This document shows positions 1-64,000 of a DNA stretch of 64,000 bases, piece by piece. Numbering within the stretch: the first letter of the stretch is position 1; the number at the start of each line of letters is the position of its first letter. The notes beneath the pieces were generated by a model, which saw only the letters and a program-made list of their open reading frames with translations, was not told the origin of the DNA and ran no database searches. The stretch spans positions 1 to 64,000 of the forward strand of contig VGTI01000017.1 of the NCBI GenBank assembly GCA_016874735.1, written 5' to 3'. The stretch comes from Deltaproteobacteria bacterium (GTDB taxonomy: Bacteria > Bdellovibrionota_B > Oligoflexia > Oligoflexales > CAIYRB01). The position numbers were made by a program, and so were the translations under genes.

Positions 1-36
1 AGCAGTAGAGGTAAAATTAGAGGACAGGGGGTCACC

Positions 37-813
37 GTGAAGGTGCTTGGTAAAGGACCGCGTGCGGGCTTTGGCTTGAGCGTCGTGTTACTGGCGAGCT
101 TATTTAGTACGGGTTGCCTGGTAGAGAAAGAACGCAACCCCGGAGCTAAAGCCGCCCAGCGCGCCGCTGAACAGCGGCGTTTACTTGTGGAACAAGCTCC
201 GGCTCCGGCGGAAGCGCAAGTCATGAAAGCGTCGGGTACGCTGCGAGCAGCGTCAGGCGACCGGACGATATTAGCACTTGTAAGGCCCCAAGATCCGCCC
301 AGCGCAGCCGATCAGATCGTAGCCACCCTTGAGCCCTTGCTGCCGACAGGTTTTGACTGCACGAGGCAAATAGCCAAAAGAATCATCGATCACTCCAGCG
401 GGGACACTGAGATAGCGGGCCCGATTCTGGACGTTATCAACGGTCTTCAGGGTGCCGCATCGCGACTCCCGGTGCTATACAGGGAGACCTTTGAAATCGA
501 TGCAGGTGAAGTAAAAATGGAAGACCTGCTTCCAGGTGAATATCGACTGCAACTCGACTTAATCAATGGGCAGACTAGCCGCATCTACCAACGAGGTGTC
601 AGCTACATCACGATCATTGGTGGGACTAAAGCCGAAGCAAAGGTGGAATTTCAGCCGATCGGAGTGATCACCCCAGAGGACAGCAGCGATCATGCTGGGA
701 GTGAGTCAGCACTGAAGCCATATTCTGAACTTTGCCCTTATGGTCGCACGAAGAACACAACTAAGCTCTATCGGCCGCAGTACGTCGACTCTGTTGTGGT
801 GTCAGAAGGCTAA
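37..813 (+). CDS. Orphan outer-envelope lipoprotein with C-terminal beta-like domain
   Basis: A 258-aa predicted lipoprotein. The GTG start is preceded by an AGGACAGGGGG Shine-Dalgarno stretch. A basic N-terminus and hydrophobic core end at FSTGC (Cys27), a usable though non-ideal lipobox. A charged, Ala/Gln/Glu-rich linker follows, then a C-terminal stretch with the pattern LPGEYRLQLDLING and alternating hydrophobic residues, suggesting a beta-sandwich. The same layout (lipobox, linker, L-P-G-x-Y strand pair ending in a K-A/V-x-V-E/K-F/L strand) recurs in the two lipoproteins at 42047-43006 and 43329-44345, so a distant family link is plausible. Function unknown. It converges with galK and the two coding regions overlap by 4 bp. 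Confident that it is a gene; family assignment is inference. Confidence 0.75.
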   Translation: MKVLGKGPRAGFGLSVVLLASLFSTGCLVEKERNPGAKAAQRAAEQRRLLVEQAPAPAEAQVMKASGTLRAASGDRTILALVRPQDPPSAADQIVATLEPLLPTGFDCTRQIAKRIIDHSSGDTEIAGPILDVINGLQGAASRLPVLYRETFEIDAGEVKMEDLLPGEYRLQLDLINGQTSRIYQRGVSYITIIGGTKAEAKVEFQPIGVITPEDSSDHAGSESALKPYSELCPYGRTKNTTKLYRPQYVDSVVVSEG

Positions 814-1901
814 GTGGTCGGCACCAAAACAGTGGGCAGCAGGCCCGAGCGCTCAGCGAAGCGGCGTGCTATGCGATCTGCAGCGGCGCGAGCCCCCATC
901 GAACTGGACAAGGCAACAATCGAGCCGCCAAATCCGCCGCCGGTAAGGCGAGCACCAAAAACGTCGGGATCAGCGCAGGCTATCTCCACCAAAATATCAA
1001 TCTCAGGTGTGGAGACCTCGAAATCATCGCGCATGGAGACGTGCGACTCCTTAAAGAGCGATCCCAACCTGGGGAGATCGCCAGCTTGCAGTGCCGTCAC
1101 GGCAGCCTGAACACGGGCATTTTCTGTAATGACGTGGCGCGCTCTTTTGATCAAGTGTGGTGGGAGCATGGCAAGTTTACTTGTGTGATCGATGCCAATA
1201 TCGCGTAATGCTCTGACTCCCATGATACGAGCGCTCTCCTCACATGCAGCGCGGCGCTCGCTGTAACCGCCGCCGATATTACTGTGTTTGATGCTGGAAT
1301 TGATCACAATAAGCCCAGCAGATTTCGGCATTGCAATCAGTTTATACTCGAGTGATCTCGTGTCGAGGAAGAGAACTTGACCCGGTGTCGCTAGGGCAAC
1401 AGCCATCTGATCCATGATTCCTACATGGGCACCGACGAATTCATTTTCGACCCGTTGAGCAAGTAAGGCGATGGCGGTGTCCTTGAGCTCAAGACTAAAA
1501 GCCAGGCGCAGGGCTTTAATCAGCCCTACAATGAGGGCTGCGCTGGACGATAATCCGGCACCTGTCGGCACAGTTGACTCAATAAAAACATCGAAACCCG
1601 TCACGCGGCGGCCAGTGCTGGCTAAAACTTGGGTCACTCCTTGAACATAATCAATCCAAGTGTTGTGGCGGATCTCGTCACCAAGCATAAAACTAAGCAC
1701 ACCTGATTCTGCCATGTTTTTACTGGCGACTCGCACGCGCGAACCGCCGCGGGCTGATAGTGAAATTTTCGTGGTTTGAGGAATAACAGTAGGTAGGACA
1801 AAGCCTTCGTTGTAGTCCGTGTGTTCCCCGATCAGGTTGACACGACCAGGCGTACTGATGACAATATTTGGCGAAGTATTGAAAGTGACTTCAAATGACA
1901 T
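810..1901 (-). CDS. galK: Galactokinase
   Basis: Phosphorylates alpha-D-galactose to galactose-1-phosphate with ATP in the cytoplasm (Leloir pathway). At 363 aa it is close to the usual bacterial length. Visible motifs are the galactokinase signature PGRVNLIGEHTDYNEGF at residues 18-34, the GHMP ATP-binding loop VPTGAGLSSSAAL at 111-123, the catalytic-base segment GIMDQ (Asp164), and the C-terminal glycine-rich motif LTGGGFGGS near 320. The start overlaps the galT stop as TAATG, so the two are probably translationally coupled and co-transcribed. The 3' end overlaps the preceding convergent gene by 4 bp. No galE or galM is visible nearby. Confidence 0.97.
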   Translation of the reverse strand: MSFEVTFNTSPNIVISTPGRVNLIGEHTDYNEGFVLPTVIPQTTKISLSARGGSRVRVASKNMAESGVLSFMLGDEIRHNTWIDYVQGVTQVLASTGRRVTGFDVFIESTVPTGAGLSSSAALIVGLIKALRLAFSLELKDTAIALLAQRVENEFVGAHVGIMDQMAVALATPGQVLFLDTRSLEYKLIAMPKSAGLIVINSSIKHSNIGGGYSERRAACEESARIMGVRALRDIGIDHTSKLAMLPPHLIKRARHVITENARVQAAVTALQAGDLPRLGSLFKESHVSMRDDFEVSTPEIDILVEIACADPDVFGARLTGGGFGGSIVALSSSMGARAAADRIARRFAERSGLLPTVLVPTT

Positions 1902-3001
1902 TACCGACTCTCCTCAGGGCTAAAGTGAATCACGACGTCGCGTAGCTCTTTAGCCTTAGCCTCAGGAAGGCTATCCGCAGCAAAAAAACCTGCGCCGATT
2001 TCCGTGCCGGCTAAGTACTTCAATTTATTAGATGTCCGGTACGGAGGATAAATCTCAAAGTGAACATGCGCCTCGGGATGAGGTGTTCCATCCGTGGGCG
2101 CTTGGTGGAGCACCATCAAATAGGGAAACGGTCGATTCCACAGCGCATCAAATTTCTTCAGCACGGTCTTGAGAGCCAAGGCGAGGTCACGTCTCTCACC
2201 GTGATCCATCTCAGCAAGTGATGCGACGGGCCGCTTTGGTGCAATCCAGATTTCGTAGGCGTATCTGGCACAGATTGGGACAAAAGCGACGGCGTGTTCA
2301 CCCTCAAAAATAATTCTTTCGCCCTCTTTGATTTCAGTTTTGATCATATCCTCAAGCAGTCCAGATCCGTGCTGTTGCCAGTAGGCCTGCATCTGTTCAA
2401 GTTCCCGTTGAGGTATTGGTGGAACGACAGGATAAGCATAAATTTGTCCGTGGGGATGATGCAGCGTAACACCAACCTCAACCCCACGGTTCTCAAATGG
2501 CATTACGTAGTTGATGTTGGGATCCCGGCCTAGCTCCTTACAGCGCTCGCCCCACACTTGCAGAAGTAGGTCAATATGACTCAGCTGTAAACTTGCAAGA
2601 GATGTTTTGGGGTCCTGCGTGAACACGACCACCTCGCAAGCGCCAAGAGCGGGTCGGGTCGGCACATTCAGAGCGGGGGCATCGTGAGATTCGAGGCTTA
2701 GCGATGGGAACAGATTATCAAAAACTGCAACTTCATAATCACCCAGAGGCAGTTCTGTTGGGAAATTGGGATCATTACTGGGAGTAAGAGGACTGTACTC
2801 AGCTGGAGGTAGGAAGGTCCGATCCTGCCTATGAGTAGCGTAGGTCACCCATTCACCGCGCAGCGGGTGCCATCTTAAATGCGGATTTGCGGCACTTTTT
2901 GTGGGAATCGGAGACGGACCATGGGTCACAGGCTCCATAGGATGGCGCGCATAAAGAATCAGTTTACGTCCGTCGATCTTAGTGAGTTGCTGCCGGTACA
3001 T
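1901..3001 (-). CDS. galT: Galactose-1-phosphate uridylyltransferase
   Basis: Exchanges UMP between UDP-glucose and galactose-1-phosphate. The active-site motif [11 protein letters not shown] is present with nucleophilic histidine near residue 184. Other conserved segments are [14 protein letters not shown] near the N-terminus, [18 protein letters not shown], and [11 protein letters not shown] near the C-terminus. The N-terminal Zn-binding CxxC of the E. coli enzyme is missing (the matching region reads SPLTP), as in several GalT homologues. I chose ATG 3001. An in-frame TTG at 3019 would add six residues but has no ribosome binding site. First gene of a galT-galK pair, divergent from the glycosidase gene. 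Confidence 0.96.
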
Positions 3002-3011
3002 GTTAAACTCA

Positions 3012-3107
3012 GAGTCCAAAGTTAAAGCGACAAGCCACCCAACTACCAGTGGCTATAGCTCTCACAATATCATCGCTTTAACGTAGGTTAAACTACACAT
3101 TGGACTC
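3012..3107. promoter_or_regulatory. Nested inverted repeats between galT and the divergent glycosidase gene
   Basis: Three perfect inverted repeats lie inside one another. The outer pair is GAGTCCAA (3012-3019) with TTGGACTC (3100-3107). The middle pair is GTTAAAGCGA (3021-3030) with TCGCTTTAAC (3073-3082). The inner pair is AGCCAC (3033-3038) with GTGGCT (3049-3054). A near-palindrome GTAGGTTAAACTAC sits at 3083-3096. The block starts 10 nt from the galT ATG. It could be paired operator sites for a regulator of both divergent units, or a folded leader RNA for galTK. Seen directly; the role is inference. Confidence 0.5.
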
Positions 3108-3147
3108 ATGATTACTGTTTGTTGCCACCCTCGCGGAGGATCTGATT

Positions 3148-4689
3148 ATGCCAAGTCGTTACCTCTTAGCGCTCACATTCTTGACCATGGCTTCGAGTCC
3201 CTCCTGGGCGCGGGATACGATGCCCAATGGATTTCTGCTTGGGACGGCGATTGCCGGTTTTCAGGTTGATATGGGATGTCCGACGATTGCGCCTGAGGAG
3301 TGCGAGGATCGTCATTCCGATTGGTACGAATATATAACCTCACCCTGGACGAGGTTAAACCCAAGTCTTTTTATGAAGGGTGATCCTACCTCACGGGGAC
3401 CGGGTTTTTATGAAACCTACCGTGACGATCTCTATCGTGCCGGAAAGGAATTAGGTTCAAACGCTATCCGGATTTCCATCGAGTGGAGTCGTCTCTTCCC
3501 TGAGTCTACTACCGGTGTCGATGACTTTGTGGCTTTAAGACAATTAGCATCGTCCGCAGCGCTGGACTATTATCACAATCTCATTGGAGCGATCCGTGCT
3601 CAGGGGATGGTTCCGTTCGTCACTTTGAACCACTACACGCTACCAAAGTGGATCCACAGTGCAATCGACTGTAACATCCACCTACTTCGCTGCCAGCACA
3701 AAGGGTGGGTGGACCCAGCCCGCATCATACCTGAGATCTCGAAGTATGCGGGGTTCGTTGCCCGGGAATTTGGACAGGACGTCGACTATTGGCTGACCTT
3801 AAACGAGCCTTTCTCGGCGGTGGTATTACCCAGCTACCTTTTGCCCACTCCAGAGCGTACAAATCCGCCCGGATTATACCTGCAAATTGATGCTGCAAAG
3901 ACTGCCAATGCAACGATGATCGAAGCGCATGCCAAGATGTATGATGCTATCAAGGAGGCGGACGTCTCAAGTGGTGAACCTGGCGGTAGGCCGGCGGAGG
4001 TTGGCATTGCCTATTCGTTTTTTGCAATTAGGCCAGCTACGTCTCATCCCATCGATCAGAGGGTGGCAGCCAACCTCAAATATCTGATGCATGATCAGTT
4101 CCTTGATGCCTTAATTTATGGTCGGTTCGATCCTGATTGGTCGGGGCGTACCATCGAGCGCCCCGATTTAGCGAGGCATTTGGACTTCATAGGTATCAAC
4201 TATTATGTCCGTTTAACGCCGCCTAAGTTGTCCTTGGGTAGCGTGAACCCTATTGATCACTTGCTTTTAGCTAATCCGATCGATGCCGTATTTGATCGCG
4301 ATGCTCCCGATGGCCTAACGCAGGTCCTGATGGAGCAATCCCGCTACGGCTTGCCTTTGTATGTGACAGAGACAGGTACAGATGCGATCAGGGATCAAGA
4401 AAGACCACGCCGCTGGCTGCTTGGTACTCTTGCCGCAACTCACGCTGCCATTGAGCGCGGAGTTGATGTTCGGGGTTATTTTTATTGGACCTTGATGGAT
4501 AACTACGAGTGGAACCACGGTATGGATAGTCGGTTTGGACTCTTTAGTGTCGATCCCATGGATCAGTCGAAAAGGCGCGTTCCGCGGTCGGCAGTTGATG
4601 CATTCAGCTTCATCAGTCAGACACGCCTGTGGCCTGATGCTTGTCCACCAAGCCAACCGTGTCTAGAATCTGGCACCAATGTTAAATAA
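3148..4689 (+). CDS. Exported glycoside hydrolase family 1 beta-glycosidase
   Basis: Retaining beta-glycosidase of family GH1 (beta-glucosidase/beta-galactosidase type), 513 aa. The acid/base motif TLNEPFS has Glu220. The nucleophile motif YVTETGTD has Glu408, with ETG in place of the usual ENG. Conserved GH1 blocks RISIEWSRLFPE, DFIGINYY and YWTLMDNYEWNHG are present. An N-terminal signal peptide of about 21 residues ends SPSWA, and there are several cysteines in the mature part, so it probably acts in the periplasm or outside; many GH1 enzymes are cytoplasmic. Divergent from galT-galK, so release of galactose or glucose from beta-galactosides feeding GalK/GalT is a reasonable guess. Its end overlaps the convergent TamA-like gene by 27 bp. 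Confidence 0.9.
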   Translation: MPSRYLLALTFLTMASSPSWARDTMPNGFLLGTAIAGFQVDMGCPTIAPEECEDRHSDWYEYITSPWTRLNPSLFMKGDPTSRGPGFYETYRDDLYRAGKELGSNAIRISIEWSRLFPESTTGVDDFVALRQLASSAALDYYHNLIGAIRAQGMVPFVTLNHYTLPKWIHSAIDCNIHLLRCQHKGWVDPARIIPEISKYAGFVAREFGQDVDYWLTLNEPFSAVVLPSYLLPTPERTNPPGLYLQIDAAKTANATMIEAHAKMYDAIKEADVSSGEPGGRPAEVGIAYSFFAIRPATSHPIDQRVAANLKYLMHDQFLDALIYGRFDPDWSGRTIERPDLARHLDFIGINYYVRLTPPKLSLGSVNPIDHLLLANPIDAVFDRDAPDGLTQVLMEQSRYGLPLYVTETGTDAIRDQERPRRWLLGTLAATHAAIERGVDVRGYFYWTLMDNYEWNHGMDSRFGLFSVDPMDQSKRRVPRSAVDAFSFISQTRLWPDACPPSQPCLESGTNVK

Positions 4690-7650
4690 AAACTCTCCGC
4701 GCGTGATCCAGTGACCGGTCTGCCTCGCGCGTTTATTGCATAGACGCGGATCGTCACGGCAGCTTTGTGTTTTGGGCTCCCGCCAGGGAAGCCCATATGT
4801 GATGTTAATCGCACCTAAAGCCGTCAAGAAGTCTAACGATCCGCCGTAAGAATAGTAGTTTCGTGTCCAGATGTATCCGGGGTGTCGCAGGAGATCGCCA
4901 AAATCATAGGCGAAGTTATCTTCCACCGTTCGAACGGGTGCCGGACTATAATTTTGGCAATTAGGGTGTGAGGCAATATTAGGATCAGTTACGGGACCGC
5001 TATATTCATCTTTGAACCGACTCATTTGCTCACGCGAAAGAAAGACGGTGCCACTATCGACAAATGCTGTCGCTGCCCAAGCATCACTGAACTTGTGGCG
5101 TAATTCACTCTTTATAGACAGTCGATTGCTCCCAAAAAGAGCGTTAGTTGTATAAGAGACCCTGCAGGTGGAGCCGTCGTCGGTAAACACCGGAGCTCTT
5201 ACAAGGGGGCCCAGACTGGCTATAGGAAACCCGCGTACGGTATCATCCCCAGATGAGAGGCGTTCCTGCTGCGGCAAAATCCCACGCCGTTGGCCCTTGC
5301 GTTGGATGTCTTCATACCCAGTGGCATAGGTGCCGAGTGCAAATACGGTATCTTTACCTAGTTCTAAATACTTTCCCAGACCCAGATCCCATTTAAAATA
5401 CCGGACGTTGCCATTCAGCTCGTAGCGCGCCCAGGAAATTTCTGCATTGGCAACGTATCCGCCGGTCGGAAAGCGGAGATTATCACGACGGTCTACGTTG
5501 TACCTAAAACCAACGGAGCCCACTTGCTCATCGGGTGCCACGAGAGTTGCGAGTTGGAATTGAGAACCTTCGGTATTGGCGACCTTTTGGCCATAAAAAA
5601 CCGAGACAAAGCTGTTGGGCAAAAGGCGGCGGAATCGATGCTTCAGCTCTAGCTCGCCGGCATAGCTCAGTGTCCAGAGTTCACCATTCCAGAAAGCCTC
5701 TTGCCGCGCGCGGATGATGCCGTCGATGGGGATATCAAAAATAAATGGTTCGGTGTAGCCCACTCCTAGTTTTCGCCCGAACAGAGTCTTTGGGCCGATC
5801 GCATATTGATTGCGTTCCTGGCTGATAGATCCCCTAATCGAGGCCTGGCGTCCGACGCCGCCAATATTGTTATAGGCAGCTTCGGCCTCGTAGTTCCAGC
5901 CGCGAATGAGACTCCATCCTGGGCCGTAATTTACGGTGCCAGGGCGCCCTTCTCGGATGTCGATATTGATGTCGAGCTCGGCTTCCTTCTCAGCAATCGC
6001 GTTACGATCTGCAGGTACAATTTGCACTGACCTGAATATGCCGAGCCGACTTAGCGCCTGCCTTGTGTTGGTGATGAGATCTGGATCATACCAGTCTCCT
6101 GGGTGAAAAAGGAGTTCGCGACGCACAACCTTCTCGTCGGTGCGCGTAATGCCCACGATGTTAATATCGCCGAATTTAACGCGCTGACCCTCGTTAATAC
6201 GGATGTAGAGATCAAGTCTCTGCGTTTTTTTCGCCTCAACGAGTTTAAGCTCGATTTGCACGTCGCTATAGAGATAGCCCTTGCCGACGTAAGTGGCTCG
6301 CAGCTTTTGCTGGAAGTCAAGAAGCTTTGACCGATCGATAGGCGTATCACGCTTGATACTCAATAGTGCCAGGATTTCCCCGTCATTGATGGCCTTGTTC
6401 CCACTGATGTAGATATCATTTAGGACTCGCATCATGCCTTCGGTCACAGAGATCGTTAGTCTAACGGTCGCAGTCTCTTTATCCCTTTGGCCCGTGCCGG
6501 GATCGTGGATATCGACGTCCCAATATCCTTCCTGCTGGTATTTATATTTGAGCGCGGCAATTCCCTGCTGAATTTCTTCGTAATTATACGGCTGGGAGCT
6601 TTGCCAGAGTCGATCGACACCCATGATCTCTTGGGCCTGTTTTGCGTTAAAAAAATTGATGCCCTCAAATTGGACACTCTTTAATAAATACTGCCGGCCT
6701 GGAGTGACGTGATAAACATAAGTGATCGTTCCTTCATCCTCGGTTAAGGTAGTGGGACCTTTCACCTCTATGTCTAGATAGCCTAGGTTGCGATACCTCC
6801 GGCTAAGCTCGGCCTTCATGGCGTCAGGACTAACAACATTGGGATCAAAATTGGTCAATTCGTCGTCTTCAAAAAGCTGATCCAAAATGAACCGTCGTGA
6901 ATCGTCAATAATCTGGTAACGAATCCGACGCCCAAGATCGCCTTTGATATCCACCGTTGCGGTAGCTGCGGCCGCGTGCAGGACTATAGACGCTGGCTCT
7001 AAGCGCGCCTGGCTATAGCCCAGGTCTCGTAATTGGGTCTCGAAATCACCGACTGAAGTTTCGATGAGTTCGAGATCGCAAGCATCACCAGCGCGTAGGT
7101 CGGGTTTCAGACCGCCGGGTAACGCAAAGTTAAGGTTGACGCGATCGATGATACAGGGAATTCCCTCGTCAATATGAACATCATAAACAGTGCCCTCTTG
7201 GTTCGTGGATGTGCTAAGCGTAGTTTTGGCCCAGGGATAGCCATGCCGCACTAGATAGCGCTGGACGATATCAACGAGCTTTTGGCGTGACTCTGGTGAA
7301 TCAACTTGTCCCACGAAACTTTGGACTGCAGCGTAGACCTGCTGCGCCATCATCCTGGCTGTAATATGAATCGAAAGGTCCGCGATTAAGGTTGCTGACT
7401 TGCCTCGAATAGTCCATACGCCTTGGTCAAGGTACGCTTCGACCTGAAGCATGGGGTGTCGTCGACCAATGTCGACGATCAAAGACTCTAAATCGTTGGC
7501 GTTATTGATCAAGGGGTGACGCTCTGCCAGGCGCTCACTCGTAGAGGGAGGTAGCAAGTTTGGTACGGCGCGCCAAGTAGCAGCCACTAATGGTTGTGCA
7601 TCAACCAGTAGTAGGCTGAGCCAGGCGACGAGAATTAAGTGTACGCGCAA
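4663..7650 (-). CDS. tamA: TamA/BamA-family outer-membrane protein with long POTRA array
   Basis: Omp85-superfamily outer-membrane beta-barrel, about 995 aa against roughly 580 for E. coli TamA and 810 for BamA. The signal peptide is MRVHLILVAWLSLLL and on. The N-terminal half carries five or six POTRA-like repeats, each closing with a strand and an EG/PG turn: HIDEGIP, YHVTPGRQY, ISVTEGMM, IRINEGQRVKFG and IDIREGRPG. The C-terminal barrel ends in phenylalanine (FNIGARF), the usual outer-membrane signal. The TTG at 7650 has AAAGG upstream and leads straight into the signal peptide; TTG 7692 would add 14 residues. A large TamB lies 6 kb away on the same strand, so TamA is the better name, but a BamA-type role is not excluded. 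Confidence 0.8.
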   Translation of the reverse strand: MRVHLILVAWLSLLLVDAQPLVAATWRAVPNLLPPSTSERLAERHPLINNANDLESLIVDIGRRHPMLQVEAYLDQGVWTIRGKSATLIADLSIHITARMMAQQVYAAVQSFVGQVDSPESRQKLVDIVQRYLVRHGYPWAKTTLSTSTNQEGTVYDVHIDEGIPCIIDRVNLNFALPGGLKPDLRAGDACDLELIETSVGDFETQLRDLGYSQARLEPASIVLHAAAATATVDIKGDLGRRIRYQIIDDSRRFILDQLFEDDELTNFDPNVVSPDAMKAELSRRYRNLGYLDIEVKGPTTLTEDEGTITYVYHVTPGRQYLLKSVQFEGINFFNAKQAQEIMGVDRLWQSSQPYNYEEIQQGIAALKYKYQQEGYWDVDIHDPGTGQRDKETATVRLTISVTEGMMRVLNDIYISGNKAINDGEILALLSIKRDTPIDRSKLLDFQQKLRATYVGKGYLYSDVQIELKLVEAKKTQRLDLYIRINEGQRVKFGDINIVGITRTDEKVVRRELLFHPGDWYDPDLITNTRQALSRLGIFRSVQIVPADRNAIAEKEAELDINIDIREGRPGTVNYGPGWSLIRGWNYEAEAAYNNIGGVGRQASIRGSISQERNQYAIGPKTLFGRKLGVGYTEPFIFDIPIDGIIRARQEAFWNGELWTLSYAGELELKHRFRRLLPNSFVSVFYGQKVANTEGSQFQLATLVAPDEQVGSVGFRYNVDRRDNLRFPTGGYVANAEISWARYELNGNVRYFKWDLGLGKYLELGKDTVFALGTYATGYEDIQRKGQRRGILPQQERLSSGDDTVRGFPIASLGPLVRAPVFTDDGSTCRVSYTTNALFGSNRLSIKSELRHKFSDAWAATAFVDSGTVFLSREQMSRFKDEYSGPVTDPNIASHPNCQNYSPAPVRTVEDNFAYDFGDLLRHPGYIWTRNYYSYGGSLDFLTALGAINITYGLPWREPKTQSCRDDPRLCNKRARQTGHWITRGEFLFNIGARF

Positions 7651-7882
7651 CGCAAATCGCCTTTCGCCGTTATCGCTGCAATAAAACACCAAGTTTTAAC
7701 AATACATTTTTATGTCTTAGGTGTGAACAATCAGCTCTCTTGGTAAGAGCCAAAAAAGTTCGATAAAATCGCAATAAATTCAGTGACGCACGCTTTTGCC
7801 GCGCAATAATTACCGTCTAGTTGCTCCGGTGAAAAATGCTAAAATAATAGGTACAAACCAACTCAAATCCTGGAATGCACCG

Positions 7883-10294
7883 ATGACGCGGCATGGCGGC
7901 GGCCACTCAACTGTAGCGACCGGATCGGGCCCGCATGATGAGTTGCCCGAGTCAGTCAAAGCTGACCGCCAATCCCTGCGGGACTTGCTGTCGCGGCTGC
8001 GTGAACTTGGGATTATTGTCGATATCGGTCAGGGTAGAATCAAGGACTTTAGCCTCAATGTTCTTTTGGCACGGACGCAGCCGCTTTGGATTTTTCGACT
8101 ACGTCGTCTGGAACAGTGCCAGGATCAGGCGATACTTAAGATTTGCAAGCTACTCGACGAAAGCTTAAAAATTGCTGTTCTAGAGGATCACAAGGTAGCC
8201 GCAAAAATTGCGTCCACGCAATTACTACTTTCACTCCGTCACGGCGTCATGCCGTTTACAAGCAGGGCGCTGGCTTATTGGGGTTACTTCCGCATTGGTG
8301 GTTTCCTATTTGTGACAGCCGCGCTCCGTCGCGCTGTCCAGCAGGCCACGCGTCTTCTGTCCGATCATCGCTTTAGATCTTGGCAGCAGCCCATAGTCAG
8401 TGAATGGATGGGTTTTGTATTGCCATGGAGCTTCCCCAGAAAACTTACCCCTCGTCGCATTGAGCAACTTAAGTACAGTATACGCAGTAATTTGGATGTG
8501 AGTCTGACGCATTTGGCAAGCGAGTATGAACTAGCGGCGAACATGTTTGCCACAGAATCCTTAGATGTGGCTGTTAGCTGTCTAAGGTACTTGAAAGAGA
8601 CTATTACGGTCCATGCTGATTACGCTAGTAAAAGTCACGATTTTGGTCTTGCTGCAACTATTGCTAAACTTAGTCCAGGTGTCTCAATAGTGGCAAGCCC
8701 TAGTGGGAATGTGACTACAGATCCAGTAGGAGAGCAAAATGGGGTGATAAATCATTTTGCCTCGTCCTTCAAACTTTCCCTAGCAGCTGTCGTTGCAGTC
8801 GTGCTTCGTGACTACCCGACAGTCATTAAAACTAAAGCAATCATCAGATCAACAACCGACTCCAGAAATTGGCCAGCAATTCTCTCGCCGATTTGCTTCG
8901 TGCTCATCGTACACGCCAGTATTGCCGCTGTGTGGAGCCAGAAAATTGGTGTCAAAGCACGTCTACAACTTGCCCGCGAAATTGCCTTGGTCTTTAAGCT
9001 AGCATACGACCGAAAAGTTGGTTTTTCCTGGGCTAAGCATTTAATCCTCGGGGAGTTGGGTGTTGCTTGGGGGTTTAAGCACTTTTCCTACAACCAATTT
9101 AGGATGGCCAGACTCAAAGCGAAGGAGAATGGTTATCTCATGCCTCTGGCCGTCATTCAGGAGCGACTAGCGGTTCACAGTTTAAATTGTGGAGACCAGG
9201 AACTTGGTAGACGCCAGATGAAAGAGGCTCGGTCAATTTTCGCCCAGTGGGGGTCTGGATTAAAACTAAATCAACTTGATTACCAATACTCTTATTTGAA
9301 ATTGGGTCGGAAAAAGAAACGTATCGTTGGTAAAATAAACGCAGCGGAAGCGAAGTATCCACTGTCCGGACCATTGAATTTGCGGATGATCACGCCTCGG
9401 TCGAGTGACACCGCTACCAAATTTCACTTGCGCGATTTGCTGCAGCTGCTCAGCCCTGAAATGGGGGCTAGTACCCTGGCTAAAGAGAGCCTCACAAATC
9501 GCGTAGATAATTACCTAGAGTCGATCAAGCAAAAATCCTCTGAGGAAACGGTTCGAGAGATCAGCCGTCAGATGAATGAAAAGGCTAGAAAGCGTGCCGC
9601 AGAGGTTCCCTGTGGCCTGTTTGTTGCCTCCAATTACGTGCAAAGTGCCGCTTTATCAAGTGACTTTATCCTTACGGGTCATGATCAACTTAATCAGCTA
9701 TTTTTCTTTGGCCTAGGGGATGGGTGCGATCGCGACCGCTCTATGCTAATGCGCTCAATTGAGCTCAGCGGTGCATTTACAGGAGCGATCAGCGCGGCAG
9801 CAGAGATACAACATTGCTCTACGCTTGAGAGATTCAAAGTCGTGTGCGGAACCATAAATCGGATGATGAGTGAGGATCTCTCCGGTGATGCAGCGCCCTT
9901 CAGATTAAGTTTGTTTGTTGTCGAGCCCAAGAGTGGCGCCGGTTTTTATGTTAATGGCGGCAATCATCCAGCCTATGTGAAAAGGGGAGCCGACATTAAA
10001 ATACTAGGCGCTAGGGGGGCAGCGATTGACACAGCAGTGCTCGGCTGGGCTAGTTCCATATGGTCATTTACTCTCGAGCAGGGCGACATCTTATTCACTC
10101 ACACCAATGGTTTGCTCGGTAATCAATCGGGTGGTGCAGCGCTGTTTTCTCGCCGTAAAATTCGTCATGCCATGCTAAGGGCTAGTTCAGCTGAGGAGCT
10201 AGCGCGGGAATGTGCCAGTATGCTGAAGACTGGATTATCAGGCAACTTGCAAGACGATGCTGCTTACCTCATTATTTCCCGCCTACATCTCTGA
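7883..10294 (+). CDS. Helical-repeat protein with C-terminal SpoIIE/PP2C-like phosphatase domain
   Basis: About 803 aa. Roughly the first 560 residues are helical and not recognised; they resemble the TPR-like region found ahead of SpoIIE domains in large bacterial signalling proteins, but there is no kinase, ATPase or GAF domain. The last 230 residues match a SpoIIE-type Ser/Thr phosphatase: SSDFIL, FFGLGDG, GGNHPAYV, GDILFTHTNGL and DDAAYLII. The metal-binding Asp usually found in Y-[TS]-D-G is Asn742 here, so activity may be altered or lost. The start is uncertain: ATG 7883 is favoured over TTG 7796 (29 residues longer); neither has a strong ribosome binding site. Monocistronic, divergent from the TamA-like gene. 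Likely a signalling protein; target unknown. Confidence 0.7.
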   Translation: MTRHGGGHSTVATGSGPHDELPESVKADRQSLRDLLSRLRELGIIVDIGQGRIKDFSLNVLLARTQPLWIFRLRRLEQCQDQAILKICKLLDESLKIAVLEDHKVAAKIASTQLLLSLRHGVMPFTSRALAYWGYFRIGGFLFVTAALRRAVQQATRLLSDHRFRSWQQPIVSEWMGFVLPWSFPRKLTPRRIEQLKYSIRSNLDVSLTHLASEYELAANMFATESLDVAVSCLRYLKETITVHADYASKSHDFGLAATIAKLSPGVSIVASPSGNVTTDPVGEQNGVINHFASSFKLSLAAVVAVVLRDYPTVIKTKAIIRSTTDSRNWPAILSPICFVLIVHASIAAVWSQKIGVKARLQLAREIALVFKLAYDRKVGFSWAKHLILGELGVAWGFKHFSYNQFRMARLKAKENGYLMPLAVIQERLAVHSLNCGDQELGRRQMKEARSIFAQWGSGLKLNQLDYQYSYLKLGRKKKRIVGKINAAEAKYPLSGPLNLRMITPRSSDTATKFHLRDLLQLLSPEMGASTLAKESLTNRVDNYLESIKQKSSEETVREISRQMNEKARKRAAEVPCGLFVASNYVQSAALSSDFILTGHDQLNQLFFFGLGDGCDRDRSMLMRSIELSGAFTGAISAAAEIQHCSTLERFKVVCGTINRMMSEDLSGDAAPFRLSLFVVEPKSGAGFYVNGGNHPAYVKRGADIKILGARGAAIDTAVLGWASSIWSFTLEQGDILFTHTNGLLGNQSGGAALFSRRKIRHAMLRASSAEELARECASMLKTGLSGNLQDDAAYLIISRLHL

Positions 10295-10431
10295 TTGCCG
10301 AAACGCATCCCTGGCTTAAGCGCGGAACTTTGCAAAAAATTACTAAAGTTTTTCCCCAAAAATGCCGATAACGCCGAGCGTTCGCTGTAATGGTCGCTTC
10401 AAATTGACACGTGCGGAAGTGGGAATAGATT

Positions 10432-11796
10432 ATGCTTAAACCTCGATTATCTCAGTGGTATTCGTTCATTACGCTTATTGCTCTGACGTCTTTTGGGTGT
10501 AAAGACCGACGTGGCTCGGACCTTACAGAAAGGGCACCGGGCGGCGTAGCATCGACGCCTGACACTCGCGGATTCGTTGGGCCAGGGGAAAGTATCGGTG
10601 ACACTGAGCTCAAAATAAACATCAACGATTACATTAAGCCTGTTGGGCAGCCGTTCAAGTGGACTGACGACATGACAGACCGTGTCATGAGCAGCCTCCC
10701 GCAAACCTGCGACGATCAAAGCCCGGTCAAGCAGGGTGTGGTCGCGGTGGCTATAGGTGGACAATGTCGCCTACTCGAGTTTGCTGCCGCTCGCAAAGAG
10801 CTCGGTAGCCTCGGAGCCATGCTCGCAGACAATGGCACCAACTTGAGTGATGTCATCGAAAACGACGCAGGCTCACCCGAGATCAAGTCAGTTGATGCTG
10901 CGTCACCACGACTAGATTTGGGTCATATAGTGCAACAGCAGCAAGGTAACGCCGAGAAATCGTCGATGAACTACGGCAAGGGCCTTGGCCTCACTTACGA
11001 GGCCGATGCAGGTTGGCGCGGAGGTGCCAAAAATTATTTGATTGGCAGTGAGCAGTTTGCAGCATCGGCGACAGGTTACTTTTTCGCAAGGAACCGGGGT
11101 GCCCTTGCAGTTCATTCTTCGGCAGACTTGACCGGCAAAGCATTTGGCGTCCAACGTTCGTTGATATTCACTAAGCTAGACGCAAGTGCTGAAAATGATA
11201 ATCCAAATTTTGATGCTGCGATCATGGTATTCGGGCAGGAAGTGCTGCGCCAGAATTTTAGTGGTCCTGGTATTGCAATCTCTAAAAATCTGTTCACAGC
11301 GAGTCACAATCTGCCAGGTAAGCTCAGATTCGCTGTCGGCCCAGTCCCCTTCAGTGTGAGTTGGTCATTCCGCGTCACAGGTGCCGTTCCCGTGACGGTG
11401 ACAGCACGGCCGATGGCCTTAACTGCTGGGATCAATCCAAACATCGGGACCACAGTGGGCCTTGAAGGCAGTGCCGACATCATGATTGCTCGCGCGGGTG
11501 TTGGGGGTAGCTTGTCCGTTGCCAGTGGAGTGCTCGCTGGCATTACAACGGCGCAATTGAAAACCGGTAAAGATAGTAAACAAAATTTATGTTACGGCGG
11601 AGATTTAAGTTTCCGGCTGAGTAATCTTCTCGGTGGTCGACTGGGCGCTTTTGCTGAGATTGGCAAACCAGGATCCAAGCTAGGGCGCATACCGGGTGGC
11701 TGGCACGGTGACTTTAACTTTGTCACATGGACGGGAACCGGTTACGATCTCAAGATATTAGACGCTAAGGATCATTGTTTCACCGAAGAGACTTGA
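10432..11796 (+). CDS. Orphan lipoprotein
   Basis: A 454-aa exported protein, probably lipidated. A short N-terminus and hydrophobic stretch end at TSFGC (Cys23), followed by charged residues. From about residue 170 the chain is rich in Gly, Ala and alternating hydrophobics (for example VPFSVSWSFRVTGAVPVTV), suggesting a beta-rich fold. I do not recognise the family. GTGGGA lies 7 nt before the ATG. It is followed 46 bp downstream by the HEAT-repeat gene on the same strand, so the two may be co-transcribed. Confidence 0.7.
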   Translation: MLKPRLSQWYSFITLIALTSFGCKDRRGSDLTERAPGGVASTPDTRGFVGPGESIGDTELKININDYIKPVGQPFKWTDDMTDRVMSSLPQTCDDQSPVKQGVVAVAIGGQCRLLEFAAARKELGSLGAMLADNGTNLSDVIENDAGSPEIKSVDAASPRLDLGHIVQQQQGNAEKSSMNYGKGLGLTYEADAGWRGGAKNYLIGSEQFAASATGYFFARNRGALAVHSSADLTGKAFGVQRSLIFTKLDASAENDNPNFDAAIMVFGQEVLRQNFSGPGIAISKNLFTASHNLPGKLRFAVGPVPFSVSWSFRVTGAVPVTVTARPMALTAGINPNIGTTVGLEGSADIMIARAGVGGSLSVASGVLAGITTAQLKTGKDSKQNLCYGGDLSFRLSNLLGGRLGAFAEIGKPGSKLGRIPGGWHGDFNFVTWTGTGYDLKILDAKDHCFTEET

Positions 11797-11842
11797 TGTG
11801 CCCTCACTAGCCTGAGCCGTCAAGCATACTTCGGATTAGGGG

Positions 11843-13789
11843 GTGTGCTTGACTGGTAGACGCTGGCTCTGGACCATGGCTGTCACGGTAGCGGCTCTTA
11901 CCATTGGGATGGTATGGGCGGCTAGGGATCGATGGAGTTCCCTTTATAGCAACAGGCTCACTGTCAACGAGCAGATGATCAAAAGCGTATGGTCCTACCT
12001 CAAGCCAGGAGTGACCCGTTACTATCAGGTTGAGCTTGCGAGTACAGCTTTCATGCGGAAAGGCGCTGAGAGTAGTAAGGCAAATGACGGTCAGCCTGAC
12101 ATCGAGGTGAAGCTCACGGGCCGCCTTGCTCTGGAGTGGGATGCTGCCTCGCCCGGGGACGTGATACGCCTGCGATTTGAACCGAGTCCGTCGTTGAATC
12201 TGAGGCAGGTCAATGAGTCTAATGACTTTCCGCCCGAGTCGGCTACGATCAGCTCTCTGATCATCGGTATTCCATTTCGCATGAATGCGCGTGGGCAATT
12301 AACATACGCGGAAGCATCGATGTCTGGTGATCGATTCGCTATCCAGCTCCTGCGTCAAATTGCTGCGGTTATGCAAGTGTGCATGCCGGAGGATCAGTCG
12401 CAGAAGTCTTGGGACTGCGACGAACAAGATGGTAGTGGTATTTACCATGCCCATTATGAGACGGTGACTCAATCTGCTCCTTTGTCATTAACTAGAGTCA
12501 AAAGCGGCTATGCGTTACTCCAAGCAATGAACGATGGTGTCTCGCCCCCTCCTCTCAAAGGGACACTAAGCGGCGAGGGATCAATCGAGCTCGGTACAGA
12601 TCACTCGATGCCTCAGACGGTCTCTGGACATGAGGAGGCACTCGTGACGATCATTGTGGATGGTGGTGAAATACAGTCAAATGCTCGCACTACGTATAGC
12701 ATACGCGTTGACGGGGAGTTGGTAGAGTCATATAACGCAGCAACTTCTCAACCCAGTCAAAGTCCTGGAGCTAGCGAGTCGCCTCCAGCGCAAAAAGTTG
12801 TCATCAATGACAGCGGTGATTCACTAAAAAGAGCGGCCCAGGAGCGCTTCGGCAATGTCGTGGCCCATGACATCCTTAAAGAGTTTGAGGGCGTTCGCAA
12901 TAGTGACAGTCCGAGCCGAGCTCAGGCTGCGCGTGACGTCTACGATAAACTGGTAGGTTATGTGAGGACGCATGACACAGAGTTGGGCGACATTTTGAAA
13001 ACTTTGTCCGGCCGCGCGGCTGATGACCCTTGGCTTCGTGAAGTGTTAAGTGCCTTGGCTTACGTAGGATGCAAAGAGTGCCAGAGGCATCTTGTAAATG
13101 AGGTGATGGCAAGGGAATCGGAACCAGCCTTTGCCAGTGATCTACTGAGCTTGCTGGCGCAGCCGGCGCAACCTAGTGCAGATGTGGAGGCCGCCCTGCG
13201 ACGCCTTACCGAGTCACCGCAACCAGTGATTCACGATATGGCTGAGTTAGCGCTGGGCACCGTTGGCTACAAGTTACGAGATTCTGATCAGCCTCGGTCG
13301 ACGGCTATATATCAACAGTATGCCGATAAGTTTAGGCAAGCTCAGGATGTTAATGCTCAAATGGCTGCTCTGTCAGTTTTAGGGAATATTGGTGACGAAG
13401 GCGTAGTCGACGCACTCAAGCCGTGGGTAGTATCCAGTGATCACATCCGTCGCGAAGCGGCGGCTAGAGCTTTGCGTAATCTAAGGTCAGACGGGGCGCG
13501 CCAGATGCTAATTTCGATGCTGGCGGATGATGCGGTTAGCGTGCGTCGTGCCGCCGTCCAATCGATAGCCCAAATGCCTAAGTCAGATAATGCGCTGAAA
13601 GCGTTGTCTGATAGATTCGCGAGCGAAAAGTCGGCGCTTGTGCGCCAGCCCATGGTTCAGGATTTAGCTCGCTATTTACGTGACACGCCCAAGGCCCAAG
13701 AAGTTGTCAAGGCGGCGGCAAATTCAGATGCCGACCCAGACGTTCGCCTGACGGCAACGAACGCATTGATCATGTACGGCATTCCCTGA
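11843..13789 (+). CDS. Exported protein with vitellogenin-like N-region and HEAT repeats
   Basis: 648 aa, GTG start after GGATTAGGGG. An N-terminal hydrophobic segment (MAVTVAALTIGMVWAA) is a signal peptide or anchor. Residues 35-280 form a beta-rich region whose opening (WSYLKPGVTRYYQVEL) and overall layout recall the N-terminal sheet of large lipid-transfer proteins (vitellogenin type). Residues 320-648 are alpha-helical HEAT-like repeats, clearest at ALSVLGNIGDEGVVDALKPW and REAAARALRNLRSDGARQML. A beta-barrel followed by a helical solenoid is the layout of eukaryotic lipoprotein N-modules and some bacterial relatives. A role in periplasmic lipid or lipoprotein handling is inference, though its place between tamA and tamB fits. 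Convergent with tamB, 30 bp apart. Confidence 0.65.
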   Translation: MCLTGRRWLWTMAVTVAALTIGMVWAARDRWSSLYSNRLTVNEQMIKSVWSYLKPGVTRYYQVELASTAFMRKGAESSKANDGQPDIEVKLTGRLALEWDAASPGDVIRLRFEPSPSLNLRQVNESNDFPPESATISSLIIGIPFRMNARGQLTYAEASMSGDRFAIQLLRQIAAVMQVCMPEDQSQKSWDCDEQDGSGIYHAHYETVTQSAPLSLTRVKSGYALLQAMNDGVSPPPLKGTLSGEGSIELGTDHSMPQTVSGHEEALVTIIVDGGEIQSNARTTYSIRVDGELVESYNAATSQPSQSPGASESPPAQKVVINDSGDSLKRAAQERFGNVVAHDILKEFEGVRNSDSPSRAQAARDVYDKLVGYVRTHDTELGDILKTLSGRAADDPWLREVLSALAYVGCKECQRHLVNEVMARESEPAFASDLLSLLAQPAQPSADVEAALRRLTESPQPVIHDMAELALGTVGYKLRDSDQPRSTAIYQQYADKFRQAQDVNAQMAALSVLGNIGDEGVVDALKPWVVSSDHIRREAAARALRNLRSDGARQMLISMLADDAVSVRRAAVQSIAQMPKSDNALKALSDRFASEKSALVRQPMVQDLARYLRDTPKAQEVVKAAANSDADPDVRLTATNALIMYGIP

Positions 13790-13819
13790 TCTGTGAGAGT
13801 CTGACTCCTCAGGTGCAAT

Positions 13820-16800
13820 TCATTCGAATGAAAAGCGGAATTTAAGGTTGACTCTAGAGTCTCCTTCGATGTTGCCCGGCGTATTTTGCGTCGGCAAGGC
13901 GTCCTTATTACGCAGAACTTCGTGTATACCTGAGACATATATATTTTCGTTCACGTTATATTCTAGTGAAACCTGGCTGGTCGCTTGATCTGTCCTGAGA
14001 ACCACGTCCAAATTTTCGCCCAAATCAAATGGCAAATTGAGTCGAGGTACCGGGCTGCCGTCTGTGGAAGGGTGGGTGTCGATATAGACGTTGCGCACGA
14101 CGCTTTGACCAGAGGCATCGAGTAGCTTTTCGACGGGCTCTTCAAATTGACCGAGTAAAATATTAGCAGCTTCGCTAGTCGCCGCACTCTGCGTTTGCTG
14201 ACCCATGGATTGACTCTCCTGGGGTAACTTGCCGCGCGACAGTAATACTAAAATCTCGAGTTTGCTAATAGCATTCCCATTTTCTCTTGTAGGCGGATCG
14301 ACAGAGAATTCGACGGTAGGATTTGATGCACGACCACTTATGCCAAGGTACACGCGATATATATCGACATCGCTGACAGCCAGGATATCTAGACTTGGGT
14401 CAGCCTTGATGGGGTCGTCAAAAATCACAAGACCACGAGTAATTTTGAAATCCTGTTTGTAGGTGAATTTGCCTTTGTCTACTTCTAGTTGACCTGACAG
14501 CACCGGATTCTTGTCGGTTCCTTTGATGCGCAGATCGGTTGACATCTGCACCTGAAGGTTTCGGTTGTGAATGTTTATGCTTTGATTTGCGCCGACGTTT
14601 AAATCAAGGGTTAAAATTGGTTTTTCATCCAAGGACGATGAGCCGATGGACTTTTGCCTTAAGGCGTTCACAATCTCGTTACGAATATCGACCTCGCGTG
14701 TTGAACGAGCACGATTAATGACGATATCTCCTGCGAGTTTAAATGGCATCCCCTGTCCGGATACTACGAGATTACCGCTGATCTGAGATTCAAAGTTTTT
14801 AATAAAGGCGACCGGATACACAACAGTTGCATCACTTAGGTTGATATCCAAATGAGATTCCGTGTTGCTCACGCCACCTAAATTGATACTGCCCGAGGCC
14901 GAGACAGAGCCTGTACCTTTTTCTGCAGCAAGCTTGTCAATGATGACGCGGCCGTCTTTATAAGCAGCTTTCAACTTGATATTGCGAAACGCTGGTCTAA
15001 TTTCAGCGATCCCTACCGAGAGAGGGCGCCAGGTTGCTGCGGTTAGATCGTTTGCAGCGAGGTCACTGAATTCGACGATTGGTCGTGGCTCGGTTACAGA
15101 TCCAAAAATGGATCCGATAATATTGACTTTGCCTTCAGCAGTATCTACATCTTGGACGAACTCCTTGATAATTCCGGCATCGACGACACTTTCGAAAAAT
15201 AAGCCGAGACGTTCCGGGGGGCGGCTATCTTTAGTAGTGATCCGTGCCTGCATATACTTACCACTTAAAAAGAGATCCCGATTATTATCGAAGCGCCAAC
15301 CCTTTTTGGTGAATAGGAGCTTAACGGGTTGATCTTGTCGCACCTGAATAGTTCTAGTTTGGCTTGCGATATCATTGACGAAATTGGCCCTGAGATCATT
15401 GATCGTGAGATCGCCGACGGAATGCCAGAAGTCATTGAAGATGCCTTTAAGGTGCCAGTCTCCGGTGAAATAAAGGTAATTGCGAGGATCATCCCTTAGT
15501 AGAGAGGATCCAAGAACACGCAAATCGTAACGATGACAACTTATGTACCACTCAAATGGAACACCATTTTGCGATAGATCAAACGAAAGTCGCCCGTCGA
15601 GAGCGTTACCAGCCTGGTTTACAACCAAATCAAAGCGACTACCTGTGGAGAAGCCTCTCAAGTTGATAGCTGTCATTTGCATGCCGAAGATGGCAGGTCT
15701 TTCAATTGCGGCAGTGAAACTGCCCTGCATGGATTCCAAGGTACCCGAATAATCGGCCTGACCTACAATCAGCCCCTTCATGCCACGTGGGCGTAGATAC
15801 TCACCCACGTAGGGAAAGTTGCTAAGGTGATCCCTTTCTGAGTCACTTGTACGTCCGCTCGATGGCAGTGGACCTTTTTGGGACAATGTACGTGCACTGA
15901 TCGAGAGCTTATCAGATGGATGTAAGCCCAGTACATAAAGAGGATGCTTGGCGCTCTCGGCATATGCCAGATTAAATGGTGTGGATCTTTGATGCGCAAC
16001 TTTGCCAGTCAAGCTTAAACTGTTGATATTTACGACTAGGTTTTGGGTGCGCCATCCCCTCTTGTCCGCCACAACGTTAGTATCTAACATGGTGACCAGA
16101 GTCTCGCCATTGAGTCGCGCATCTTTGGCTGTAAGGTTGAGCTTAGCTTCTCCTGCAAGCATCTGTAGTAGTGGGCCTTGATAGGTTCCTGATAAGTTTC
16201 TGATCTCGGCGCTAAAATCATTGTCAGGGTCAATAGCATTAGCAATGGCTCGTACGACGTCACGCGAGAGATCTGCTATTTCGATACTGGTTTTGATTGG
16301 CATCTCAGAGGTTGAAATATCGAGCTGCCCATTCGGTAATTCGATGCTGCCACCCTCGACGGGATATGCCTCGATATCACGCCAGCTCAGAATATTATCG
16401 ACGTACTTAATCGATCCCGTGACGACCCCAAATGGAATATGACTCACTGCGACGTCGCTCTGATCTAGTCGGGCATCCAAGACAATTTGATCAAAAGGCC
16501 CACTAAGTTTCGCATCAATACTACCAGTGCCAGATATGGGTTGCTGAATGAAGTATTCCGCCAACCTAAGATCAGCGTCGCGGGTACCGATGTGGATATC
16601 AGTCTTGCCAGGCCCAGCAAATTGGAGGCCTCCGGCAATCTGGATATTAGTTTTAGCGGGAGCAATGTGTTTGCCAGTGGCAAGGTCAGTTTTTGTGTTT
16701 TCATCAATGCATGTAGCTTTCGTCCCCGTAAGATCAAGCTGGCTCGATGTAACAAGGAGTAGGAGATCAACTTGGCATGAGGGTGATCTCGGGAATTTAG

Positions 16801-18130
16801 TTAGTGGAAGAGGAATACTTGGGACGACAATGTCTGATGCATTAACTTTGGCCGTTGTTGTCAGGGTAAAAGGATCACCCTTACCTTTGATGCGAATATT
16901 CTTACCAGTTATTGCTAAGTCGACGAGGCGACTATCGACATCCAGGGATTCCAGCAAGTCGACGAGGTGCAACTTGTCAGCATCCAGGGTAAAGTCGAGA
17001 TCGAGATCGCGATTTAATTTGATGGCGCCGCCACCCCTGGCAACCCTAGTCTTATCTACTATAATCTCGATGTCGGGCAGGCTTACGGCATTTTCGTCGA
17101 TGGCAAAGCTAGTATGCGAGTCCAGTAGCCTGAAGCCGTAAAGACGAGCATCAACAGATTTGCCTTTTCCAGTCACCTTGAATTGAGGGGATGCCTGACC
17201 TGTAAATGGTATATCGAGGTCGAGACGGAAATCTCCATCGATCCGACCATGAGTATCTGGTAGCTCTAAATAAGAGCCTAGAAGGGACATGTCTGCGGAG
17301 CCTCTATGATCTAAGTAGAACTGGACTCCAGTTACTAGCGGATTGCGTCCTTCTGTGGTTTTCAGCTCACCGTTACCCTCGCCGGTGAAGTTCACACGTT
17401 CACCGTGGATCAAAAGATCCGTGAGGCTAAGCAGCCTATCGTTGAGGGCTAAGCGGCCCGCCAACTTTGTAGATTCAAGCATTGAGGACGGTCCAACGGA
17501 CAGGTCGACAGCCTTAATGTCGAAGTCCAAACTCATCTTGCGCCATGATCGGTAATCAAAAATCGCGTCCAAGGCTCCTACAGCCAAAGTGAGATAACTT
17601 GGCGAAATGGGCGGTGAGAACAGCGGCTGTTCGACGTAGAGCTTGGCATTGATCAATGCTATCCGGCTCACCGGTAAATCGAAACGCGGTGGCCAGTTTA
17701 GTTGATCGTCGTCAGTTACCCGTTGATGTTGCGGTATTTTGGGATCGGGTTTTATCAGGGAACTCAGTGCTGCTGGAGGCGGCCAAATGATGGTTGGATC
17801 GTTCAACTCGACGTTTGATAAGCGCAGTTCGCCCAGAATAAGGCTCCAGATAGAGATGCGTGTCCGCAGTTGCGGTACGGTGACCATGGGCTGGTCGGCC
17901 GCATCACTAGCAGCGACTTTTAGGCCATAAATATCTAGGCCAGCGGGTAGCAGTGAAACTTTCAGAGCTTGAAAGTTGACGGTTAAATTCGTGTGCTTGG
18001 TGACCTGTTCGTTGATGATGACGCGGATGAGTCTGTGTGTGTAGGGGTTATCTATGATCAAATTAGCAAAAAACGCCGTCAAGCCCACTATCGTGAGCGT
18101 GATGACAAGTTTTCTTAGGCCTTTGATCAT
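13820..18130 (-). CDS. tamB: TamB-like translocation/assembly module protein
   Basis: A 1436-aa AsmA/TamB-superfamily protein. One N-terminal transmembrane helix (residues about 8-27, LVITLTIVGLTAFFANLII) anchors it in the inner membrane. The rest is a long beta-rich periplasmic part expected to form a hydrophobic-grooved bridge to the outer membrane. The C-terminal 250 residues match the TamB domain (DUF490): LEVDKGKFTYKQDFKITRG, then SRGKLPQES and the closing VNLKFRFSF. Family members move phospholipids between membranes and help insert outer-membrane proteins with TamA. It is the last gene of an apparent operon behind the ExeA-like ATPase (40 bp gap) and the receiver/helical-repeat gene, an unusual setting. 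Confidence 0.88.
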   Translation of the reverse strand: MIKGLRKLVITLTIVGLTAFFANLIIDNPYTHRLIRVIINEQVTKHTNLTVNFQALKVSLLPAGLDIYGLKVAASDAADQPMVTVPQLRTRISIWSLILGELRLSNVELNDPTIIWPPPAALSSLIKPDPKIPQHQRVTDDDQLNWPPRFDLPVSRIALINAKLYVEQPLFSPPISPSYLTLAVGALDAIFDYRSWRKMSLDFDIKAVDLSVGPSSMLESTKLAGRLALNDRLLSLTDLLIHGERVNFTGEGNGELKTTEGRNPLVTGVQFYLDHRGSADMSLLGSYLELPDTHGRIDGDFRLDLDIPFTGQASPQFKVTGKGKSVDARLYGFRLLDSHTSFAIDENAVSLPDIEIIVDKTRVARGGGAIKLNRDLDLDFTLDADKLHLVDLLESLDVDSRLVDLAITGKNIRIKGKGDPFTLTTTAKVNASDIVVPSIPLPLTKFPRSPSCQVDLLLLVTSSQLDLTGTKATCIDENTKTDLATGKHIAPAKTNIQIAGGLQFAGPGKTDIHIGTRDADLRLAEYFIQQPISGTGSIDAKLSGPFDQIVLDARLDQSDVAVSHIPFGVVTGSIKYVDNILSWRDIEAYPVEGGSIELPNGQLDISTSEMPIKTSIEIADLSRDVVRAIANAIDPDNDFSAEIRNLSGTYQGPLLQMLAGEAKLNLTAKDARLNGETLVTMLDTNVVADKRGWRTQNLVVNINSLSLTGKVAHQRSTPFNLAYAESAKHPLYVLGLHPSDKLSISARTLSQKGPLPSSGRTSDSERDHLSNFPYVGEYLRPRGMKGLIVGQADYSGTLESMQGSFTAAIERPAIFGMQMTAINLRGFSTGSRFDLVVNQAGNALDGRLSFDLSQNGVPFEWYISCHRYDLRVLGSSLLRDDPRNYLYFTGDWHLKGIFNDFWHSVGDLTINDLRANFVNDIASQTRTIQVRQDQPVKLLFTKKGWRFDNNRDLFLSGKYMQARITTKDSRPPERLGLFFESVVDAGIIKEFVQDVDTAEGKVNIIGSIFGSVTEPRPIVEFSDLAANDLTAATWRPLSVGIAEIRPAFRNIKLKAAYKDGRVIIDKLAAEKGTGSVSASGSINLGGVSNTESHLDINLSDATVVYPVAFIKNFESQISGNLVVSGQGMPFKLAGDIVINRARSTREVDIRNEIVNALRQKSIGSSSLDEKPILTLDLNVGANQSINIHNRNLQVQMSTDLRIKGTDKNPVLSGQLEVDKGKFTYKQDFKITRGLVIFDDPIKADPSLDILAVSDVDIYRVYLGISGRASNPTVEFSVDPPTRENGNAISKLEILVLLSRGKLPQESQSMGQQTQSAATSEAANILLGQFEEPVEKLLDASGQSVVRNVYIDTHPSTDGSPVPRLNLPFDLGENLDVVLRTDQATSQVSLEYNVNENIYVSGIHEVLRNKDALPTQNTPGNIEGDSRVNLKFRFSFE

Positions 18131-18170
18131 GCTGCGTGTGCTGAACTCATTTTATAATTAGCGTTAGGCC

Positions 18171-19211
18171 TCAGCGCTTACGGCTGCCGTCTGATTTAAA
18201 TAAAGAAGATAGGCGGATACCAGGGATATCTTTGTCTTGATTTTCGATAGGTACGGCACTCTTCGGTGGTTCCAAATTTTTTTCTGGTGTTGGAAGTGTT
18301 GCCGTCGTTGATGCACTAGCCACTGTCGCTGGACGGTATAATGCAGTGAGAGGCATCGCCAGGCCAGCAGCAGACGTATTGAGAGTAGAAATATGAGGTG
18401 CCTTGCCAGCAATATAGCGGTTCGCTGCGAGCACGATCTCTTTAGTGATCACTCTGGACTCCCGAACACTACACTCGATGAGGCAGTTCTCGGCAATCGT
18501 GTTAATGCGCGCAATGACGCCACGTGATTCGTCGAAGATTGCTCTTAAAGCATCAGTTTGGATCTCTGCCTGAAGTTGAGCTAGATCGAGTCTGTGGCGG
18601 AGATAGGCTGATGTCTCGGCCTCAGAAATTGGACGGGTTTCGAGTGCGAATGATATGTGCGTGGCAAGGCTCTCCGACTCAATGAAGAGTTGCAAGAGTC
18701 GAGGTTCGCCGCATAGCACGAACGAGACGCAGGGTTCAGCGAGTGCTTGTAGACTCATGAGGCTTGAGAGCTCTTGCCACGATGCGGCGGTGTCAGCCAT
18801 GTGAGCGGCATCAACAAAGACGATGAGTTTGCGCTTCTCTTCGACGAGTTCATCTAATCTAGTGACGACGTCACGAAGTAAATGATCGGTATGGCTCGGC
18901 TGTCCCCTAGTACCAAAAAATTCGCTCAGACGTCTTGCCAACCAGCCGCTTCTCGGTTCTGGTGAGATCATCGTAGTTAAAAGCGTGTCGTAGTGCTCGA
19001 CGGGAAACTGCAAATTGAGCCACTTAAGATAAGTGCTTTTGCCTGTGCCTTTCATACCGATGAGAAACGCTACAGTTTGGGGCTGCTTAGTCAATAGCAG
19101 CAGACGTTCAAGGTCTTCCTTAAGCGCCGAGGGGAAAAAGGTGTCCGACGGCTCTAGAGAGTGAAGAAAAATGCTGCGGTCAATTTGCCAAAACTGATTA
19201 AAGTCTGCCAT
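18171..19211 (-). CDS. ExeA/MSHA-type AAA ATPase
   Basis: A 346-aa ATPase of the ExeA/AAA_22 group. Walker A is GMKGTGKST at residues 52-60. The Walker B region is KLIVFVDAAH (AAH in place of the common EAH/EAQ). A sensor-like segment VLCGEPRLLQLF and a C-terminal helical lid (SEAETSAYLRHRL) follow the usual order of the family, as does the opening F-x-x-S-A-L-x-E-D-L-x-R-L. The last 80 residues are Ala/Pro/Ser/Thr-rich and variable. I see no ExeA-type peptidoglycan-binding domain or clear transmembrane segment. Middle gene of an apparent operon, 18 bp after the receiver gene and 40 bp before tamB. ExeA relatives help assemble secretin or pilus machines across the wall; here a link to the TamB bridge is possible. 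Confidence 0.75.
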   Translation of the reverse strand: MADFNQFWQIDRSIFLHSLEPSDTFFPSALKEDLERLLLLTKQPQTVAFLIGMKGTGKSTYLKWLNLQFPVEHYDTLLTTMISPEPRSGWLARRLSEFFGTRGQPSHTDHLLRDVVTRLDELVEEKRKLIVFVDAAHMADTAASWQELSSLMSLQALAEPCVSFVLCGEPRLLQLFIESESLATHISFALETRPISEAETSAYLRHRLDLAQLQAEIQTDALRAIFDESRGVIARINTIAENCLIECSVRESRVITKEIVLAANRYIAGKAPHISTLNTSAAGLAMPLTALYRPATVASASTTATLPTPEKNLEPPKSAVPIENQDKDIPGIRLSSLFKSDGSRKR

Positions 19212-19228
19212 TTTGTAACCTTCTCCTG

Positions 19229-20191
19229 CTAACCAGCAGCTGGAAGTCCGCTGGAATCAGCATTTAGCCACTTTAGTTGAAATTTTTTAAAAGATCGTCC
19301 GCTATGCGTAAGGAGTTGTTCTGCTTCATCATCGCGGCCGGAGGCGAATAGTAAGCGCGCGTAGAAGTCGATGCTCATAGGATCCGCTGACTCACTTTTT
19401 GCGATGGTTTCGAGGTAGATTAAAGCGGCGTTAAGCTGACCTAGCATCAGTGCGGCTTGAACATAATCGGGTACGAGTAAACGTGAAGTACCATGAGCCG
19501 TTTTAAGTGTCGTCAGGAGATGGAGAGCTAATTTTGGCATAGATCCGTGTAGATATAGATCAACGAGGCTCATGATGCGTGCGTCTTGTCGGGGGTCTTT
19601 TTTAATCGAGGCTAATATAGTCTGCTCGGCATCTCTGAAGTTTCCAGCCTTCCTGAGTTGGAGGGCGAGTGACTGGACGCACAGGGAATGAATGGCTTCC
19701 TGCTCCATCAGTTTCAATAAAGCCCCATTGAGTTGTTCATCGGTAACCCGATTGAGCAGATAACCCAGTCGGCGCAGCGTGGCGAAACTAGGTTTTTCCC
19801 AGCGCTGCAGTAGATCTGAAAAGTGGGGTAAAAATGCCGCAGGTGTGACTGGTTTGATGGCTACTTCAAATCCCATTTTGGTCAGCAGTGGCGCCTCACT
19901 ACTGCGCTGCGGCAGGAGTAGGCACAGAATAGGAGTACATATTGCCGTTATTTCATTGAGGAGAGCGCGTACATGAAATCCGCTGGGTGACGTCACGGAA
20001 TCATCGACAATAATGAGATTAGCTGCGCCTTTTCTTGTTTGATCGACGGCATAAGAAAGCGATTTCGTGGTTTCTGTAACGGTCCAATGAAATCGCTGCG
20101 TCAGTTGGGAGTACATGCGGTGGACACCATCGACATCACTGATGATGATAGCGGAACGTGTCAACCAGGTTGAACGCGAGGGAGTTTCCAT
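19229..20191 (-). CDS. Receiver-like domain fused to helical (TPR-like) repeats
   Basis: 320 aa. Residues 10-130 fold like a CheY receiver: strand RSAIIISDVDG, a central NLIIVDDS with the likely phosphoacceptor Asp, LCLLLPQRS, and the conserved lysine in a KP motif (FEVAIKPVTP), then a closing amphipathic helix. Residues 140-320 are helical with TPR-like pairs, for example ALQLRKAGNFRDAEQTILAS and ARLLFASGRDDEAEQLL. The acidic pocket is only partly conserved, so it may be a pseudo-receiver. First gene of the apparent operon with the ExeA-like ATPase and tamB. No output DNA-binding domain is visible, so control by protein contact is more likely than transcription. Confidence 0.65.
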   Translation of the reverse strand: METPSRSTWLTRSAIIISDVDGVHRMYSQLTQRFHWTVTETTKSLSYAVDQTRKGAANLIIVDDSVTSPSGFHVRALLNEITAICTPILCLLLPQRSSEAPLLTKMGFEVAIKPVTPAAFLPHFSDLLQRWEKPSFATLRRLGYLLNRVTDEQLNGALLKLMEQEAIHSLCVQSLALQLRKAGNFRDAEQTILASIKKDPRQDARIMSLVDLYLHGSMPKLALHLLTTLKTAHGTSRLLVPDYVQAALMLGQLNAALIYLETIAKSESADPMSIDFYARLLFASGRDDEAEQLLTHSGRSFKKFQLKWLNADSSGLPAAG

Positions 20192-20361
20192 GTGTGGGTG
20201 ATCCGGGTGAAATGCGATGAGAGGGGAGATCTTCCTATGATACCATAATTCACGATGTCCGAAGAATAATTCTCGTGATTATGGACTCTTAGGATTTACT
20301 TCTCTGGTTTCGCAAAAAGGTGCCGATAGCCTCAGTAGGACTCTTTGGAGGTTGGGAGCGC

Positions 20362-21105
20362 TTGCGAGAGAATTTAAACACAGTCTTCATGCCTATACTC
20401 GTTGGCTTTTTGGTCTGCGGTTGCAAGACCTTCAAAGAGGGCAACGACGACGTGGACGTGCCCTCAGCGCGGCAGGTTGCTGCGAAAGTTGCTGAGTTGC
20501 ACCCGCCGCTAGAGGAGCCGCTACCACAGGTTGCGACTTATCGGTATCGCCGCGAGATAAGCATGTACTACAAGCTTGAGCTCAATGCGAGTAAGGCACA
20601 AATTACCAATGCTTTAGGCGTGATGCGGTCGCACGATCATGAAATCCGTGCTTGTTATGCCGACCGACTTGAGGAAGTCTCTGGTTTGAGCGGGGATCTC
20701 CAGATTTCTTTTACGCTACTAAAATCAACAGGACTCGTCGGTAACGTTGCGCGTACCGGTGGCAGTTTATCTGACTTGGCGACGATTAACTGTGTAACCA
20801 AGAAGCTCGCACACATGCGCTTTAATGCTCGCGGTGACTATCGCGGACGCGTTCGTTACAGCTTCGCATCGTCTGATCGGTCCCCGGAGCGAGCTCCGTC
20901 AGTCCTACCTCAAATGCAAATGCCGGCTAAAGCCAAGCCGGCACTTGTGGGTCCGCCGTCATCGTTGGCTCGCCCACCGACGCAACAGCAGCAAAAGTCC
21001 GAGCAAAAAGAGGCCGCCAACCAAAAATGTAGCGGCTGCAAGGGGCAGGACGGTGGCAAGCAGCAAGCACAGGCTGTAGGCCAAAAGTCCAAGAACGCCG
21101 ATTGA
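20362..21105 (+). CDS. Lipoprotein with AgmX/PglI-type C-terminal domain
   Basis: About 247 aa. I favour the TTG at 20362, which follows GGAGG (20348-20352), over GTG 20320. It gives a compact lipoprotein signal ending FLVCGC. The domain at roughly residues 70-175 (IRACYADRL, LSGDLQISFTL, a CVTKKLAHMRF segment and closing RGRVRYSF) matches the AgmX/PglI/TonB-like C-terminal domain common in myxobacterial envelope and gliding proteins: a conserved Cys pair and a TonB-type fold. The last 60 residues are low-complexity Pro/Gln/Lys. That tail (20959-21105) lies antisense to the small membrane-protein gene that follows. Function unknown; an envelope structural role is inferred. Confidence 0.7.
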   Translation: MRENLNTVFMPILVGFLVCGCKTFKEGNDDVDVPSARQVAAKVAELHPPLEEPLPQVATYRYRREISMYYKLELNASKAQITNALGVMRSHDHEIRACYADRLEEVSGLSGDLQISFTLLKSTGLVGNVARTGGSLSDLATINCVTKKLAHMRFNARGDYRGRVRYSFASSDRSPERAPSVLPQMQMPAKAKPALVGPPSSLARPPTQQQQKSEQKEAANQKCSGCKGQDGGKQQAQAVGQKSKNAD

Positions 21106-21243
21106 AATCGCGGTGACAAGATCCTTGATAATAAGTGCCTTGATGACTTCACCAGTGGCTTTACGCAAGCTCTCTTGTGCCGCAGCACCTATTGCAGGTA
21201 CCGGCGACTCTAGCGTAGCGCCGATGGTTCCGAGCGATTTCAT
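20959..21243 (-). CDS. Small two-helix membrane protein (YqjE/holin-superfamily-like)
   Basis: 94 aa with a charged amphipathic N-terminal half (ESLRKATGEVIKALIIKDL) and two transmembrane helices (SIGVLGLLAYSLCLLLA and AATFLVGGLFLLGLLLLL), ending in a basic tail. This is the layout of YqjE-like proteins, often grouped as phage holin family protein without phage function. It lies 5 bp after the YqjD/DUF883-like gene, the same pairing as yqjD-yqjE in enterobacteria. The last 48 codons are antisense to the low-complexity tail of the AgmX/PglI-type gene. Hydrophobicity and gene pairing support it being real despite the overlap. Confidence 0.6.
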   Translation of the reverse strand: MKSLGTIGATLESPVPAIGAAAQESLRKATGEVIKALIIKDLVTAISIGVLGLLAYSLCLLLATVLPLAAATFLVGGLFLLGLLLLLRRWASQR

Positions 21244-21248
21244 GATCC

Positions 21249-21581
21249 CTACAGCCGCCTCGCCTTTCCCAGGAGAAAGCCAAGTCCTAGCGCTGCTCCG
21301 GCGAAAAGATATGGGCTCTGCCGCACTTGTTGGTCGATACTGCGGGCCGCTACTTTCACCTGGCCGCTTAGCTGTGTGAGGCGCTCTTGTAGGCCTTTTA
21401 ATTCGCGCTCCATTTCACCAACGTCATCAGTCGGTACCGCTTTTTCCGCTGCGGCGTCACTCACCTGAGTGAGGCGAATAGTGAGCTTGCTCAGCTCATC
21501 AAGCATCTGGATCGAGTCGGAGATCATCGCTTTCAGCCGTGGATCGGTGCCCACAGGTACAGCGGTATCGGCTTTGTTCAT
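21249..21581 (-). CDS. YqjD/ElaB-like (DUF883) membrane-anchored protein
   Basis: 110 aa. A strong AGGAGGT ribosome binding site precedes the ATG. Residues 15-85 are a long amphipathic, Glu/Gln/Arg-rich helix with coiled-coil character (EMERELKGLQERLTQLSGQV), followed by QSPYLFAGAALGLGFLLGK, the glycine-rich C-terminal membrane helix typical of DUF883 proteins such as YqjD and ElaB, and a basic end. In E. coli these bind ribosomes at the inner membrane in stationary phase (family knowledge). It is first of a pair with the small two-helix protein. Confidence 0.75.
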   Translation of the reverse strand: MNKADTAVPVGTDPRLKAMISDSIQMLDELSKLTIRLTQVSDAAAEKAVPTDDVGEMERELKGLQERLTQLSGQVKVAARSIDQQVRQSPYLFAGAALGLGFLLGKARRL

Positions 21582-21795
21582 CGCTACCTCCTGATTGCGG
21601 CGGTTGGCCTCAAACCTTTATTGGCCGTGGTTTTCCCGCCCTCTTGATTGATTTCTACGCCTCTCGCGCTGAGACTGCAACAGGGCTCCGCCGCATGACC
21701 AAATTGCTCCGTGAAGTCCCGACGTTGACATAGTGGGGGTGCTGCGCTATGCGTGAAATCCCACAAAGTAGACAACGCATCGCAGGAGGCTAAGC

Positions 21796-23112
21796 ATGCG
21801 CGTGCTTCTGATTGGAAAAGGTGGGCGCGAACACGCTATCGCCTGGAAGATCTCCCAGTCTGAACTTCTAAGCAAACTTTACTTGTGGCCTGGAAATCCG
21901 GGAATGGCGGCACTCGGTGACAGCTTGCCAATTTCTGCCTCGGCTGATTTTGCTACTTTGATCGTCGCGGCTAAACAAGCCCAAATTGATTTGGTGGTGT
22001 CTGGACCAGAGGCGCCGCTTTCTGAGGGCCTTGCTGATGCTTTTGCCGCGTCGGGAATTCCGACCTTTGGTCCCGTGCAAGCTGTGGCGCAGCTCGAATC
22101 GTCAAAGGAGTTTGCCAAGCAAATGATGGCAAAGGCGGAAATCCCGACTGCTGCATACCGCGTCGCCCACAATGAGGCGGAGTGCCGCCAGTATGCATTG
22201 GACACGCTTGAGTCCTCAGGTGGCGTCGTATTGAAAGCATCGGGACTCGCCGCAGGCAAGGGGGTTTTCGTTTGTCGCGATGCCCTTGACGTCACTAATG
22301 GTCTTGAACGCCTTTACCACTCAGATATGAAGGACGCTGCAGCATCGGTCGTAATTGAGGAAGTGCTGCTTGGACGTGAGTGTTCATATTTTTGTTTCTT
22401 GGGAGAAGCTGGGCCGCTCAGTCTTGGCTTTGCCGTTGATTACAAACGACTCAACGATGGCGATGAGGGACCCAATACAGGCGGTATGGGCTGCTACGCG
22501 CCAGTGCCCTGGCTGCCCGAGGACGCAGCAGCTCGCGTGCAAGAGGCAGTGGTGCAGCCTCTTTTAAAAGCGTTGAAAAAAGAGGGGCTTAGCTACCAAG
22601 GATGCCTTTACGTCGGGCTCATGTGGTCCCCAACCAAAGGGCCGCAAGTCGTTGAATTTAACGTGCGTTTGGGTGATCCGGAAGCCCAAGTGTTGGCACT
22701 TTATGATGACCGTGACTGGCTGGCTTGGATGGCAGCTAGTTGTGGACTCAATGCTGGCGTCAAGAAACTTACAGCTTCAGCCATGCATCCAGTAGGGCAA
22801 ACGCGCGCTGTCGCGGTGGTTATGGCGGCAGCGTCTTATCCCTATGGCAATGATCCCGGTATGATGGCATCTCTGCCCGAAGCGGCGTTTGCCAATCCTC
22901 CGGAATCCTCGGTGATGACTTTCGCCGCAAATGTCACCAAAAAGGTGGACGGTGTTTGCGTCACTAGTACGGGGCGCGTGCTGACGGTGTGTGCGCGGGC
23001 CAGTACTTTCGCTGCTGCGCGAAAACTAGCCTATGCGCGGGTGGATGAGCTGGCGCAAATTTGGGGTGGGGCTCGGTGGCGCCGCGATATCGCGTTGGCA
23101 GTCGAGTCTTAA
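21796..23112 (+). CDS. purD: Phosphoribosylamine-glycine ligase
   Basis: Second step of de novo purine synthesis: 5-phosphoribosylamine plus glycine plus ATP gives GAR. 438 aa, in the normal range. Diagnostic segments are MRVLLIGKGGREHAIAWKI at the N-terminus, VVLKASGLAAGKGV (ATP-grasp), GPNTGGMGCYAP and EFNVRLGDPEAQ (metal-binding end of the ATP-grasp fold). ATG with GGAGG about 8 nt upstream. Followed by maf and metH on the same strand; the 65-bp gap to maf allows co-transcription. Confidence 0.97.
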   Translation: MRVLLIGKGGREHAIAWKISQSELLSKLYLWPGNPGMAALGDSLPISASADFATLIVAAKQAQIDLVVSGPEAPLSEGLADAFAASGIPTFGPVQAVAQLESSKEFAKQMMAKAEIPTAAYRVAHNEAECRQYALDTLESSGGVVLKASGLAAGKGVFVCRDALDVTNGLERLYHSDMKDAAASVVIEEVLLGRECSYFCFLGEAGPLSLGFAVDYKRLNDGDEGPNTGGMGCYAPVPWLPEDAAARVQEAVVQPLLKALKKEGLSYQGCLYVGLMWSPTKGPQVVEFNVRLGDPEAQVLALYDDRDWLAWMAASCGLNAGVKKLTASAMHPVGQTRAVAVVMAAASYPYGNDPGMMASLPEAAFANPPESSVMTFAANVTKKVDGVCVTSTGRVLTVCARASTFAAARKLAYARVDELAQIWGGARWRRDIALAVES

Positions 23113-23177
23113 CTAAAGTATCATCGCGGCCAATCAGGACGCGGGTTTGGTGAGTTTTCGTAGAGGAGGCGGACGGC

Positions 23178-23804
23178 GTGAGTGGGAATGAGAGCAGGCC
23201 AAAGCTCGTGTTGGGGAGCTCATCGCCACGGCGTCGCGATCTACTCGATGCTGTTGGTCTCACGTATACAGTGGTCAAACCGGAGACTCCCGAGGTGCCG
23301 TTGCCTGGCGAAATGCCCGAGGCGTACGTACGGCGTAATGCTGCGGAAAAGGCGGCCTGGGTGGTGGCTCATGGCTGCGCCGCGGAGCCCTCGTCGTCCG
23401 GTGTGATTGTTATTAGTGCCGATACAATCGTCGTCTTGGACGACCAGATTTTAGAAAAACCAGCTGACGCGGCCCATGCCAAGGCGATGCTACGGCGTCT
23501 GTCAGGTCGCTGGCACACTGTGATTTCCGGTGTGACCCTGCAGGCCGCACTAGGACCCAGGACACACCTGCAAACATTTGCTGTGCACACGCGTGTGCTC
23601 ATGAAAGCTTTGGGTGAGAGGGAAATTGAATCCTACGTACGTACCGGCGAACCCCTCGATAAGGCCGGTGGATATGCGGCGCAGGGCATTGGTAGTTACA
23701 TGGTTGAGCGGATAGAAGGCTCTTATGCCAATGTCGTGGGTTTACCAATAGCCGAAGTGGTGCAGGCGCTGGAGCAGTCTTTCGGATATACAATTTGGGA
23801 GTGA
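23178..23804 (+). CDS. maf: Maf-family nucleoside triphosphate pyrophosphatase
   Basis: 208 aa. Hydrolyses non-canonical or excess nucleotides such as dTTP/UTP to the monophosphates, cleaning the nucleotide pool. The family signature [14 protein letters not shown] is at residues 10-23, the metal-binding VISADTIVV segment follows, then [20 protein letters not shown] and [20 protein letters not shown]. The GTG start at 23178 follows AGAGGAGG. It overlaps or abuts metH, so the two are probably translated from one message. Confidence 0.94.
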
Positions 23805-23812
23805 TCTTACCG

Positions 23813-26800
23813 GTGGCGAAGCAACAGCTCAGTGATATTTTGGCGCAGCGTATTGCGATCATCGACGGTGCTATGGGCACGATGATTCAGCAGTACAAAC
23901 TGGACGAAGCGGACTTTCGCGGCGAGCGCTTTCGCGATCACCCCAAGGATCTCAAGGGCAATAACGACCTCCTTGTCCTCACGCGACCGGATATTATTCG
24001 GGAAATTCATCTCCAGTACCTCGAGGCTGGCGCCGATATTATCGAAACGAACACGTTTAGCAGTACGGCCATTGCACAGGCTGACTACGGGCTCGAGAGC
24101 ATCGCGCGGGAACTTAACGTCGCCGCCGCCCGTATTGCTAAGGAAGCAGTCGCCGCGTTTGAGCGACGCCATCCGGGACGCACTGCATTTGTTGCTGGCG
24201 CAATCGGTCCAACCAACCGTACCTGCTCGCTATCGCCGGATGTCAATAATCCAGCGTATCGTGCGGTTACTTTTGATGAGTTAGTTGATACCTATTACGA
24301 GCAGATTGAGGGCCTGGTCGAGGGCGGAGCTGATCTACTTCTGCCCGAAACTACTTTCGATACTCTAAACCTTAAAGCTGCCGTGTTTGCTCTTGAGAAG
24401 TTTTTTGACCACTACGGCAAGCGCTTACCCGTGATGCTGTCGGTCACTATCACAGATGCTTCGGGCCGTACGCTTTCAGGGCAAACGCTTAGTGCTTTTT
24501 GGTACTCTGTAAGGCATGCGAAGCCACTCAGCGTTGGCATCAACTGTGCTCTCGGTGCCAAAGAAATGCGTCCCTACATCGAGGAACTGTCGAAGCTCGC
24601 AGACTGCTACGTCAGTTGTTATCCAAATGCTGGATTGCCCAATCCATTGAGTGACACAGGCTACGATGAGAAGCCGGCGGATACATCAGCGCTACTTAAA
24701 GAATTTGCCCAGTCGCATTTCATCAACATGGTCGGTGGCTGCTGTGGGACGACCCCAGATCATATCCGTGCCATAGCTGATGCTGTGCGTGCCTTGCCTC
24801 CACGCAAAGTGCCGCGCGTACCGCCGGCAACGCGGCTAGCTGGGTTGGAGCCGTTTACTCTGGTTGGGGAGCGCGCTCCCTTTGTCATGGTTGGGGAGCG
24901 CACCAACGTAACGGGTTCACCTAAGTTCGCGCAGTTGATCAAGACTGGGGATTTTGATGCAGCCCTAAGCGTTGCTAAACAACAGGTCGATAACGGTGCT
25001 AACGTTATCGACATTAACTTTGACGAGGGCCTCCTCGATGGTGAAGCGTGCATGACACGCTTTCTCAACCTCATCGCCTCTGAGCCTGATATTGCCAAAG
25101 TCCCGATCATGATCGACTCGTCCAAATGGTCGGTGATCGAGGCTGGTCTTCGATGCGTGCAGGGCAAGTCTATCGTCAACTCCATCAGCCTTAAAGAGGG
25201 CGAGGAGAAATTTCTCGAGCACGCCAAGACTTGTATGCGTTACGGTGCATCGGTCATAGTCATGGCTTTTGATGAGCAGGGTCAGGCTGCGTCTAAGGAC
25301 GACAAAGTTAGAATTTGTGTGCGGGCATATAAGCTACTGACCGAGCGTCTCGGCATGGCGGCAGAGGACATTATCTTCGACTGCAATATCCTAACGGTTG
25401 CGACCGGTATGGAAGAGCATAATAACTACGCTGTCGACTTTATTGAAGCTGTCCGCGAGATCAAAAAACAATGTCCGGGTGTCCGGACATCAGGAGGCGT
25501 GAGTAATATCTCGTTCTCCTTCCGTGGTAACAATGTCGTGCGCGAGGCCATGCATGCGGCATTTCTCTATCATGCCATCAACGCTGGCCTCGACATGGGA
25601 ATTGTCAACGCCGGGATGCTGGAGGTCTACGAGGAGATTAATAAAGAGCTCTTGGTCATGGTTGAGGATGTGCTCCTCAATAGACGGCCAGATGCTACTG
25701 AACGCCTCATCGATTATGCTGAGAAAGTCAAAAATCAGGGGAAAGCCAAGACCAAGGAAGAAGAAACCTGGCGCAGCGGTACCGTCCAGGAACGTCTGGC
25801 GCACGCATTAGTCAAGGGTCTCACCGATTTTGTGGATGTAGATACGGAAGAAGCGCGCCAGCAGTACCCGCGACCGCTCGATGTGATTGAAGGGCCGTTG
25901 ATGGACGGGATGAAAATCGTCGGCGAGCTTTTTGGTGCCGGCAAGATGTTCCTCCCGCAGGTGGTCAAGAGTGCGCGCGTGATGAAACGTGCTGTTGCCT
26001 ACCTTTTGCCATTTATGGAAGAGGAGCGCTTGGCAGCTGCGGCTGAAGGTCGGACCACGCGCACTCAAGGCAAATTTGTCATCGCTACGGTTAAGGGCGA
26101 TGTGCATGACATTGGCAAGAACATCGTTAGCGTCGTGCTTGGCTGCAACAACTACGAAGTGATCGATCTAGGTGTGATGGTATCTTGCGAGAAGATACTG
26201 GAAAAAGCCCGAGAGGTGGGCGCGGTTGCGATCGGGATGAGTGGCCTCATCACGCCTTCGCTTGATGAGATGGTATATAACGCGTCAGAAATGCAGCGGC
26301 AGGGCTTTGATATTCCGCTACTTGTTGGTGGCGCGACCACAAGTAAGGCCCACACAGCCATTAAAATTGCGCCGCAGTACGAAGGTGTCGTTGCACACGT
26401 CGCTGATGCGTCTTTGGTCGTCAATGTCATTGGCGACCTCGTTAATCCGGACAAGCGCGAGGCGTTTGTCACGAATCTCAAGGCTGATCAGGAAAAGATC
26501 AGGCGCCGTTTCGCCGGTCAGAGTGACGACCGTGACATGTTACCCCTAAGCGAAGCCAGAGGCAGGGCGTTTCCGACCGATTGGTCGCAGGTTCAGATTG
26601 ATAAACCTGAGGCACTTGGTGTGCAGGTTTTTGACGAATTGCCAATGACGGCTGTCGTGCCCTACATAGACTGGTCACCTTTCTTCTGGGCGTGGGATCT
26701 AAAAAGTTTGTATCCCGGAATCCTCGAGCACGAGAAATGGGGTAATCAAGCACGCGCTTTGTTTAAAGATGCTCAGGCGATGCTCAAGGACATCCTTGCC

Positions 26801-27520
26801 AACAAGCGATTTAGACCGAAAGCGGTCCTTGGATTTTGGCCAGCGGCCAGTCAAGGAGACGATGTCCTCGTTTATGCCGATGAATCCAGGCGTGAAGTGT
26901 TGACGACTTTACACTTTCTTCGGCAGCAAAAACGTAAACGGGATAGTGACGAGTATCTGTGCCTAGCCGACTTCGTGGCACCGGTAGCATCAGGGCGTGC
27001 CGATTATATTGGAGCATTCGCTGTTACCACTGGCCCAGAGGCAGACGTGTACGCCGAAGGGTTTAAGGACCGCGGTGACGATTATTCGAACATCATGGCC
27101 AAGGCTCTGGCCGATCGATGCGCCGAAGCCATGGCTGAGCTCATGCACAAAAAAGCCAGAGAGAACTGGGGCTACGGCAGGCTTGAGCAGCTTTCGCCGG
27201 AACAGCTGATCAAAGAGGAGTATCGTGGTATCCGGCCGGCACCTGGGTATCCCGCATGTCCTGATCATACGGAGAAGCTCCTCATTTGGGACCTATTAAA
27301 CGTCGAGAAGAATGTCGGCATCACACTCACCGAATCGATGGCCATGATGCCTCCTAGTTCCGTGAGTGGTCTTTACTTCCCCCACCCCGCAGCCCATTAC
27401 TTTAGGGTCAGTCGTATAGGTCGTGATCAGGTTGAAGACTACGCCGCGCGTAAGGGGTTCTCAGTCGCCGACGTGGAGCGGTGGCTAGCCCCGAACTTAG
27501 GCTACGATGAACGGGTTTAG
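23813..27520 (+). CDS. metH: Cobalamin-dependent methionine synthase
   Basis: Transfers methyl from 5-methyl-THF to homocysteine via methylcobalamin. About 1235 aa, full length. Order: homocysteine domain ([10 protein letters not shown]; zinc cysteines in GINCALG and [10 protein letters not shown]), pterin domain ([10 protein letters not shown]), B12 cap and B12-binding domain ([12 protein letters not shown] with the cobalt-ligating His; then GGATTS), and the C-terminal SAM-dependent reactivation domain ([18 protein letters not shown]). Start: GTG 23813 with GGGAG 11 nt upstream gives an N-terminus similar in length to E. coli MetH; TTG 23795 and GTG 23801 (overlapping the maf stop) are alternatives. 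No cobalamin riboswitch is visible directly upstream. Confidence 0.97.
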
Positions 27521-27699
27521 CTGGAGTTAGCGCTGATTAAGTAAACGACTAATTGTGAGAAATAGTCCTGTAACTATCGGATTATAGCATTAAAAATGCG
27601 AGGCAAAAGCGCCGCGTTGTGGTAGGATATAAAGGTTCATAGCCATAAACCACCGCGGCCAAGTCTACGCTCAATGAGTTCAAACTAACAGGACTACCT

Positions 27700-29112
27700 A
27701 TGGCTTTGTGTCACAAGCCCGGGCGCTACCATGCTGTTTTCAGCATAGTAGTATTCTTATGCGCTGCCTGCGCCACAGAAGACAAATCACCCAAAGAGCC
27801 TCTGGCGTTACATGCTGTTGGCGGTGAGTCTACGGACAGCAACAATAACGATAATCACCTAGCTGACAGCGCTAATGCCGCTATTGGTCGCAGTGTTAAC
27901 TTAGCGCAGATCGCTGATTCATCGACCGCGGACGAGATGAGTGATCCAGCGACTAAGTTGCCGCTTGAGATGAATCAGGATGTTGAGCGTTGGATCGACT
28001 TCTTCACCTCTCGAGACCGCGAACGCTTCCAACGGTTTCTGGAACGCGGGGAGAGATATAAACCACAGATCGTAGCTGTTTTACGGGAGCAGGGTGTTCC
28101 GCCAGAAATCTACTACCAGGCTATGATTGAAAGTGGATTCACCACCTCAGCCACTTCGCGAGCCAAGGCGGTTGGCATATGGCAATTTATGCGTGACACC
28201 GGGCGTCGTTACGGACTTCGCATAGACTCCTATGTGGACGAGCGTCGCGATCCCCTGCGGGCTACGGTTGCCGCCGCACTTTACATGAAAGATCTCTATA
28301 ACGTCTTTCAATCGTGGTACCTCGCCGTTGCTGCCTACAATGCCGGCGAAGGACGCATCATGAATACAATCATGAGGTCGAAGACTCGCGATTTTTGGGA
28401 AATGGCGCGGCGTCATGTCTTGCCGACAGAGACCATGAATTATATTCCCAAATTCATCGCGGCTACCATGATTGGCAACAACCCATCAAAGTATGGATTC
28501 AACGACCTGAGCCCTGAGTCTATGCCGCAACTTGCAGCGGTCGCAGTGCCCGCACCAGTGCGATTAAGCGATATCGCCTCTGTGAGTGGTATCCCACTGG
28601 CGCTGCTTAAGGATATTAATCCCAATCTTTTGCGCGGCATGACGCCACCTGATGGGCAAACGTACCGTATTTGGGTACCGGCGACGGAGCAGCCAAAATT
28701 CGACGGATTCAAAGATCGTCTGATGGCGCTCAGGGTCAAAGGCCTAAAAAATGTGGCAAAAAGGGAGCATGAAAAGCCGCAAATGCATCTAGTAGAGAGT
28801 GGTGACACGCTACCGCGGATTGCTTCGACCTATGGTTTGTCGGTAAAAAAAATTCAGCAGCTTAACAGTTTGCATACGGCAAAAATCACACCGGGTATGA
28901 GGCTGGTACTGGTCGATCATCGGCAATCTGTTGGTAGTCTGGTCGAAGTTGGGCGTGGCACTGAGGCATACCGTGTGCGTCATGGCGATAATTTACATTC
29001 CATCGCTAAGCGTTTTGGTACCTCGATTCGGACGCTGAAGCGCCTTAATGGGCTGCGTCATAATCACGTGGCAACGGGTCAAGTTTTGAAGATTCCTGAA
29101 GTTAAGGGATAG
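27700..29112 (+). CDS. mltD: MltD-like membrane-bound lytic transglycosylase
   Basis: 470-aa lipoprotein enzyme that cleaves peptidoglycan glycan strands. The signal ends at LCAAC (Cys24). The SLT catalytic domain spans about residues 120-270, with catalytic Glu144 in MIESGF and the family motifs AVGIWQFM and AVAAYNAGEG. Two LysM domains follow (about 365-408 opening HLVESGDTLPRIA, and 425-467 opening YRVRHGDNLHSIA), which bind peptidoglycan. This is the domain order of MltD. The next gene starts 2 bp after its stop, so the two are probably one unit. Confidence 0.93.
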   Translation: MALCHKPGRYHAVFSIVVFLCAACATEDKSPKEPLALHAVGGESTDSNNNDNHLADSANAAIGRSVNLAQIADSSTADEMSDPATKLPLEMNQDVERWIDFFTSRDRERFQRFLERGERYKPQIVAVLREQGVPPEIYYQAMIESGFTTSATSRAKAVGIWQFMRDTGRRYGLRIDSYVDERRDPLRATVAAALYMKDLYNVFQSWYLAVAAYNAGEGRIMNTIMRSKTRDFWEMARRHVLPTETMNYIPKFIAATMIGNNPSKYGFNDLSPESMPQLAAVAVPAPVRLSDIASVSGIPLALLKDINPNLLRGMTPPDGQTYRIWVPATEQPKFDGFKDRLMALRVKGLKNVAKREHEKPQMHLVESGDTLPRIASTYGLSVKKIQQLNSLHTAKITPGMRLVLVDHRQSVGSLVEVGRGTEAYRVRHGDNLHSIAKRFGTSIRTLKRLNGLRHNHVATGQVLKIPEVKG

Positions 29113-29114
29113 CG

Positions 29115-29903
29115 ATGCGAATAGGTACAAGGCGATTGATTACAGTAATTATCTTGTTGGCTGGTATCACTCACTGCCGTGGTATCGATAAGTCGGATGC
29201 TGACCGTAGCGACCTCAAGGCGGAGAAACTGTGGTACGACCCTAGCGGTACGGTGCAGAGTTGTGAGCGCCAGCCTGCAACGTGTCCAGTTAGTATGGGA
29301 GATCCCCGACTTTTTATCGATACCTGTGTGAAACAGGGGTTTCAGGCAAAGTCTTGTGGATGTTTAGTGCTGTGTACCGGGGTCATCAAAGGATTGCAGC
29401 TGACTGATGCAAATGTCGTGCAAGAACAGCAGCAGGCAAAAAGTAAAACTGTATGCGCGGCTGCTGACCAGGGAGTGATCCATGACACGAAAGCACTGCG
29501 ACGTCCCGGCACAAGCTTGGATCGCTGTCTCACATCCCATGTCTGTCATGGCAGGCTAGGCCTGTGCTCCGGATCTGATCTTGCGACCTCCCAGCGACTT
29601 AGGGATATGGCGCGTCGTGGGTGTGCGGACGCAGTGCTTTCGGCCTTCTGTCCGAACGAATTTCACGATACTTTTGCCTGTCCCGAAAAATCCGTCCAGC
29701 ATCTTAGCTCCGTGTGGACTGATCTGAAACAAAAAGACGATGCGCCTAAGCGCTGCATGCGTCATGTCATTTGTAGTGACAGAAATACTGGCTGTGATCA
29801 GGTTGGTTTGCGGCAGGCGCTCGAGATTAAAAAAGTCGTCGATCAACCTGGATGCACGTATTGGTTAAGGGTGTTCTGCGCGGTTGGATCGCAGTCCTGG
29901 TGA
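29115..29903 (+). CDS. Cysteine-rich exported protein with two related C-x5-C-x6-C modules
   Basis: 262 aa with an N-terminal signal sequence (LITVIILLAGITHC) and 19 cysteines. Two C-terminal segments share a spacing: C-x5-C-x6-C-x18-C-x8-C, then C-x5-C-x6-C-x19-C-x7-C, each opening with Arg-Cys and ending Phe-Cys. An earlier region (SCGCLVLC) may be a degraded third copy. Disulfide-bonded and exported is a reasonable reading; the signal Cys may be lipidated, although GITHC is a poor lipobox. It directly follows mltD (2 bp gap), suggesting a wall- or envelope-related partner. Family not recognised. Confidence 0.7.
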   Translation: MRIGTRRLITVIILLAGITHCRGIDKSDADRSDLKAEKLWYDPSGTVQSCERQPATCPVSMGDPRLFIDTCVKQGFQAKSCGCLVLCTGVIKGLQLTDANVVQEQQQAKSKTVCAAADQGVIHDTKALRRPGTSLDRCLTSHVCHGRLGLCSGSDLATSQRLRDMARRGCADAVLSAFCPNEFHDTFACPEKSVQHLSSVWTDLKQKDDAPKRCMRHVICSDRNTGCDQVGLRQALEIKKVVDQPGCTYWLRVFCAVGSQSW

Positions 29904-30026
29904 TGCTGGGAAACCATAACATAAAGTAATTAATACAAAAAAGATTTACTCGTGGGTTTAGCCTAAAGCTTTTTTGGTAATTTCCGAAAAACATGAGCGC
30001 GTGTGCTTGGTTGAGGAAAAGCGCTC

Positions 30027-31691
30027 ATGTTTATCTTGCCTCTTGGCTTAGGAACCAAAATCCGTCGTGTGCCAGTGGTCTCGCTACTGCTAGCCGCGGC
30101 CTGGATATGCGTATTCTTTTTTGATCGATCGCAGGCTCGCGTAACCGATGGCATCTTCAACGCAGCGGCTCGCAGCGGTATAAAAGATGCGGCGCGCAAT
30201 CTATTTCAAGAATACTGCGAAGCTCATAGCGGCAAACCCAAGCTGTGTGCCCGTTATGCGGTGCTCATCAAAACTGGGTTTCCAAGTAAAGCACCAATAC
30301 GCAGAGGGGTAGCGCGTCTATCTTTTGAGGACTATGAAAATCTTGGTAAAGAGCAACACCTAGCAGCAGGATTACGTGATCATTTTAGTCATTGTGGATC
30401 ATCCAAAAGATGTTTTCTTTATAAAGATCTTATTTGGTCATTTGCCACAGCTCGCACGAAACTCAATGAATCGCTGCAGCATCTGGGTTCGTATAGTACC
30501 TATCTTAAAGCTGAGAAAAATTATCTTGGCGAATTACGGCGTGTTTGTCTCAATGCGCAGTGCCTAGTGAAGGGGAATGTAAATTTCGGCTCAGTGATTT
30601 GGTCACAAATGCGCCATGGTAGTTTGACTCATCTCATGGGGAATATTTTTGCACTGCTCATTTTTGGTATTTATGCGGAGCAAAGAACGCGTCGATGGAT
30701 TTATCTCATTTCTATACTCAGTGCTGGCAGCGTCGGCATGATCATTCACGCCTACTACTTCTCCGGGCGCGATACGATCTCGCTTGGGGGTTCCGCGATC
30801 GTCAGTGCCGTTATGGGGATGTTTTACGTGTTCTTCTTCCACACGAAGATGCGCTTTTTAGTTTGGTTGCCTCGTAAAATATATTGGGGTACGAGCTATT
30901 ACGTTGAAATTCGTTATGCATTTCCGCTGCTGTTTGTATTGGCAGATATAGCTGGAAGCCTGGATAGCGGTTTTAGTGAGTTGCATCTGGGCACTGTAGC
31001 CCATATGGCCCATATATTTGGCTTTATGGCGGGTGTTGGGGTGGGGCTGATCATTCGAACTCTGCGCCAACTACCGGCCAGTCTTCTTTATGAAAGCGAA
31101 ATTGATGACCTCCTGCACTTAGAGAGTATGCGCGGGCTGGCTAACCAGCTAAAATTTGCGGACGAAATGTTAGCCCGTAACCCCGATAATTTGCGCGCAC
31201 GGGCTTTAGGCTGCGCCGCAGCACTGAGATGGATGCCGCATGATTCGCGCGAACAAAACGCTGCGCTTGGTGCACAGACAGATAGATTTTTAAAAAATCA
31301 TCTTGCGGAATTTTGCTCACGAAGTATCGAGCGTGGAAGCGTTATGACGGCCAATAAATTGCTAGAAAAACTGCCCATAGGTGTTCCCTATCAAGTCATT
31401 TTAGCAAACCTTAAGCAATCTACCTTAGTCACGTTGATAAATGTGGCAGTCAAGACTGGTCAAATCTGGTTGTCTCTCAGACTGGCTGATATGCTGCTGC
31501 TTCAATTCACCTTATCAAAACGCTACGACGAAGTGGCATCGCATGCCGCGGACCTTATTGCCAGTCTACCGCTCACCACGACGAATATGCGCAGTGTGAG
31601 TGCTTACCTTAAAACTCACCCCAATATGCCACTTAGCGACAGATTCGGTGCATGGCTAAGTAATGCCCAAGAGGAGTTGAAGGCTAGCTAA
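30027..31691 (+). CDS. Rhomboid-family intramembrane protein with large extra domains
   Basis: 554 aa. A membrane helix at residues 14-29, a soluble insert of about 150 residues, then a rhomboid core: HGSLTHLMGNIFALLIFG (loop-1/TM2 His-Asn motif), DTISLGGSAIVSAVMG (TM4 serine, Ser256) and VAHMAHIFGFMAGVGVG (TM6, His329). The usual GxSG is GGSA here. A helical cytoplasmic domain of about 200 residues follows (NPDNLRARALGCAAAL and on). Rhomboids cut membrane proteins; the Ser-His pair is present but the Gly after Ser is replaced, so protease activity is not certain. Overlaps the RDD gene by 1 base (TAATG). Confidence 0.8.
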   Translation: MFILPLGLGTKIRRVPVVSLLLAAAWICVFFFDRSQARVTDGIFNAAARSGIKDAARNLFQEYCEAHSGKPKLCARYAVLIKTGFPSKAPIRRGVARLSFEDYENLGKEQHLAAGLRDHFSHCGSSKRCFLYKDLIWSFATARTKLNESLQHLGSYSTYLKAEKNYLGELRRVCLNAQCLVKGNVNFGSVIWSQMRHGSLTHLMGNIFALLIFGIYAEQRTRRWIYLISILSAGSVGMIIHAYYFSGRDTISLGGSAIVSAVMGMFYVFFFHTKMRFLVWLPRKIYWGTSYYVEIRYAFPLLFVLADIAGSLDSGFSELHLGTVAHMAHIFGFMAGVGVGLIIRTLRQLPASLLYESEIDDLLHLESMRGLANQLKFADEMLARNPDNLRARALGCAAALRWMPHDSREQNAALGAQTDRFLKNHLAEFCSRSIERGSVMTANKLLEKLPIGVPYQVILANLKQSTLVTLINVAVKTGQIWLSLRLADMLLLQFTLSKRYDEVASHAADLIASLPLTTTNMRSVSAYLKTHPNMPLSDRFGAWLSNAQEELKAS

Positions 31692-32209
31692 TGCGGAATG
31701 CACGACCAGATTTAGTACCAATGTCCGAGCGCTTTCGCTCCGCGCGTATACCGCTATTTCAAGTCGTCGATGATTTGAGTCTTTATAAGCCGGCTTCGTT
31801 TGTACAAAGGTGGTATGCACTGACTTTAGATATCGCATTTTTAGGCCCACTCAATGTCTTGGTAGGCATTCCCTTCGCAAGGCAATTAGAGCACCTTGAG
31901 GTCTTAGGACAGACTCCTAAGTTAATCCTGTTAGGCCTCTTCATTAAGCTGACTCCAATCCTGATTTACGTGGTTTTTCCGACTTGGTTAACGGGGCAGA
32001 CGCTAGGCAAGAGAATGGTCGGGATTAAAATCATTCAGTCCGATTATCGGCCATCCCTAAGTCTCGGGCAGGTGTTCCTGCGTGAGACCCTAGGTAAGCT
32101 TTTAGTACTGTTAACTCTTGGGTTTGGCATCATCGCGGTGTTCAGTAGTAGGAGGCGGCGTGGTTGGCATGATCGTTTGAGCCGGACCATGGTGATCGAC
32201 GTCAGTTAG
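31691..32209 (+). CDS. RDD-family membrane protein
   Basis: 172 aa, with an RDD domain: VQRWYALTLDIAFLGPLNV (first helix with the Arg/Asp positions), a second helix pair, and GQTLGKRMVGIKII leading to the last helix and GWHDRLSRTMVI, the conserved C-terminal HD motif. RDD proteins are small membrane proteins of mostly unknown transport or regulatory role. It starts within the rhomboid stop codon (TAATG) and its last 99 bp are antisense to the following lipoprotein-like gene. Confidence 0.85.
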   Translation: MRNARPDLVPMSERFRSARIPLFQVVDDLSLYKPASFVQRWYALTLDIAFLGPLNVLVGIPFARQLEHLEVLGQTPKLILLGLFIKLTPILIYVVFPTWLTGQTLGKRMVGIKIIQSDYRPSLSLGQVFLRETLGKLLVLLTLGFGIIAVFSSRRRRGWHDRLSRTMVIDVS

Positions 32210-32854
32210 GCGGATCTTCTGCTTGATCGTCCACTGTGGCTCTTTGAGCTCAGTGAGTATGAGCCATGTCTCAGTCGATGTTGCCGTGGATGAGACGATA
32301 TAGACGAGAGCAAGGCCATCGCTTTTACATAGGGCTGGGCGCGCAGCGCTGATGATTGCTTTCAAATAGGGGCGCTGCGCGGCAAGGCTTGGCCAGCCGC
32401 TTGGATGCATCAAGCGATTGATTTCGCTTATGCTGGCCTTTTCAACGGATTCTGGTGTGGTTACGGTCGCGGGCAAGAAATAACGCTGCGTATTGTGACG
32501 CATCAAAGTGCGCACGCATTCTTTGTCGGTGCCAGGCAATTCTTTGATAATTGCGGCAGGTACTAATGGCATTTTTTTTGCCTTGGACTTCGCTATTGGT
32601 AGCGATTCCTCAATCAGTAAGAGCCGATGATCCTCACTCCCGTGATTATTGTGTCGGTCCGCCAGTAGCTCCCGCATGACGTCTAATAGCAGCTCTGTTT
32701 CTTTGACTGGTATGAGTGGCCGCCCAGACTCTGGGTCTTTCGCTACTAGCCATTGGGCCGGGTCGGACTTAGGACCGAAGCATGCCGCAGTGGACCAGAT
32801 GGGCAAAGCCCATACGGCGGCTACGACGACCGAGCGCCAGAATCGCTGTGGCAT
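32111..32854 (-). CDS. Orphan exported protein, possible lipoprotein
   Basis: About 247 aa. I chose ATG 32854, which has AAGGGAG upstream and begins a clear signal peptide (RFWRSVVVAAVWALPIW, ending STAAC). An ORF to 32950 exists but its extra residues look non-coding. The mature part is mixed alpha/beta with no family I recognise; the C-terminus is Pro/Thr-rich and charged. The 3' end overlaps the RDD gene by 99 bp on the opposite strand. The proline dehydrogenase gene diverges from it. Confidence 0.6.
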   Translation of the reverse strand: MPQRFWRSVVVAAVWALPIWSTAACFGPKSDPAQWLVAKDPESGRPLIPVKETELLLDVMRELLADRHNNHGSEDHRLLLIEESLPIAKSKAKKMPLVPAAIIKELPGTDKECVRTLMRHNTQRYFLPATVTTPESVEKASISEINRLMHPSGWPSLAAQRPYLKAIISAARPALCKSDGLALVYIVSSTATSTETWLILTELKEPQWTIKQKIRLTDVDHHGPAQTIMPTTPPPTTEHRDDAKPKS

Positions 32855-32999
32855 GGTGACTCCCTTGAGTAGCCGGTGGGCTATAGTTATCATAGCAGAT
32901 ATACGGGGTATTTTGGCCGCGGGCGGAGCTGCCGAGAAAGCTGTGGGCAAGGCTTCTCACTTTTACTATAGCTTGGTGACCATTTGGGAGGCGCCTTTA

Positions 33000-34217
33000 G
33001 TGAATACCAGGTCGCAACTTGATTTTACCAACACCGAGATCGCCTTTGAGTCTAGTTCGACGGCTGAATTACTCAAGGCGAGAGCGCTATTTGCGTCATT
33101 CAATTTTCCGTTGCTGATCAAATCAGGCACGGCGCTGATTGATTGGGCTCTGACCAAAAGGCTACCGATCACCCCATTAGTCCGTTTGGCGGTGTTCGAT
33201 CATTTTTGTGGCGGCATCACGATCGAGGATTGTCAGCGCAAGGTGGCCTTTCTTGGCAGTAGTGGAGTCCGTTCCGTTCTCGATTACTCCGTTGAGGGAC
33301 TGGGTAACGAGCAGGCCTTTGATGCGGCAGTGGTGGAGACTGAGCGGGCTATTGAGCAGGCGAAGACGACGCAACTCATGCCCTTTTGCGTGTTCAAGAT
33401 GACTGGTGTCGGGCGCTTTGATCTCCTCGCCAAGGCCTCGACCGATGAGGTTTTGAGCGCCGCAGAGACGAGGGAACTAGAGCGCATTGAGAGGCGCGTA
33501 CACACCCTCTGTGCAGCTGCCGCAGCCGCCGGGCGACGTATTCTAGTTGATGCAGAGGAGACTTGGTTACAGGTTGCCATTGATCGCATCATCGAACGTA
33601 TGATGCAGGAATTTAATCGCGATACTCCGGTCGTATATAACACCGTACAGATGTACCGTGCAGATCGACTCGCCTATCTGAAAGCCTGTCATGCGCGGGC
33701 CAAGGCTGGTGGTTATAAGGTGGGCGTGAAGTTGGTGCGTGGCGCGTATATGGAGAAAGAGCGGCAGCGGGCGGCGGCCCTGGGGTTGCCGAGTCCCATT
33801 CATCCGAGTAAGGCTGCGACTGACGCAGCGTACGACGCAGCGATCGAGTTCTGCGTCGATCACATCGGCGATTTTGGTGTCTTCGCTGGGACCCACAACG
33901 AGGTTTCGCTCAAAAAGCTAACCGCGCTCATGACGAAGCACGGCCTCCAAGCGAACGACTCCAGAATCGAAATGTCTCAACTGCTGGGGATGAGCGACAA
34001 CCTGACGTTTAATTTGGCCCACCATGGTTACCTGACATCTAAATACGTCCCATACGGGCCTGTTGCCGCCGTGCTGCCTTATTTGGTTAGGCGTGCAGAG
34101 GAAAACAGTGCCGTGGCAGGCCAGGCTGGTCGCGAGTTAAGTCTCATCGATCGCGAGCTAAAAAGGCGAGCGCGCAAGGTCAGGTCCCGACTAACGCAGA
34201 CATCCAAGCGCCCTTAG
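33000..34217 (+). CDS. Proline dehydrogenase (monofunctional)
   Basis: FAD-dependent oxidation of proline to pyrroline-5-carboxylate. About 405 aa. The TIM-barrel motifs are present: LDYSVEG, FKMTGVGRFDLLAK, ILVDAEETW, YNTVQMYR, KLVRGAYMEKERQRA, GTHNEVSL and SQLLGMSD with the closing VPYGPV and YLVRRAEENS. An open frame extends upstream to 32649, but GTG 33000 has GGGAGG 8 nt before it and starts where homology is expected (LDFTNTEIAF). No P5C dehydrogenase domain is fused or adjacent, unlike PutA. Overlaps the convergent yhbY by 4 bp. Confidence 0.92.
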   Translation: MNTRSQLDFTNTEIAFESSSTAELLKARALFASFNFPLLIKSGTALIDWALTKRLPITPLVRLAVFDHFCGGITIEDCQRKVAFLGSSGVRSVLDYSVEGLGNEQAFDAAVVETERAIEQAKTTQLMPFCVFKMTGVGRFDLLAKASTDEVLSAAETRELERIERRVHTLCAAAAAAGRRILVDAEETWLQVAIDRIIERMMQEFNRDTPVVYNTVQMYRADRLAYLKACHARAKAGGYKVGVKLVRGAYMEKERQRAAALGLPSPIHPSKAATDAAYDAAIEFCVDHIGDFGVFAGTHNEVSLKKLTALMTKHGLQANDSRIEMSQLLGMSDNLTFNLAHHGYLTSKYVPYGPVAAVLPYLVRRAEENSAVAGQAGRELSLIDRELKRRARKVRSRLTQTSKRP

Positions 34218-34507
34218 ATACGAATCTTGGCCTTCTCACTAGGGCGGTATAGCACTGCTATACGGCCTATAGTTTGAACCAAAGAAGCCTCGGTAGCCCC
34301 AGCTAGCTGCTCAGCAAGATCGTAGAACTCTACGGCGTCATCAGCGCTTAAGCGCACTTTGATCAGCTCGTGATCGTTCAGGTTGCGTTTAACTTCCCGC
34401 ACTAGGGAGTCGGCAAAGCCGGCTTTACCCATCTGTACTGCAGGGTTAAGGCTGTGTGCAAGGCCACGAAGTTTACAAATTTGTTTACGCGTCAAAGTCA
34501 TAGGCAC
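34214..34507 (-). CDS. yhbY: YhbY-like CRM-domain RNA-binding protein
   Basis: 97 aa, the normal single CRM-domain size. Typical sequence: LTRKQICKLRGLAHSLNPAV, the GxxG-type loop MGKAGF, then ELIKVRL, and a C-terminal IGRIAVLYRPS. In E. coli YhbY associates with 50S precursors (family knowledge). It lies on the minus strand after a terminator that separates it from the small basic membrane protein gene, and converges with proline dehydrogenase, overlapping it by 4 bp. Confidence 0.92.
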   Translation of the reverse strand: MPMTLTRKQICKLRGLAHSLNPAVQMGKAGFADSLVREVKRNLNDHELIKVRLSADDAVEFYDLAEQLAGATEASLVQTIGRIAVLYRPSEKAKIRI

Positions 34508-34540
34508 CGGTAGTTATACGGACAGAGTGAGGTTGTCAAG

Positions 34541-34568
34541 TAAAAGGCCCGGCGGATGAAGGCCGGGC
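34541..34568 (-). terminator. Rho-independent terminator
   Basis: On the minus strand a GCCCGGC stem (34562-34568) pairs perfectly with GCCGGGC (34547-34553) across an 8-nt loop and is followed by CTTTTACTT. It sits just downstream of the stop of the small basic membrane-protein gene and upstream of yhbY, so yhbY probably has its own promoter in the short remaining gap or depends on read-through. Confidence 0.8.
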
Positions 34569-34593
34569 GTCAAACTCTCGATGGCCAACAGGA

Positions 34594-34953
34594 TCAGTTG
34601 GATCCGTGATAACCGGTGCGGTAGTAGTTGTGGCTGCCGCGTAGGTTGGCTAGCTGGCGCTTCTTGCCACGGCTATGAGTCCGCTTTTTACCGTGCTTGG
34701 CTAAGGATGCCTTAGTGCGAGGAATGTGACAGCCATAGGTTCTGACGGGGCGATGCTTGGCGCCGCTGTATACCACGCGGCGTGGGCTGTAACCCGAGGG
34801 TTTGCCAGCTGAGTTATCGAGCCACTGACGAGCTACGCGCTGTACCTGTACCTTCGGGGTAAACAGATTTCTGTAGATGGCGTAGCCGCCACCGAAGGCG
34901 ATCAACAAGGCGATGATCATTGCTTTAAATGAGCGACGGTTTTTGGGTTTCAT
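34594..34953 (-). CDS. Small basic single-span membrane protein
   Basis: About 119 aa from ATG 34953, which has AAGGAA upstream. An N-terminal basic patch precedes one transmembrane helix (AMIIALLIAFGGGYAIY); the rest is Arg/Lys/His/Tyr-rich (KHGKKRTHSRGKKRQL, SHNYYRTGYHGSN), with one cysteine. The frame continues up to ATG 35130 (178 aa), also with a weak GGAAG site; the added residues are basic and Ser/Pro-rich, so the true start is open. Not recognised. The positive tail could contact nucleic acid, anionic lipid or wall polymer. Confidence 0.6.
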   Translation of the reverse strand: MKPKNRRSFKAMIIALLIAFGGGYAIYRNLFTPKVQVQRVARQWLDNSAGKPSGYSPRRVVYSGAKHRPVRTYGCHIPRTKASLAKHGKKRTHSRGKKRQLANLRGSHNYYRTGYHGSN

Positions 34954-35371
34954 GCTGGAATTTCCTTTAGACAGCGGAGAGGCAGTATGGTGAACAGGCA
35001 GCTGGAACTTACTTTTCTTAACGACGGAACGGGGAGTAGACGGACTGGCAGGCTTTCCCATAATGGTCGTAAGAAAGCGCCGGACAGGCTGAGAAATCTT
35101 GGTTTTACGGTGAGAATCTCGGGACGACATAGGCAGCAGCTTCCACGGGAGAGACCTGCAAGGAGGCAGGTTAGGGCAGGGGGAGAATCAGCAACTAGCA
35201 CCGCTGGGGGCGGGGCTAGCTACAGTAGAGCAAAGCCTAGGCCAGTTGCGGCACTAGTCGGAAGATGCCGAAATTACTGGCTTGGGCTATGTAGCAAGGT
35301 GAAGTAGGGGTGTCAAAATTTTATACGGTTGCGCCTGGGGCTGACACCCTATCAAGCAGATGGACCGGTGA
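34954..35371. other. 418-bp interval with no firm gene
   Basis: Holds the possible N-terminal extension of the basic membrane protein (up to 35130, minus strand), a candidate minus-strand promoter at 35288-35316, and a perfect 8-bp inverted repeat GGGTGTCA (35308-35315) with TGACACCC (35342-35349). On the minus strand the repeat follows the stop of the three-module cysteine gene but has no T-run, so it is a weak terminator at best. Confidence 0.4.
35288..35316 (-). promoter_or_regulatory. Candidate sigma-70-like promoter
   Basis: Minus strand TTGACA (35311-35316), a 17-nt spacer, and TACATA (35288-35293). The -35 box is perfect, the -10 is poor (3 of 6). Orientation and place fit the small basic membrane-protein gene downstream. 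Tentative. Confidence 0.25.
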
Positions 35372-36331
35372 TTAACGCTGCCGCCACTTAGGTTTGAACT
35401 CTAAGGGTGCCTGTGGTTCAACGTCGGGCTTGGCCGTGATTGGTGCGCCGTTTGGTAGCGACAGCCACTGTTCACTGCTCATTTCATAGACCAGGACATT
35501 ATCCACGCCCAGTTTTTTGAGGTAAAGCTCGGAGTTTTTGATTTCGCGTTTCCGACATTTTTCGACGCGGTAAACATAGGAATAGTAGGATGCGATCCTG
35601 CCCTCCAGGCCGGCGCACGCTTCATCTATAGGTATGACCTCGACGCCAGCCTCTCCCGAAAGCATCTTGGCGAATAGGGCGTCTACCACCGAGCCAATGG
35701 GCTTGCCCGTTGCTATGTTTTCAAACTCTATGGCGCTCAAGGCTAAAATCTCACCTTTTTTATCCTGACGATGCTCACGGTGCTCAATGTAAGTCATCCA
35801 GTCGGGGAAAATACGTTTCTTACATTTCTCGACAAAATAAACATCAACGTTTGAGTAGGTAATGTAATGTCCTTCCAGCTTGCCGCAGCCGCGTGCGTTC
35901 TTGAGACTTGTGGCTTCATCGAGAGGCTCGCCCTCGGGCAATGCAGCTACGACGTCACTGTCGACATCCTGAACTCTGGTGCCACCGCGCTGCATGTTGT
36001 AGACCGTCTTGTTGTCGCGTAGTGGACGACGCTGGCAATGCTCTACTTTATAAATGTCGTCATAAAAGGCGATGATGCGCCCCTCGACCTGCGCGCAAAT
36101 GCGATTGACCTCGTCTTTGGAAAACTTTTTGCGCACCCCAGGAGTATCAGGCACAGGTGGGAAATCCGATTCAACGTCATCAGCTGCTTTGTCTTTAGCT
36201 TTTTTATCTGAGGTAGCCGTGCCTTCGGCGGGTGCAGGGCCGTCACTCTGTGCGGTACCACGAGTGGTGCCGAAGAGGCCTAACACAAAGACAAGAATCA
36301 GTAGGTGATTGGTTGGGTGTTTCGTCTTCAT
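35372..36331 (-). CDS. Exported protein made of three tandem two-cysteine modules
   Basis: 319 aa with a signal peptide (LLILVFVLGLFGTTRGTAQ), a Lys/Asp/Pro linker to about residue 70, then three copies of a roughly 70-80-residue module. Each opens C-x2-[VL]-E-G-[RH], continues with aromatic residues and [VI]-Y-x-V-E-x-C-x-[RK]-R (copies: IYKVEHCQRR, VYFVEKCKKR, VYRVEKCRKR), and ends G-x-P-[IL] (EGEPL, TGKPI, NGAPI). Two cysteines per copy suggest one disulfide each. No family recognised. Minus strand, 169 bp downstream of the HTH/ImmA-like gene; relation unknown. Confidence 0.75.
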   Translation of the reverse strand: MKTKHPTNHLLILVFVLGLFGTTRGTAQSDGPAPAEGTATSDKKAKDKAADDVESDFPPVPDTPGVRKKFSKDEVNRICAQVEGRIIAFYDDIYKVEHCQRRPLRDNKTVYNMQRGGTRVQDVDSDVVAALPEGEPLDEATSLKNARGCGKLEGHYITYSNVDVYFVEKCKKRIFPDWMTYIEHREHRQDKKGEILALSAIEFENIATGKPIGSVVDALFAKMLSGEAGVEVIPIDEACAGLEGRIASYYSYVYRVEKCRKREIKNSELYLKKLGVDNVLVYEMSSEQWLSLPNGAPITAKPDVEPQAPLEFKPKWRQR

Positions 36332-36500
36332 GGTCCATCCCTAGGTCTTGTAACATCCCTGACCTAGATGGATTATCGGCACGGATTGGGAATACTAAAA
36401 TAATTTTTTGCCGTAGCTGCCAAATGAGGCTCGCTACCAACGTCCGTGGAAGGCATAAATACTAATATATTTGGGTTGTTATCGCCGTTTCGCTGGCAAA

Positions 36501-37412
36501 TTAAATTGTCAGCGAACTTTGTAGCACGGCCTTCAACCGGCGGTTCATGAGTGATTTGGAGACCCAAAAGGTCTCAGCTAGCTGCGTGACTACATCGCGA
36601 GCAACATTTACTTGAGCGATCTCGAGGCGAATGAGGCCTGCGGGCGCTAAGAGCTTGGCAGCGAAAAGATTACTGCGTACGTCATGGAGATGCTGACTAA
36701 ACTCGCTGTCGGCATCTTTGTCGCGACGGACATCCCGCAAGAAATGGCTAGCCATAGCCTTGGCCAACCGGAAGCGCATGAACGGCTTCAGCTCGGCGCC
36801 TTGTGGATAGGAAATCTGCGTTTTGCCGTCTATCCGGGCGACGTCGATCGCTAGGCCTTGTGCGTCGTCTCCTTTTGCACCAGCTGGTAGAAACTGTATG
36901 TCCTGATAGGCGGCGGAGATCTCCGGCAAGTAGAGCGGCGCTTCGGTAAAGCTGATGCGCTGATGAATAGCTGCGACGACCTGATCGATCTGGGCTTCGT
37001 TAATACTTGAACTTTCGCGAAATTCAGCCTCGAGTTCTTTGTTCCAGTCCGTTGCATGGCGCCTGTAGAACTCTTTTTTTGCTGTGTCGTAAGCCCTAGG
37101 ATCGATAGCAAATGCGCCGTAGCCATGGAATTCGTGAAAGGCTTCGAGATCATCGATTTCACCCGATGCCACATCAATAACTAGGCGCTCATCGACACCT
37201 AAGTGGTCGGCGATGGATTTCATGGCCTGGATGGAGCGTACATTTTTCTTGCCGCGCTTCCAGTGGCTGCAGTCGGCTGGATCGAAGCCCAGTATTTGGC
37301 CGATATCTTGATCGATGACACGGACGCCACCAAACTTGTGATCGAGAACGCGGCGGCAAAACTGAAATAAATTTGCCGCGTGCGGATACTTGATCTCTGT
37401 CGCTTTCTTCAT
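36501..37412 (-). CDS. HTH regulator fused to a degenerate ImmA/IrrE-type domain
   Basis: About 303 aa from ATG 37412 (GAGG 9 nt upstream; the frame extends to 37442). Residues 30-75 form an XRE-like helix-turn-helix (DIGQILGFDPADCSHWKRGK, then a SIADHLGV helix). Residues about 140-303 follow the ImmA/IrrE M78 layout: the active-site helix RFRLAKAMASHFL aligns with the usual RFTLAHELGHYLL but has neither histidines in HExxH position nor the Glu; SNLFAAKLLAP matches the NxFAAxLLMP helix; and VVTQLAETFWVSKSLMNRRL matches the closing wHTH-like segment. So it looks like a DNA-binding regulator with a non-catalytic protease fold. No toxin or phage neighbour is seen. Confidence 0.7.
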   Translation of the reverse strand: MKKATEIKYPHAANLFQFCRRVLDHKFGGVRVIDQDIGQILGFDPADCSHWKRGKKNVRSIQAMKSIADHLGVDERLVIDVASGEIDDLEAFHEFHGYGAFAIDPRAYDTAKKEFYRRHATDWNKELEAEFRESSSINEAQIDQVVAAIHQRISFTEAPLYLPEISAAYQDIQFLPAGAKGDDAQGLAIDVARIDGKTQISYPQGAELKPFMRFRLAKAMASHFLRDVRRDKDADSEFSQHLHDVRSNLFAAKLLAPAGLIRLEIAQVNVARDVVTQLAETFWVSKSLMNRRLKAVLQSSLTI

Positions 37413-37437
37413 GGCCATCGACCTCGACCAAAGGCGA

Positions 37438-37517
37438 GGCAATTAATGCCTGAGGCTCCGAGCGAGCTGCATTCACCGTGGCGACGGCAGTCACCTGATA
37501 AACCGCGATTAATTGCC
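37438..37517. repeat. Perfect 10-bp inverted repeat upstream of the HTH/ImmA-like gene
   Basis: GGCAATTAAT (37438-37447) and ATTAATTGCC (37508-37517) are perfect inverted copies 60 bp apart. The first arm lies 26 bp before the HTH gene start. Two half-sites for an autoregulating HTH dimer pair, or a leader stem, are both possible. Confidence 0.4.
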
Positions 37518-37562
37518 AAATATAATAGAAGTACTCATATTTGGGTTTACATGGATTGTGAG

Positions 37563-37579
37563 CCTAGGTCAACCTAGGT
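37563..37579. promoter_or_regulatory. CCTAGGT direct repeat, one helical turn apart
   Basis: CCTAGGT occurs at 37563-37569 and 37573-37579, giving a 10-bp period; each contains the palindrome CCTAGG. Located between the divergent HTH/ImmA-like gene and motA. A candidate operator; no regulator is shown. Confidence 0.3.
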
Positions 37580-37726
37580 TTACGTTCTGCGCCGTGATCG
37601 CTACCAAAGCCTGGACTGGTATGGATTAGCCGGCATTTTCTGCCTGCTGACAAGGGGAGATGGGGAGCCGTAAAATAAGGGAGTGCATCCTCAGATCCCC
37701 ATTGTTCAGCATCGAGGCTCCCGCAA

Positions 37727-38524
37727 GTGTCACTGATCATCGGCCTAGCCGGCATCATTTTTGCCATCGGATATGCCTTCCTTAACGAGGGAAAAGGCGG
37801 GTTTACCGGCTATTTTTCGATGCCAGCATTTGTACTCCTTATGGTTGGTCCTCCGAGTATCATGCTCCTCTCGCATTCACTCACTGATCTCCTGACAGGG
37901 ATTCGCCTGCTTTTTTCCGCTCAGTTCAACCGTCAGGCTAAACTCCACGAAGAGGTTATCGAAATTTTGACCAATGCTGCCAAATCGGCTCGCAGCGACG
38001 GCCTCGGCGTGATCATTCAATATCGCGACAAGGCCAAGTACGACCTGCTACGCGATGGGCTCGCACTTATCGTAAACGATTTTAAGCCCGATGAGATTCG
38101 CAACAACCTGATGGCTCGTATCAACTTGAAACAAACGCGTATGCAGCTTGCATCAAGTCTATTCGACAACATGTCTCGTCTCTGCCCAGGCGTAGGCATG
38201 ATCGGAACGCTGATGGGTCTCATCGGCATGTTGTCACACATGGGTGATCCGGCAAAAATCGGCTCAAATATGGCTCTGGCTATGATCACCACCCTGTACG
38301 GTCTGGGACTAGGTACGATCATTTATGGCCCCTGGGCAGAGAAGATTGCTCTCGAAGCAGAGCGCAGCCTTGAAGTAGATATGCTGGTTGTTGAGGGTGT
38401 CCTCAACATCAAGGGCAAGAAGTCCTCTATGCACCTGAAGGACTTGGTCAAAAGTTACGGTGCGAAAGACAAGGAAAAAGACAAGGGTGGCGGCACGGGC
38501 TCAGCCGATAAGCGAGGCGCCTGA
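37727..38524 (+). CDS. motA: Flagellar stator protein MotA-like
   Basis: 265-aa MotA/TolQ/ExbB-family protein with four expected membrane helices (residues 1-20, 30-48, and two after 145). The hallmark segment FDNMSRLCPGVGMIGTLMGLIG and the following LYGLGLGTIIYGPW are present, as is the cytoplasmic loop between helices 2 and 3. With MotB it forms the proton- or sodium-driven stator. GTG start with GAGG 9 nt upstream. Its stop overlaps the motB start (TGATG). No other flagellar genes are in the window, so a stator for another motor is possible. Confidence 0.88.
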   Translation: MSLIIGLAGIIFAIGYAFLNEGKGGFTGYFSMPAFVLLMVGPPSIMLLSHSLTDLLTGIRLLFSAQFNRQAKLHEEVIEILTNAAKSARSDGLGVIIQYRDKAKYDLLRDGLALIVNDFKPDEIRNNLMARINLKQTRMQLASSLFDNMSRLCPGVGMIGTLMGLIGMLSHMGDPAKIGSNMALAMITTLYGLGLGTIIYGPWAEKIALEAERSLEVDMLVVEGVLNIKGKKSSMHLKDLVKSYGAKDKEKDKGGGTGSADKRGA

Positions 38525-39243
38525 TGGCCGATACGACCGAGCAGTCAACGTCCTCTAGTGGCGAATTCGCCGCCACCGCGCCTCGAAAAAAATCGCGTGT
38601 GCATAAGGGCGAAGGCCTTTGGCTCATGTCATTTTCAGATATGAGTTTGATCCTCATGTCGTTCTTTGTCCTACAGCTCGCCTACTCGACGCCAGATAAG
38701 CACAAGTATGACAATCTCAGTAGCGCGATCAAGGAGCAGAACACCAAGAAGGATCCCGACGCTAAAGAGGTTCCCGTAGAAAACCTTAAGACACTCTCCG
38801 ATAAGATTCGCAATCTCATCAGGCAGAAAAACCTGGACTCCGTCGCCTCAGTCAATTCGGATATTATGGGCCTGAGTATTGAGTTTCGTGATCAGCTGAT
38901 CTTCAACCCTGGCTCTGCCGAGCTAAATCCTGTGGCCAAGCAGCAAGTGGGCGTGGTGCTGGAGGCTATAGCCACGGCACCGGGGGAATATCGTCTTATC
39001 TTCGAGGGGCACACGGATGATGTTCCCGTCGGCAAGGGACGCTACAGTTCTAACTGGGAGCTGAGCTCCTCAAGGGGTATCGCCTTGGTTAACACCTTTA
39101 AAGCCAGAGGGGTTAACGAAAATCGTATGACCGTACACGCCTATGCTCATACTAAACCCAAGGTTAGCACTAAGGGATTGACCGGCGAGGCGCTAAAACG
39201 AGCGCGATCAATCAACCGGCGCGTAGTAGTGCGCATTGAGTGA
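38524..39243 (+). CDS. motB: Stator protein MotB-like with OmpA domain
   Basis: 239 aa. A single N-terminal membrane helix carries the ion-binding aspartate (MSFSDMSLILMSFF, Asp39). The C-terminal OmpA-like peptidoglycan-binding domain has LIFEGHTDDVPVG, NWELSSSRG and the closing RSINRRVVVRIE. It anchors the stator to the wall. Overlaps motA (TGATG), so the pair is translationally coupled. Confidence 0.92.
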   Translation: MADTTEQSTSSSGEFAATAPRKKSRVHKGEGLWLMSFSDMSLILMSFFVLQLAYSTPDKHKYDNLSSAIKEQNTKKDPDAKEVPVENLKTLSDKIRNLIRQKNLDSVASVNSDIMGLSIEFRDQLIFNPGSAELNPVAKQQVGVVLEAIATAPGEYRLIFEGHTDDVPVGKGRYSSNWELSSSRGIALVNTFKARGVNENRMTVHAYAHTKPKVSTKGLTGEALKRARSINRRVVVRIE

Positions 39244-39312
39244 TGGACCAAGCGCAGAGATCCCAGGTAGAACTAAAGGGAACCAGAGAGTAGGCGGGGT
39301 ATCCGTAGCGCT

Positions 39313-39627
39313 ATGGAACAGGACGATCAGAGTAGTCAGGGTGGGGTTTTGACGGAGCGTGATGTACGCGTCCAGAGGCCGCATCTTTTTAAAGTGCTCT
39401 TACATAACGATGACTATACTCCCATGGAGTTTGTCGTCGATATTTTAGTCAGATTCTTTGGTAAAACTCAGGCGCAGGCTACAGAAATCATGTTAGCCGT
39501 GCATCATAAGGGCAAGGGCCTCTGCGGCATCTATCCCTACGAGATAGCGGAGACCAAGGTAGCACAAGTTACGGAAGCAGCTCGCGAACAGGAGTATCCT
39601 CTACAGTGCACGCTCGAGCGTGCTTGA
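39313..39627 (+). CDS. clpS: ClpS adaptor
   Basis: 104 aa. Binds N-degron substrates and delivers them to ClpAP. The core VLLHNDDYTPMEFVVDIL holds the N-degron pocket residues (Asn-Asp and Met), followed by MLAVHHKGKG and the ETKV...A helix, all typical. ATG after a weak ribosome binding site. clpA starts 12 bp downstream, the classic clpS-clpA order. Confidence 0.96.
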   Translation: MEQDDQSSQGGVLTERDVRVQRPHLFKVLLHNDDYTPMEFVVDILVRFFGKTQAQATEIMLAVHHKGKGLCGIYPYEIAETKVAQVTEAAREQEYPLQCTLERA

Positions 39628-39639
39628 GGAGTTCGGTCC

Positions 39640-41970
39640 ATGATTAGTCCGGAGTTGGAGATCAGCCTTAATTTGGCCGTGAGCGAGGCAGCTCGTCGCG
39701 GTCACGAGTTTGTGACTGTAGAGCATATTTTACTGGCGCTCCTTTATAACGACTCTGCCATTCGTGCCATGCGGGCGTGCGGTGGCAATGTTGACGTGAC
39801 GCGCCAGTATATCGAGGACTTTTTTGCGGAGAATTATCCCGCCGACGTCTTGCAGCCTGGTCAGATACCGCAGCCAACGATTGCCTTTCAGCGGGTGATC
39901 CAACGGGCGGCCCAGCACGTCCGTGCCGCCGGTAAGGATAAGATCGGTGGCGATAATCTGCTCGTGTCGATATTTTCTGAGCGCGAGTCGTTTGCCGTCT
40001 ATTTTTTGAAAAAACAGAATATAAGTCGCATCGACATCCTCAACTTCATCGCCCACGGCGTCGTCAAGCCAGGCGTCGACTTTGATGTGGAGGGTGAGGC
40101 TAGCCAGCGGAGTTTGCCACCTGGTGATCAAGATCAGGGCGAGGACGATGACGAGCAGGCCCAGGAAGCAGCGGAGGCAGGCGAAGAGGGGGCGAGGTCA
40201 GGGCGCGTTGGCAAGGATCCACTTAAGCTTTTCACCACGGATTTAGTGGCTCGCGCCCGCGCTGGTAAGATCGATCCTTTGATCGGCCGGGATGCTGAAC
40301 TTGAGAGGACGATTCAAGTCCTGTGTCGCCGTCGCAAGAACAATCCGCTTTACGTCGGCGATGCCGGTGTCGGTAAGACGGCCATTGCCGAGGGGCTTGC
40401 GCTTCGCATAGCGGAGAGCAAAGTACCCCCAGCTCTCAAAGACGCGGAAATCTTCGCGCTCGATATGGGGACTCTGCTAGCTGGATCCCGCTTTCGGGGT
40501 GATTTTGAGCAGCGCCTCAAAGATCTGATGAAGGCGCTTTTCAAGCGCAAGAAGGGGATCTTGTTTATCGACGAGATCCACACAGTCATTGGTGCTGGCT
40601 CGGTATCCGGTGGGGCTATGGATGCATCGAATTTACTGAAGCCCGCCCTATCTTCTGGTCAGTTGCGCTGCATTGGTTCGACGACCTATAAAGAATATCG
40701 GCAGCACTTCAAAAATGATCACGCCTTGGCGCGTCGCTTTCAGAAGATTGACGTCGACGAGCCTTCGCTAGCCGATACGATCAAGATCCTTAAAGGATTA
40801 AAGTCCAAGTACGAAGAGCATCACCACATCACCTACACGGCCGAGGCTCTGAGGGCAGCAGCTGAGCTGGCGCAGCGTCATTTGCGCGAGCGCAAGTTAC
40901 CCGATTCGGCCATCGATGTGATCGACGAGGCCGGTGCAGCTTTTGCACTGAAGCCGCGCAAGTCTAAGGACGGCAAGCCACTGCGTGTGACACCGACCGA
41001 GATTCAGCACGTGGTTGCCAAGATGGCGCGCATACCGCCGCAAAAGGTCAGCGCCACCGATCGCGAGAGTTTGAAAAATCTGGCCGAGGAGCTCAAAACA
41101 GTTGTATTTGGCCAAGATCAGGCGATCGACGCTCTCGCAGCCGCGATTAAGTTGGCGCGCAGTGGACTGCGGGATGAGGAGAAGCCCATAGGCAGCTTCC
41201 TCTTCGCTGGACCTACGGGCGTGGGCAAGACCGAGGTGGCAAAGCAGCTTGCTCATATCTTGGGTGTCGAATTTGTGCGGTACGACATGTCCGAATATAT
41301 GGAGAGGCATGCCGTTTCGCGCCTCATCGGTGCCCCTCCGGGATACGTCGGATTCGACCAAGGTGGTCTGCTGACTGAGGCCATCAATAAGAATCCGCAT
41401 GCCGTACTGCTACTGGACGAAATTGAAAAGGCTCACCCTGACATTCAAAATATTTTGCTGCAGGTGATGGATCACGGCACATTGACCGACGCCAATGGGC
41501 GCGAGACCGACTTCCGTAACGTCATCATCATCATGACGACTAACGCGGGGGCAAGAGAGCTGCTCCATGGCGCCATCGGCTTTAAGCGTGAGTTAGGTGT
41601 GGGCGCCGGCGAGAGCCAGGCAGTTAAGGATACCTTTAGTCCGGAGTTCCGTAACAGATTGGATGCCATCATCTCGTTCAAACCACTGGCGGAAGAAATT
41701 ATACTCAAAGTGGTCGACAAATTTATTGCGGACTTAGGCCGGCGTCTTGGCAAGCAGCGCGTCGTGCTGGCCGTTAGTGATGAGGCACGCCGTTATTTTG
41801 CACGTACCGGCTATGATCCAGCCTACGGTGCGCGTCCTCTGGGGCGTGTCATCCAAGATAAACTTAAAAAGCGTCTGGCCGATGAGCTCTTATTTGGCAA
41901 GCTCAGTGGTGGTGGCGAGGTGACCGTCGACCTAGACGGTGACGAGCTGGTATTTAAGTTTCAAAAGTAG
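39640..41970 (+). CDS. clpA: ATP-dependent Clp protease ATP-binding subunit ClpA
   Basis: 776-aa Hsp100 unfoldase that feeds substrates to ClpP. N-domain at residues 1-145; an acidic linker (about 160-185, rich in Asp/Glu/Gln/Ala); AAA-1 with Walker A GDAGVGKTAIAEGLA and Walker B ILFIDEIHT; AAA-2 with Walker A GPTGVGKTEVAKQLA and Walker B VLLLDEIEKAH, plus the arginine-finger and sensor segments (PEFRNRLD, YGARPLGR). Size matches ClpA. Followed by a strong terminator. Confidence 0.97.
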   Translation: MISPELEISLNLAVSEAARRGHEFVTVEHILLALLYNDSAIRAMRACGGNVDVTRQYIEDFFAENYPADVLQPGQIPQPTIAFQRVIQRAAQHVRAAGKDKIGGDNLLVSIFSERESFAVYFLKKQNISRIDILNFIAHGVVKPGVDFDVEGEASQRSLPPGDQDQGEDDDEQAQEAAEAGEEGARSGRVGKDPLKLFTTDLVARARAGKIDPLIGRDAELERTIQVLCRRRKNNPLYVGDAGVGKTAIAEGLALRIAESKVPPALKDAEIFALDMGTLLAGSRFRGDFEQRLKDLMKALFKRKKGILFIDEIHTVIGAGSVSGGAMDASNLLKPALSSGQLRCIGSTTYKEYRQHFKNDHALARRFQKIDVDEPSLADTIKILKGLKSKYEEHHHITYTAEALRAAAELAQRHLRERKLPDSAIDVIDEAGAAFALKPRKSKDGKPLRVTPTEIQHVVAKMARIPPQKVSATDRESLKNLAEELKTVVFGQDQAIDALAAAIKLARSGLRDEEKPIGSFLFAGPTGVGKTEVAKQLAHILGVEFVRYDMSEYMERHAVSRLIGAPPGYVGFDQGGLLTEAINKNPHAVLLLDEIEKAHPDIQNILLQVMDHGTLTDANGRETDFRNVIIIMTTNAGARELLHGAIGFKRELGVGAGESQAVKDTFSPEFRNRLDAIISFKPLAEEIILKVVDKFIADLGRRLGKQRVVLAVSDEARRYFARTGYDPAYGARPLGRVIQDKLKKRLADELLFGKLSGGGEVTVDLDGDELVFKFQK

Positions 41971-41980
41971 GATGAAACGC

Positions 41981-42030
41981 AACATCTCGATGTAGTCAGC
42001 TTCCTTACTGACTATACCGAGATGTTTTTT
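41981..42030 (+). terminator. Rho-independent terminator of clpS-clpA
   Basis: A long stem (left arm 41981-41999, right arm 42008-42026) with an 8-nt loop, followed by TTTTTT. The stem core ACATCTCG/CGAGATGT is shared with the terminator at 43266-43316, showing that this sequence belongs to the duplicated lipoprotein unit. It may also end transcription of the converging lipoprotein gene. Confidence 0.85.
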
Positions 42031-42046
42031 AGGGTGACTAATTACT

Positions 42047-43006
42047 TTACTTAGCGGCTGGTGCCACCGGTGCGCGCTCAACAGTGATCGAGACGCCACC
42101 AGTCGTGGCTGGAACCGCGGTTAGCTTGACGTTCGCAGCAGCGACTTTGCCAGCCTCGACCACGACTTTGGTTTCGCCACTTTCGATCACTTTGCCAGTA
42201 TTGCTGTCGATGAGCTCGATCACGACCACGTAGGTGCCTGGTTCGAGGTCTTCAACGGCGAATACTTTCTGATCGGAACCGAAGTAGTAGTTTAGAGTAT
42301 TGTGTGAGATCGCGGTGCCGACATCCGAGTCTTGGAAGGCGGCCAACGGATCGTTCTCATTCTCTTCCAGATCGGAGCCGAAGCCGAAGCCGCACGAACC
42401 AGCTGGATGGGATTCATCCAGCCAATGTAGCGGGACGAATGCTACTGGTTGGACTGCCTGACCCTTGCCGACGCGAGCTGTGGGTCCCTCTTTCTTAGAT
42501 TTTTTTGCGGCTTTTTCGCCATGGTTTTTTCCGTTAGTCGCCGCCTTAGCTAGGCTCGCAGAAGCAAGCGGATGTTTCTCTAGGACTCCGATATGCCCAG
42601 GCCTGCCTCCTATGAGGCTGCAGGGTTTTTGATCTGCAAAAATTTCACGAGGAAATTTTTGAAACTCGTAGGCCCCACATGGCCAACCTTTAGCAGGCGC
42701 GTACGGTGGTGCTGGTACAAACTCGGTTTTTGCTCCAGAGATTAGCGTAATGCTGACCGTATCTACGGTTTTAGGCATCTCTGCTGGGAGCGTCAAAGCT
42801 AGTCCGCGATTCACGAGAGCGACATCGCCGTCGCGTTTAGCCTGCTCCGCTGCGGTGGCAGTACCGCTAGCATTGGCAGATTGCTGCCCTTTGGCCCGAC
42901 GCTCTTCTTTGACTATCACGGTGCCGCACGCCACTAAAAATGTGCTGAGTACCGCTGCGTATACTGGAATACTTACGACCTTACGAACAAAAGATGAAGT
43001 TGACAC
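42047..43006 (-). CDS. Duplicated lipoprotein, copy A
   Basis: About 319 aa. I prefer GTG 43006 (AAGGAG 5 nt upstream) over GTG 43012, which sits directly on the Shine-Dalgarno. Lipobox LVAC. Residues 25-70 are charged, with a V-K-E-E-R-R-A-K-G segment shared with copy B and an N-R-G-L-A-L-T-L-P-A-E segment. The centre is variable and Lys/Ala-rich with several cysteines. The C-terminal 110 residues (LNYYFGSDQK, EDLEPGTYVVVIELID, then two Val-rich strands and ITVERAP) look like an immunoglobulin-like or carboxypeptidase-regulatory-like beta domain. Function unknown; probably a periplasmic or surface lipoprotein. It has its own leader hairpin. Confidence 0.8.
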   Translation of the reverse strand: MSTSSFVRKVVSIPVYAAVLSTFLVACGTVIVKEERRAKGQQSANASGTATAAEQAKRDGDVALVNRGLALTLPAEMPKTVDTVSITLISGAKTEFVPAPPYAPAKGWPCGAYEFQKFPREIFADQKPCSLIGGRPGHIGVLEKHPLASASLAKAATNGKNHGEKAAKKSKKEGPTARVGKGQAVQPVAFVPLHWLDESHPAGSCGFGFGSDLEENENDPLAAFQDSDVGTAISHNTLNYYFGSDQKVFAVEDLEPGTYVVVIELIDSNTGKVIESGETKVVVEAGKVAAANVKLTAVPATTGGVSITVERAPVAPAAK

Positions 43007-43033
43007 AAGCACTCCTTCCCTGGGGAATAAAGG

Positions 43034-43066
43034 AGAGGATCCGATGTATAGTTTGGTGGGTCCTCT
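43034..43066 (-). promoter_or_regulatory. Leader hairpin, copy A
   Basis: AGAGGATCC (43034-43042) faces GGGTCCTCT (43058-43066): a 9-position stem with one mismatch and a 15-nt loop, about 28 nt upstream of the start. It recurs upstream of copy B with nearly the same loop, which argues that the sequence matters. Confidence 0.45.
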
Positions 43067-43265
43067 AGGTTGTACCGAAATGATGTTTTCCTATCGGCAT
43101 TTTTAGAGGCACCATTGAGCATTTAATAATAAACATTATTTTATTATGTAATTGCTTAGCGTTTATTTGCCTCATCTCAGATAATGCGGAAAGTTGTGCT
43201 TTGACTTGCGTTTGTGCCAGCAATGCGACGAGGATGTTTTTAAGTAGAAGAATTAGGGTGAAAAG

Positions 43266-43316
43266 AAACATCTCGGTGTAGTTAGTTGCACCGCTGACTG
43301 CACCGAGATGTTTTTT
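43266..43316 (-). terminator. Bidirectional terminator behind lipoprotein copy B
   Basis: Left arm 43266-43285, right arm 43294-43316, with TTCTTTTC after the stem on the minus strand and TTTTTT on the plus strand. It ends transcription of copy B (minus). Confidence 0.8.
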
Positions 43317-43328
43317 AGATATCTCTAA

Positions 43329-44345
43329 TTATTTTTTAGTTTGCGTAACAGCTGCAGTCGGCGCGCGCTCGACGGTGATCACAACGCCACCAGTGGTCGC
43401 TGGAACCGTGGTTAATTTGACTTTCGCAGCAGCGACTTTGCCAGCCTCGACCACGACTTTAGTTTCGCCGCTCTCGATCACTTTGCCGGTTTTGCTATCG
43501 ATAAGCTCGATCACGACCACGTAGGTGCCTGGTTCGAGGTCTTCGACGGCGAATTCCTTTTGATCGGAACCGAAATAGTAGTTCAGTGTGTTAAAGGAAA
43601 TATTAGTCCCTGCATCGGAATCTAGAAAAGCAGCTAGTGGATCGTTGTCCTTCAGATCGGAACCTAAGCCGCACGAACCCGCAGGGCGCGTGTCATCTAG
43701 CCAGTGTAATGGGACAAATGCTACCGGTTGGATGGCTTGACCCTTGCCGACGCGAGCAGCCGGCCCGTGCTTTTTGGATTTTATTGCGGCTTTTTCGTGA
43801 TGAGCTTTACTGTGATGATCTTTTTCGTGATGAGCTGCCTGACTAATACCCGCGGCAGCTAGCGGATGTTTTTCTTGAAGTCCGTTATGCCAAGGGAGGC
43901 TCTTGAGCAAACCACCGATGTCACCTCCGCCACAGCCCTCTATGGGAAGGCCACCACCACCGTTACCAAAGTAATAACTGCATGGAAGTATTTTAGTGGG
44001 TTCTGGTTTAATGTCAGCAGGCAAAATTTGAACTGGAGCTGGCACTGGTACTGGCTCGGATTTTAATTCAGAGATTAGCGTAATGCTGACCGTATCGACG
44101 GTTTTAGGCATCTCTGCTGGGAGCGTTAGAGCTAAACCTCGGTTCACGGCTGCAATGTCACCATCGCGTTTAGCTTGTTCCGTTGCTGTAGAGTCGGCGT
44201 TACCGGCAGCGGTGGCAGACTGTAGCCCTTTTGCCCGGCGCTCTTCTTTGACGGTTACGGTGCCGCACGCCACTAACATTGTGCTGAGTACCGCTGCATA
44301 AACTGGAACACTGACGACCTTCCGAACGACAGACGAAGTTGACAC
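43329..44345 (-). CDS. Duplicated lipoprotein, copy B
   Basis: About 338 aa from GTG 44345 (AAGGAG 5 nt upstream, as in copy A; GTG 44351 is the alternative). Lipobox LVAC. N-terminal 75 and C-terminal 150 residues are nearly identical to copy A. The centre differs: a Pro/Val-rich stretch (EPVPVPAPVQILPAD), a Gly/Cys patch (GNGGGGLPIEGCGGG) and a His-rich segment (HHEKDHHSKAHHEKAA) that could bind metal. Lies 191 bp downstream of proC on the same strand. Function unknown. Confidence 0.8.
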   Translation of the reverse strand: MSTSSVVRKVVSVPVYAAVLSTMLVACGTVTVKEERRAKGLQSATAAGNADSTATEQAKRDGDIAAVNRGLALTLPAEMPKTVDTVSITLISELKSEPVPVPAPVQILPADIKPEPTKILPCSYYFGNGGGGLPIEGCGGGDIGGLLKSLPWHNGLQEKHPLAAAGISQAAHHEKDHHSKAHHEKAAIKSKKHGPAARVGKGQAIQPVAFVPLHWLDDTRPAGSCGLGSDLKDNDPLAAFLDSDAGTNISFNTLNYYFGSDQKEFAVEDLEPGTYVVVIELIDSKTGKVIESGETKVVVEAGKVAAAKVKLTTVPATTGGVVITVERAPTAAVTQTKK

Positions 44346-44374
44346 AAGCACTCCTTCCCTTGGGGGGATAAAGG

Positions 44375-44407
44375 AGAGGATCCGATGGATAGTTTGGTGG
44401 GTCCTCT
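44375..44407 (-). promoter_or_regulatory. Leader hairpin, copy B
   Basis: AGAGGATCC (44375-44383) with GGGTCCTCT (44399-44407), the same stem as in copy A; the loop differs at one base (GATGGATA versus GATGTATA). The conserved block continues to the Shine-Dalgarno. Confidence 0.45.
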
Positions 44408-44536
44408 AGGTTTAGGCGAACTTATGGGTAGTTATCGGCATTTTGAGGACCAAACTTTAGCGAACCCCGATAAACATCGTATTTTTGAGTGATTACCTGG
44501 ACTTAATTTTTCTCAATCCGCGGAGAATTCAAAATC

Positions 44537-45373
44537 CTATTTGCTCCGCAGCGCCGCCGATCTTTTGGTCGCAGTCTCTACGGCGCTGATTAGCATGGCC
44601 CGAAGACCGCGGTCTTCTAATTCATGGATGGCGCTGATGGTGGTGCCGCCTGGTGTCGTTACTTGATCGCGTAGGATGGCTGGATGAAGGCCAGTCTCCT
44701 TCACGAGGAGCGCTGAGCCTAGTACCGTCTGAGTGGCAAGACGCGCGGCTTGGGCCCGTGGGATACCCATCTTCACGCCGCCGTCGGTCAAGGCCTCGAT
44801 CACCATGTAAAGATATGCTGGTCCACTGCCCGAAAGTCCAGTCACGGCGTCGAGCAGCGGTTCCTTAATCCAGTCAGCTTCGCCAATGGCGCGAAAGATG
44901 CGTTCCGCTAAAATCTTTTGGTCGTCCGTACATGCAGGACTGGCACTCATACCGGTGGCAGCGGCGTGTACGGTCGCGGCTATATTGGGCATCGCCCGGA
45001 CGACGCCGCCTTGAAATCGCAGCGTTTCTTCAATCGCAGCGATGGGAGTGCCGGCGAGTATGCTCACTACTAGGGTATTGGGCCGAATCTTGCCGGCTAG
45101 AGGCTGGGTGACAGTGACCAAGTCTTGTGGTTTCACACAGAAGATCAGCGCATCAATGTTAGCTAATTCAACCTCAGGCGTGGTGACTGCCCGCACGTCA
45201 TATTTTTTGCACAGCTCATCGACGCGCGCACTATGGATATCGTGCACGGCTACGGTGAATCCCGAATCACTAAGGCCCTTAGCGAGAGCGCCGCCCATAT
45301 TACCAGCGCCGATGATGAGGACTGCTGCGCTTTTGTGACTCCGTGTGCTCTTGCTGTCGCTGGTCGTTGCCAT
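44537..45373 (-). CDS. proC: Pyrroline-5-carboxylate reductase
   Basis: Last step of proline synthesis: NAD(P)H-dependent reduction of P5C. About 278 aa from ATG 45373; an upstream GTG at 45448 lacks a ribosome binding site and would give an unusual N-terminus. Motifs: Rossmann LIIGAGNMGGALAKGL, the FCVKPQD segment, GLSGSGPAYLYMVIEAL and the C-terminal signature DQVTTPGGTTISAIHELE. Standalone; proline dehydrogenase lies about 11 kb away. Confidence 0.96.
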   Translation of the reverse strand: MATTSDSKSTRSHKSAAVLIIGAGNMGGALAKGLSDSGFTVAVHDIHSARVDELCKKYDVRAVTTPEVELANIDALIFCVKPQDLVTVTQPLAGKIRPNTLVVSILAGTPIAAIEETLRFQGGVVRAMPNIAATVHAAATGMSASPACTDDQKILAERIFRAIGEADWIKEPLLDAVTGLSGSGPAYLYMVIEALTDGGVKMGIPRAQAARLATQTVLGSALLVKETGLHPAILRDQVTTPGGTTISAIHELEDRGLRAMLISAVETATKRSAALRSK

Positions 45374-45476
45374 GGGCCTCGTCTTTCGCAGGGGGTTGAA
45401 CTCTAGTTTAGAGATATCATATTTAACATAGAGCACCAATTGAGACACCGGGTTATGGCGACTTCCGCGCGATGCC

Positions 45477-45899
45477 TCAAGCCACAGTCTTGCCTTCAGG
45501 CTCGATGCCGTAGCGCTTCTCTAATTCGCTGAGGCAGCCTTCCCATGCATGCTGATCGCCATGCTCAATTTGCACGATCTGCACGCCGAGTCTAGTGCCG
45601 TGGCCACCAGCGGTGCCTGTGGCTTCCCGTCTGACCACTTTGCCGAGGCAACTAACCGGCTTGTCGAGGCAAGCTCCATCAGGGTCGATGGTCATTTCAA
45701 TGAGGGTATTGACGATGAATGGGACGCGGCTCTCGCGCTCCCACACAAGTAAGATGCCTGAGCGTGAAACGTCAGCAGTAAAGAGCCGGTAATCAGTGTT
45801 GGTGCCGATCGTCTTCGAGCGCACCTCGAGATCAAGACTCACGCGCGGCGCTCTAATCCAAGCTGGGTTTAGGCGTAAGCCCCGGGTATTCTGTCGCAT
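45477..45899 (-). CDS. PilZ-domain protein
   Basis: 140 aa from ATG 45899, which has a perfect AAGGAGG upstream (a longer frame to 46106 lies inside the cyclase gene and is not credible). PilZ layout: an N-terminal Arg-rich stretch (IRAPRVSLDLEV) and the D-x-S-x-x-G motif (ADVSRSGILL), then beta strands ending RLGVQIVQIE. PilZ domains usually bind cyclic di-GMP; the first RxxxR is not perfect, so binding needs proof. Directly behind the CHASE2 cyclase gene (16 bp), probably the same message. Confidence 0.75.
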   Translation of the reverse strand: MRQNTRGLRLNPAWIRAPRVSLDLEVRSKTIGTNTDYRLFTADVSRSGILLVWERESRVPFIVNTLIEMTIDPDGACLDKPVSCLGKVVRREATGTAGGHGTRLGVQIVQIEHGDQHAWEGCLSELEKRYGIEPEGKTVA

Positions 45900-45915
45900 A
45901 GCTTTCCTCCTTACT

Positions 45916-48246
45916 TTATTTGTGTTTGAAGGTGTAGACACCGTCCCAATTCGGGATGGCTGGACTTTGTGATTGCTCTGCGATCCTCGCCAGGTAGAGG
46001 TTGGCTGGGCCGTCATCCGGACGAATAGTGAGGCAACTCGTGAACTGCCGTTTGGCGCGCGGCCAATCCTGCTGGCGATAGGCAGCACGACCGAGTTCGA
46101 ATTCACCGATCAGGTTTTTGATCGCTTGCTCCTGCGGTAATGCGTCCGGACGCATGAGCTCAAAGACTTTGACCGGTTCCAATTTGCCTTTTACTCTTAT
46201 GTCATCGAGATCGCGCACGAATAAATCTGGGCGCTTGATTTGCGCTCGGGTGAACTCGCTGATCATGACCTTAATGCCGTACTCCTTGGTCAGTCCCTCT
46301 AGGCGGGCCCCGAGGTTTACGGCATCGCCCATGACGGTGTAGCAAAAGCGCTCGTTAGATCCCATGTTACCAACCGACATCGACCCAGTGTTGAGGCCGA
46401 TACCTATATCGATCGTTGGGAAACCCTTAGCTTTCAGATCAGCTTTGAGCTTATCGAGAGCAAAAAGCATCTGAATCGCTGATTGAGCGGCAACTTCTGC
46501 GTGTCCCGCGACCGGCAACGGTGCACCCCAAAAGGCCATGACGGCGTCGCCGATGTATTTATCGAGCACGCCACCTGACCGTAGAATGATCGCCGTCATC
46601 GGGGTGAAGTAGTCGTTCATGAGCTCGCATAGTTTTTCTGGCGATAAGCTTTCGGAGATTGTGGTGAAGCTGCGCACGTCTGAGAAGAATACAGTGAGCT
46701 CCTTTTTCTCGCCGCCAAGCTTCAGGGCATTTGGATCGTCAAGTACCTGCGAGATGACGTCTGGACTAAGGTACATGCTGAAGGCGCCTTTGACCTTTTT
46801 CTTTTCGCGCTCTTCGGTCAGGTATTTATAGAGTGTGGTGCTAATGAACAGCGTCAGCATTTGTATCATCGGCATGCCGATGTATACCCATTCACCGCGA
46901 CTAAACCAGTAATACTTGTCAAAGAAGTAGTAACCACAAAGAAAGACGATGACACCCATGCCCGAAACTGCAGCGGAGCTGAAGATCATGAGTGGCGTGA
47001 AGAGCAGAAATATCCCAGCGATCACACCCATCTCAGTTTTGAATATACTCTCAGTGCGGCGCATAAAAGTTTGCGACAAGATATTGTCGATCACGGTCGC
47101 ATGCTGCTCGACACCGTCAAACGCCGCGGTAAATGGATTGGCGCGGAGATCGTTGATACCAATCGCCGTCGGTCCGAGAATTAGACTCATGCCGTTTAGC
47201 TTTTGCTTCTGCGCGTCGCTGAGCGTCATATCGTAGATGTCGGCCAAGCTGAAGTGCTCGATCGACTGGCTGTAGCCTAGATGATTGATGAGTGCGCGCC
47301 CACGACCGACCATATCAACGGGTATCTTGATGATATCGGTATCGTCGGCTGGATTGAGTAAACTAATTTCTGAGACACCGTAGTTGTCGAAGAAAACGAC
47401 CGGCTCCCGTCCCGTCATAGCTGCTGCCATCTTGAGGCTGAGGGACGGCATCAGTTGACCGTTGAGATTGCGTACAAGCTGCGCCCAGCGGTAGATCCCG
47501 TCGGCGCTGATTTCGTTGTTGAAGAAGGCGAAGTTTTTTCCTGCCTGCGCGATCAGGGGGATGTTGGCGATGAGCCCATAGGCGCGAATGTCGGGATAAT
47601 CATCGAGCTCTTGTTTGTCAGGTAAAATCAGACCCTGAATGGCTGATTCCGTCATCAGATCTAACCCGCGGAAGGGTTCTGCACCTAATTGCTCGGACTC
47701 GTGGCGCGTACCATAGAACGCGTAACCGAGCACAACTTTGCCGTAGCGTGCAATGGTGTCATGGACCGACTGGTCGCCCGGGCTGGCGCCAAGTGCATCC
47801 TTGATGTTGCTGATTGCGGCGCGCGCAGCGGCCCAGTTACCGTCATCGAGTTTAGCAAGGCGCTCGAGCTGAGGGGCGACGTCTTCGACCAAAGTGCGCT
47901 CGGTTTCGCTCCAGACCAAGTCGAGACCGACCCAGTCAACACCAAGCGTTTTTAAATTGGCGAAAATCTGAGCGTAGTGGCGTCTGGCAAAGGGCCAGCG
48001 GCCAAATTTTTGTAGCGACTTCTCGTCAATCGCAAGAATGCCGACCTTGCCGCTTGCAGCGCGAGGCCCGCGCAAGCGAAAGCGCAGGTCCAAGAGACGG
48101 TTCTCAATCATGCCGATGGCGCTCATGTCGCTAGGATGGGAGTAATGGTGGTAGAGCGTCCCCATCGCAGTCAGACTGATCAGGAGGCAGATTGCCAGGA
48201 GTGGTAAAACACCTTTGCGCTTTTTAAACATATTCAACTTGGCCAT
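45916..48246 (-). CDS. CHASE2-domain class III nucleotide cyclase
   Basis: 776 aa. N-terminal membrane helix (14-32), an extracytoplasmic CHASE2 sensor (about 45-390, with KVGILAIDEKSLQKFGRWPF), three further membrane helices (about 405-480), a class III cyclase domain (about 515-700) and a C-terminal TPR-like tail. Catalytic elements: metal Asp in VFFSDVRSFTTISE and GDAVMAFWG, Lys563 in LDKYIGD, and NLGARLEG. The residue ahead of Y-T-V-M-G-D, often Asp in adenylate cyclases, is Cys635, as in guanylate cyclases. It makes cAMP or cGMP in response to an external signal; which one is open. Operon with PilZ. Confidence 0.88.
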   Translation of the reverse strand: MAKLNMFKKRKGVLPLLAICLLISLTAMGTLYHHYSHPSDMSAIGMIENRLLDLRFRLRGPRAASGKVGILAIDEKSLQKFGRWPFARRHYAQIFANLKTLGVDWVGLDLVWSETERTLVEDVAPQLERLAKLDDGNWAAARAAISNIKDALGASPGDQSVHDTIARYGKVVLGYAFYGTRHESEQLGAEPFRGLDLMTESAIQGLILPDKQELDDYPDIRAYGLIANIPLIAQAGKNFAFFNNEISADGIYRWAQLVRNLNGQLMPSLSLKMAAAMTGREPVVFFDNYGVSEISLLNPADDTDIIKIPVDMVGRGRALINHLGYSQSIEHFSLADIYDMTLSDAQKQKLNGMSLILGPTAIGINDLRANPFTAAFDGVEQHATVIDNILSQTFMRRTESIFKTEMGVIAGIFLLFTPLMIFSSAAVSGMGVIVFLCGYYFFDKYYWFSRGEWVYIGMPMIQMLTLFISTTLYKYLTEEREKKKVKGAFSMYLSPDVISQVLDDPNALKLGGEKKELTVFFSDVRSFTTISESLSPEKLCELMNDYFTPMTAIILRSGGVLDKYIGDAVMAFWGAPLPVAGHAEVAAQSAIQMLFALDKLKADLKAKGFPTIDIGIGLNTGSMSVGNMGSNERFCYTVMGDAVNLGARLEGLTKEYGIKVMISEFTRAQIKRPDLFVRDLDDIRVKGKLEPVKVFELMRPDALPQEQAIKNLIGEFELGRAAYRQQDWPRAKRQFTSCLTIRPDDGPANLYLARIAEQSQSPAIPNWDGVYTFKHK

Positions 48247-48391
48247 CGCCCGTCCCCAGATGGTTCGTGTCGGAGCGGCTGCAGTGTTGACAGCAGTGGA
48301 GCCGCCACCGTCCCGTTCGGGTCATCGGTTGCACACCCCAGAAACCTGAGTTAAAAATGATAGGGCTAGCAGATTTACTTACGAGGGATGC

Positions 48392-49063
48392 ATGCGCGAG
48401 GCGGCTTCAAAAGGTCAGCTCGAGACTGGGGATATGCGACTAGAAGTCCCAGAAGAGCAATCGAGTCAGGGGCTTCCGGATTTTAGCGGCGACGAAGGCA
48501 TGCCCCTCGACGCCTATGCTGAACGCCACCTCCTAAGTGTCGATGAGGTTTGGCAGAAGATCAGGCGGGGCGAGCTCCTTGGGCGCATGCAGCAGGGGCG
48601 GCTATTGATTTTCAGCCCCGAGACGTCGGAGCATCCCTTTGCCGACCTACCCCCCCTCCCTGGTTCAAGTGACCCAGGGACCAGGGCAGCTGGCACAGCG
48701 GAACGCAATGGCAGCGATTATCTAAGCCTGAGCGGCGAGCGTGGGCAGACTCCAGAGCTGGCTCTTCTGCTTGATCATCTAAGCCTAGCTAAAGAGGAGA
48801 ATCGTGAGATCCTCAAACTGACCGAGCAGTCGATGCAGCGCGTGTGCGCGATGTCTGAGCAGTTGGTGCAGATGAAGGATGCGGTGATTCAGGCCAAGGA
48901 TGCCGAGCTTGCGGCTCTCAAAGCGCAGCGTGAGATGGAGACCACCCAGCTACGTGAGCAGTTGCAGGCACGGGAGCATGAGATCAGGCGCCTGAGACAG
49001 CACAGTGAAGACCTTGAGATGCTGGCGCGGACGATGGCCAGCCAGGCTGAGACTCATGAATAG
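48392..49063 (+). CDS. Coiled-coil protein with MerR/excisionase-like helix
   Basis: 223 aa. Residues 40-75 (LDAYAERHLLSVDEVWQKIR, then GELLGRMQQGRLLIF) look like the helix-turn-wing of excisionase/MerR-type domains. A Pro/Ser linker follows, then residues 120-215 form a long coiled coil (for example LRRL-type heptads ending EMLARTMASQ). Family not recognised; no membrane segment. Its stop overlaps the next gene start by 8 bp, so it heads a three-gene unit with an outer-membrane protein and a lipoprotein. Possibly a regulator or scaffold. Confidence 0.65.
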   Translation: MREAASKGQLETGDMRLEVPEEQSSQGLPDFSGDEGMPLDAYAERHLLSVDEVWQKIRRGELLGRMQQGRLLIFSPETSEHPFADLPPLPGSSDPGTRAAGTAERNGSDYLSLSGERGQTPELALLLDHLSLAKEENREILKLTEQSMQRVCAMSEQLVQMKDAVIQAKDAELAALKAQREMETTQLREQLQAREHEIRRLRQHSEDLEMLARTMASQAETHE

Positions 49064-50288
49064 GCAAAATCGTTGGATTTGGGGCATGGCGCTGGCTTTG
49101 CTGCTGATGCCGCACGGCTCCGCTATGGCCGAGGAGATACCGGGTCAGGCCTTCGGTGCGGTGCGCCCCCTCGGCATGGGGGGTGCCTTTACGGCTGTGG
49201 CTAATGACGAGAGTTCCGTCTGGACTAACCCGGCAGGCATCGGCAGGTCGCGCAAGGCGCGGACGCGAGGGGTTCTGAGTCTTAGTAAGTTTCCCAACTT
49301 AATGATCGGCGCTAACGGTAATACGCGTGAATTCTACCAGGCCTTCAGCGGAGCTCAGGACAAGAGTATCGCCAGCGTTTTAAGCAGCGCCGGTACCATC
49401 ACGGGAAAGCCCCTGTGGGCTCGCGGCGCCTTATTCCCGGTGTCATTGTTCGATTTTGGTCGGCAAAGCCCGGTAGCTTTCGGAGTCTACTCGAACACGG
49501 TAGTTTCGGCCCTCATTGAATCCGATGCCACCAATGTCGCAGCAGTGAATGCCGTATCAGATGTGGGCGCAGTAGTCACACTGGGGTGGAATAATCCGTC
49601 GAATCGACTCAATGCAGCCCTGCAGCTTAGGCCAGTGTCTCGCTATGCTTACGAAAACCGCATTCCCTCAGCTAATTTAGTCGATAAAAAGGCCCTGAAC
49701 GAGTACCTCCGCAAGGACTCCAACCGAGCCGACGGGCTCGGCATCGACGTTGGTTTTATGTACACCGTGGCAGATTTCTGGTTTCCCACCATCGGTGTTG
49801 CTGCGCTCAATCTACCGACAGGATGCAAGGCGGATTACTTAAATCCTTACACACAGACTCGTCAGAATGTATGTGGCAATAAGTTCCAGGGTACCTTTGG
49901 CAACGCCGATGCCTTGTCGGTACTCGATCCGACCGATGTGCGCGTCGGGCTTTCGATCACGCCGAGGATTACGCGCTCGGCCAATTTAAGGTTGGCGTTG
50001 GATGCTCATAATCTACCGGTTGGTACGGCGTCGCAGTCGTTCGGACTGCAGAGTGTGCCGTTTAGCGCTCTCATTCATGCTGGTGTCGAATTCTTTGTCG
50101 GCAATCCTTTAGTACTTCCAGAGTACTCGATACGCTTTGGTGTGAATCAAGGTTTTATCACGTCTGGTTTCAGTTTTGCTTTAGGTGCATTTGAAATCGA
50201 CTTTGCGACTTACGGTGTTGACGTATCATCGACGGCAAAAGCGCTCGAAGATCGCCGCTATCTGGCGTCGCTGTCCCTTGGGTTTTGA
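49056..50288 (+). CDS. Outer-membrane beta-barrel protein, PorV/UPF0164-like
   Basis: About 410 aa from ATG 49056 (overlapping the previous gene by 8 bp). Signal peptide (MALALLLMPHGSAMA). The mature start GQAFGAVRPLGMGGAFTAVAND and WTNPAGIGR is the FadL/PorV/TraF-type opening seen in many outer-membrane barrels. Alternating strands continue to the end, which closes with an aromatic residue (SLSLGF). Substrate unknown. Followed 8 bp later by a lipoprotein gene. Confidence 0.75.
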   Translation: MNRQNRWIWGMALALLLMPHGSAMAEEIPGQAFGAVRPLGMGGAFTAVANDESSVWTNPAGIGRSRKARTRGVLSLSKFPNLMIGANGNTREFYQAFSGAQDKSIASVLSSAGTITGKPLWARGALFPVSLFDFGRQSPVAFGVYSNTVVSALIESDATNVAAVNAVSDVGAVVTLGWNNPSNRLNAALQLRPVSRYAYENRIPSANLVDKKALNEYLRKDSNRADGLGIDVGFMYTVADFWFPTIGVAALNLPTGCKADYLNPYTQTRQNVCGNKFQGTFGNADALSVLDPTDVRVGLSITPRITRSANLRLALDAHNLPVGTASQSFGLQSVPFSALIHAGVEFFVGNPLVLPEYSIRFGVNQGFITSGFSFALGAFEIDFATYGVDVSSTAKALEDRRYLASLSLGF

Positions 50289-50295
50289 GGTCCTA

Positions 50296-51471
50296 ATGAG
50301 GTTGGCAATGGCTACTTGCATGTATATCAATAACCGACTTTCCCGTACGGGTGTTGCGGCGGCGATTGCTTTAGCGCTGAGCACGCAGCTGATCAGTTGC
50401 ATGGCCAAACGGCAGCATGACGAACGGCTCGATGATGCCTCACTCGCCACGCCTAAGGTGGGTTCGAAGACTCCACCGGCAGGGCAGCCAGCACCTGTGA
50501 TTTCCTTTGTACCCGTAGCACCAACCGGACCTGGTACCGATGAACAGTTGGGGTTATACCTGCGCCTTGTCGATCCGGGGCAACTCTTCACCGATAATGA
50601 TCGCCAATTATTTGCCAGGCTGCCGTTAAATCCCCCCGTAGGTTCGTTGGCGGAGGCGATTGGCGTTCTGGCTGTCAGCAAAATAGTCTTGCAGCCGCGT
50701 GTACCCGCCGCGCCGACCTTTCAAGAGAGTGATATCGTTGCTACCGGACCGGAGCATGTCGCTAAGGCGCGTCCAGTTTTGTCGTTAGAGCAATTGGCAG
50801 CTGACCATGGCGTCGATATGCCTAAGGCCTTGCAGAAAAATCCTTGGTTGTCGTCGCAACAAGCAGCGGCTCAGGTTCTCGGTGCGCTCAATGCGGCTCC
50901 TTCAAGTGCAAACTTCACAACGGCCGTGCAAGCGGCCCTGCGGCAGCATGTGACGGCGTGGCAGCAAGTGGGTTCCACCCTGCCCGCAGAGCTCCAGCCC
51001 ACAGCTACAGCACCGACGGGACCTGCTGGTCCGCCGGTATCGGCGCAGCTTCCAGGTCCACCTGCCTCGGCGGCACCGGGCGCGATTCCAGTGCTCGGTG
51101 TACCAGCACCGATGGCAACGGTGGGCGAAAATGCCTTGGACCAGGCTCAAGCTCTCGCCGATAAGGGTGACTTCCAGGCAGCTGTGCAGCGCGCAGGCAT
51201 GATTCCTGTTACTAGCCCCGCGCACGCCAAGGCTCAGGAGAAGATCAAGGAGTTCAGTAATCTCGGCGTTCAAGAGCTGCGCCGCAAGGCCGCGCAAGCC
51301 TTCCAAACAGCGCGCCCTATCGCTGATCCGAAGACGCGCGCCATCTATCTCAAGCAGGCCAAGAATTATCTCGAGGATGCGCTCAAGCACTTTCCCGAAG
51401 CGACGCAGTTAACGACGGTGCGGGAAAATCTGCAGATTATCGCCAAGGACTTGGATAAGGCGTCGGATTAG
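50296..51471 (+). CDS. Lipoprotein with Pro/Ala linkers and C-terminal helices
   Basis: About 391 aa from ATG 50296 (TGAGG 5 nt upstream; ATG 50308 also possible). Lipobox LISC. A Pro-rich low-complexity region (about residues 225-275) separates an N-terminal helical part from C-terminal helices (QAFQTARPIADPKTRAIYLK, NYLEDALKHFPEATQL) that look like TPR-type pairs. No family recognised. Last gene of the three-gene unit; a terminator follows. Confidence 0.65.
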   Translation: MRLAMATCMYINNRLSRTGVAAAIALALSTQLISCMAKRQHDERLDDASLATPKVGSKTPPAGQPAPVISFVPVAPTGPGTDEQLGLYLRLVDPGQLFTDNDRQLFARLPLNPPVGSLAEAIGVLAVSKIVLQPRVPAAPTFQESDIVATGPEHVAKARPVLSLEQLAADHGVDMPKALQKNPWLSSQQAAAQVLGALNAAPSSANFTTAVQAALRQHVTAWQQVGSTLPAELQPTATAPTGPAGPPVSAQLPGPPASAAPGAIPVLGVPAPMATVGENALDQAQALADKGDFQAAVQRAGMIPVTSPAHAKAQEKIKEFSNLGVQELRRKAAQAFQTARPIADPKTRAIYLKQAKNYLEDALKHFPEATQLTTVRENLQIIAKDLDKASD

Positions 51472-51495
51472 GTCGAGTGCTGGTAAGTAAATAAC

Positions 51496-51535
51496 AAACG
51501 AGCGGTCGCATCCATGACCACTCGTTTACTTTTTA
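51496..51535. terminator. Bidirectional terminator
   Basis: AAACGAGCGGTC (51496-51507) pairs with GACCACTCGTTT (51516-51527) with one mismatch and an 8-nt loop, followed by ACTTTTT on the plus strand and by GTTATTT on the minus strand. It separates the convergent lipoprotein and STAS-like genes. Confidence 0.75.
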
Positions 51536-51543
51536 ACTCAAGA

Positions 51544-52014
51544 TCACTCCGCCGCCTCAGCCTCGGCCTCTCCGCCATCAGTCAGCACGGCGTTACGAGC
51601 TCGACTGGTCGCGATGGCTACACCAAACTCTAAGCCCTCGAGCGATACCTTGGTGGTGCCGGGGTGCTTGTCCTCCAAGAAGGCAATCGCCTCTTCGGGG
51701 GTGACAAACGTCGGCCACTTATTGGTGAAGTCGTAGGACTCGAGGATGCGACGAGGCTTGTCCATAACGCCAGCGAACAGGAACGGAATCCTGAGGCGAC
51801 GGGCGAGCTGCATGATCTCCTCGAGGAAGGCTGGGCAGATTTCTTTTTCATCCTGCAGATCAAGCAAGACGTAGCGAACCTCGGTGTTCATCAGCCAATT
51901 GTGAATGGCCACGGCAAAGTCACCGCAGTTGCCACAAACAGCTTTGTTGGAGCCGCACGAGCTGTTGAGGTTGAAAACGACGGCGCCGCCAAGGTTTTCT
52001 GGAACGAGATCCAT
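51544..52014 (-). CDS. STAS-like protein with N-terminal cysteine cluster
   Basis: 156 aa. The middle (IHNWLMNTEVRYVLLDLQD, then ICPAFLEEIMQLARRLRIPF, then VMDKPRRILESYDF) follows the STAS fold of anti-sigma-factor antagonists: strand, helix, strand, helix. The usual phospho-Ser segment reads KEICPAFL, so regulation by phosphorylation is not obvious. Cys20, Cys27 and Cys30 (SSCGSNKAVCGNCG) may bind metal. The tail is Ala/Glu-rich. Downstream of the orphan at 52119-52625, 104 bp apart, same strand. Confidence 0.65.
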   Translation of the reverse strand: MDLVPENLGGAVVFNLNSSCGSNKAVCGNCGDFAVAIHNWLMNTEVRYVLLDLQDEKEICPAFLEEIMQLARRLRIPFLFAGVMDKPRRILESYDFTNKWPTFVTPEEAIAFLEDKHPGTTKVSLEGLEFGVAIATSRARNAVLTDGGEAEAEAAE

Positions 52015-52118
52015 TAGTTAGCCTTCAGCAAAGGGGAAGTGTAAGGCTGTGCCATGCCATGGCACCACCGTGACCTGTTTACTGCCATCTGACCATTATT
52101 AAAACTGGCTGCCCAGCG

Positions 52119-52625
52119 TCAACCAAATTTCGAATCCCGACCACCGAATGCCAGACTTTGGTCGACCCACCGGTGGACCAAGGCACGCTTGATGGCGTGC
52201 AACTGATACCCGGCAAAGGTGCGTTTCAGGCTGGGTAGGGACTCGCTGAGGACGGTGCGGGCTGCAGCCTCACTGGCAACCTTGTGCCGGGTCGGCTTCA
52301 TGGCCATGGGGACAGCCTCTTCGCCAATTAAGCTCAGCATCCTGGCATCACCCTCGCTACTGAGGATACCGCCCTCCACCAGGTCAGCCGCTGTCATTAG
52401 GGTGCAGAGCTGAATTTTGAGGTGCCACTCCATGCGGCGTGTATCGGACGGGTCGGGGGCCTGATTCACACTGACGGCGATGCGCCAGGTCCAGCCGTCG
52501 CCGTCGATAGCCGCATCCTGTTGATTCTCGGTGAGCCAGTTCTGGATATCACGCTCAGCCGCAGCTTGCGATGAGACCACTAAACTGCTGGTGAATTTGT
52601 CCTTGTCGGGGCCGTATAAGCGCAT
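52119..52625 (-). CDS. Orphan cytoplasmic protein
   Basis: 168 aa, no signal peptide or membrane segment. Mixed composition with basic C-terminal half (TFAGYQLHAIKRALVHRWVD) and an acidic, Trp-rich first half (GDGWTWRIAV). No recognised domain. Divergent from lptE and upstream of the STAS-like gene. Confidence 0.6.
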   Translation of the reverse strand: MRLYGPDKDKFTSSLVVSSQAAAERDIQNWLTENQQDAAIDGDGWTWRIAVSVNQAPDPSDTRRMEWHLKIQLCTLMTAADLVEGGILSSEGDARMLSLIGEEAVPMAMKPTRHKVASEAAARTVLSESLPSLKRTFAGYQLHAIKRALVHRWVDQSLAFGGRDSKFG

Positions 52626-52676
52626 ACACTATGCCTCGCAGGAAGTAAGAAAGTTAGTTTTGGGGGCTGCTCACTC

Positions 52677-53363
52677 TTGAGTGTATTTGATCCATGTCAA
52701 AAAGCGAACAAGCCATTATGGCAAGTTGGTCAAATCTTGGTTTTTTTGTTGCCAGCATTTGTCCTCGCCGGGTGTGCCTACCGTTTTACCAACCGGCACG
52801 TTAAGTTGCCGGCTGGGGTACACTCAGTGGCGGTGGAAGCCGTGTTTGACACCAGCCAGGAAGTGCTGCCGCATGAGATGCTGTGGCAGAGTCTGCAGCG
52901 TGCTTTTGCGGCCGATGGTCACTGGCAGCTGGTCAGTCAAAGTCAAGCCGATGCCCTGGTGAGGGCCCACGTGCGCGCGGCCAGCGTGACAGCGGTAGGC
53001 ACCAACCTCGACAATGATCTGAATAGTCGCGGTGTGGTCAAGGTCAAGGACCCTGAGGCATTTGACGGGGGCCCCCCACCTGTACCCAGTGATTTCAACC
53101 AAATGACTCAGGCTGGTAAGTTTCGTGATCAGGGCACTCTCACTACAGTGGTAGAAGTAGAAGCCTGGAATCTCAGCACACGCCAGCTCATTGCACGCAA
53201 GGTATATCCAGTCACCTCGGGCTTCAGGGCGCTCCACGCCGCCAGCGGCGTCACCACTAAGTTTAACGATCATCTGCGATACGAAGAGGCCACGCGCGAG
53301 GCTTTCCTTCACATGTCTGACGGTATCGCCAAGGATTTTGTCAGGACTGTTTTTATGCGTTAA
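52677..53363 (+). CDS. lptE: LptE-like LPS-assembly lipoprotein
   Basis: 228 aa. Signal peptide and lipobox LAGC (Cys33), then CAYRFTNRHVKLPAG and a beta-alpha-beta pattern typical of LptE (SVAVEAVFDTSQE, ALVRAHVRAASV, TTVVEVEAWNLST, closing helix). Partner of LptD, which lies 0.8 kb away on the opposite strand. The start is likely TTG 52677; the GGGGG 12 nt upstream is a weak site. Converges with speD with 14 bp between stops. LptE sequences vary, so the call rests on pattern and place. Confidence 0.75.
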   Translation: MSVFDPCQKANKPLWQVGQILVFLLPAFVLAGCAYRFTNRHVKLPAGVHSVAVEAVFDTSQEVLPHEMLWQSLQRAFAADGHWQLVSQSQADALVRAHVRAASVTAVGTNLDNDLNSRGVVKVKDPEAFDGGPPPVPSDFNQMTQAGKFRDQGTLTTVVEVEAWNLSTRQLIARKVYPVTSGFRALHAASGVTTKFNDHLRYEEATREAFLHMSDGIAKDFVRTVFMR

Positions 53364-53377
53364 GCATGCCTAAATTT

Positions 53378-54160
53378 TTACTCTGGCCACATGTGGAGCA
53401 CACCCCGCATCTCGCGGTTAATGGCATCCATGTAGGCGCGGATGTCTTGGGCATTAGGATCGATAGGATCGCGGAAGTAACTCATCGTATCCTGCTGCAT
53501 GCGTAGCATTTTAGTCTGCCAGATATTGTCCGAGTGCAGGGCAAGGTCGACGCAGTAATAGTCGTTCAGGATCTCAGGAGCGATGTAGTCCTGAATACTT
53601 TTGACCTGATGATCCATATAGATACGGCGCCCTTCATGATCCCGTGTAAATCCCCGTACCGAATAATCGATGACGACGACATCAGCATCAAAACGCTCAA
53701 ACATAAAATTCAGTGCCCTGAGTGGCGAGATCTCACCGCAAGTGGAAATATCAATGTCGATGCGGAACGAGCAGATAGTCCCACCACCGTGAAAGTCGGG
53801 ATAGGTATGCGCGCAGATATGGCTCTTATCAAGGTGCATAGCAGCACCTTGGACATGTGTGGCCGGTAAGGTGCCGCCGCCGCCCTTACTGTCCGACATC
53901 AGGACCATCGAGCTAGCACCCCATGGCTCATAGTTTTGGTCCGAGACGGCGAGCACCTGGGCCTCGATAATCCCGCAAATGCCAGTCAGCACCGAGGTGA
54001 TCTTTTTGGCGTGGAACCGTTCACTCACATAATCGATATACGATTGGCGTTCCGATTCGTTACGCGCCACACAAAAATCATAGAGGTTGAAGCTGAGGCT
54101 CTTGGTGAGGTTGTTGAAACCAGCAAGTTTCAGCGCCTGCCGCGGTGACATCCGGTGCAT
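53378..54160 (-). CDS. speD: S-adenosylmethionine decarboxylase proenzyme
   Basis: 260 aa, close to E. coli SpeD (264). Decarboxylates SAM to supply aminopropyl groups for spermidine. Self-cleavage site Lys112-Ser113 in HLDKSHICAHTYP; Ser becomes the pyruvoyl cofactor. Other SpeD blocks: GFNNLTKSLSFNLYD, STCGEISPLRALN and IDYSVRGFTRD. Good AGAGGA ribosome binding site. Lies 14 bp behind lptD, apparently last in the accD-folC-lptD-speD unit. No speE nearby. Confidence 0.95.
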   Translation of the reverse strand: MHRMSPRQALKLAGFNNLTKSLSFNLYDFCVARNESERQSYIDYVSERFHAKKITSVLTGICGIIEAQVLAVSDQNYEPWGASSMVLMSDSKGGGGTLPATHVQGAAMHLDKSHICAHTYPDFHGGGTICSFRIDIDISTCGEISPLRALNFMFERFDADVVVIDYSVRGFTRDHEGRRIYMDHQVKSIQDYIAPEILNDYYCVDLALHSDNIWQTKMLRMQQDTMSYFRDPIDPNAQDIRAYMDAINREMRGVLHMWPE

Positions 54161-54174
54161 AGAGCATCCTCTAA

Positions 54175-57100
54175 TTATAGTGTGTGCTCACTACTAGCCT
54201 GCTGAATAAAGCTGCCCGACATGTCAGGCAGAGGTCGCTCTTGCCCCATGAAGATGACAGATAATCGCAGTACGTAGTTTGCTTGGCTCTCTAGAACACT
54301 ATAATCCTTTTCGCGAGCAAACTGGAGTCCCCAGCATGACGACGGGGACACATATTTGACGCCAAAGGCCGTACGGTAGGTCGTGGTGTAGTCGGTAGGG
54401 CGCCCGTCGATCTTCTGTTTCCCCACCCGCACAAAGGCCGTGAAGTTAGGAACGATGCCGCTATCGAGTGCCAGGGAGTTAAGGCTGGTGCGTTGAAACG
54501 AATTAGACCCAGCCTGGTAGCTCTTGGTCAGTGTGTAACCCACAGTCGCCCGCGAGCTACCAACGACCGGCGAAGTCAAGTAGGCCGACTCCGTCAACGG
54601 GGCATGGCGGTAAATGTTGTAAACGGTTCCGAGGTTGAGTGACCAGCCCGACTGGCTAAAGCCAAGCGAGGCATTGATGGGTTTCCATGGTTCCACCAGC
54701 GTTGCAGGCGTGGCTCCTAGAGGCAAGTTTGCATTCTGCTCTTTGAGTTGTTCCCTGACTCTGGCATCGCGAAAGTCGTAGGCAATATCAGCGTGGAAGC
54801 TCAGCGGTGTGCCGCGATTTCCTGTGATGAGCTGAAACCGGTCGATGAGCCACTTTTGGGTCTCCTCGTTATACATTGAAGAAACGCTCGACACCGGGCG
54901 CTCGAGTGCGCTGGAGAGCTCACGGCGCGCCCGCGACTCCATCGACTCACCCGGCACCGGCTCTGGAACTGGGGCCACACCAACAAGGCGTTGCCAGCCC
55001 TCGGATTCAAGGCTCCAAGTGTGGTCCGTACTGAGCGTCATCCGTTGGTAGGGGTTAAGACGTTCTTCGTCAGGTACGTCGCTGTCGACATCAGCAATAG
55101 CTGGATTGGGGTTTCTGGCATCTGAGGCAAAATAGGTCAGATAGCCGCTTTCGGGGTTGGCGTAGGGTCCACGTTTGACGACCACTGGGCGGTTAGCAAT
55201 GCGCAGGCGCCAGTCCATTGCATGACGAATAAACTCCCGCGGCTTAGGTTCCCCCGGCAGGGGACAGCCAGCGGGAATTGGTTGCTGCTCGGTCTTCAAC
55301 GCGTCGCACTCTGACGATGTGAGCCAGGCGGGCGCTTCCCCCTTACCATCGATAGGTAGACGAAATTCAAGACCCGTCACCCACGATCCGATGCGACTAG
55401 CGTTGGGGGAGAGGGCCTTGTGCTCTATGAGTCTTTGCTCAAACTCGGCAAAGTGATTGACCTGTACGATCGTGTCGCTAAGCAATGGAGAAACGGTCGC
55501 CAGCTGCACCCGACGCCAGCTACCACCGCCCAGATTCGAGGGCATGGGGGAATTCGCGCGTGCTAGAAGATTATCGTTGGCATTCGCCTCAGTGATCTGC
55601 ATCGACTCACCGAGGAGTTGCGCGTATACCGGAATCAGCGAGTTACTTGGTGTGATGGCAAAGTATCGTGACTGTAATTTAAGGGTCAGCGGGAGTTGCT
55701 GCCCTTGAAAGCGTTGGTTAGTGAGGAAGTTGTCGCCGTAAAGACTACCAACCCCAGCATACAGGTCGCGACCGTCGAGATGAATCTGCGCGTGTGCCGG
55801 AGCAAAGGACTTGGCGGCAAGTCCACCGTTGAGGGCGCGCTCAAAGTTGTCAGGTAGAAACAACTCCTCGGTATATCTGTGATCTGAATTGATTTCGCCA
55901 TTGCTCACAAACGACAGTCTGGGTGCTAAATACGTCGTGCCGCGCCAACTGGTGAGCCCACGCCACGTATTACGTGGGATGGCCATGTAGTTGTCGATTT
56001 GCGATGATACCGAGCCATACTTATTGTTAGCGAGCCCCGGCTGCTCCCAGTAGGCCCGGTCATAGAGTGACTGCCTGGTCCTCTCCATAGGCGAGGCTGT
56101 AGCGGCGATTGTGGGTGGTGGCTGATTGTTTTGGTAAGCGTCGTAACCCGCTCGGTAGTAGTCACCTAGGATCTGCCTCGTGCCGATCTGTTCCATCCAG
56201 AGACTATCGCGGATGCCCTCTAGTTTTAGAGTCCATCCTGAATCCACCCTTTGTTTGATGCGGTACTCGAGCCCTAAGCGCGTACCCCGATATTGAAAGA
56301 AATCAGTCGTCGCCGTGACGTCTTGATTGGGTCCTAGGTCGAAGAAGATGGGCTGAGTATAGGTGGTTCCTGTGACCTGCTGAAAGCCCGTAACAGGCAT
56401 GAGAAACCCAGATTGGCGCTGATCCTTGAGAGGCAACTTGAGGTAGGGGAGATAGAGCACGGGAATGCCACCGATCTCGAGCACGGCATTCTTGAGATCA
56501 GCATAGCCGCCGATCTGCGCATCGACACTGTCGGCGCGAAAAGCCCAGGCGGGCTTCTCGTCCTTAGCGCAGCGGCATGGTGTGAAGAGAGCGTTTCTAG
56601 CGGCATAGTCGTTACCGTCAATGCGCGTGAGTTTATCGCCCTCGATATGCAAGTAAGCGGTAAACGAGGCGTTGCCTTTGGCATTTGCTACTTGGCGGCT
56701 TTGCTCCCAGAATTCACGCCGCCGCCGCATGAGATCCCGTCTCTCCTCGCTGATCGCGGCAAGTCCAGGACTCGACCATTGATCGATCACCTGCTGTTGT
56801 TCTAAGAGCAAAGTATAACGACCTATGGCCTCGTCACTTAGTTCACCGTGAGCGGCGACATCGCGGCGCATAGCCGCTTTGCGCTCCTCGACCTCACTCA
56901 AACGCTCTTTGCGCGCCTTGGCAAAGGCCAGCTCCGTGGGGCGAAATCCGAAAACCTTCTGCGTCACGTCATCGTTAGCAGCATTGTCGTTGGTGAGCAT
57001 CACAGCGTCGGTGATGATAAAATCACCTGTGTTCAAATGGTATTTGATCGAGTTGCCTAGAAAAAGGGTGTTCCTGTGCAAGAGCACCACCGAGCCTGAG

Positions 57101-57474
57101 GCCTCGGCCACATTATTCATCCGGTCCATCGTGATGCGATCGGCACCGATGACAGCACCACCGCCAATCATCACAACATCGCCCTCAAATAACTGTTGAT
57201 TGAGGTCCTTATTAAACGATGTGGTACGACCATCGAAAAAGATCTGCTGATTGGCCTCGCGCGAGGCCTCTGAAACGGTATCGGCACCGTGAGCTACCTG
57301 TCCAGCAACCATTGGCGCCATCAGTAGCGACCAGACAAAAGACCACATGATACGCCGTGATTTTGGCGCCGCCAGTAGTCGGTGAGATGTGAGTGCCTTG
57401 TCTTTTGTCATCGGGTGATGGTACACCGACCCTCGCACTGAAGCCACAGCTTCGGAGCGCTGGAGTGAGCTCAT
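54175..57474 (-). CDS. lptD: LPS-assembly outer-membrane protein LptD
   Basis: 1099 aa (E. coli 784). The start is coupled to folC (ATGA overlap); ATG at residue 22 (57411) is an alternative that shortens the stretch ahead of the signal peptide (residues 43-64). N-terminal OstA jellyroll (FEGDVVMIGGGAVIGADRIT and on), CRCAKDEKPAWAFRADSV, and the LptD hallmark LPYLKLPLKDQRQSGFLMP; then a large beta barrel. A helical insert of about 95 residues (172-266) interrupts the N-domain. Delivers LPS to the outer leaflet with LptE. Confidence 0.94.
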   Translation of the reverse strand: MSSLQRSEAVASVRGSVYHHPMTKDKALTSHRLLAAPKSRRIMWSFVWSLLMAPMVAGQVAHGADTVSEASREANQQIFFDGRTTSFNKDLNQQLFEGDVVMIGGGAVIGADRITMDRMNNVAEASGSVVLLHRNTLFLGNSIKYHLNTGDFIITDAVMLTNDNAANDDVTQKVFGFRPTELAFAKARKERLSEVEERKAAMRRDVAAHGELSDEAIGRYTLLLEQQQVIDQWSSPGLAAISEERRDLMRRRREFWEQSRQVANAKGNASFTAYLHIEGDKLTRIDGNDYAARNALFTPCRCAKDEKPAWAFRADSVDAQIGGYADLKNAVLEIGGIPVLYLPYLKLPLKDQRQSGFLMPVTGFQQVTGTTYTQPIFFDLGPNQDVTATTDFFQYRGTRLGLEYRIKQRVDSGWTLKLEGIRDSLWMEQIGTRQILGDYYRAGYDAYQNNQPPPTIAATASPMERTRQSLYDRAYWEQPGLANNKYGSVSSQIDNYMAIPRNTWRGLTSWRGTTYLAPRLSFVSNGEINSDHRYTEELFLPDNFERALNGGLAAKSFAPAHAQIHLDGRDLYAGVGSLYGDNFLTNQRFQGQQLPLTLKLQSRYFAITPSNSLIPVYAQLLGESMQITEANANDNLLARANSPMPSNLGGGSWRRVQLATVSPLLSDTIVQVNHFAEFEQRLIEHKALSPNASRIGSWVTGLEFRLPIDGKGEAPAWLTSSECDALKTEQQPIPAGCPLPGEPKPREFIRHAMDWRLRIANRPVVVKRGPYANPESGYLTYFASDARNPNPAIADVDSDVPDEERLNPYQRMTLSTDHTWSLESEGWQRLVGVAPVPEPVPGESMESRARRELSSALERPVSSVSSMYNEETQKWLIDRFQLITGNRGTPLSFHADIAYDFRDARVREQLKEQNANLPLGATPATLVEPWKPINASLGFSQSGWSLNLGTVYNIYRHAPLTESAYLTSPVVGSSRATVGYTLTKSYQAGSNSFQRTSLNSLALDSGIVPNFTAFVRVGKQKIDGRPTDYTTTYRTAFGVKYVSPSSCWGLQFAREKDYSVLESQANYVLRLSVIFMGQERPLPDMSGSFIQQASSEHTL

Positions 57475-58829
57475 GCGAGTGGTATGCCGCGCTCGCGCAT
57501 GACTTCGCCGACAGCATGTACCGAGCCGCAGATGACAGTGGTTGCTCCCGTTCTGGGCAAGAGTTGCCAGGCTGCGGCAAAACTAAGCGTAAATTCCAAA
57601 TCGCGATGTCGTGGGGCGAGACGATCTGCCGACCAGCTGCGCTCACCGCTGGTGGCGAACAGGATCATTGGTGACAAAATTTGACGTAGGATATCCAAGA
57701 TCTCGTCGCAGTCCTTGTCGGCCAGAATGGAGACCAACGCTGGTAGTGTGGGGTTCGCGGCATTCACCATGCCCGTAGCCCTGAGGCCTGCAATTAGGGC
57801 CTCGGCGCCAGCAATATTGTGGCACACGTCTAGCAGTAGCGACCTTGCGCCTTGGCCTTCATCACTGATCTCGATGTGATCAAAGCGCGCCCTCATACAA
57901 GGGGGTGTAGGCACCAAATTCTGGTCGACTTTAGCGATGCTGCCTACTAATGCCTCTTGCGGACTCACGGTCGATCGGCTGATTGCTCCCGTTGCCACTA
58001 GCCAGTAATAGGCTGCCGCTGCCTTGGCAAAATTATCGCGCAGGAACGGCGGCCAGCCTCGCGCTTTTTGCGGTAGCTTCACTGCAGCGTGGGGGCAGCG
58101 AGGCAGATCAAGGACGAGCTCGTCGTCGATGATGCGAAATTCTAGGCCTTGCTCCCAAAAAGGGGCCTGGAGTTCAGCTGCCGCGTTGCGTAGCACGGCC
58201 GTGGCTCCAGGTGTGCCTGCAGTGCTTCCGCCCCAGATCACCGGTCGCCCTGGGCGCATGATCCCGGCTTTTTCGGCAGCAATAGCTTCATGCGTGGAGC
58301 CCAGCCACTGTTGGTGGTCGAGACCGATACTCGTGATGATCGCGAGACAGGGGTCGGCGACATTCGTCGAGTCCCACCTACCGCCCAAGCCTACCTCAAG
58401 GATGTTGAGATCGGTGCGGTTGCGCGCAAATAAGCGCAGCGCTAGCAGTGTGTTGATTTCAAAAAATGACAGCGGTTCGTAAACCTCGGCCGGTATCTCA
58501 CGTTCGAGGAGCCTTAGCTCGTCCACTAAGTCTTCATCCCGCACTTGCCGCCTAGAAAGCTGTATCCGCTCGCGAAAATGCTGCAAGTGTGGCGACGAGA
58601 ACAGTCCGACGCGCCACTGATGCGCGGCACAAAGTTGCCAGAGGAATCCGCTCGTCGTACCTTTACCATTAGTACCGGCAACTGTGATCGTTGGTCGCTT
58701 GATTAACTCAGGCTGTGCCAAGGTATCCAAAGCCGCTTGGATGCGGCTTAAGCCTGGTTTGATGACTTGAGGACGCCTATCAAATAGCGCCACGAGCTCT
58801 GGTGGATCTGTAGTGTCGTGGCCGTTCAT
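57471..58829 (-). CDS. folC: Dihydrofolate/folylpolyglutamate synthase
   Basis: 452 aa, Mur-ligase superfamily. Adds glutamate to dihydropteroate and folates. Motifs: VAGTNGKGTTSGFLW (P-loop), FSSPHLQHFRERIQL, GLGGRWDSTNV, GLDHQQWLGSTHEAIAAEKA, and DVCHNIAGAEAL. Its start overlaps the accD stop and its stop overlaps the lptD start (ATGA at both), showing tight coupling. Confidence 0.95.
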   Translation of the reverse strand: MNGHDTTDPPELVALFDRRPQVIKPGLSRIQAALDTLAQPELIKRPTITVAGTNGKGTTSGFLWQLCAAHQWRVGLFSSPHLQHFRERIQLSRRQVRDEDLVDELRLLEREIPAEVYEPLSFFEINTLLALRLFARNRTDLNILEVGLGGRWDSTNVADPCLAIITSIGLDHQQWLGSTHEAIAAEKAGIMRPGRPVIWGGSTAGTPGATAVLRNAAAELQAPFWEQGLEFRIIDDELVLDLPRCPHAAVKLPQKARGWPPFLRDNFAKAAAAYYWLVATGAISRSTVSPQEALVGSIAKVDQNLVPTPPCMRARFDHIEISDEGQGARSLLLDVCHNIAGAEALIAGLRATGMVNAANPTLPALVSILADKDCDEILDILRQILSPMILFATSGERSWSADRLAPRHRDLEFTLSFAAAWQLLPRTGATTVICGSVHAVGEVMRERGIPLA

Positions 58830-59668
58830 TGCGGCATGAGCATGCCGAGAATCTTGGCAATCTGTGGTCTTAGCGACTCACGATCACAGATCATGTCCAG
58901 CATCCCGTGCTCGAGCAGATACTCGGAACGTTGGAAGCCTTCGGGTAATTTTTCCCGAATAGTTTGCTGAATCACGCGCGGCCCGGCAAAACCGATCAGC
59001 GCTCCCGGTTCGCCAATATTGACGTCGCCTAGAGTGGCAAAACTGGCAGCAACGCCGCCAGTGGTCGGATGCGTCAGCACCGAGATAAACGGTACCTTGG
59101 CCTCGCGTAGCTTAGCGAGTGCAGCGCAAGTTTTTGCCATCTGCATCAGACTGAGGATGCCCTCTTGCATCCTCGCGCCGCCGGACGACGAAAAGATAAT
59201 CGCCGGCTCACGCTGCGCAGCCGCGCGCAAATAAAGACGGGCAATCTTCTCGCCAACCACTGAGCCCATGCTACCGCCCATGAATTGGAAATCAAAGACG
59301 CCCAACTGCACAGGACGCCCACTAAGCCGCCCGCGACCGGCATAAAAAGCATCGTACTGCCCAGTCTTCTTGAACGTATCAGCGAGACGCGTCTTGTAGG
59401 ATTTGCTGTCCGCAAACTTCAAGGGATCCGTCGAGCAGAGCTCGGCGTCCATCTCCTCGAAGCTGTCAGCGTCGAGAAAGTGCTGAATGCGTTCAATGGC
59501 AACTAACGGAAAATGGTGACCACACTTGGGACACACATTTTGGTTCAGCTTAAAATCTCGCTTCAGAACAATCTCACCACAATTACTACAACGTTCCCAG
59601 AGGCCGTCGGGGGTGTCAGTACGTTGTCCTTTAGTCAGAGGTGCTTTTTCTCGGTTTAGCCAAGCCAC
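58826..59668 (-). CDS. accD: Acetyl-CoA carboxylase carboxyltransferase subunit beta
   Basis: 280 aa. Carries the N-terminal C4 zinc ribbon (Cys27, Cys30, Cys46, Cys49) and the crotonase-like CT domain: GGSMGSVVGEKIARL, FSSSGGARMQEGI, THPTTGGVAASFA and FAGPRVIQQTIREKLPEGFQ. First gene of accD-folC-lptD-speD; accD-folC is a common pair. No accA in the window. Confidence 0.97.
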   Translation of the reverse strand: MAWLNREKAPLTKGQRTDTPDGLWERCSNCGEIVLKRDFKLNQNVCPKCGHHFPLVAIERIQHFLDADSFEEMDAELCSTDPLKFADSKSYKTRLADTFKKTGQYDAFYAGRGRLSGRPVQLGVFDFQFMGGSMGSVVGEKIARLYLRAAAQREPAIIFSSSGGARMQEGILSLMQMAKTCAALAKLREAKVPFISVLTHPTTGGVAASFATLGDVNIGEPGALIGFAGPRVIQQTIREKLPEGFQRSEYLLEHGMLDMICDRESLRPQIAKILGMLMPQ

Positions 59669-59816
59669 GAGTGGTTCCTCAAAGCTGATTCATTGGAGAA
59701 GTGTAAAACTAACGTAAACGTCCAGATATCGCAAGGGAAGAGCAGTTTTTTGGCAAAGCTTAAAAATCATTTTTCCTAAAAATAACAATATTTTCCGGTT
59801 GCAACCAGTAGGGACC

Positions 59817-59942
59817 ATGGCTAAGATCGGTCTTAATCCCAAGAATGAACTCAAGTTTAGTAACAGCATAACGGTGCCTGCGTCATGTTTGGCCCTTCTG
59901 CTGCTTAGCGATTTTGCTCAGTCCATTGGTGCTCATCTTTAG
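59817..59942 (+). CDS. Candidate 41-aa small protein
   Basis: ATG 59817 with AGGGA just 2 nt upstream (short spacing) begins a 41-codon frame: hydrophilic start MAKIGLNPKNELKF, then a hydrophobic core (VPASCLALLLL). It ends 11 bp before the GTG of the next gene, whose ribosome binding site overlaps its end. Could be a real small membrane peptide or a leader peptide; weak evidence. Confidence 0.25.
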   Translation: MAKIGLNPKNELKFSNSITVPASCLALLLLSDFAQSIGAHL

Positions 59943-59953
59943 GGGGGTCTGAC

Positions 59954-60235
59954 GTGAACTGTAAGAAGTGTCCACATCATGTTCGTCATGGTCAGGTTGG
60001 CGCCGATGGCAAGACTATCGAGTTCAAAAATCGCTGCGGACTTAGGATGCGCGAGGCACAGCAGATTGACTGTGGCCACTACCCATTCGCCGCCGGTTTT
60101 GATTACACCAGCTGCGATCATTATCTGACCACCTTTAAGACGGCTGGACAGCGCAACGACGTCGTACCGACCTCCGACTTCCAGTACTCGGACAAATTAG
60201 CAGGAAGCTCCATCACGGAGATGGAGCTTCTTTAA
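59954..60235 (+). CDS. Small cysteine-motif protein
   Basis: 93 aa, GTG start after a strong AGGGGGG. Cysteines at 3, 6, 28, 40 and 54: an N-terminal CxxC (MNCKKCPHHV), then R-C-G-L-R, D-C-G-H-Y and S-C-D-H-Y, so a metal site of Cys and His ligands is likely. The C-terminal 35 residues look disordered. No family recognised. The terminator hairpin overlaps its last codons. Confidence 0.65.
   Translation: MNCKKCPHHVRHGQVGADGKTIEFKNRCGLRMREAQQIDCGHYPFAAGFDYTSCDHYLTTFKTAGQRNDVVPTSDFQYSDKLAGSSITEMELL
60204..60234 (+). terminator. Terminator overlapping the end of the small cysteine-motif gene
   Basis: Perfect 10-bp stem GAAGCTCCAT (60204-60213) with ATGGAGCTTC (60221-60230), 7-nt loop, followed by a short TTTAA that includes the stop codon. 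The T-run is short, so efficiency is uncertain. Confidence 0.6.
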
Positions 60236-60275
60236 GCGATTAGTTATGGACCAACTTTGCTCGCGCCCTGCCCCC

Positions 60276-63026
60276 TTAGGACCGAGCGGTTGCTCCGTGG
60301 ACGTGACCACCACGGTTGGTCTTCTTAGCCTGCTGCTTGGCGTACCAGCGATCAAACCACACCAGCGAGAAACTGGCGACAAAGGTCGAGGTCAGCGTTG
60401 CTGCTACGATGCCGAGTGCCATAGCTGCCGCAAAGTTCCAGATTTGGCCAGAGCCGAAAATCAAGATTCCGAACAGCGACACTAAAGTTACACCCGACGT
60501 GTTGAGCGACCGCGTCAATGTCTCGTTGAGTGAGATGTTGATGTTGTCGAGCAGACTGCGTCGTCCGTGATTACCGAGATTCTCGCGAATACGGTCAAAG
60601 ATTACGATCGTGTCGTTGACCGAGTAGCCGATGATGGTCAAGAAAGCAGCGACCGACGTTAAGTCAAACGAACGCCAGAAGAACTGGTAGAACGCCAAGA
60701 CGAAGAATACGTCGATAAACATTTTCACCAGCACGCCAGGGCCAAACCGCATATCGAAGCGGAAGGCGACGTAGAGCAAGATGAAGAAGATCGAGGCCAT
60801 CATGCTCGCCACACCCTGACCGCGAAGTTCCTTGCCAACTTGGGGTCCGACGTAGTCGATCGAGAGGATCTCCGGGCTCTTGCTGGCAAGCTGGCTGAGA
60901 AGTGCTGTCTTCAGCTCCTGACCTTTAGCTTGTTCGTCCTGTTGCGTTACGTCTTTGCCACCGGTGGCTTCGATATCTTCCATACCAAAGCGCATGAGGT
61001 ACTGACGGTTGCCGCCGCCCAGAGCTTGCAGCGTGACTTGACGCAAGCCCACTTGCTTGGCTACAGCGTTGAGCTCGGCTGGTTGGACATCCGCTGCAAA
61101 CCGAGCCTGTAATTCGGTACCACCAGCAAAATCCACGCCCCAGTTAAGCCCGCGGACAGCGGTGAAACCTAAGGTACCAACAATGAGCGCACCACAGAAC
61201 GCCGTGAACGGCAGCGAGTACTTACTAAAATTGATGTTAAACGCGTGACGCTGCTTTTCAATCGTGCGCTCACCAAGCCAGGTACGTACTTCTTTGTCGC
61301 TTTTCGACCGTGCCATCACGAGTTCGAAGAACGCTTTGGTACAGGTCAGCGAGGTAAAGAGCGAGACCAACAGACCGATAATCAGGGTAACGGCAAAGCC
61401 GCGAATTGGACCCGATGGGTTAGTCTCGAGGAGCACGAAGCCGGCGATGAGCGCTGTGACGTGAGCATCAAAAATGGTCCAGAATACGCGTCCGAAGCCG
61501 TTTTCGATCGCTTTCTTCGAGGTTTTGCCCTCGCCGAGTTCTTGCCGGATCCTCTCGTTGATCAACACGTTAGCGTCAACCGCCATACCCAAAGTGAGGA
61601 CGAAACCGGCGATACCAGGCAGCGATAGGGAGAAGCCGAAGAGTGCCATCAACCCTAAGAGATACAGCCCGTTAAGAATCAGAGCCAAACAGGCCAGGAG
61701 TCCAGGGCGGCGGTAGTGATATACCATGTAGCCGAATACTAGCATCAGGCCTACGAGCACGCCTTTGATGCCCTCGTCGGCGAGTTCTGGACCAAGGCTC
61801 GCACCAACTTGGCGCTCCTCTAGTACCTCAATTGTCGCTGGTAGGGCACCAGACTTCAGCACCAAGGCCAGCTGATTGGCTTCGTTATAGGTGTCTTGCC
61901 AGCTACCACGATTGCCCATCGTAATGACGCCCTGGCCAGTGGCAATCTTGGACTGAATGTTGGGAGCCGAAACAACCTCTTCGTCCAGAACGATCGCTAA
62001 TCGGTGGCCAACGTTGGCACCGGTAACGTCACCAAAGCGCTTGCCGCCTGGACCAGTGAATTTCATCGAGACCTGGGGACGACGATCGAGCCCTTGGCTG
62101 TCTTCCGTGACGAAGGCGTCAAGAATGTCGTCACCACCGATCTCGGTCGAAGCCTCGACAACGTACGTGGTATAGCGCGACTTCTTGCCACCGGCGATAT
62201 CTTCGCGATTTAGATAGAGCTGACGGTCGTCGGGAATTTTAGGTTTGGCGTAGGTCATAAGGGCCTGGCGGTCTTCGCTAACCAGTGCGGCCTGGCCGCC
62301 GTTGTTGCTGGCGGTCACGCCCGCTGGCAGATCGGTGAGGTTGTCGAAGCCGCGGAATTTATCGTCCACCAGCTTAAATTTCAGCTGGGCCGTGCGACCT
62401 AGTAGCTCTTTAGCTTTTGTTGGGTCCTTGAAGCCCGGCAACTGTACGAGGATGGAGTTGTCAGCCTGGCGTCTATTGATCAGCGGCTCGCTCACGCCCC
62501 ACTTGTCGACCCGGCTGCGCACAACTTTTTCCGCCTGCTCAATGGCGCTAGCCTTGATGCGACGCAGCTGCTCGTCTTCAAACCCAAAGTCAATGGTTTG
62601 GCCGCTGCGGTTGACCTGCACCATTCCCGGGTATTCTTTGCGGAACTTGTCTTTGAACGTCGACGCATCAACGCCCTCTCGCAGTTCGACGCGCAGGATC
62701 TGCTTGCCAGCGATGTTGTAAGCTTTGGCGACGCCTTCTTTGTTGTCATCAGACCAACGTTGCGTTTCCGTGCCTAGACGGCTCAGCTTGTTGTCAACGG
62801 CACTTGTGGTGTTGACGCCAAGCACCAACTGAACACCGCCCTGCAAATCGAGTCCGAGGGACACGTGTTTTTGCGGCAGCCAGCTCGGAATCCGCTTGGC
62901 CATGTCCACCTCGGAGTTCCGAATCTCCTTTGGCGTTGCAAAGTAAATGATTGAGGGAGCCACAATGTAAGCGGCCCAGACAGTAATGGCGCCAATAAAT
63001 AGCAAACGCCAACGCAACGGGTTCAT
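60276..63026 (-). CDS. secDF: Fused protein-export membrane protein SecDF
   Basis: 916 aa: SecD and SecF as one chain. SecD half: first membrane helix (LLFIGAITVWAAYIVAP), HVSLGLDLQGGVQLVL, the P1 domain, and the TM4 motif GMAVDANVLINERIR. SecF half begins about residue 610: helix, GLNWGVDFAGGTELQARF, and GYSVNDTIVIFDRIREN. Twelve membrane helices expected. Uses the proton-motive force to aid late Sec export. Fused forms are known in several groups; E. coli has two genes. Monocistronic or behind the Tim44-like gene (126 bp upstream). Confidence 0.96.
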   Translation of the reverse strand: MNPLRWRLLFIGAITVWAAYIVAPSIIYFATPKEIRNSEVDMAKRIPSWLPQKHVSLGLDLQGGVQLVLGVNTTSAVDNKLSRLGTETQRWSDDNKEGVAKAYNIAGKQILRVELREGVDASTFKDKFRKEYPGMVQVNRSGQTIDFGFEDEQLRRIKASAIEQAEKVVRSRVDKWGVSEPLINRRQADNSILVQLPGFKDPTKAKELLGRTAQLKFKLVDDKFRGFDNLTDLPAGVTASNNGGQAALVSEDRQALMTYAKPKIPDDRQLYLNREDIAGGKKSRYTTYVVEASTEIGGDDILDAFVTEDSQGLDRRPQVSMKFTGPGGKRFGDVTGANVGHRLAIVLDEEVVSAPNIQSKIATGQGVITMGNRGSWQDTYNEANQLALVLKSGALPATIEVLEERQVGASLGPELADEGIKGVLVGLMLVFGYMVYHYRRPGLLACLALILNGLYLLGLMALFGFSLSLPGIAGFVLTLGMAVDANVLINERIRQELGEGKTSKKAIENGFGRVFWTIFDAHVTALIAGFVLLETNPSGPIRGFAVTLIIGLLVSLFTSLTCTKAFFELVMARSKSDKEVRTWLGERTIEKQRHAFNINFSKYSLPFTAFCGALIVGTLGFTAVRGLNWGVDFAGGTELQARFAADVQPAELNAVAKQVGLRQVTLQALGGGNRQYLMRFGMEDIEATGGKDVTQQDEQAKGQELKTALLSQLASKSPEILSIDYVGPQVGKELRGQGVASMMASIFFILLYVAFRFDMRFGPGVLVKMFIDVFFVLAFYQFFWRSFDLTSVAAFLTIIGYSVNDTIVIFDRIRENLGNHGRRSLLDNINISLNETLTRSLNTSGVTLVSLFGILIFGSGQIWNFAAAMALGIVAATLTSTFVASFSLVWFDRWYAKQQAKKTNRGGHVHGATARS

Positions 63027-63152
63027 ACGTCAACCACCCATGTAGAAATGAATTACAGCTCTAGTTACAACGATCACTTTTTAAGTGATTACCTTGATCA
63101 TCGCTAAGTTGCAGCAAATTTTTCGCACTGTTGCTGGGAGGCGCAACGCCAA

Positions 63153-64000
63153 TCACTGGGCCTGACTGATCCCTACGACTTGCCATGCGCCACCGCGGCC
63201 GGTGCGGGCAAAGGTCCAATCCTCGACAAATTTGACTGGCACCAAGTCGCTGCCAGCCAGCACTTGATGCGACGCTTCGTCAACCGTGTAATCGAGTAAG
63301 TTGGCATGAAAGCGTACGGTTGCCACGTCGCTATCACCATCGCGCCACGTCTCACCAACGTCGACTTCGCGGACGCTAATATTTTCCAGTCGATTGATTT
63401 GTTTTTGGCGCCGGAGCTCGTTCAGGTCGGTTTGCAACGCATGACGCACCTCATCCCCAAGGAGATCTTGGATTGATCCGAGGTCACGCCGCGTCCAGGC
63501 ACCCTGCACGCGGAAAAAAATATCGCTAGCGGTTTCGCTCTCGAGGGGGTCAGCTGCGCTCTTGCCGGCGCCCGCCGCCTCGGATGGGGGCATGCGGAAG
63601 CTAATCATCGAGCCCGTTCCTGATGGGGTTGCGGCCTGGCTCCCCTGGCGCGACCGAAATAGGCGGTAACCCAGGTAGCCAAGGCCAGCGATCACCATGA
63701 GTTCAAAGAGACCGATGCCGCCACGGCCCCCACCGTATCCGCCACTGGCTCCGTATCCACCATCTACAGGCCCTGCGCCGTAGCCACCGCCCATGGCGCG
63801 CCCCACGGAATTGAATAGCATACTGCCGAGGAATCCGCCGGCGATCCCACCGGCCATGTTGCGGAGAAACCCCCCACGCGATGGCGCCGCCGCTGGCGGC
63901 TCTGACCTATAGTTGGGAATGCTGCTTGGTGCCGGGGTTGCCGGAGCGCGGTAGTCTTGCTGCGGTTGGGCTAACGGGTAGGGGTTGGCTGGCGGTCTTT
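63153..64000 (-). CDS. Tim44-like domain protein (5' end outside window)
   Basis: The open frame continues to the right edge without a stop; the upstream part is Pro/Gln/Ala-rich (PANPYPLAQPQQDYRAP), so ATG 63857 is only an internal Met. Order: Pro-rich linker, Gly-rich membrane-like stretch (GGIAGGFLGSMLFNSVG), GGYG repeats, a clear membrane helix (LFELMVIAGLGYLGYRLF), then a C-terminal Tim44-like domain (about 135 residues, FRVQGAWTRRDLGSIQDLL and closing WTFART). Bacterial Tim44-domain proteins of this layout are usually exported or anchored; function unknown. Partial. Confidence 0.75.
   Translation of the reverse strand, partial: RPPANPYPLAQPQQDYRAPATPAPSSIPNYRSEPPAAAPSRGGFLRNMAGGIAGGFLGSMLFNSVGRAMGGGYGAGPVDGGYGASGGYGGGRGGIGLFELMVIAGLGYLGYRLFRSRQGSQAATPSGTGSMISFRMPPSEAAGAGKSAADPLESETASDIFFRVQGAWTRRDLGSIQDLLGDEVRHALQTDLNELRRQKQINRLENISVREVDVGETWRDGDSDVATVRFHANLLDYTVDEASHQVLAGSDLVPVKFVEDWTFARTGRGGAWQVVGISQAQ

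Follow-up and report, generated by a model that had tools for sequence, protein, structure and literature searches.

The window (the whole 64,000-nucleotide stretch that was analysed) carries two lipoprotein genes, here called copies A and B, flanked by clpA (39640-41970, plus strand) and proC (44537-45448, minus strand). The features of this interval are as follows.

41981..42030, no strand assigned: terminator hairpin separating clpA from copy A
42047..43012, minus strand: copy A, lipoprotein gene (321 aa, GTG start, lipobox Cys29; family member)
42083..42274, minus strand: conserved C-terminal strand core, copy A
42275..42739, minus strand: variable insert, copy A (about residues 92-246)
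42926..43012, minus strand: signal peptide and lipobox, copy A
43034..43066, minus strand: leader hairpin, copy A
43091..43118, minus strand: degenerate sigma-28-type promoter, copy A (TCAATGGT-N12-GCCGATAG, 11/15)
43227..43262, plus strand: probable remnant of the 3' end of clpA, brought along by the duplication (26/36 identical to 41941-41976)
43263..43316, no strand assigned: terminator hairpin copy between A and B (T-run on the plus strand, as expected of a copy of the clpA terminator)
43329..44351, minus strand: copy B, lipoprotein gene (340 aa, GTG start, lipobox Cys29; family member)
43374..43565, minus strand: conserved C-terminal strand core, copy B (residues 263-326)
43566..44072, minus strand: variable insert, copy B (residues 94-262; the sharply divergent part, residues 94-163, is 43863-44072)
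43785..43832, minus strand: His-rich stretch HHEKDHHSKAHHEKAA, copy B
44265..44351, minus strand: signal peptide and lipobox, copy B (differs from A by about 0.25 at silent sites)
44375..44407, minus strand: leader hairpin, copy B (upstream of the ribosome-binding site; the sister species has the same stem, with compensating changes)
44433..44459, minus strand: sigma-28 (FliA)-type promoter, copy B (TAAAGTTT-N12-GCCGATA, 15/15 consensus positions; conserved in sister species L009)

The original prediction described a tandemly duplicated unit with alike ends and a divergent centre, and the protein identities, DNA windows, lipoboxes, leaders, and terminator hairpins all bear this out. Each copy comes with a separate leader, ribosome-binding site, and terminator hairpin, and both sequences carry the signal peptide, lipobox (LVAC), and invariant Cys (Cys29) of a predicted signal peptidase II substrate. 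The two proteins are 75% identical overall. Their strands at residues 70-93 are the same at every position (24/24), and the C-terminal core (263-326) matches at 59 of 64, as against 53% identity in the insert. In the DNA, the leader, signal, and C-terminal parts mostly agree at 33-38 of 40 positions, and the match drops to 10-13 of 40 in the centre, where it is lowest near 43904-44023. The sharp difference claimed for the centre holds for about residues 94-163 of B, but not throughout, as a block reading KKSKK..PTARVGKGQAxQPVAFVPLHWLD..PAGSC lies inside this centre and is conserved in both copies. Similarly, the His-rich stretch does set B apart from A, which reads NGKN...HGEKAA at the same place, but it is not specific to B, with KKHKHHN found there in the sister-species orthologue. 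An assembly artefact is unlikely because the copies differ by 25% in protein and their terminators differ in sequence.

The duplication itself is supported by the sister species G004, where one contig (L078) has a single copy in the clpA-proC interval, with proC directly next to it. Because G004 has one copy, G005 has none in the same interval, and G002 has one more distant copy in the opposite orientation, the two-copy state would belong to the window lineage alone among the genomes compared, unless G004 has lost a copy. The T-run of the second terminator is on the clpA strand, where no gene now needs one, and the repeated unit takes in the terminator and what appears to be the final ~30 nt of clpA. 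This clpA relic is probable rather than proven, because the wider match around it is modest (score 33.5, reached by 6 of 1000 shuffles).

Copies A and B belong to a family of twenty-two proteins, found in this genus and in some few relatives, with the lipobox Cys invariant in all twenty-two. The N-terminal part of the family is a strand pair, LxLxLP..MP..VDQVxVTL, followed by the insert and then by a C-terminal core of the form DLxPGxYxIxVELxDSxTGKVYxxGEGxVxIxAGK. Insert length ranges from 13 to 174 residues across the members (a compact one, L004, has 22), and two Cys are present in most inserts. Mean pairwise identity among the twenty-two is 36% in the two constant parts versus 7% in the insert. 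The family profile has two to eight matches in each of the six genus genomes, some of them pieces of one gene; of the 43 genomes searched in the order, only two others have a match, one apiece, and the family appears to be restricted to the genus. A third, distant member is found at 37-813 of the window.

Neither A nor B matched Pfam or NCBIfam over the curated cut-offs, and scanning all twenty-two members returned isolated weak Pfam matches only, in one member each. No PDB chain was matched by a five-sequence profile. Our search of the published literature for lipoproteins in tandem whose central region varies found nothing. The predicted strand pattern has two strands before the insert and four after it. 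Because the AlphaFold model has a mean pLDDT of only 38, it is from this strand prediction and the alignment that we infer a core folded as a single small beta-sandwich, which would hold out and display the insert.

The centre is not equally conserved in orthologues; the family insert varies between them too. L021 (G002, 1279-2325) and L022 (G005, 901-1935) are syntenic orthologues with conserved neighbours on both sides. Their C-terminal cores are identical (64/64) and their flanks have a ps of 0.05-0.35, near that of clpA of G002 and G005 (0.25), whereas about 80 insert residues are non-homologous (ps 0.64-0.76, pn 0.63). Searches for frame-shifted or inverted homology between the two centres gave short matches only, near the shuffle maximum. 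The other two orthologue pairs show a milder insert divergence (insert identities of 68% and 76% versus 100% and 79% in the core), and abrupt replacement of the insert is clear in one of the three pairs compared. Insert turnover is therefore a property of the family. The originally proposed variable part in a constant frame is thus seen in the A/B, family, and orthologue comparisons.

Silent divergence between A and B is also mosaic, at 0.24-0.30 per site in the signal region and C-terminal core and mostly 0.5-0.95 in the middle, though exact values are unreliable, as segments this short give noisy Nei-Gojobori estimates and the alignment has gaps in the middle. The clustering of silent differences was matched in none of 200 permutations. 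As a species-level yardstick, G000 and G004 differ by 0.82 at silent sites of clpA and 0.68 at those of proC. Selection on amino acids alone is insufficient here, because silent sites should not then differ between the ends and the middle. Given low silent divergence at the ends and high silent divergence in the middle, the ends have probably been homogenised by gene conversion, or the middle has been replaced. Recent duplication followed by diversification, as first suggested, therefore fits the ends (about 0.3) but is incomplete for the middle, and conversion of the ends or replacement of the middle must have contributed. The VlsE protein of Borrelia is an example of variable surface lipoproteins driven by gene conversion. 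Proteins of the VlsE type resemble A and B in being lipoproteins with constant ends and a variable middle; unlike them, the A/B family has no silent cassette array that we could see, and its variation is between paralogues and species.

The motif that defines the putative sigma-28 regulon (TAAAGTTT-N11/12-GCCGATA) lies upstream of both copies, complete in B and with only 11 of 15 positions kept in A. Across the genome there are 78 sites for TAAA-N15..17-GCCGATA versus seven for the reversed pattern, and each of the six genus genomes has an excess of a near-identical pattern. Lipoprotein genes stand behind 34 of the 55 strong sites (about 62%) compared with 49 of 328 background genes (15%; Fisher p about 1.5e-12), as counted in retrieved genome regions with one simple lipobox rule for the two sets, though with slightly different handling of start codons. 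Under a stricter lipobox rule the counts are 26/55 and 36/328. A FliA gene is present in the genome, and these motifs suggest that copy B belongs to a large, lipoprotein-dominated sigma-28 (FliA)-type regulon. The motif is absent from several family members, and among the eight flagellin genes (L161-L168) just one or two have even a fair version of it within 300 bases upstream. The leader hairpins, lying beside the ribosome-binding site, raise the possibility of translational control. A riboswitch is not supported; the hairpin is conserved, but it matches no family, and an Rfam search of the duplicated unit gave chance-level matches only.

A sigma-28-type promoter would suit proteins with which a swimming cell touches its surroundings. 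A and B are most likely lipoproteins of the surface or envelope that serve the motile stage, and their insert would contact a variable partner, with both exposure and binding being what we infer. They would be made in the motile stage, gene conversion would keep their ends alike while the insert diverges, and the insert would bind a partner that itself varies, whether a surface, another cell, or a substrate. To the full description, a tandem-duplicated envelope lipoprotein pair of a genus-restricted family, made by motile cells and using its insert to contact a variable partner, we give about an even chance. The exposure and recognition role suggested by the original prediction for the variable part is plausible.

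A serious neutral alternative remains, in which the insert is a free-running linker or disordered loop and the centre of an ordinary duplicate has drifted without constraint. The inserts are rich in Pro, His, and Lys, with low predicted order; lengths from 13 to 174 residues are tolerated and indels are numerous, and in inserts so rich in Pro and His the variation could simply come from a lack of constraint. However, most inserts keep two Cys, the A and B inserts share the conserved KKSKK..PAGSC block, the L021/L022 boundaries are abrupt, and relaxed constraint on the protein does not explain the higher silent divergence in the middle. We regard such drift as possible but doubtful. It is likewise only a tentative suggestion that recombination brought in the middle from some other lipoprotein gene, instead of the ends being converted. 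The non-homologous centre between the orthologous flanks of L021 and L022 is what such a cassette replacement should leave, and silent divergence in the A/B middle is near saturation, but a full-length search of its own genome found no donor for the B centre, and A and B can be aligned through much of the middle. Cassette replacement could be combined with the reading as motile-stage lipoproteins, from which it differs on the mechanism of divergence.

The His-rich stretch of B and its counterpart in the sister-species orthologue could also point to an envelope protein that binds or delivers metal. We consider this improbable, as the stretch is largely lost in A and absent from other family members, no metal genes were recognised among the examined neighbours of the pair, and there is no family match. 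Programmed hypervariation by a diversity-generating retroelement would likewise place a hypervariable part within a constant protein frame, but the variation here includes indels and full replacement, and such an origin is very improbable indeed. This genome has two reverse transcriptases, both located on other contigs (C50 and C41), and no template repeat was found near A and B.

The nearest described parallel to the proposed sigma-28 regulon is the attack-phase regulon of Bdellovibrio bacteriovorus, where FliA has been proposed as a global regulator and TTAAG-N16-CCGATA is found at 92 of the 140 promoters of that phase, among them promoters of cell-surface anchors (PMC3627812). The two are alike in having a sigma-28-type motif with a matching -10 element (CCGATA), similar spacing, and a reach far beyond flagellar genes that includes cell-surface proteins (PMC3627812). 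They differ in that the -35 element here is TAAAG, the targets are mostly lipoproteins, the strong motif is missing from most flagellin genes, and the regulon is one predicted from sequence. The mosaic adhesive trimer (MAT) fibres of B. bacteriovorus share the idea of paralogous surface proteins whose recognition parts have diversified, a likeness that is an analogy only. MATs are fibre-like with diversified tips (PMC10769870), and in the A/B family the insert lies within a small lipoprotein core.

More speculatively, this environmental genus may run a lipoprotein-dominated sigma-28 surface programme, in which the family would serve as a constant scaffold whose recognition inserts can be exchanged, having spread through tandem duplication, gene conversion, and the replacement of inserts. 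If true, this would provide a scaffold family, so far uncharacterised, in which to test how bacteria alter the part of an envelope protein used for recognition, and would show dozens of lipoproteins brought under the control of a flagellar-type sigma factor, to set beside the described Bdellovibrio case.

The window also holds motA/motB-type stator genes (37727-39243), just past clpS-clpA from the A/B pair, and a strong sigma-28-type motif (10344-10370, plus strand) before the gene for a 454-aa lipoprotein (10432-11796). Two identical sigma-28-like matches located 6 kb apart (G000:C34:8103 and 14181) probably represent a further duplication.
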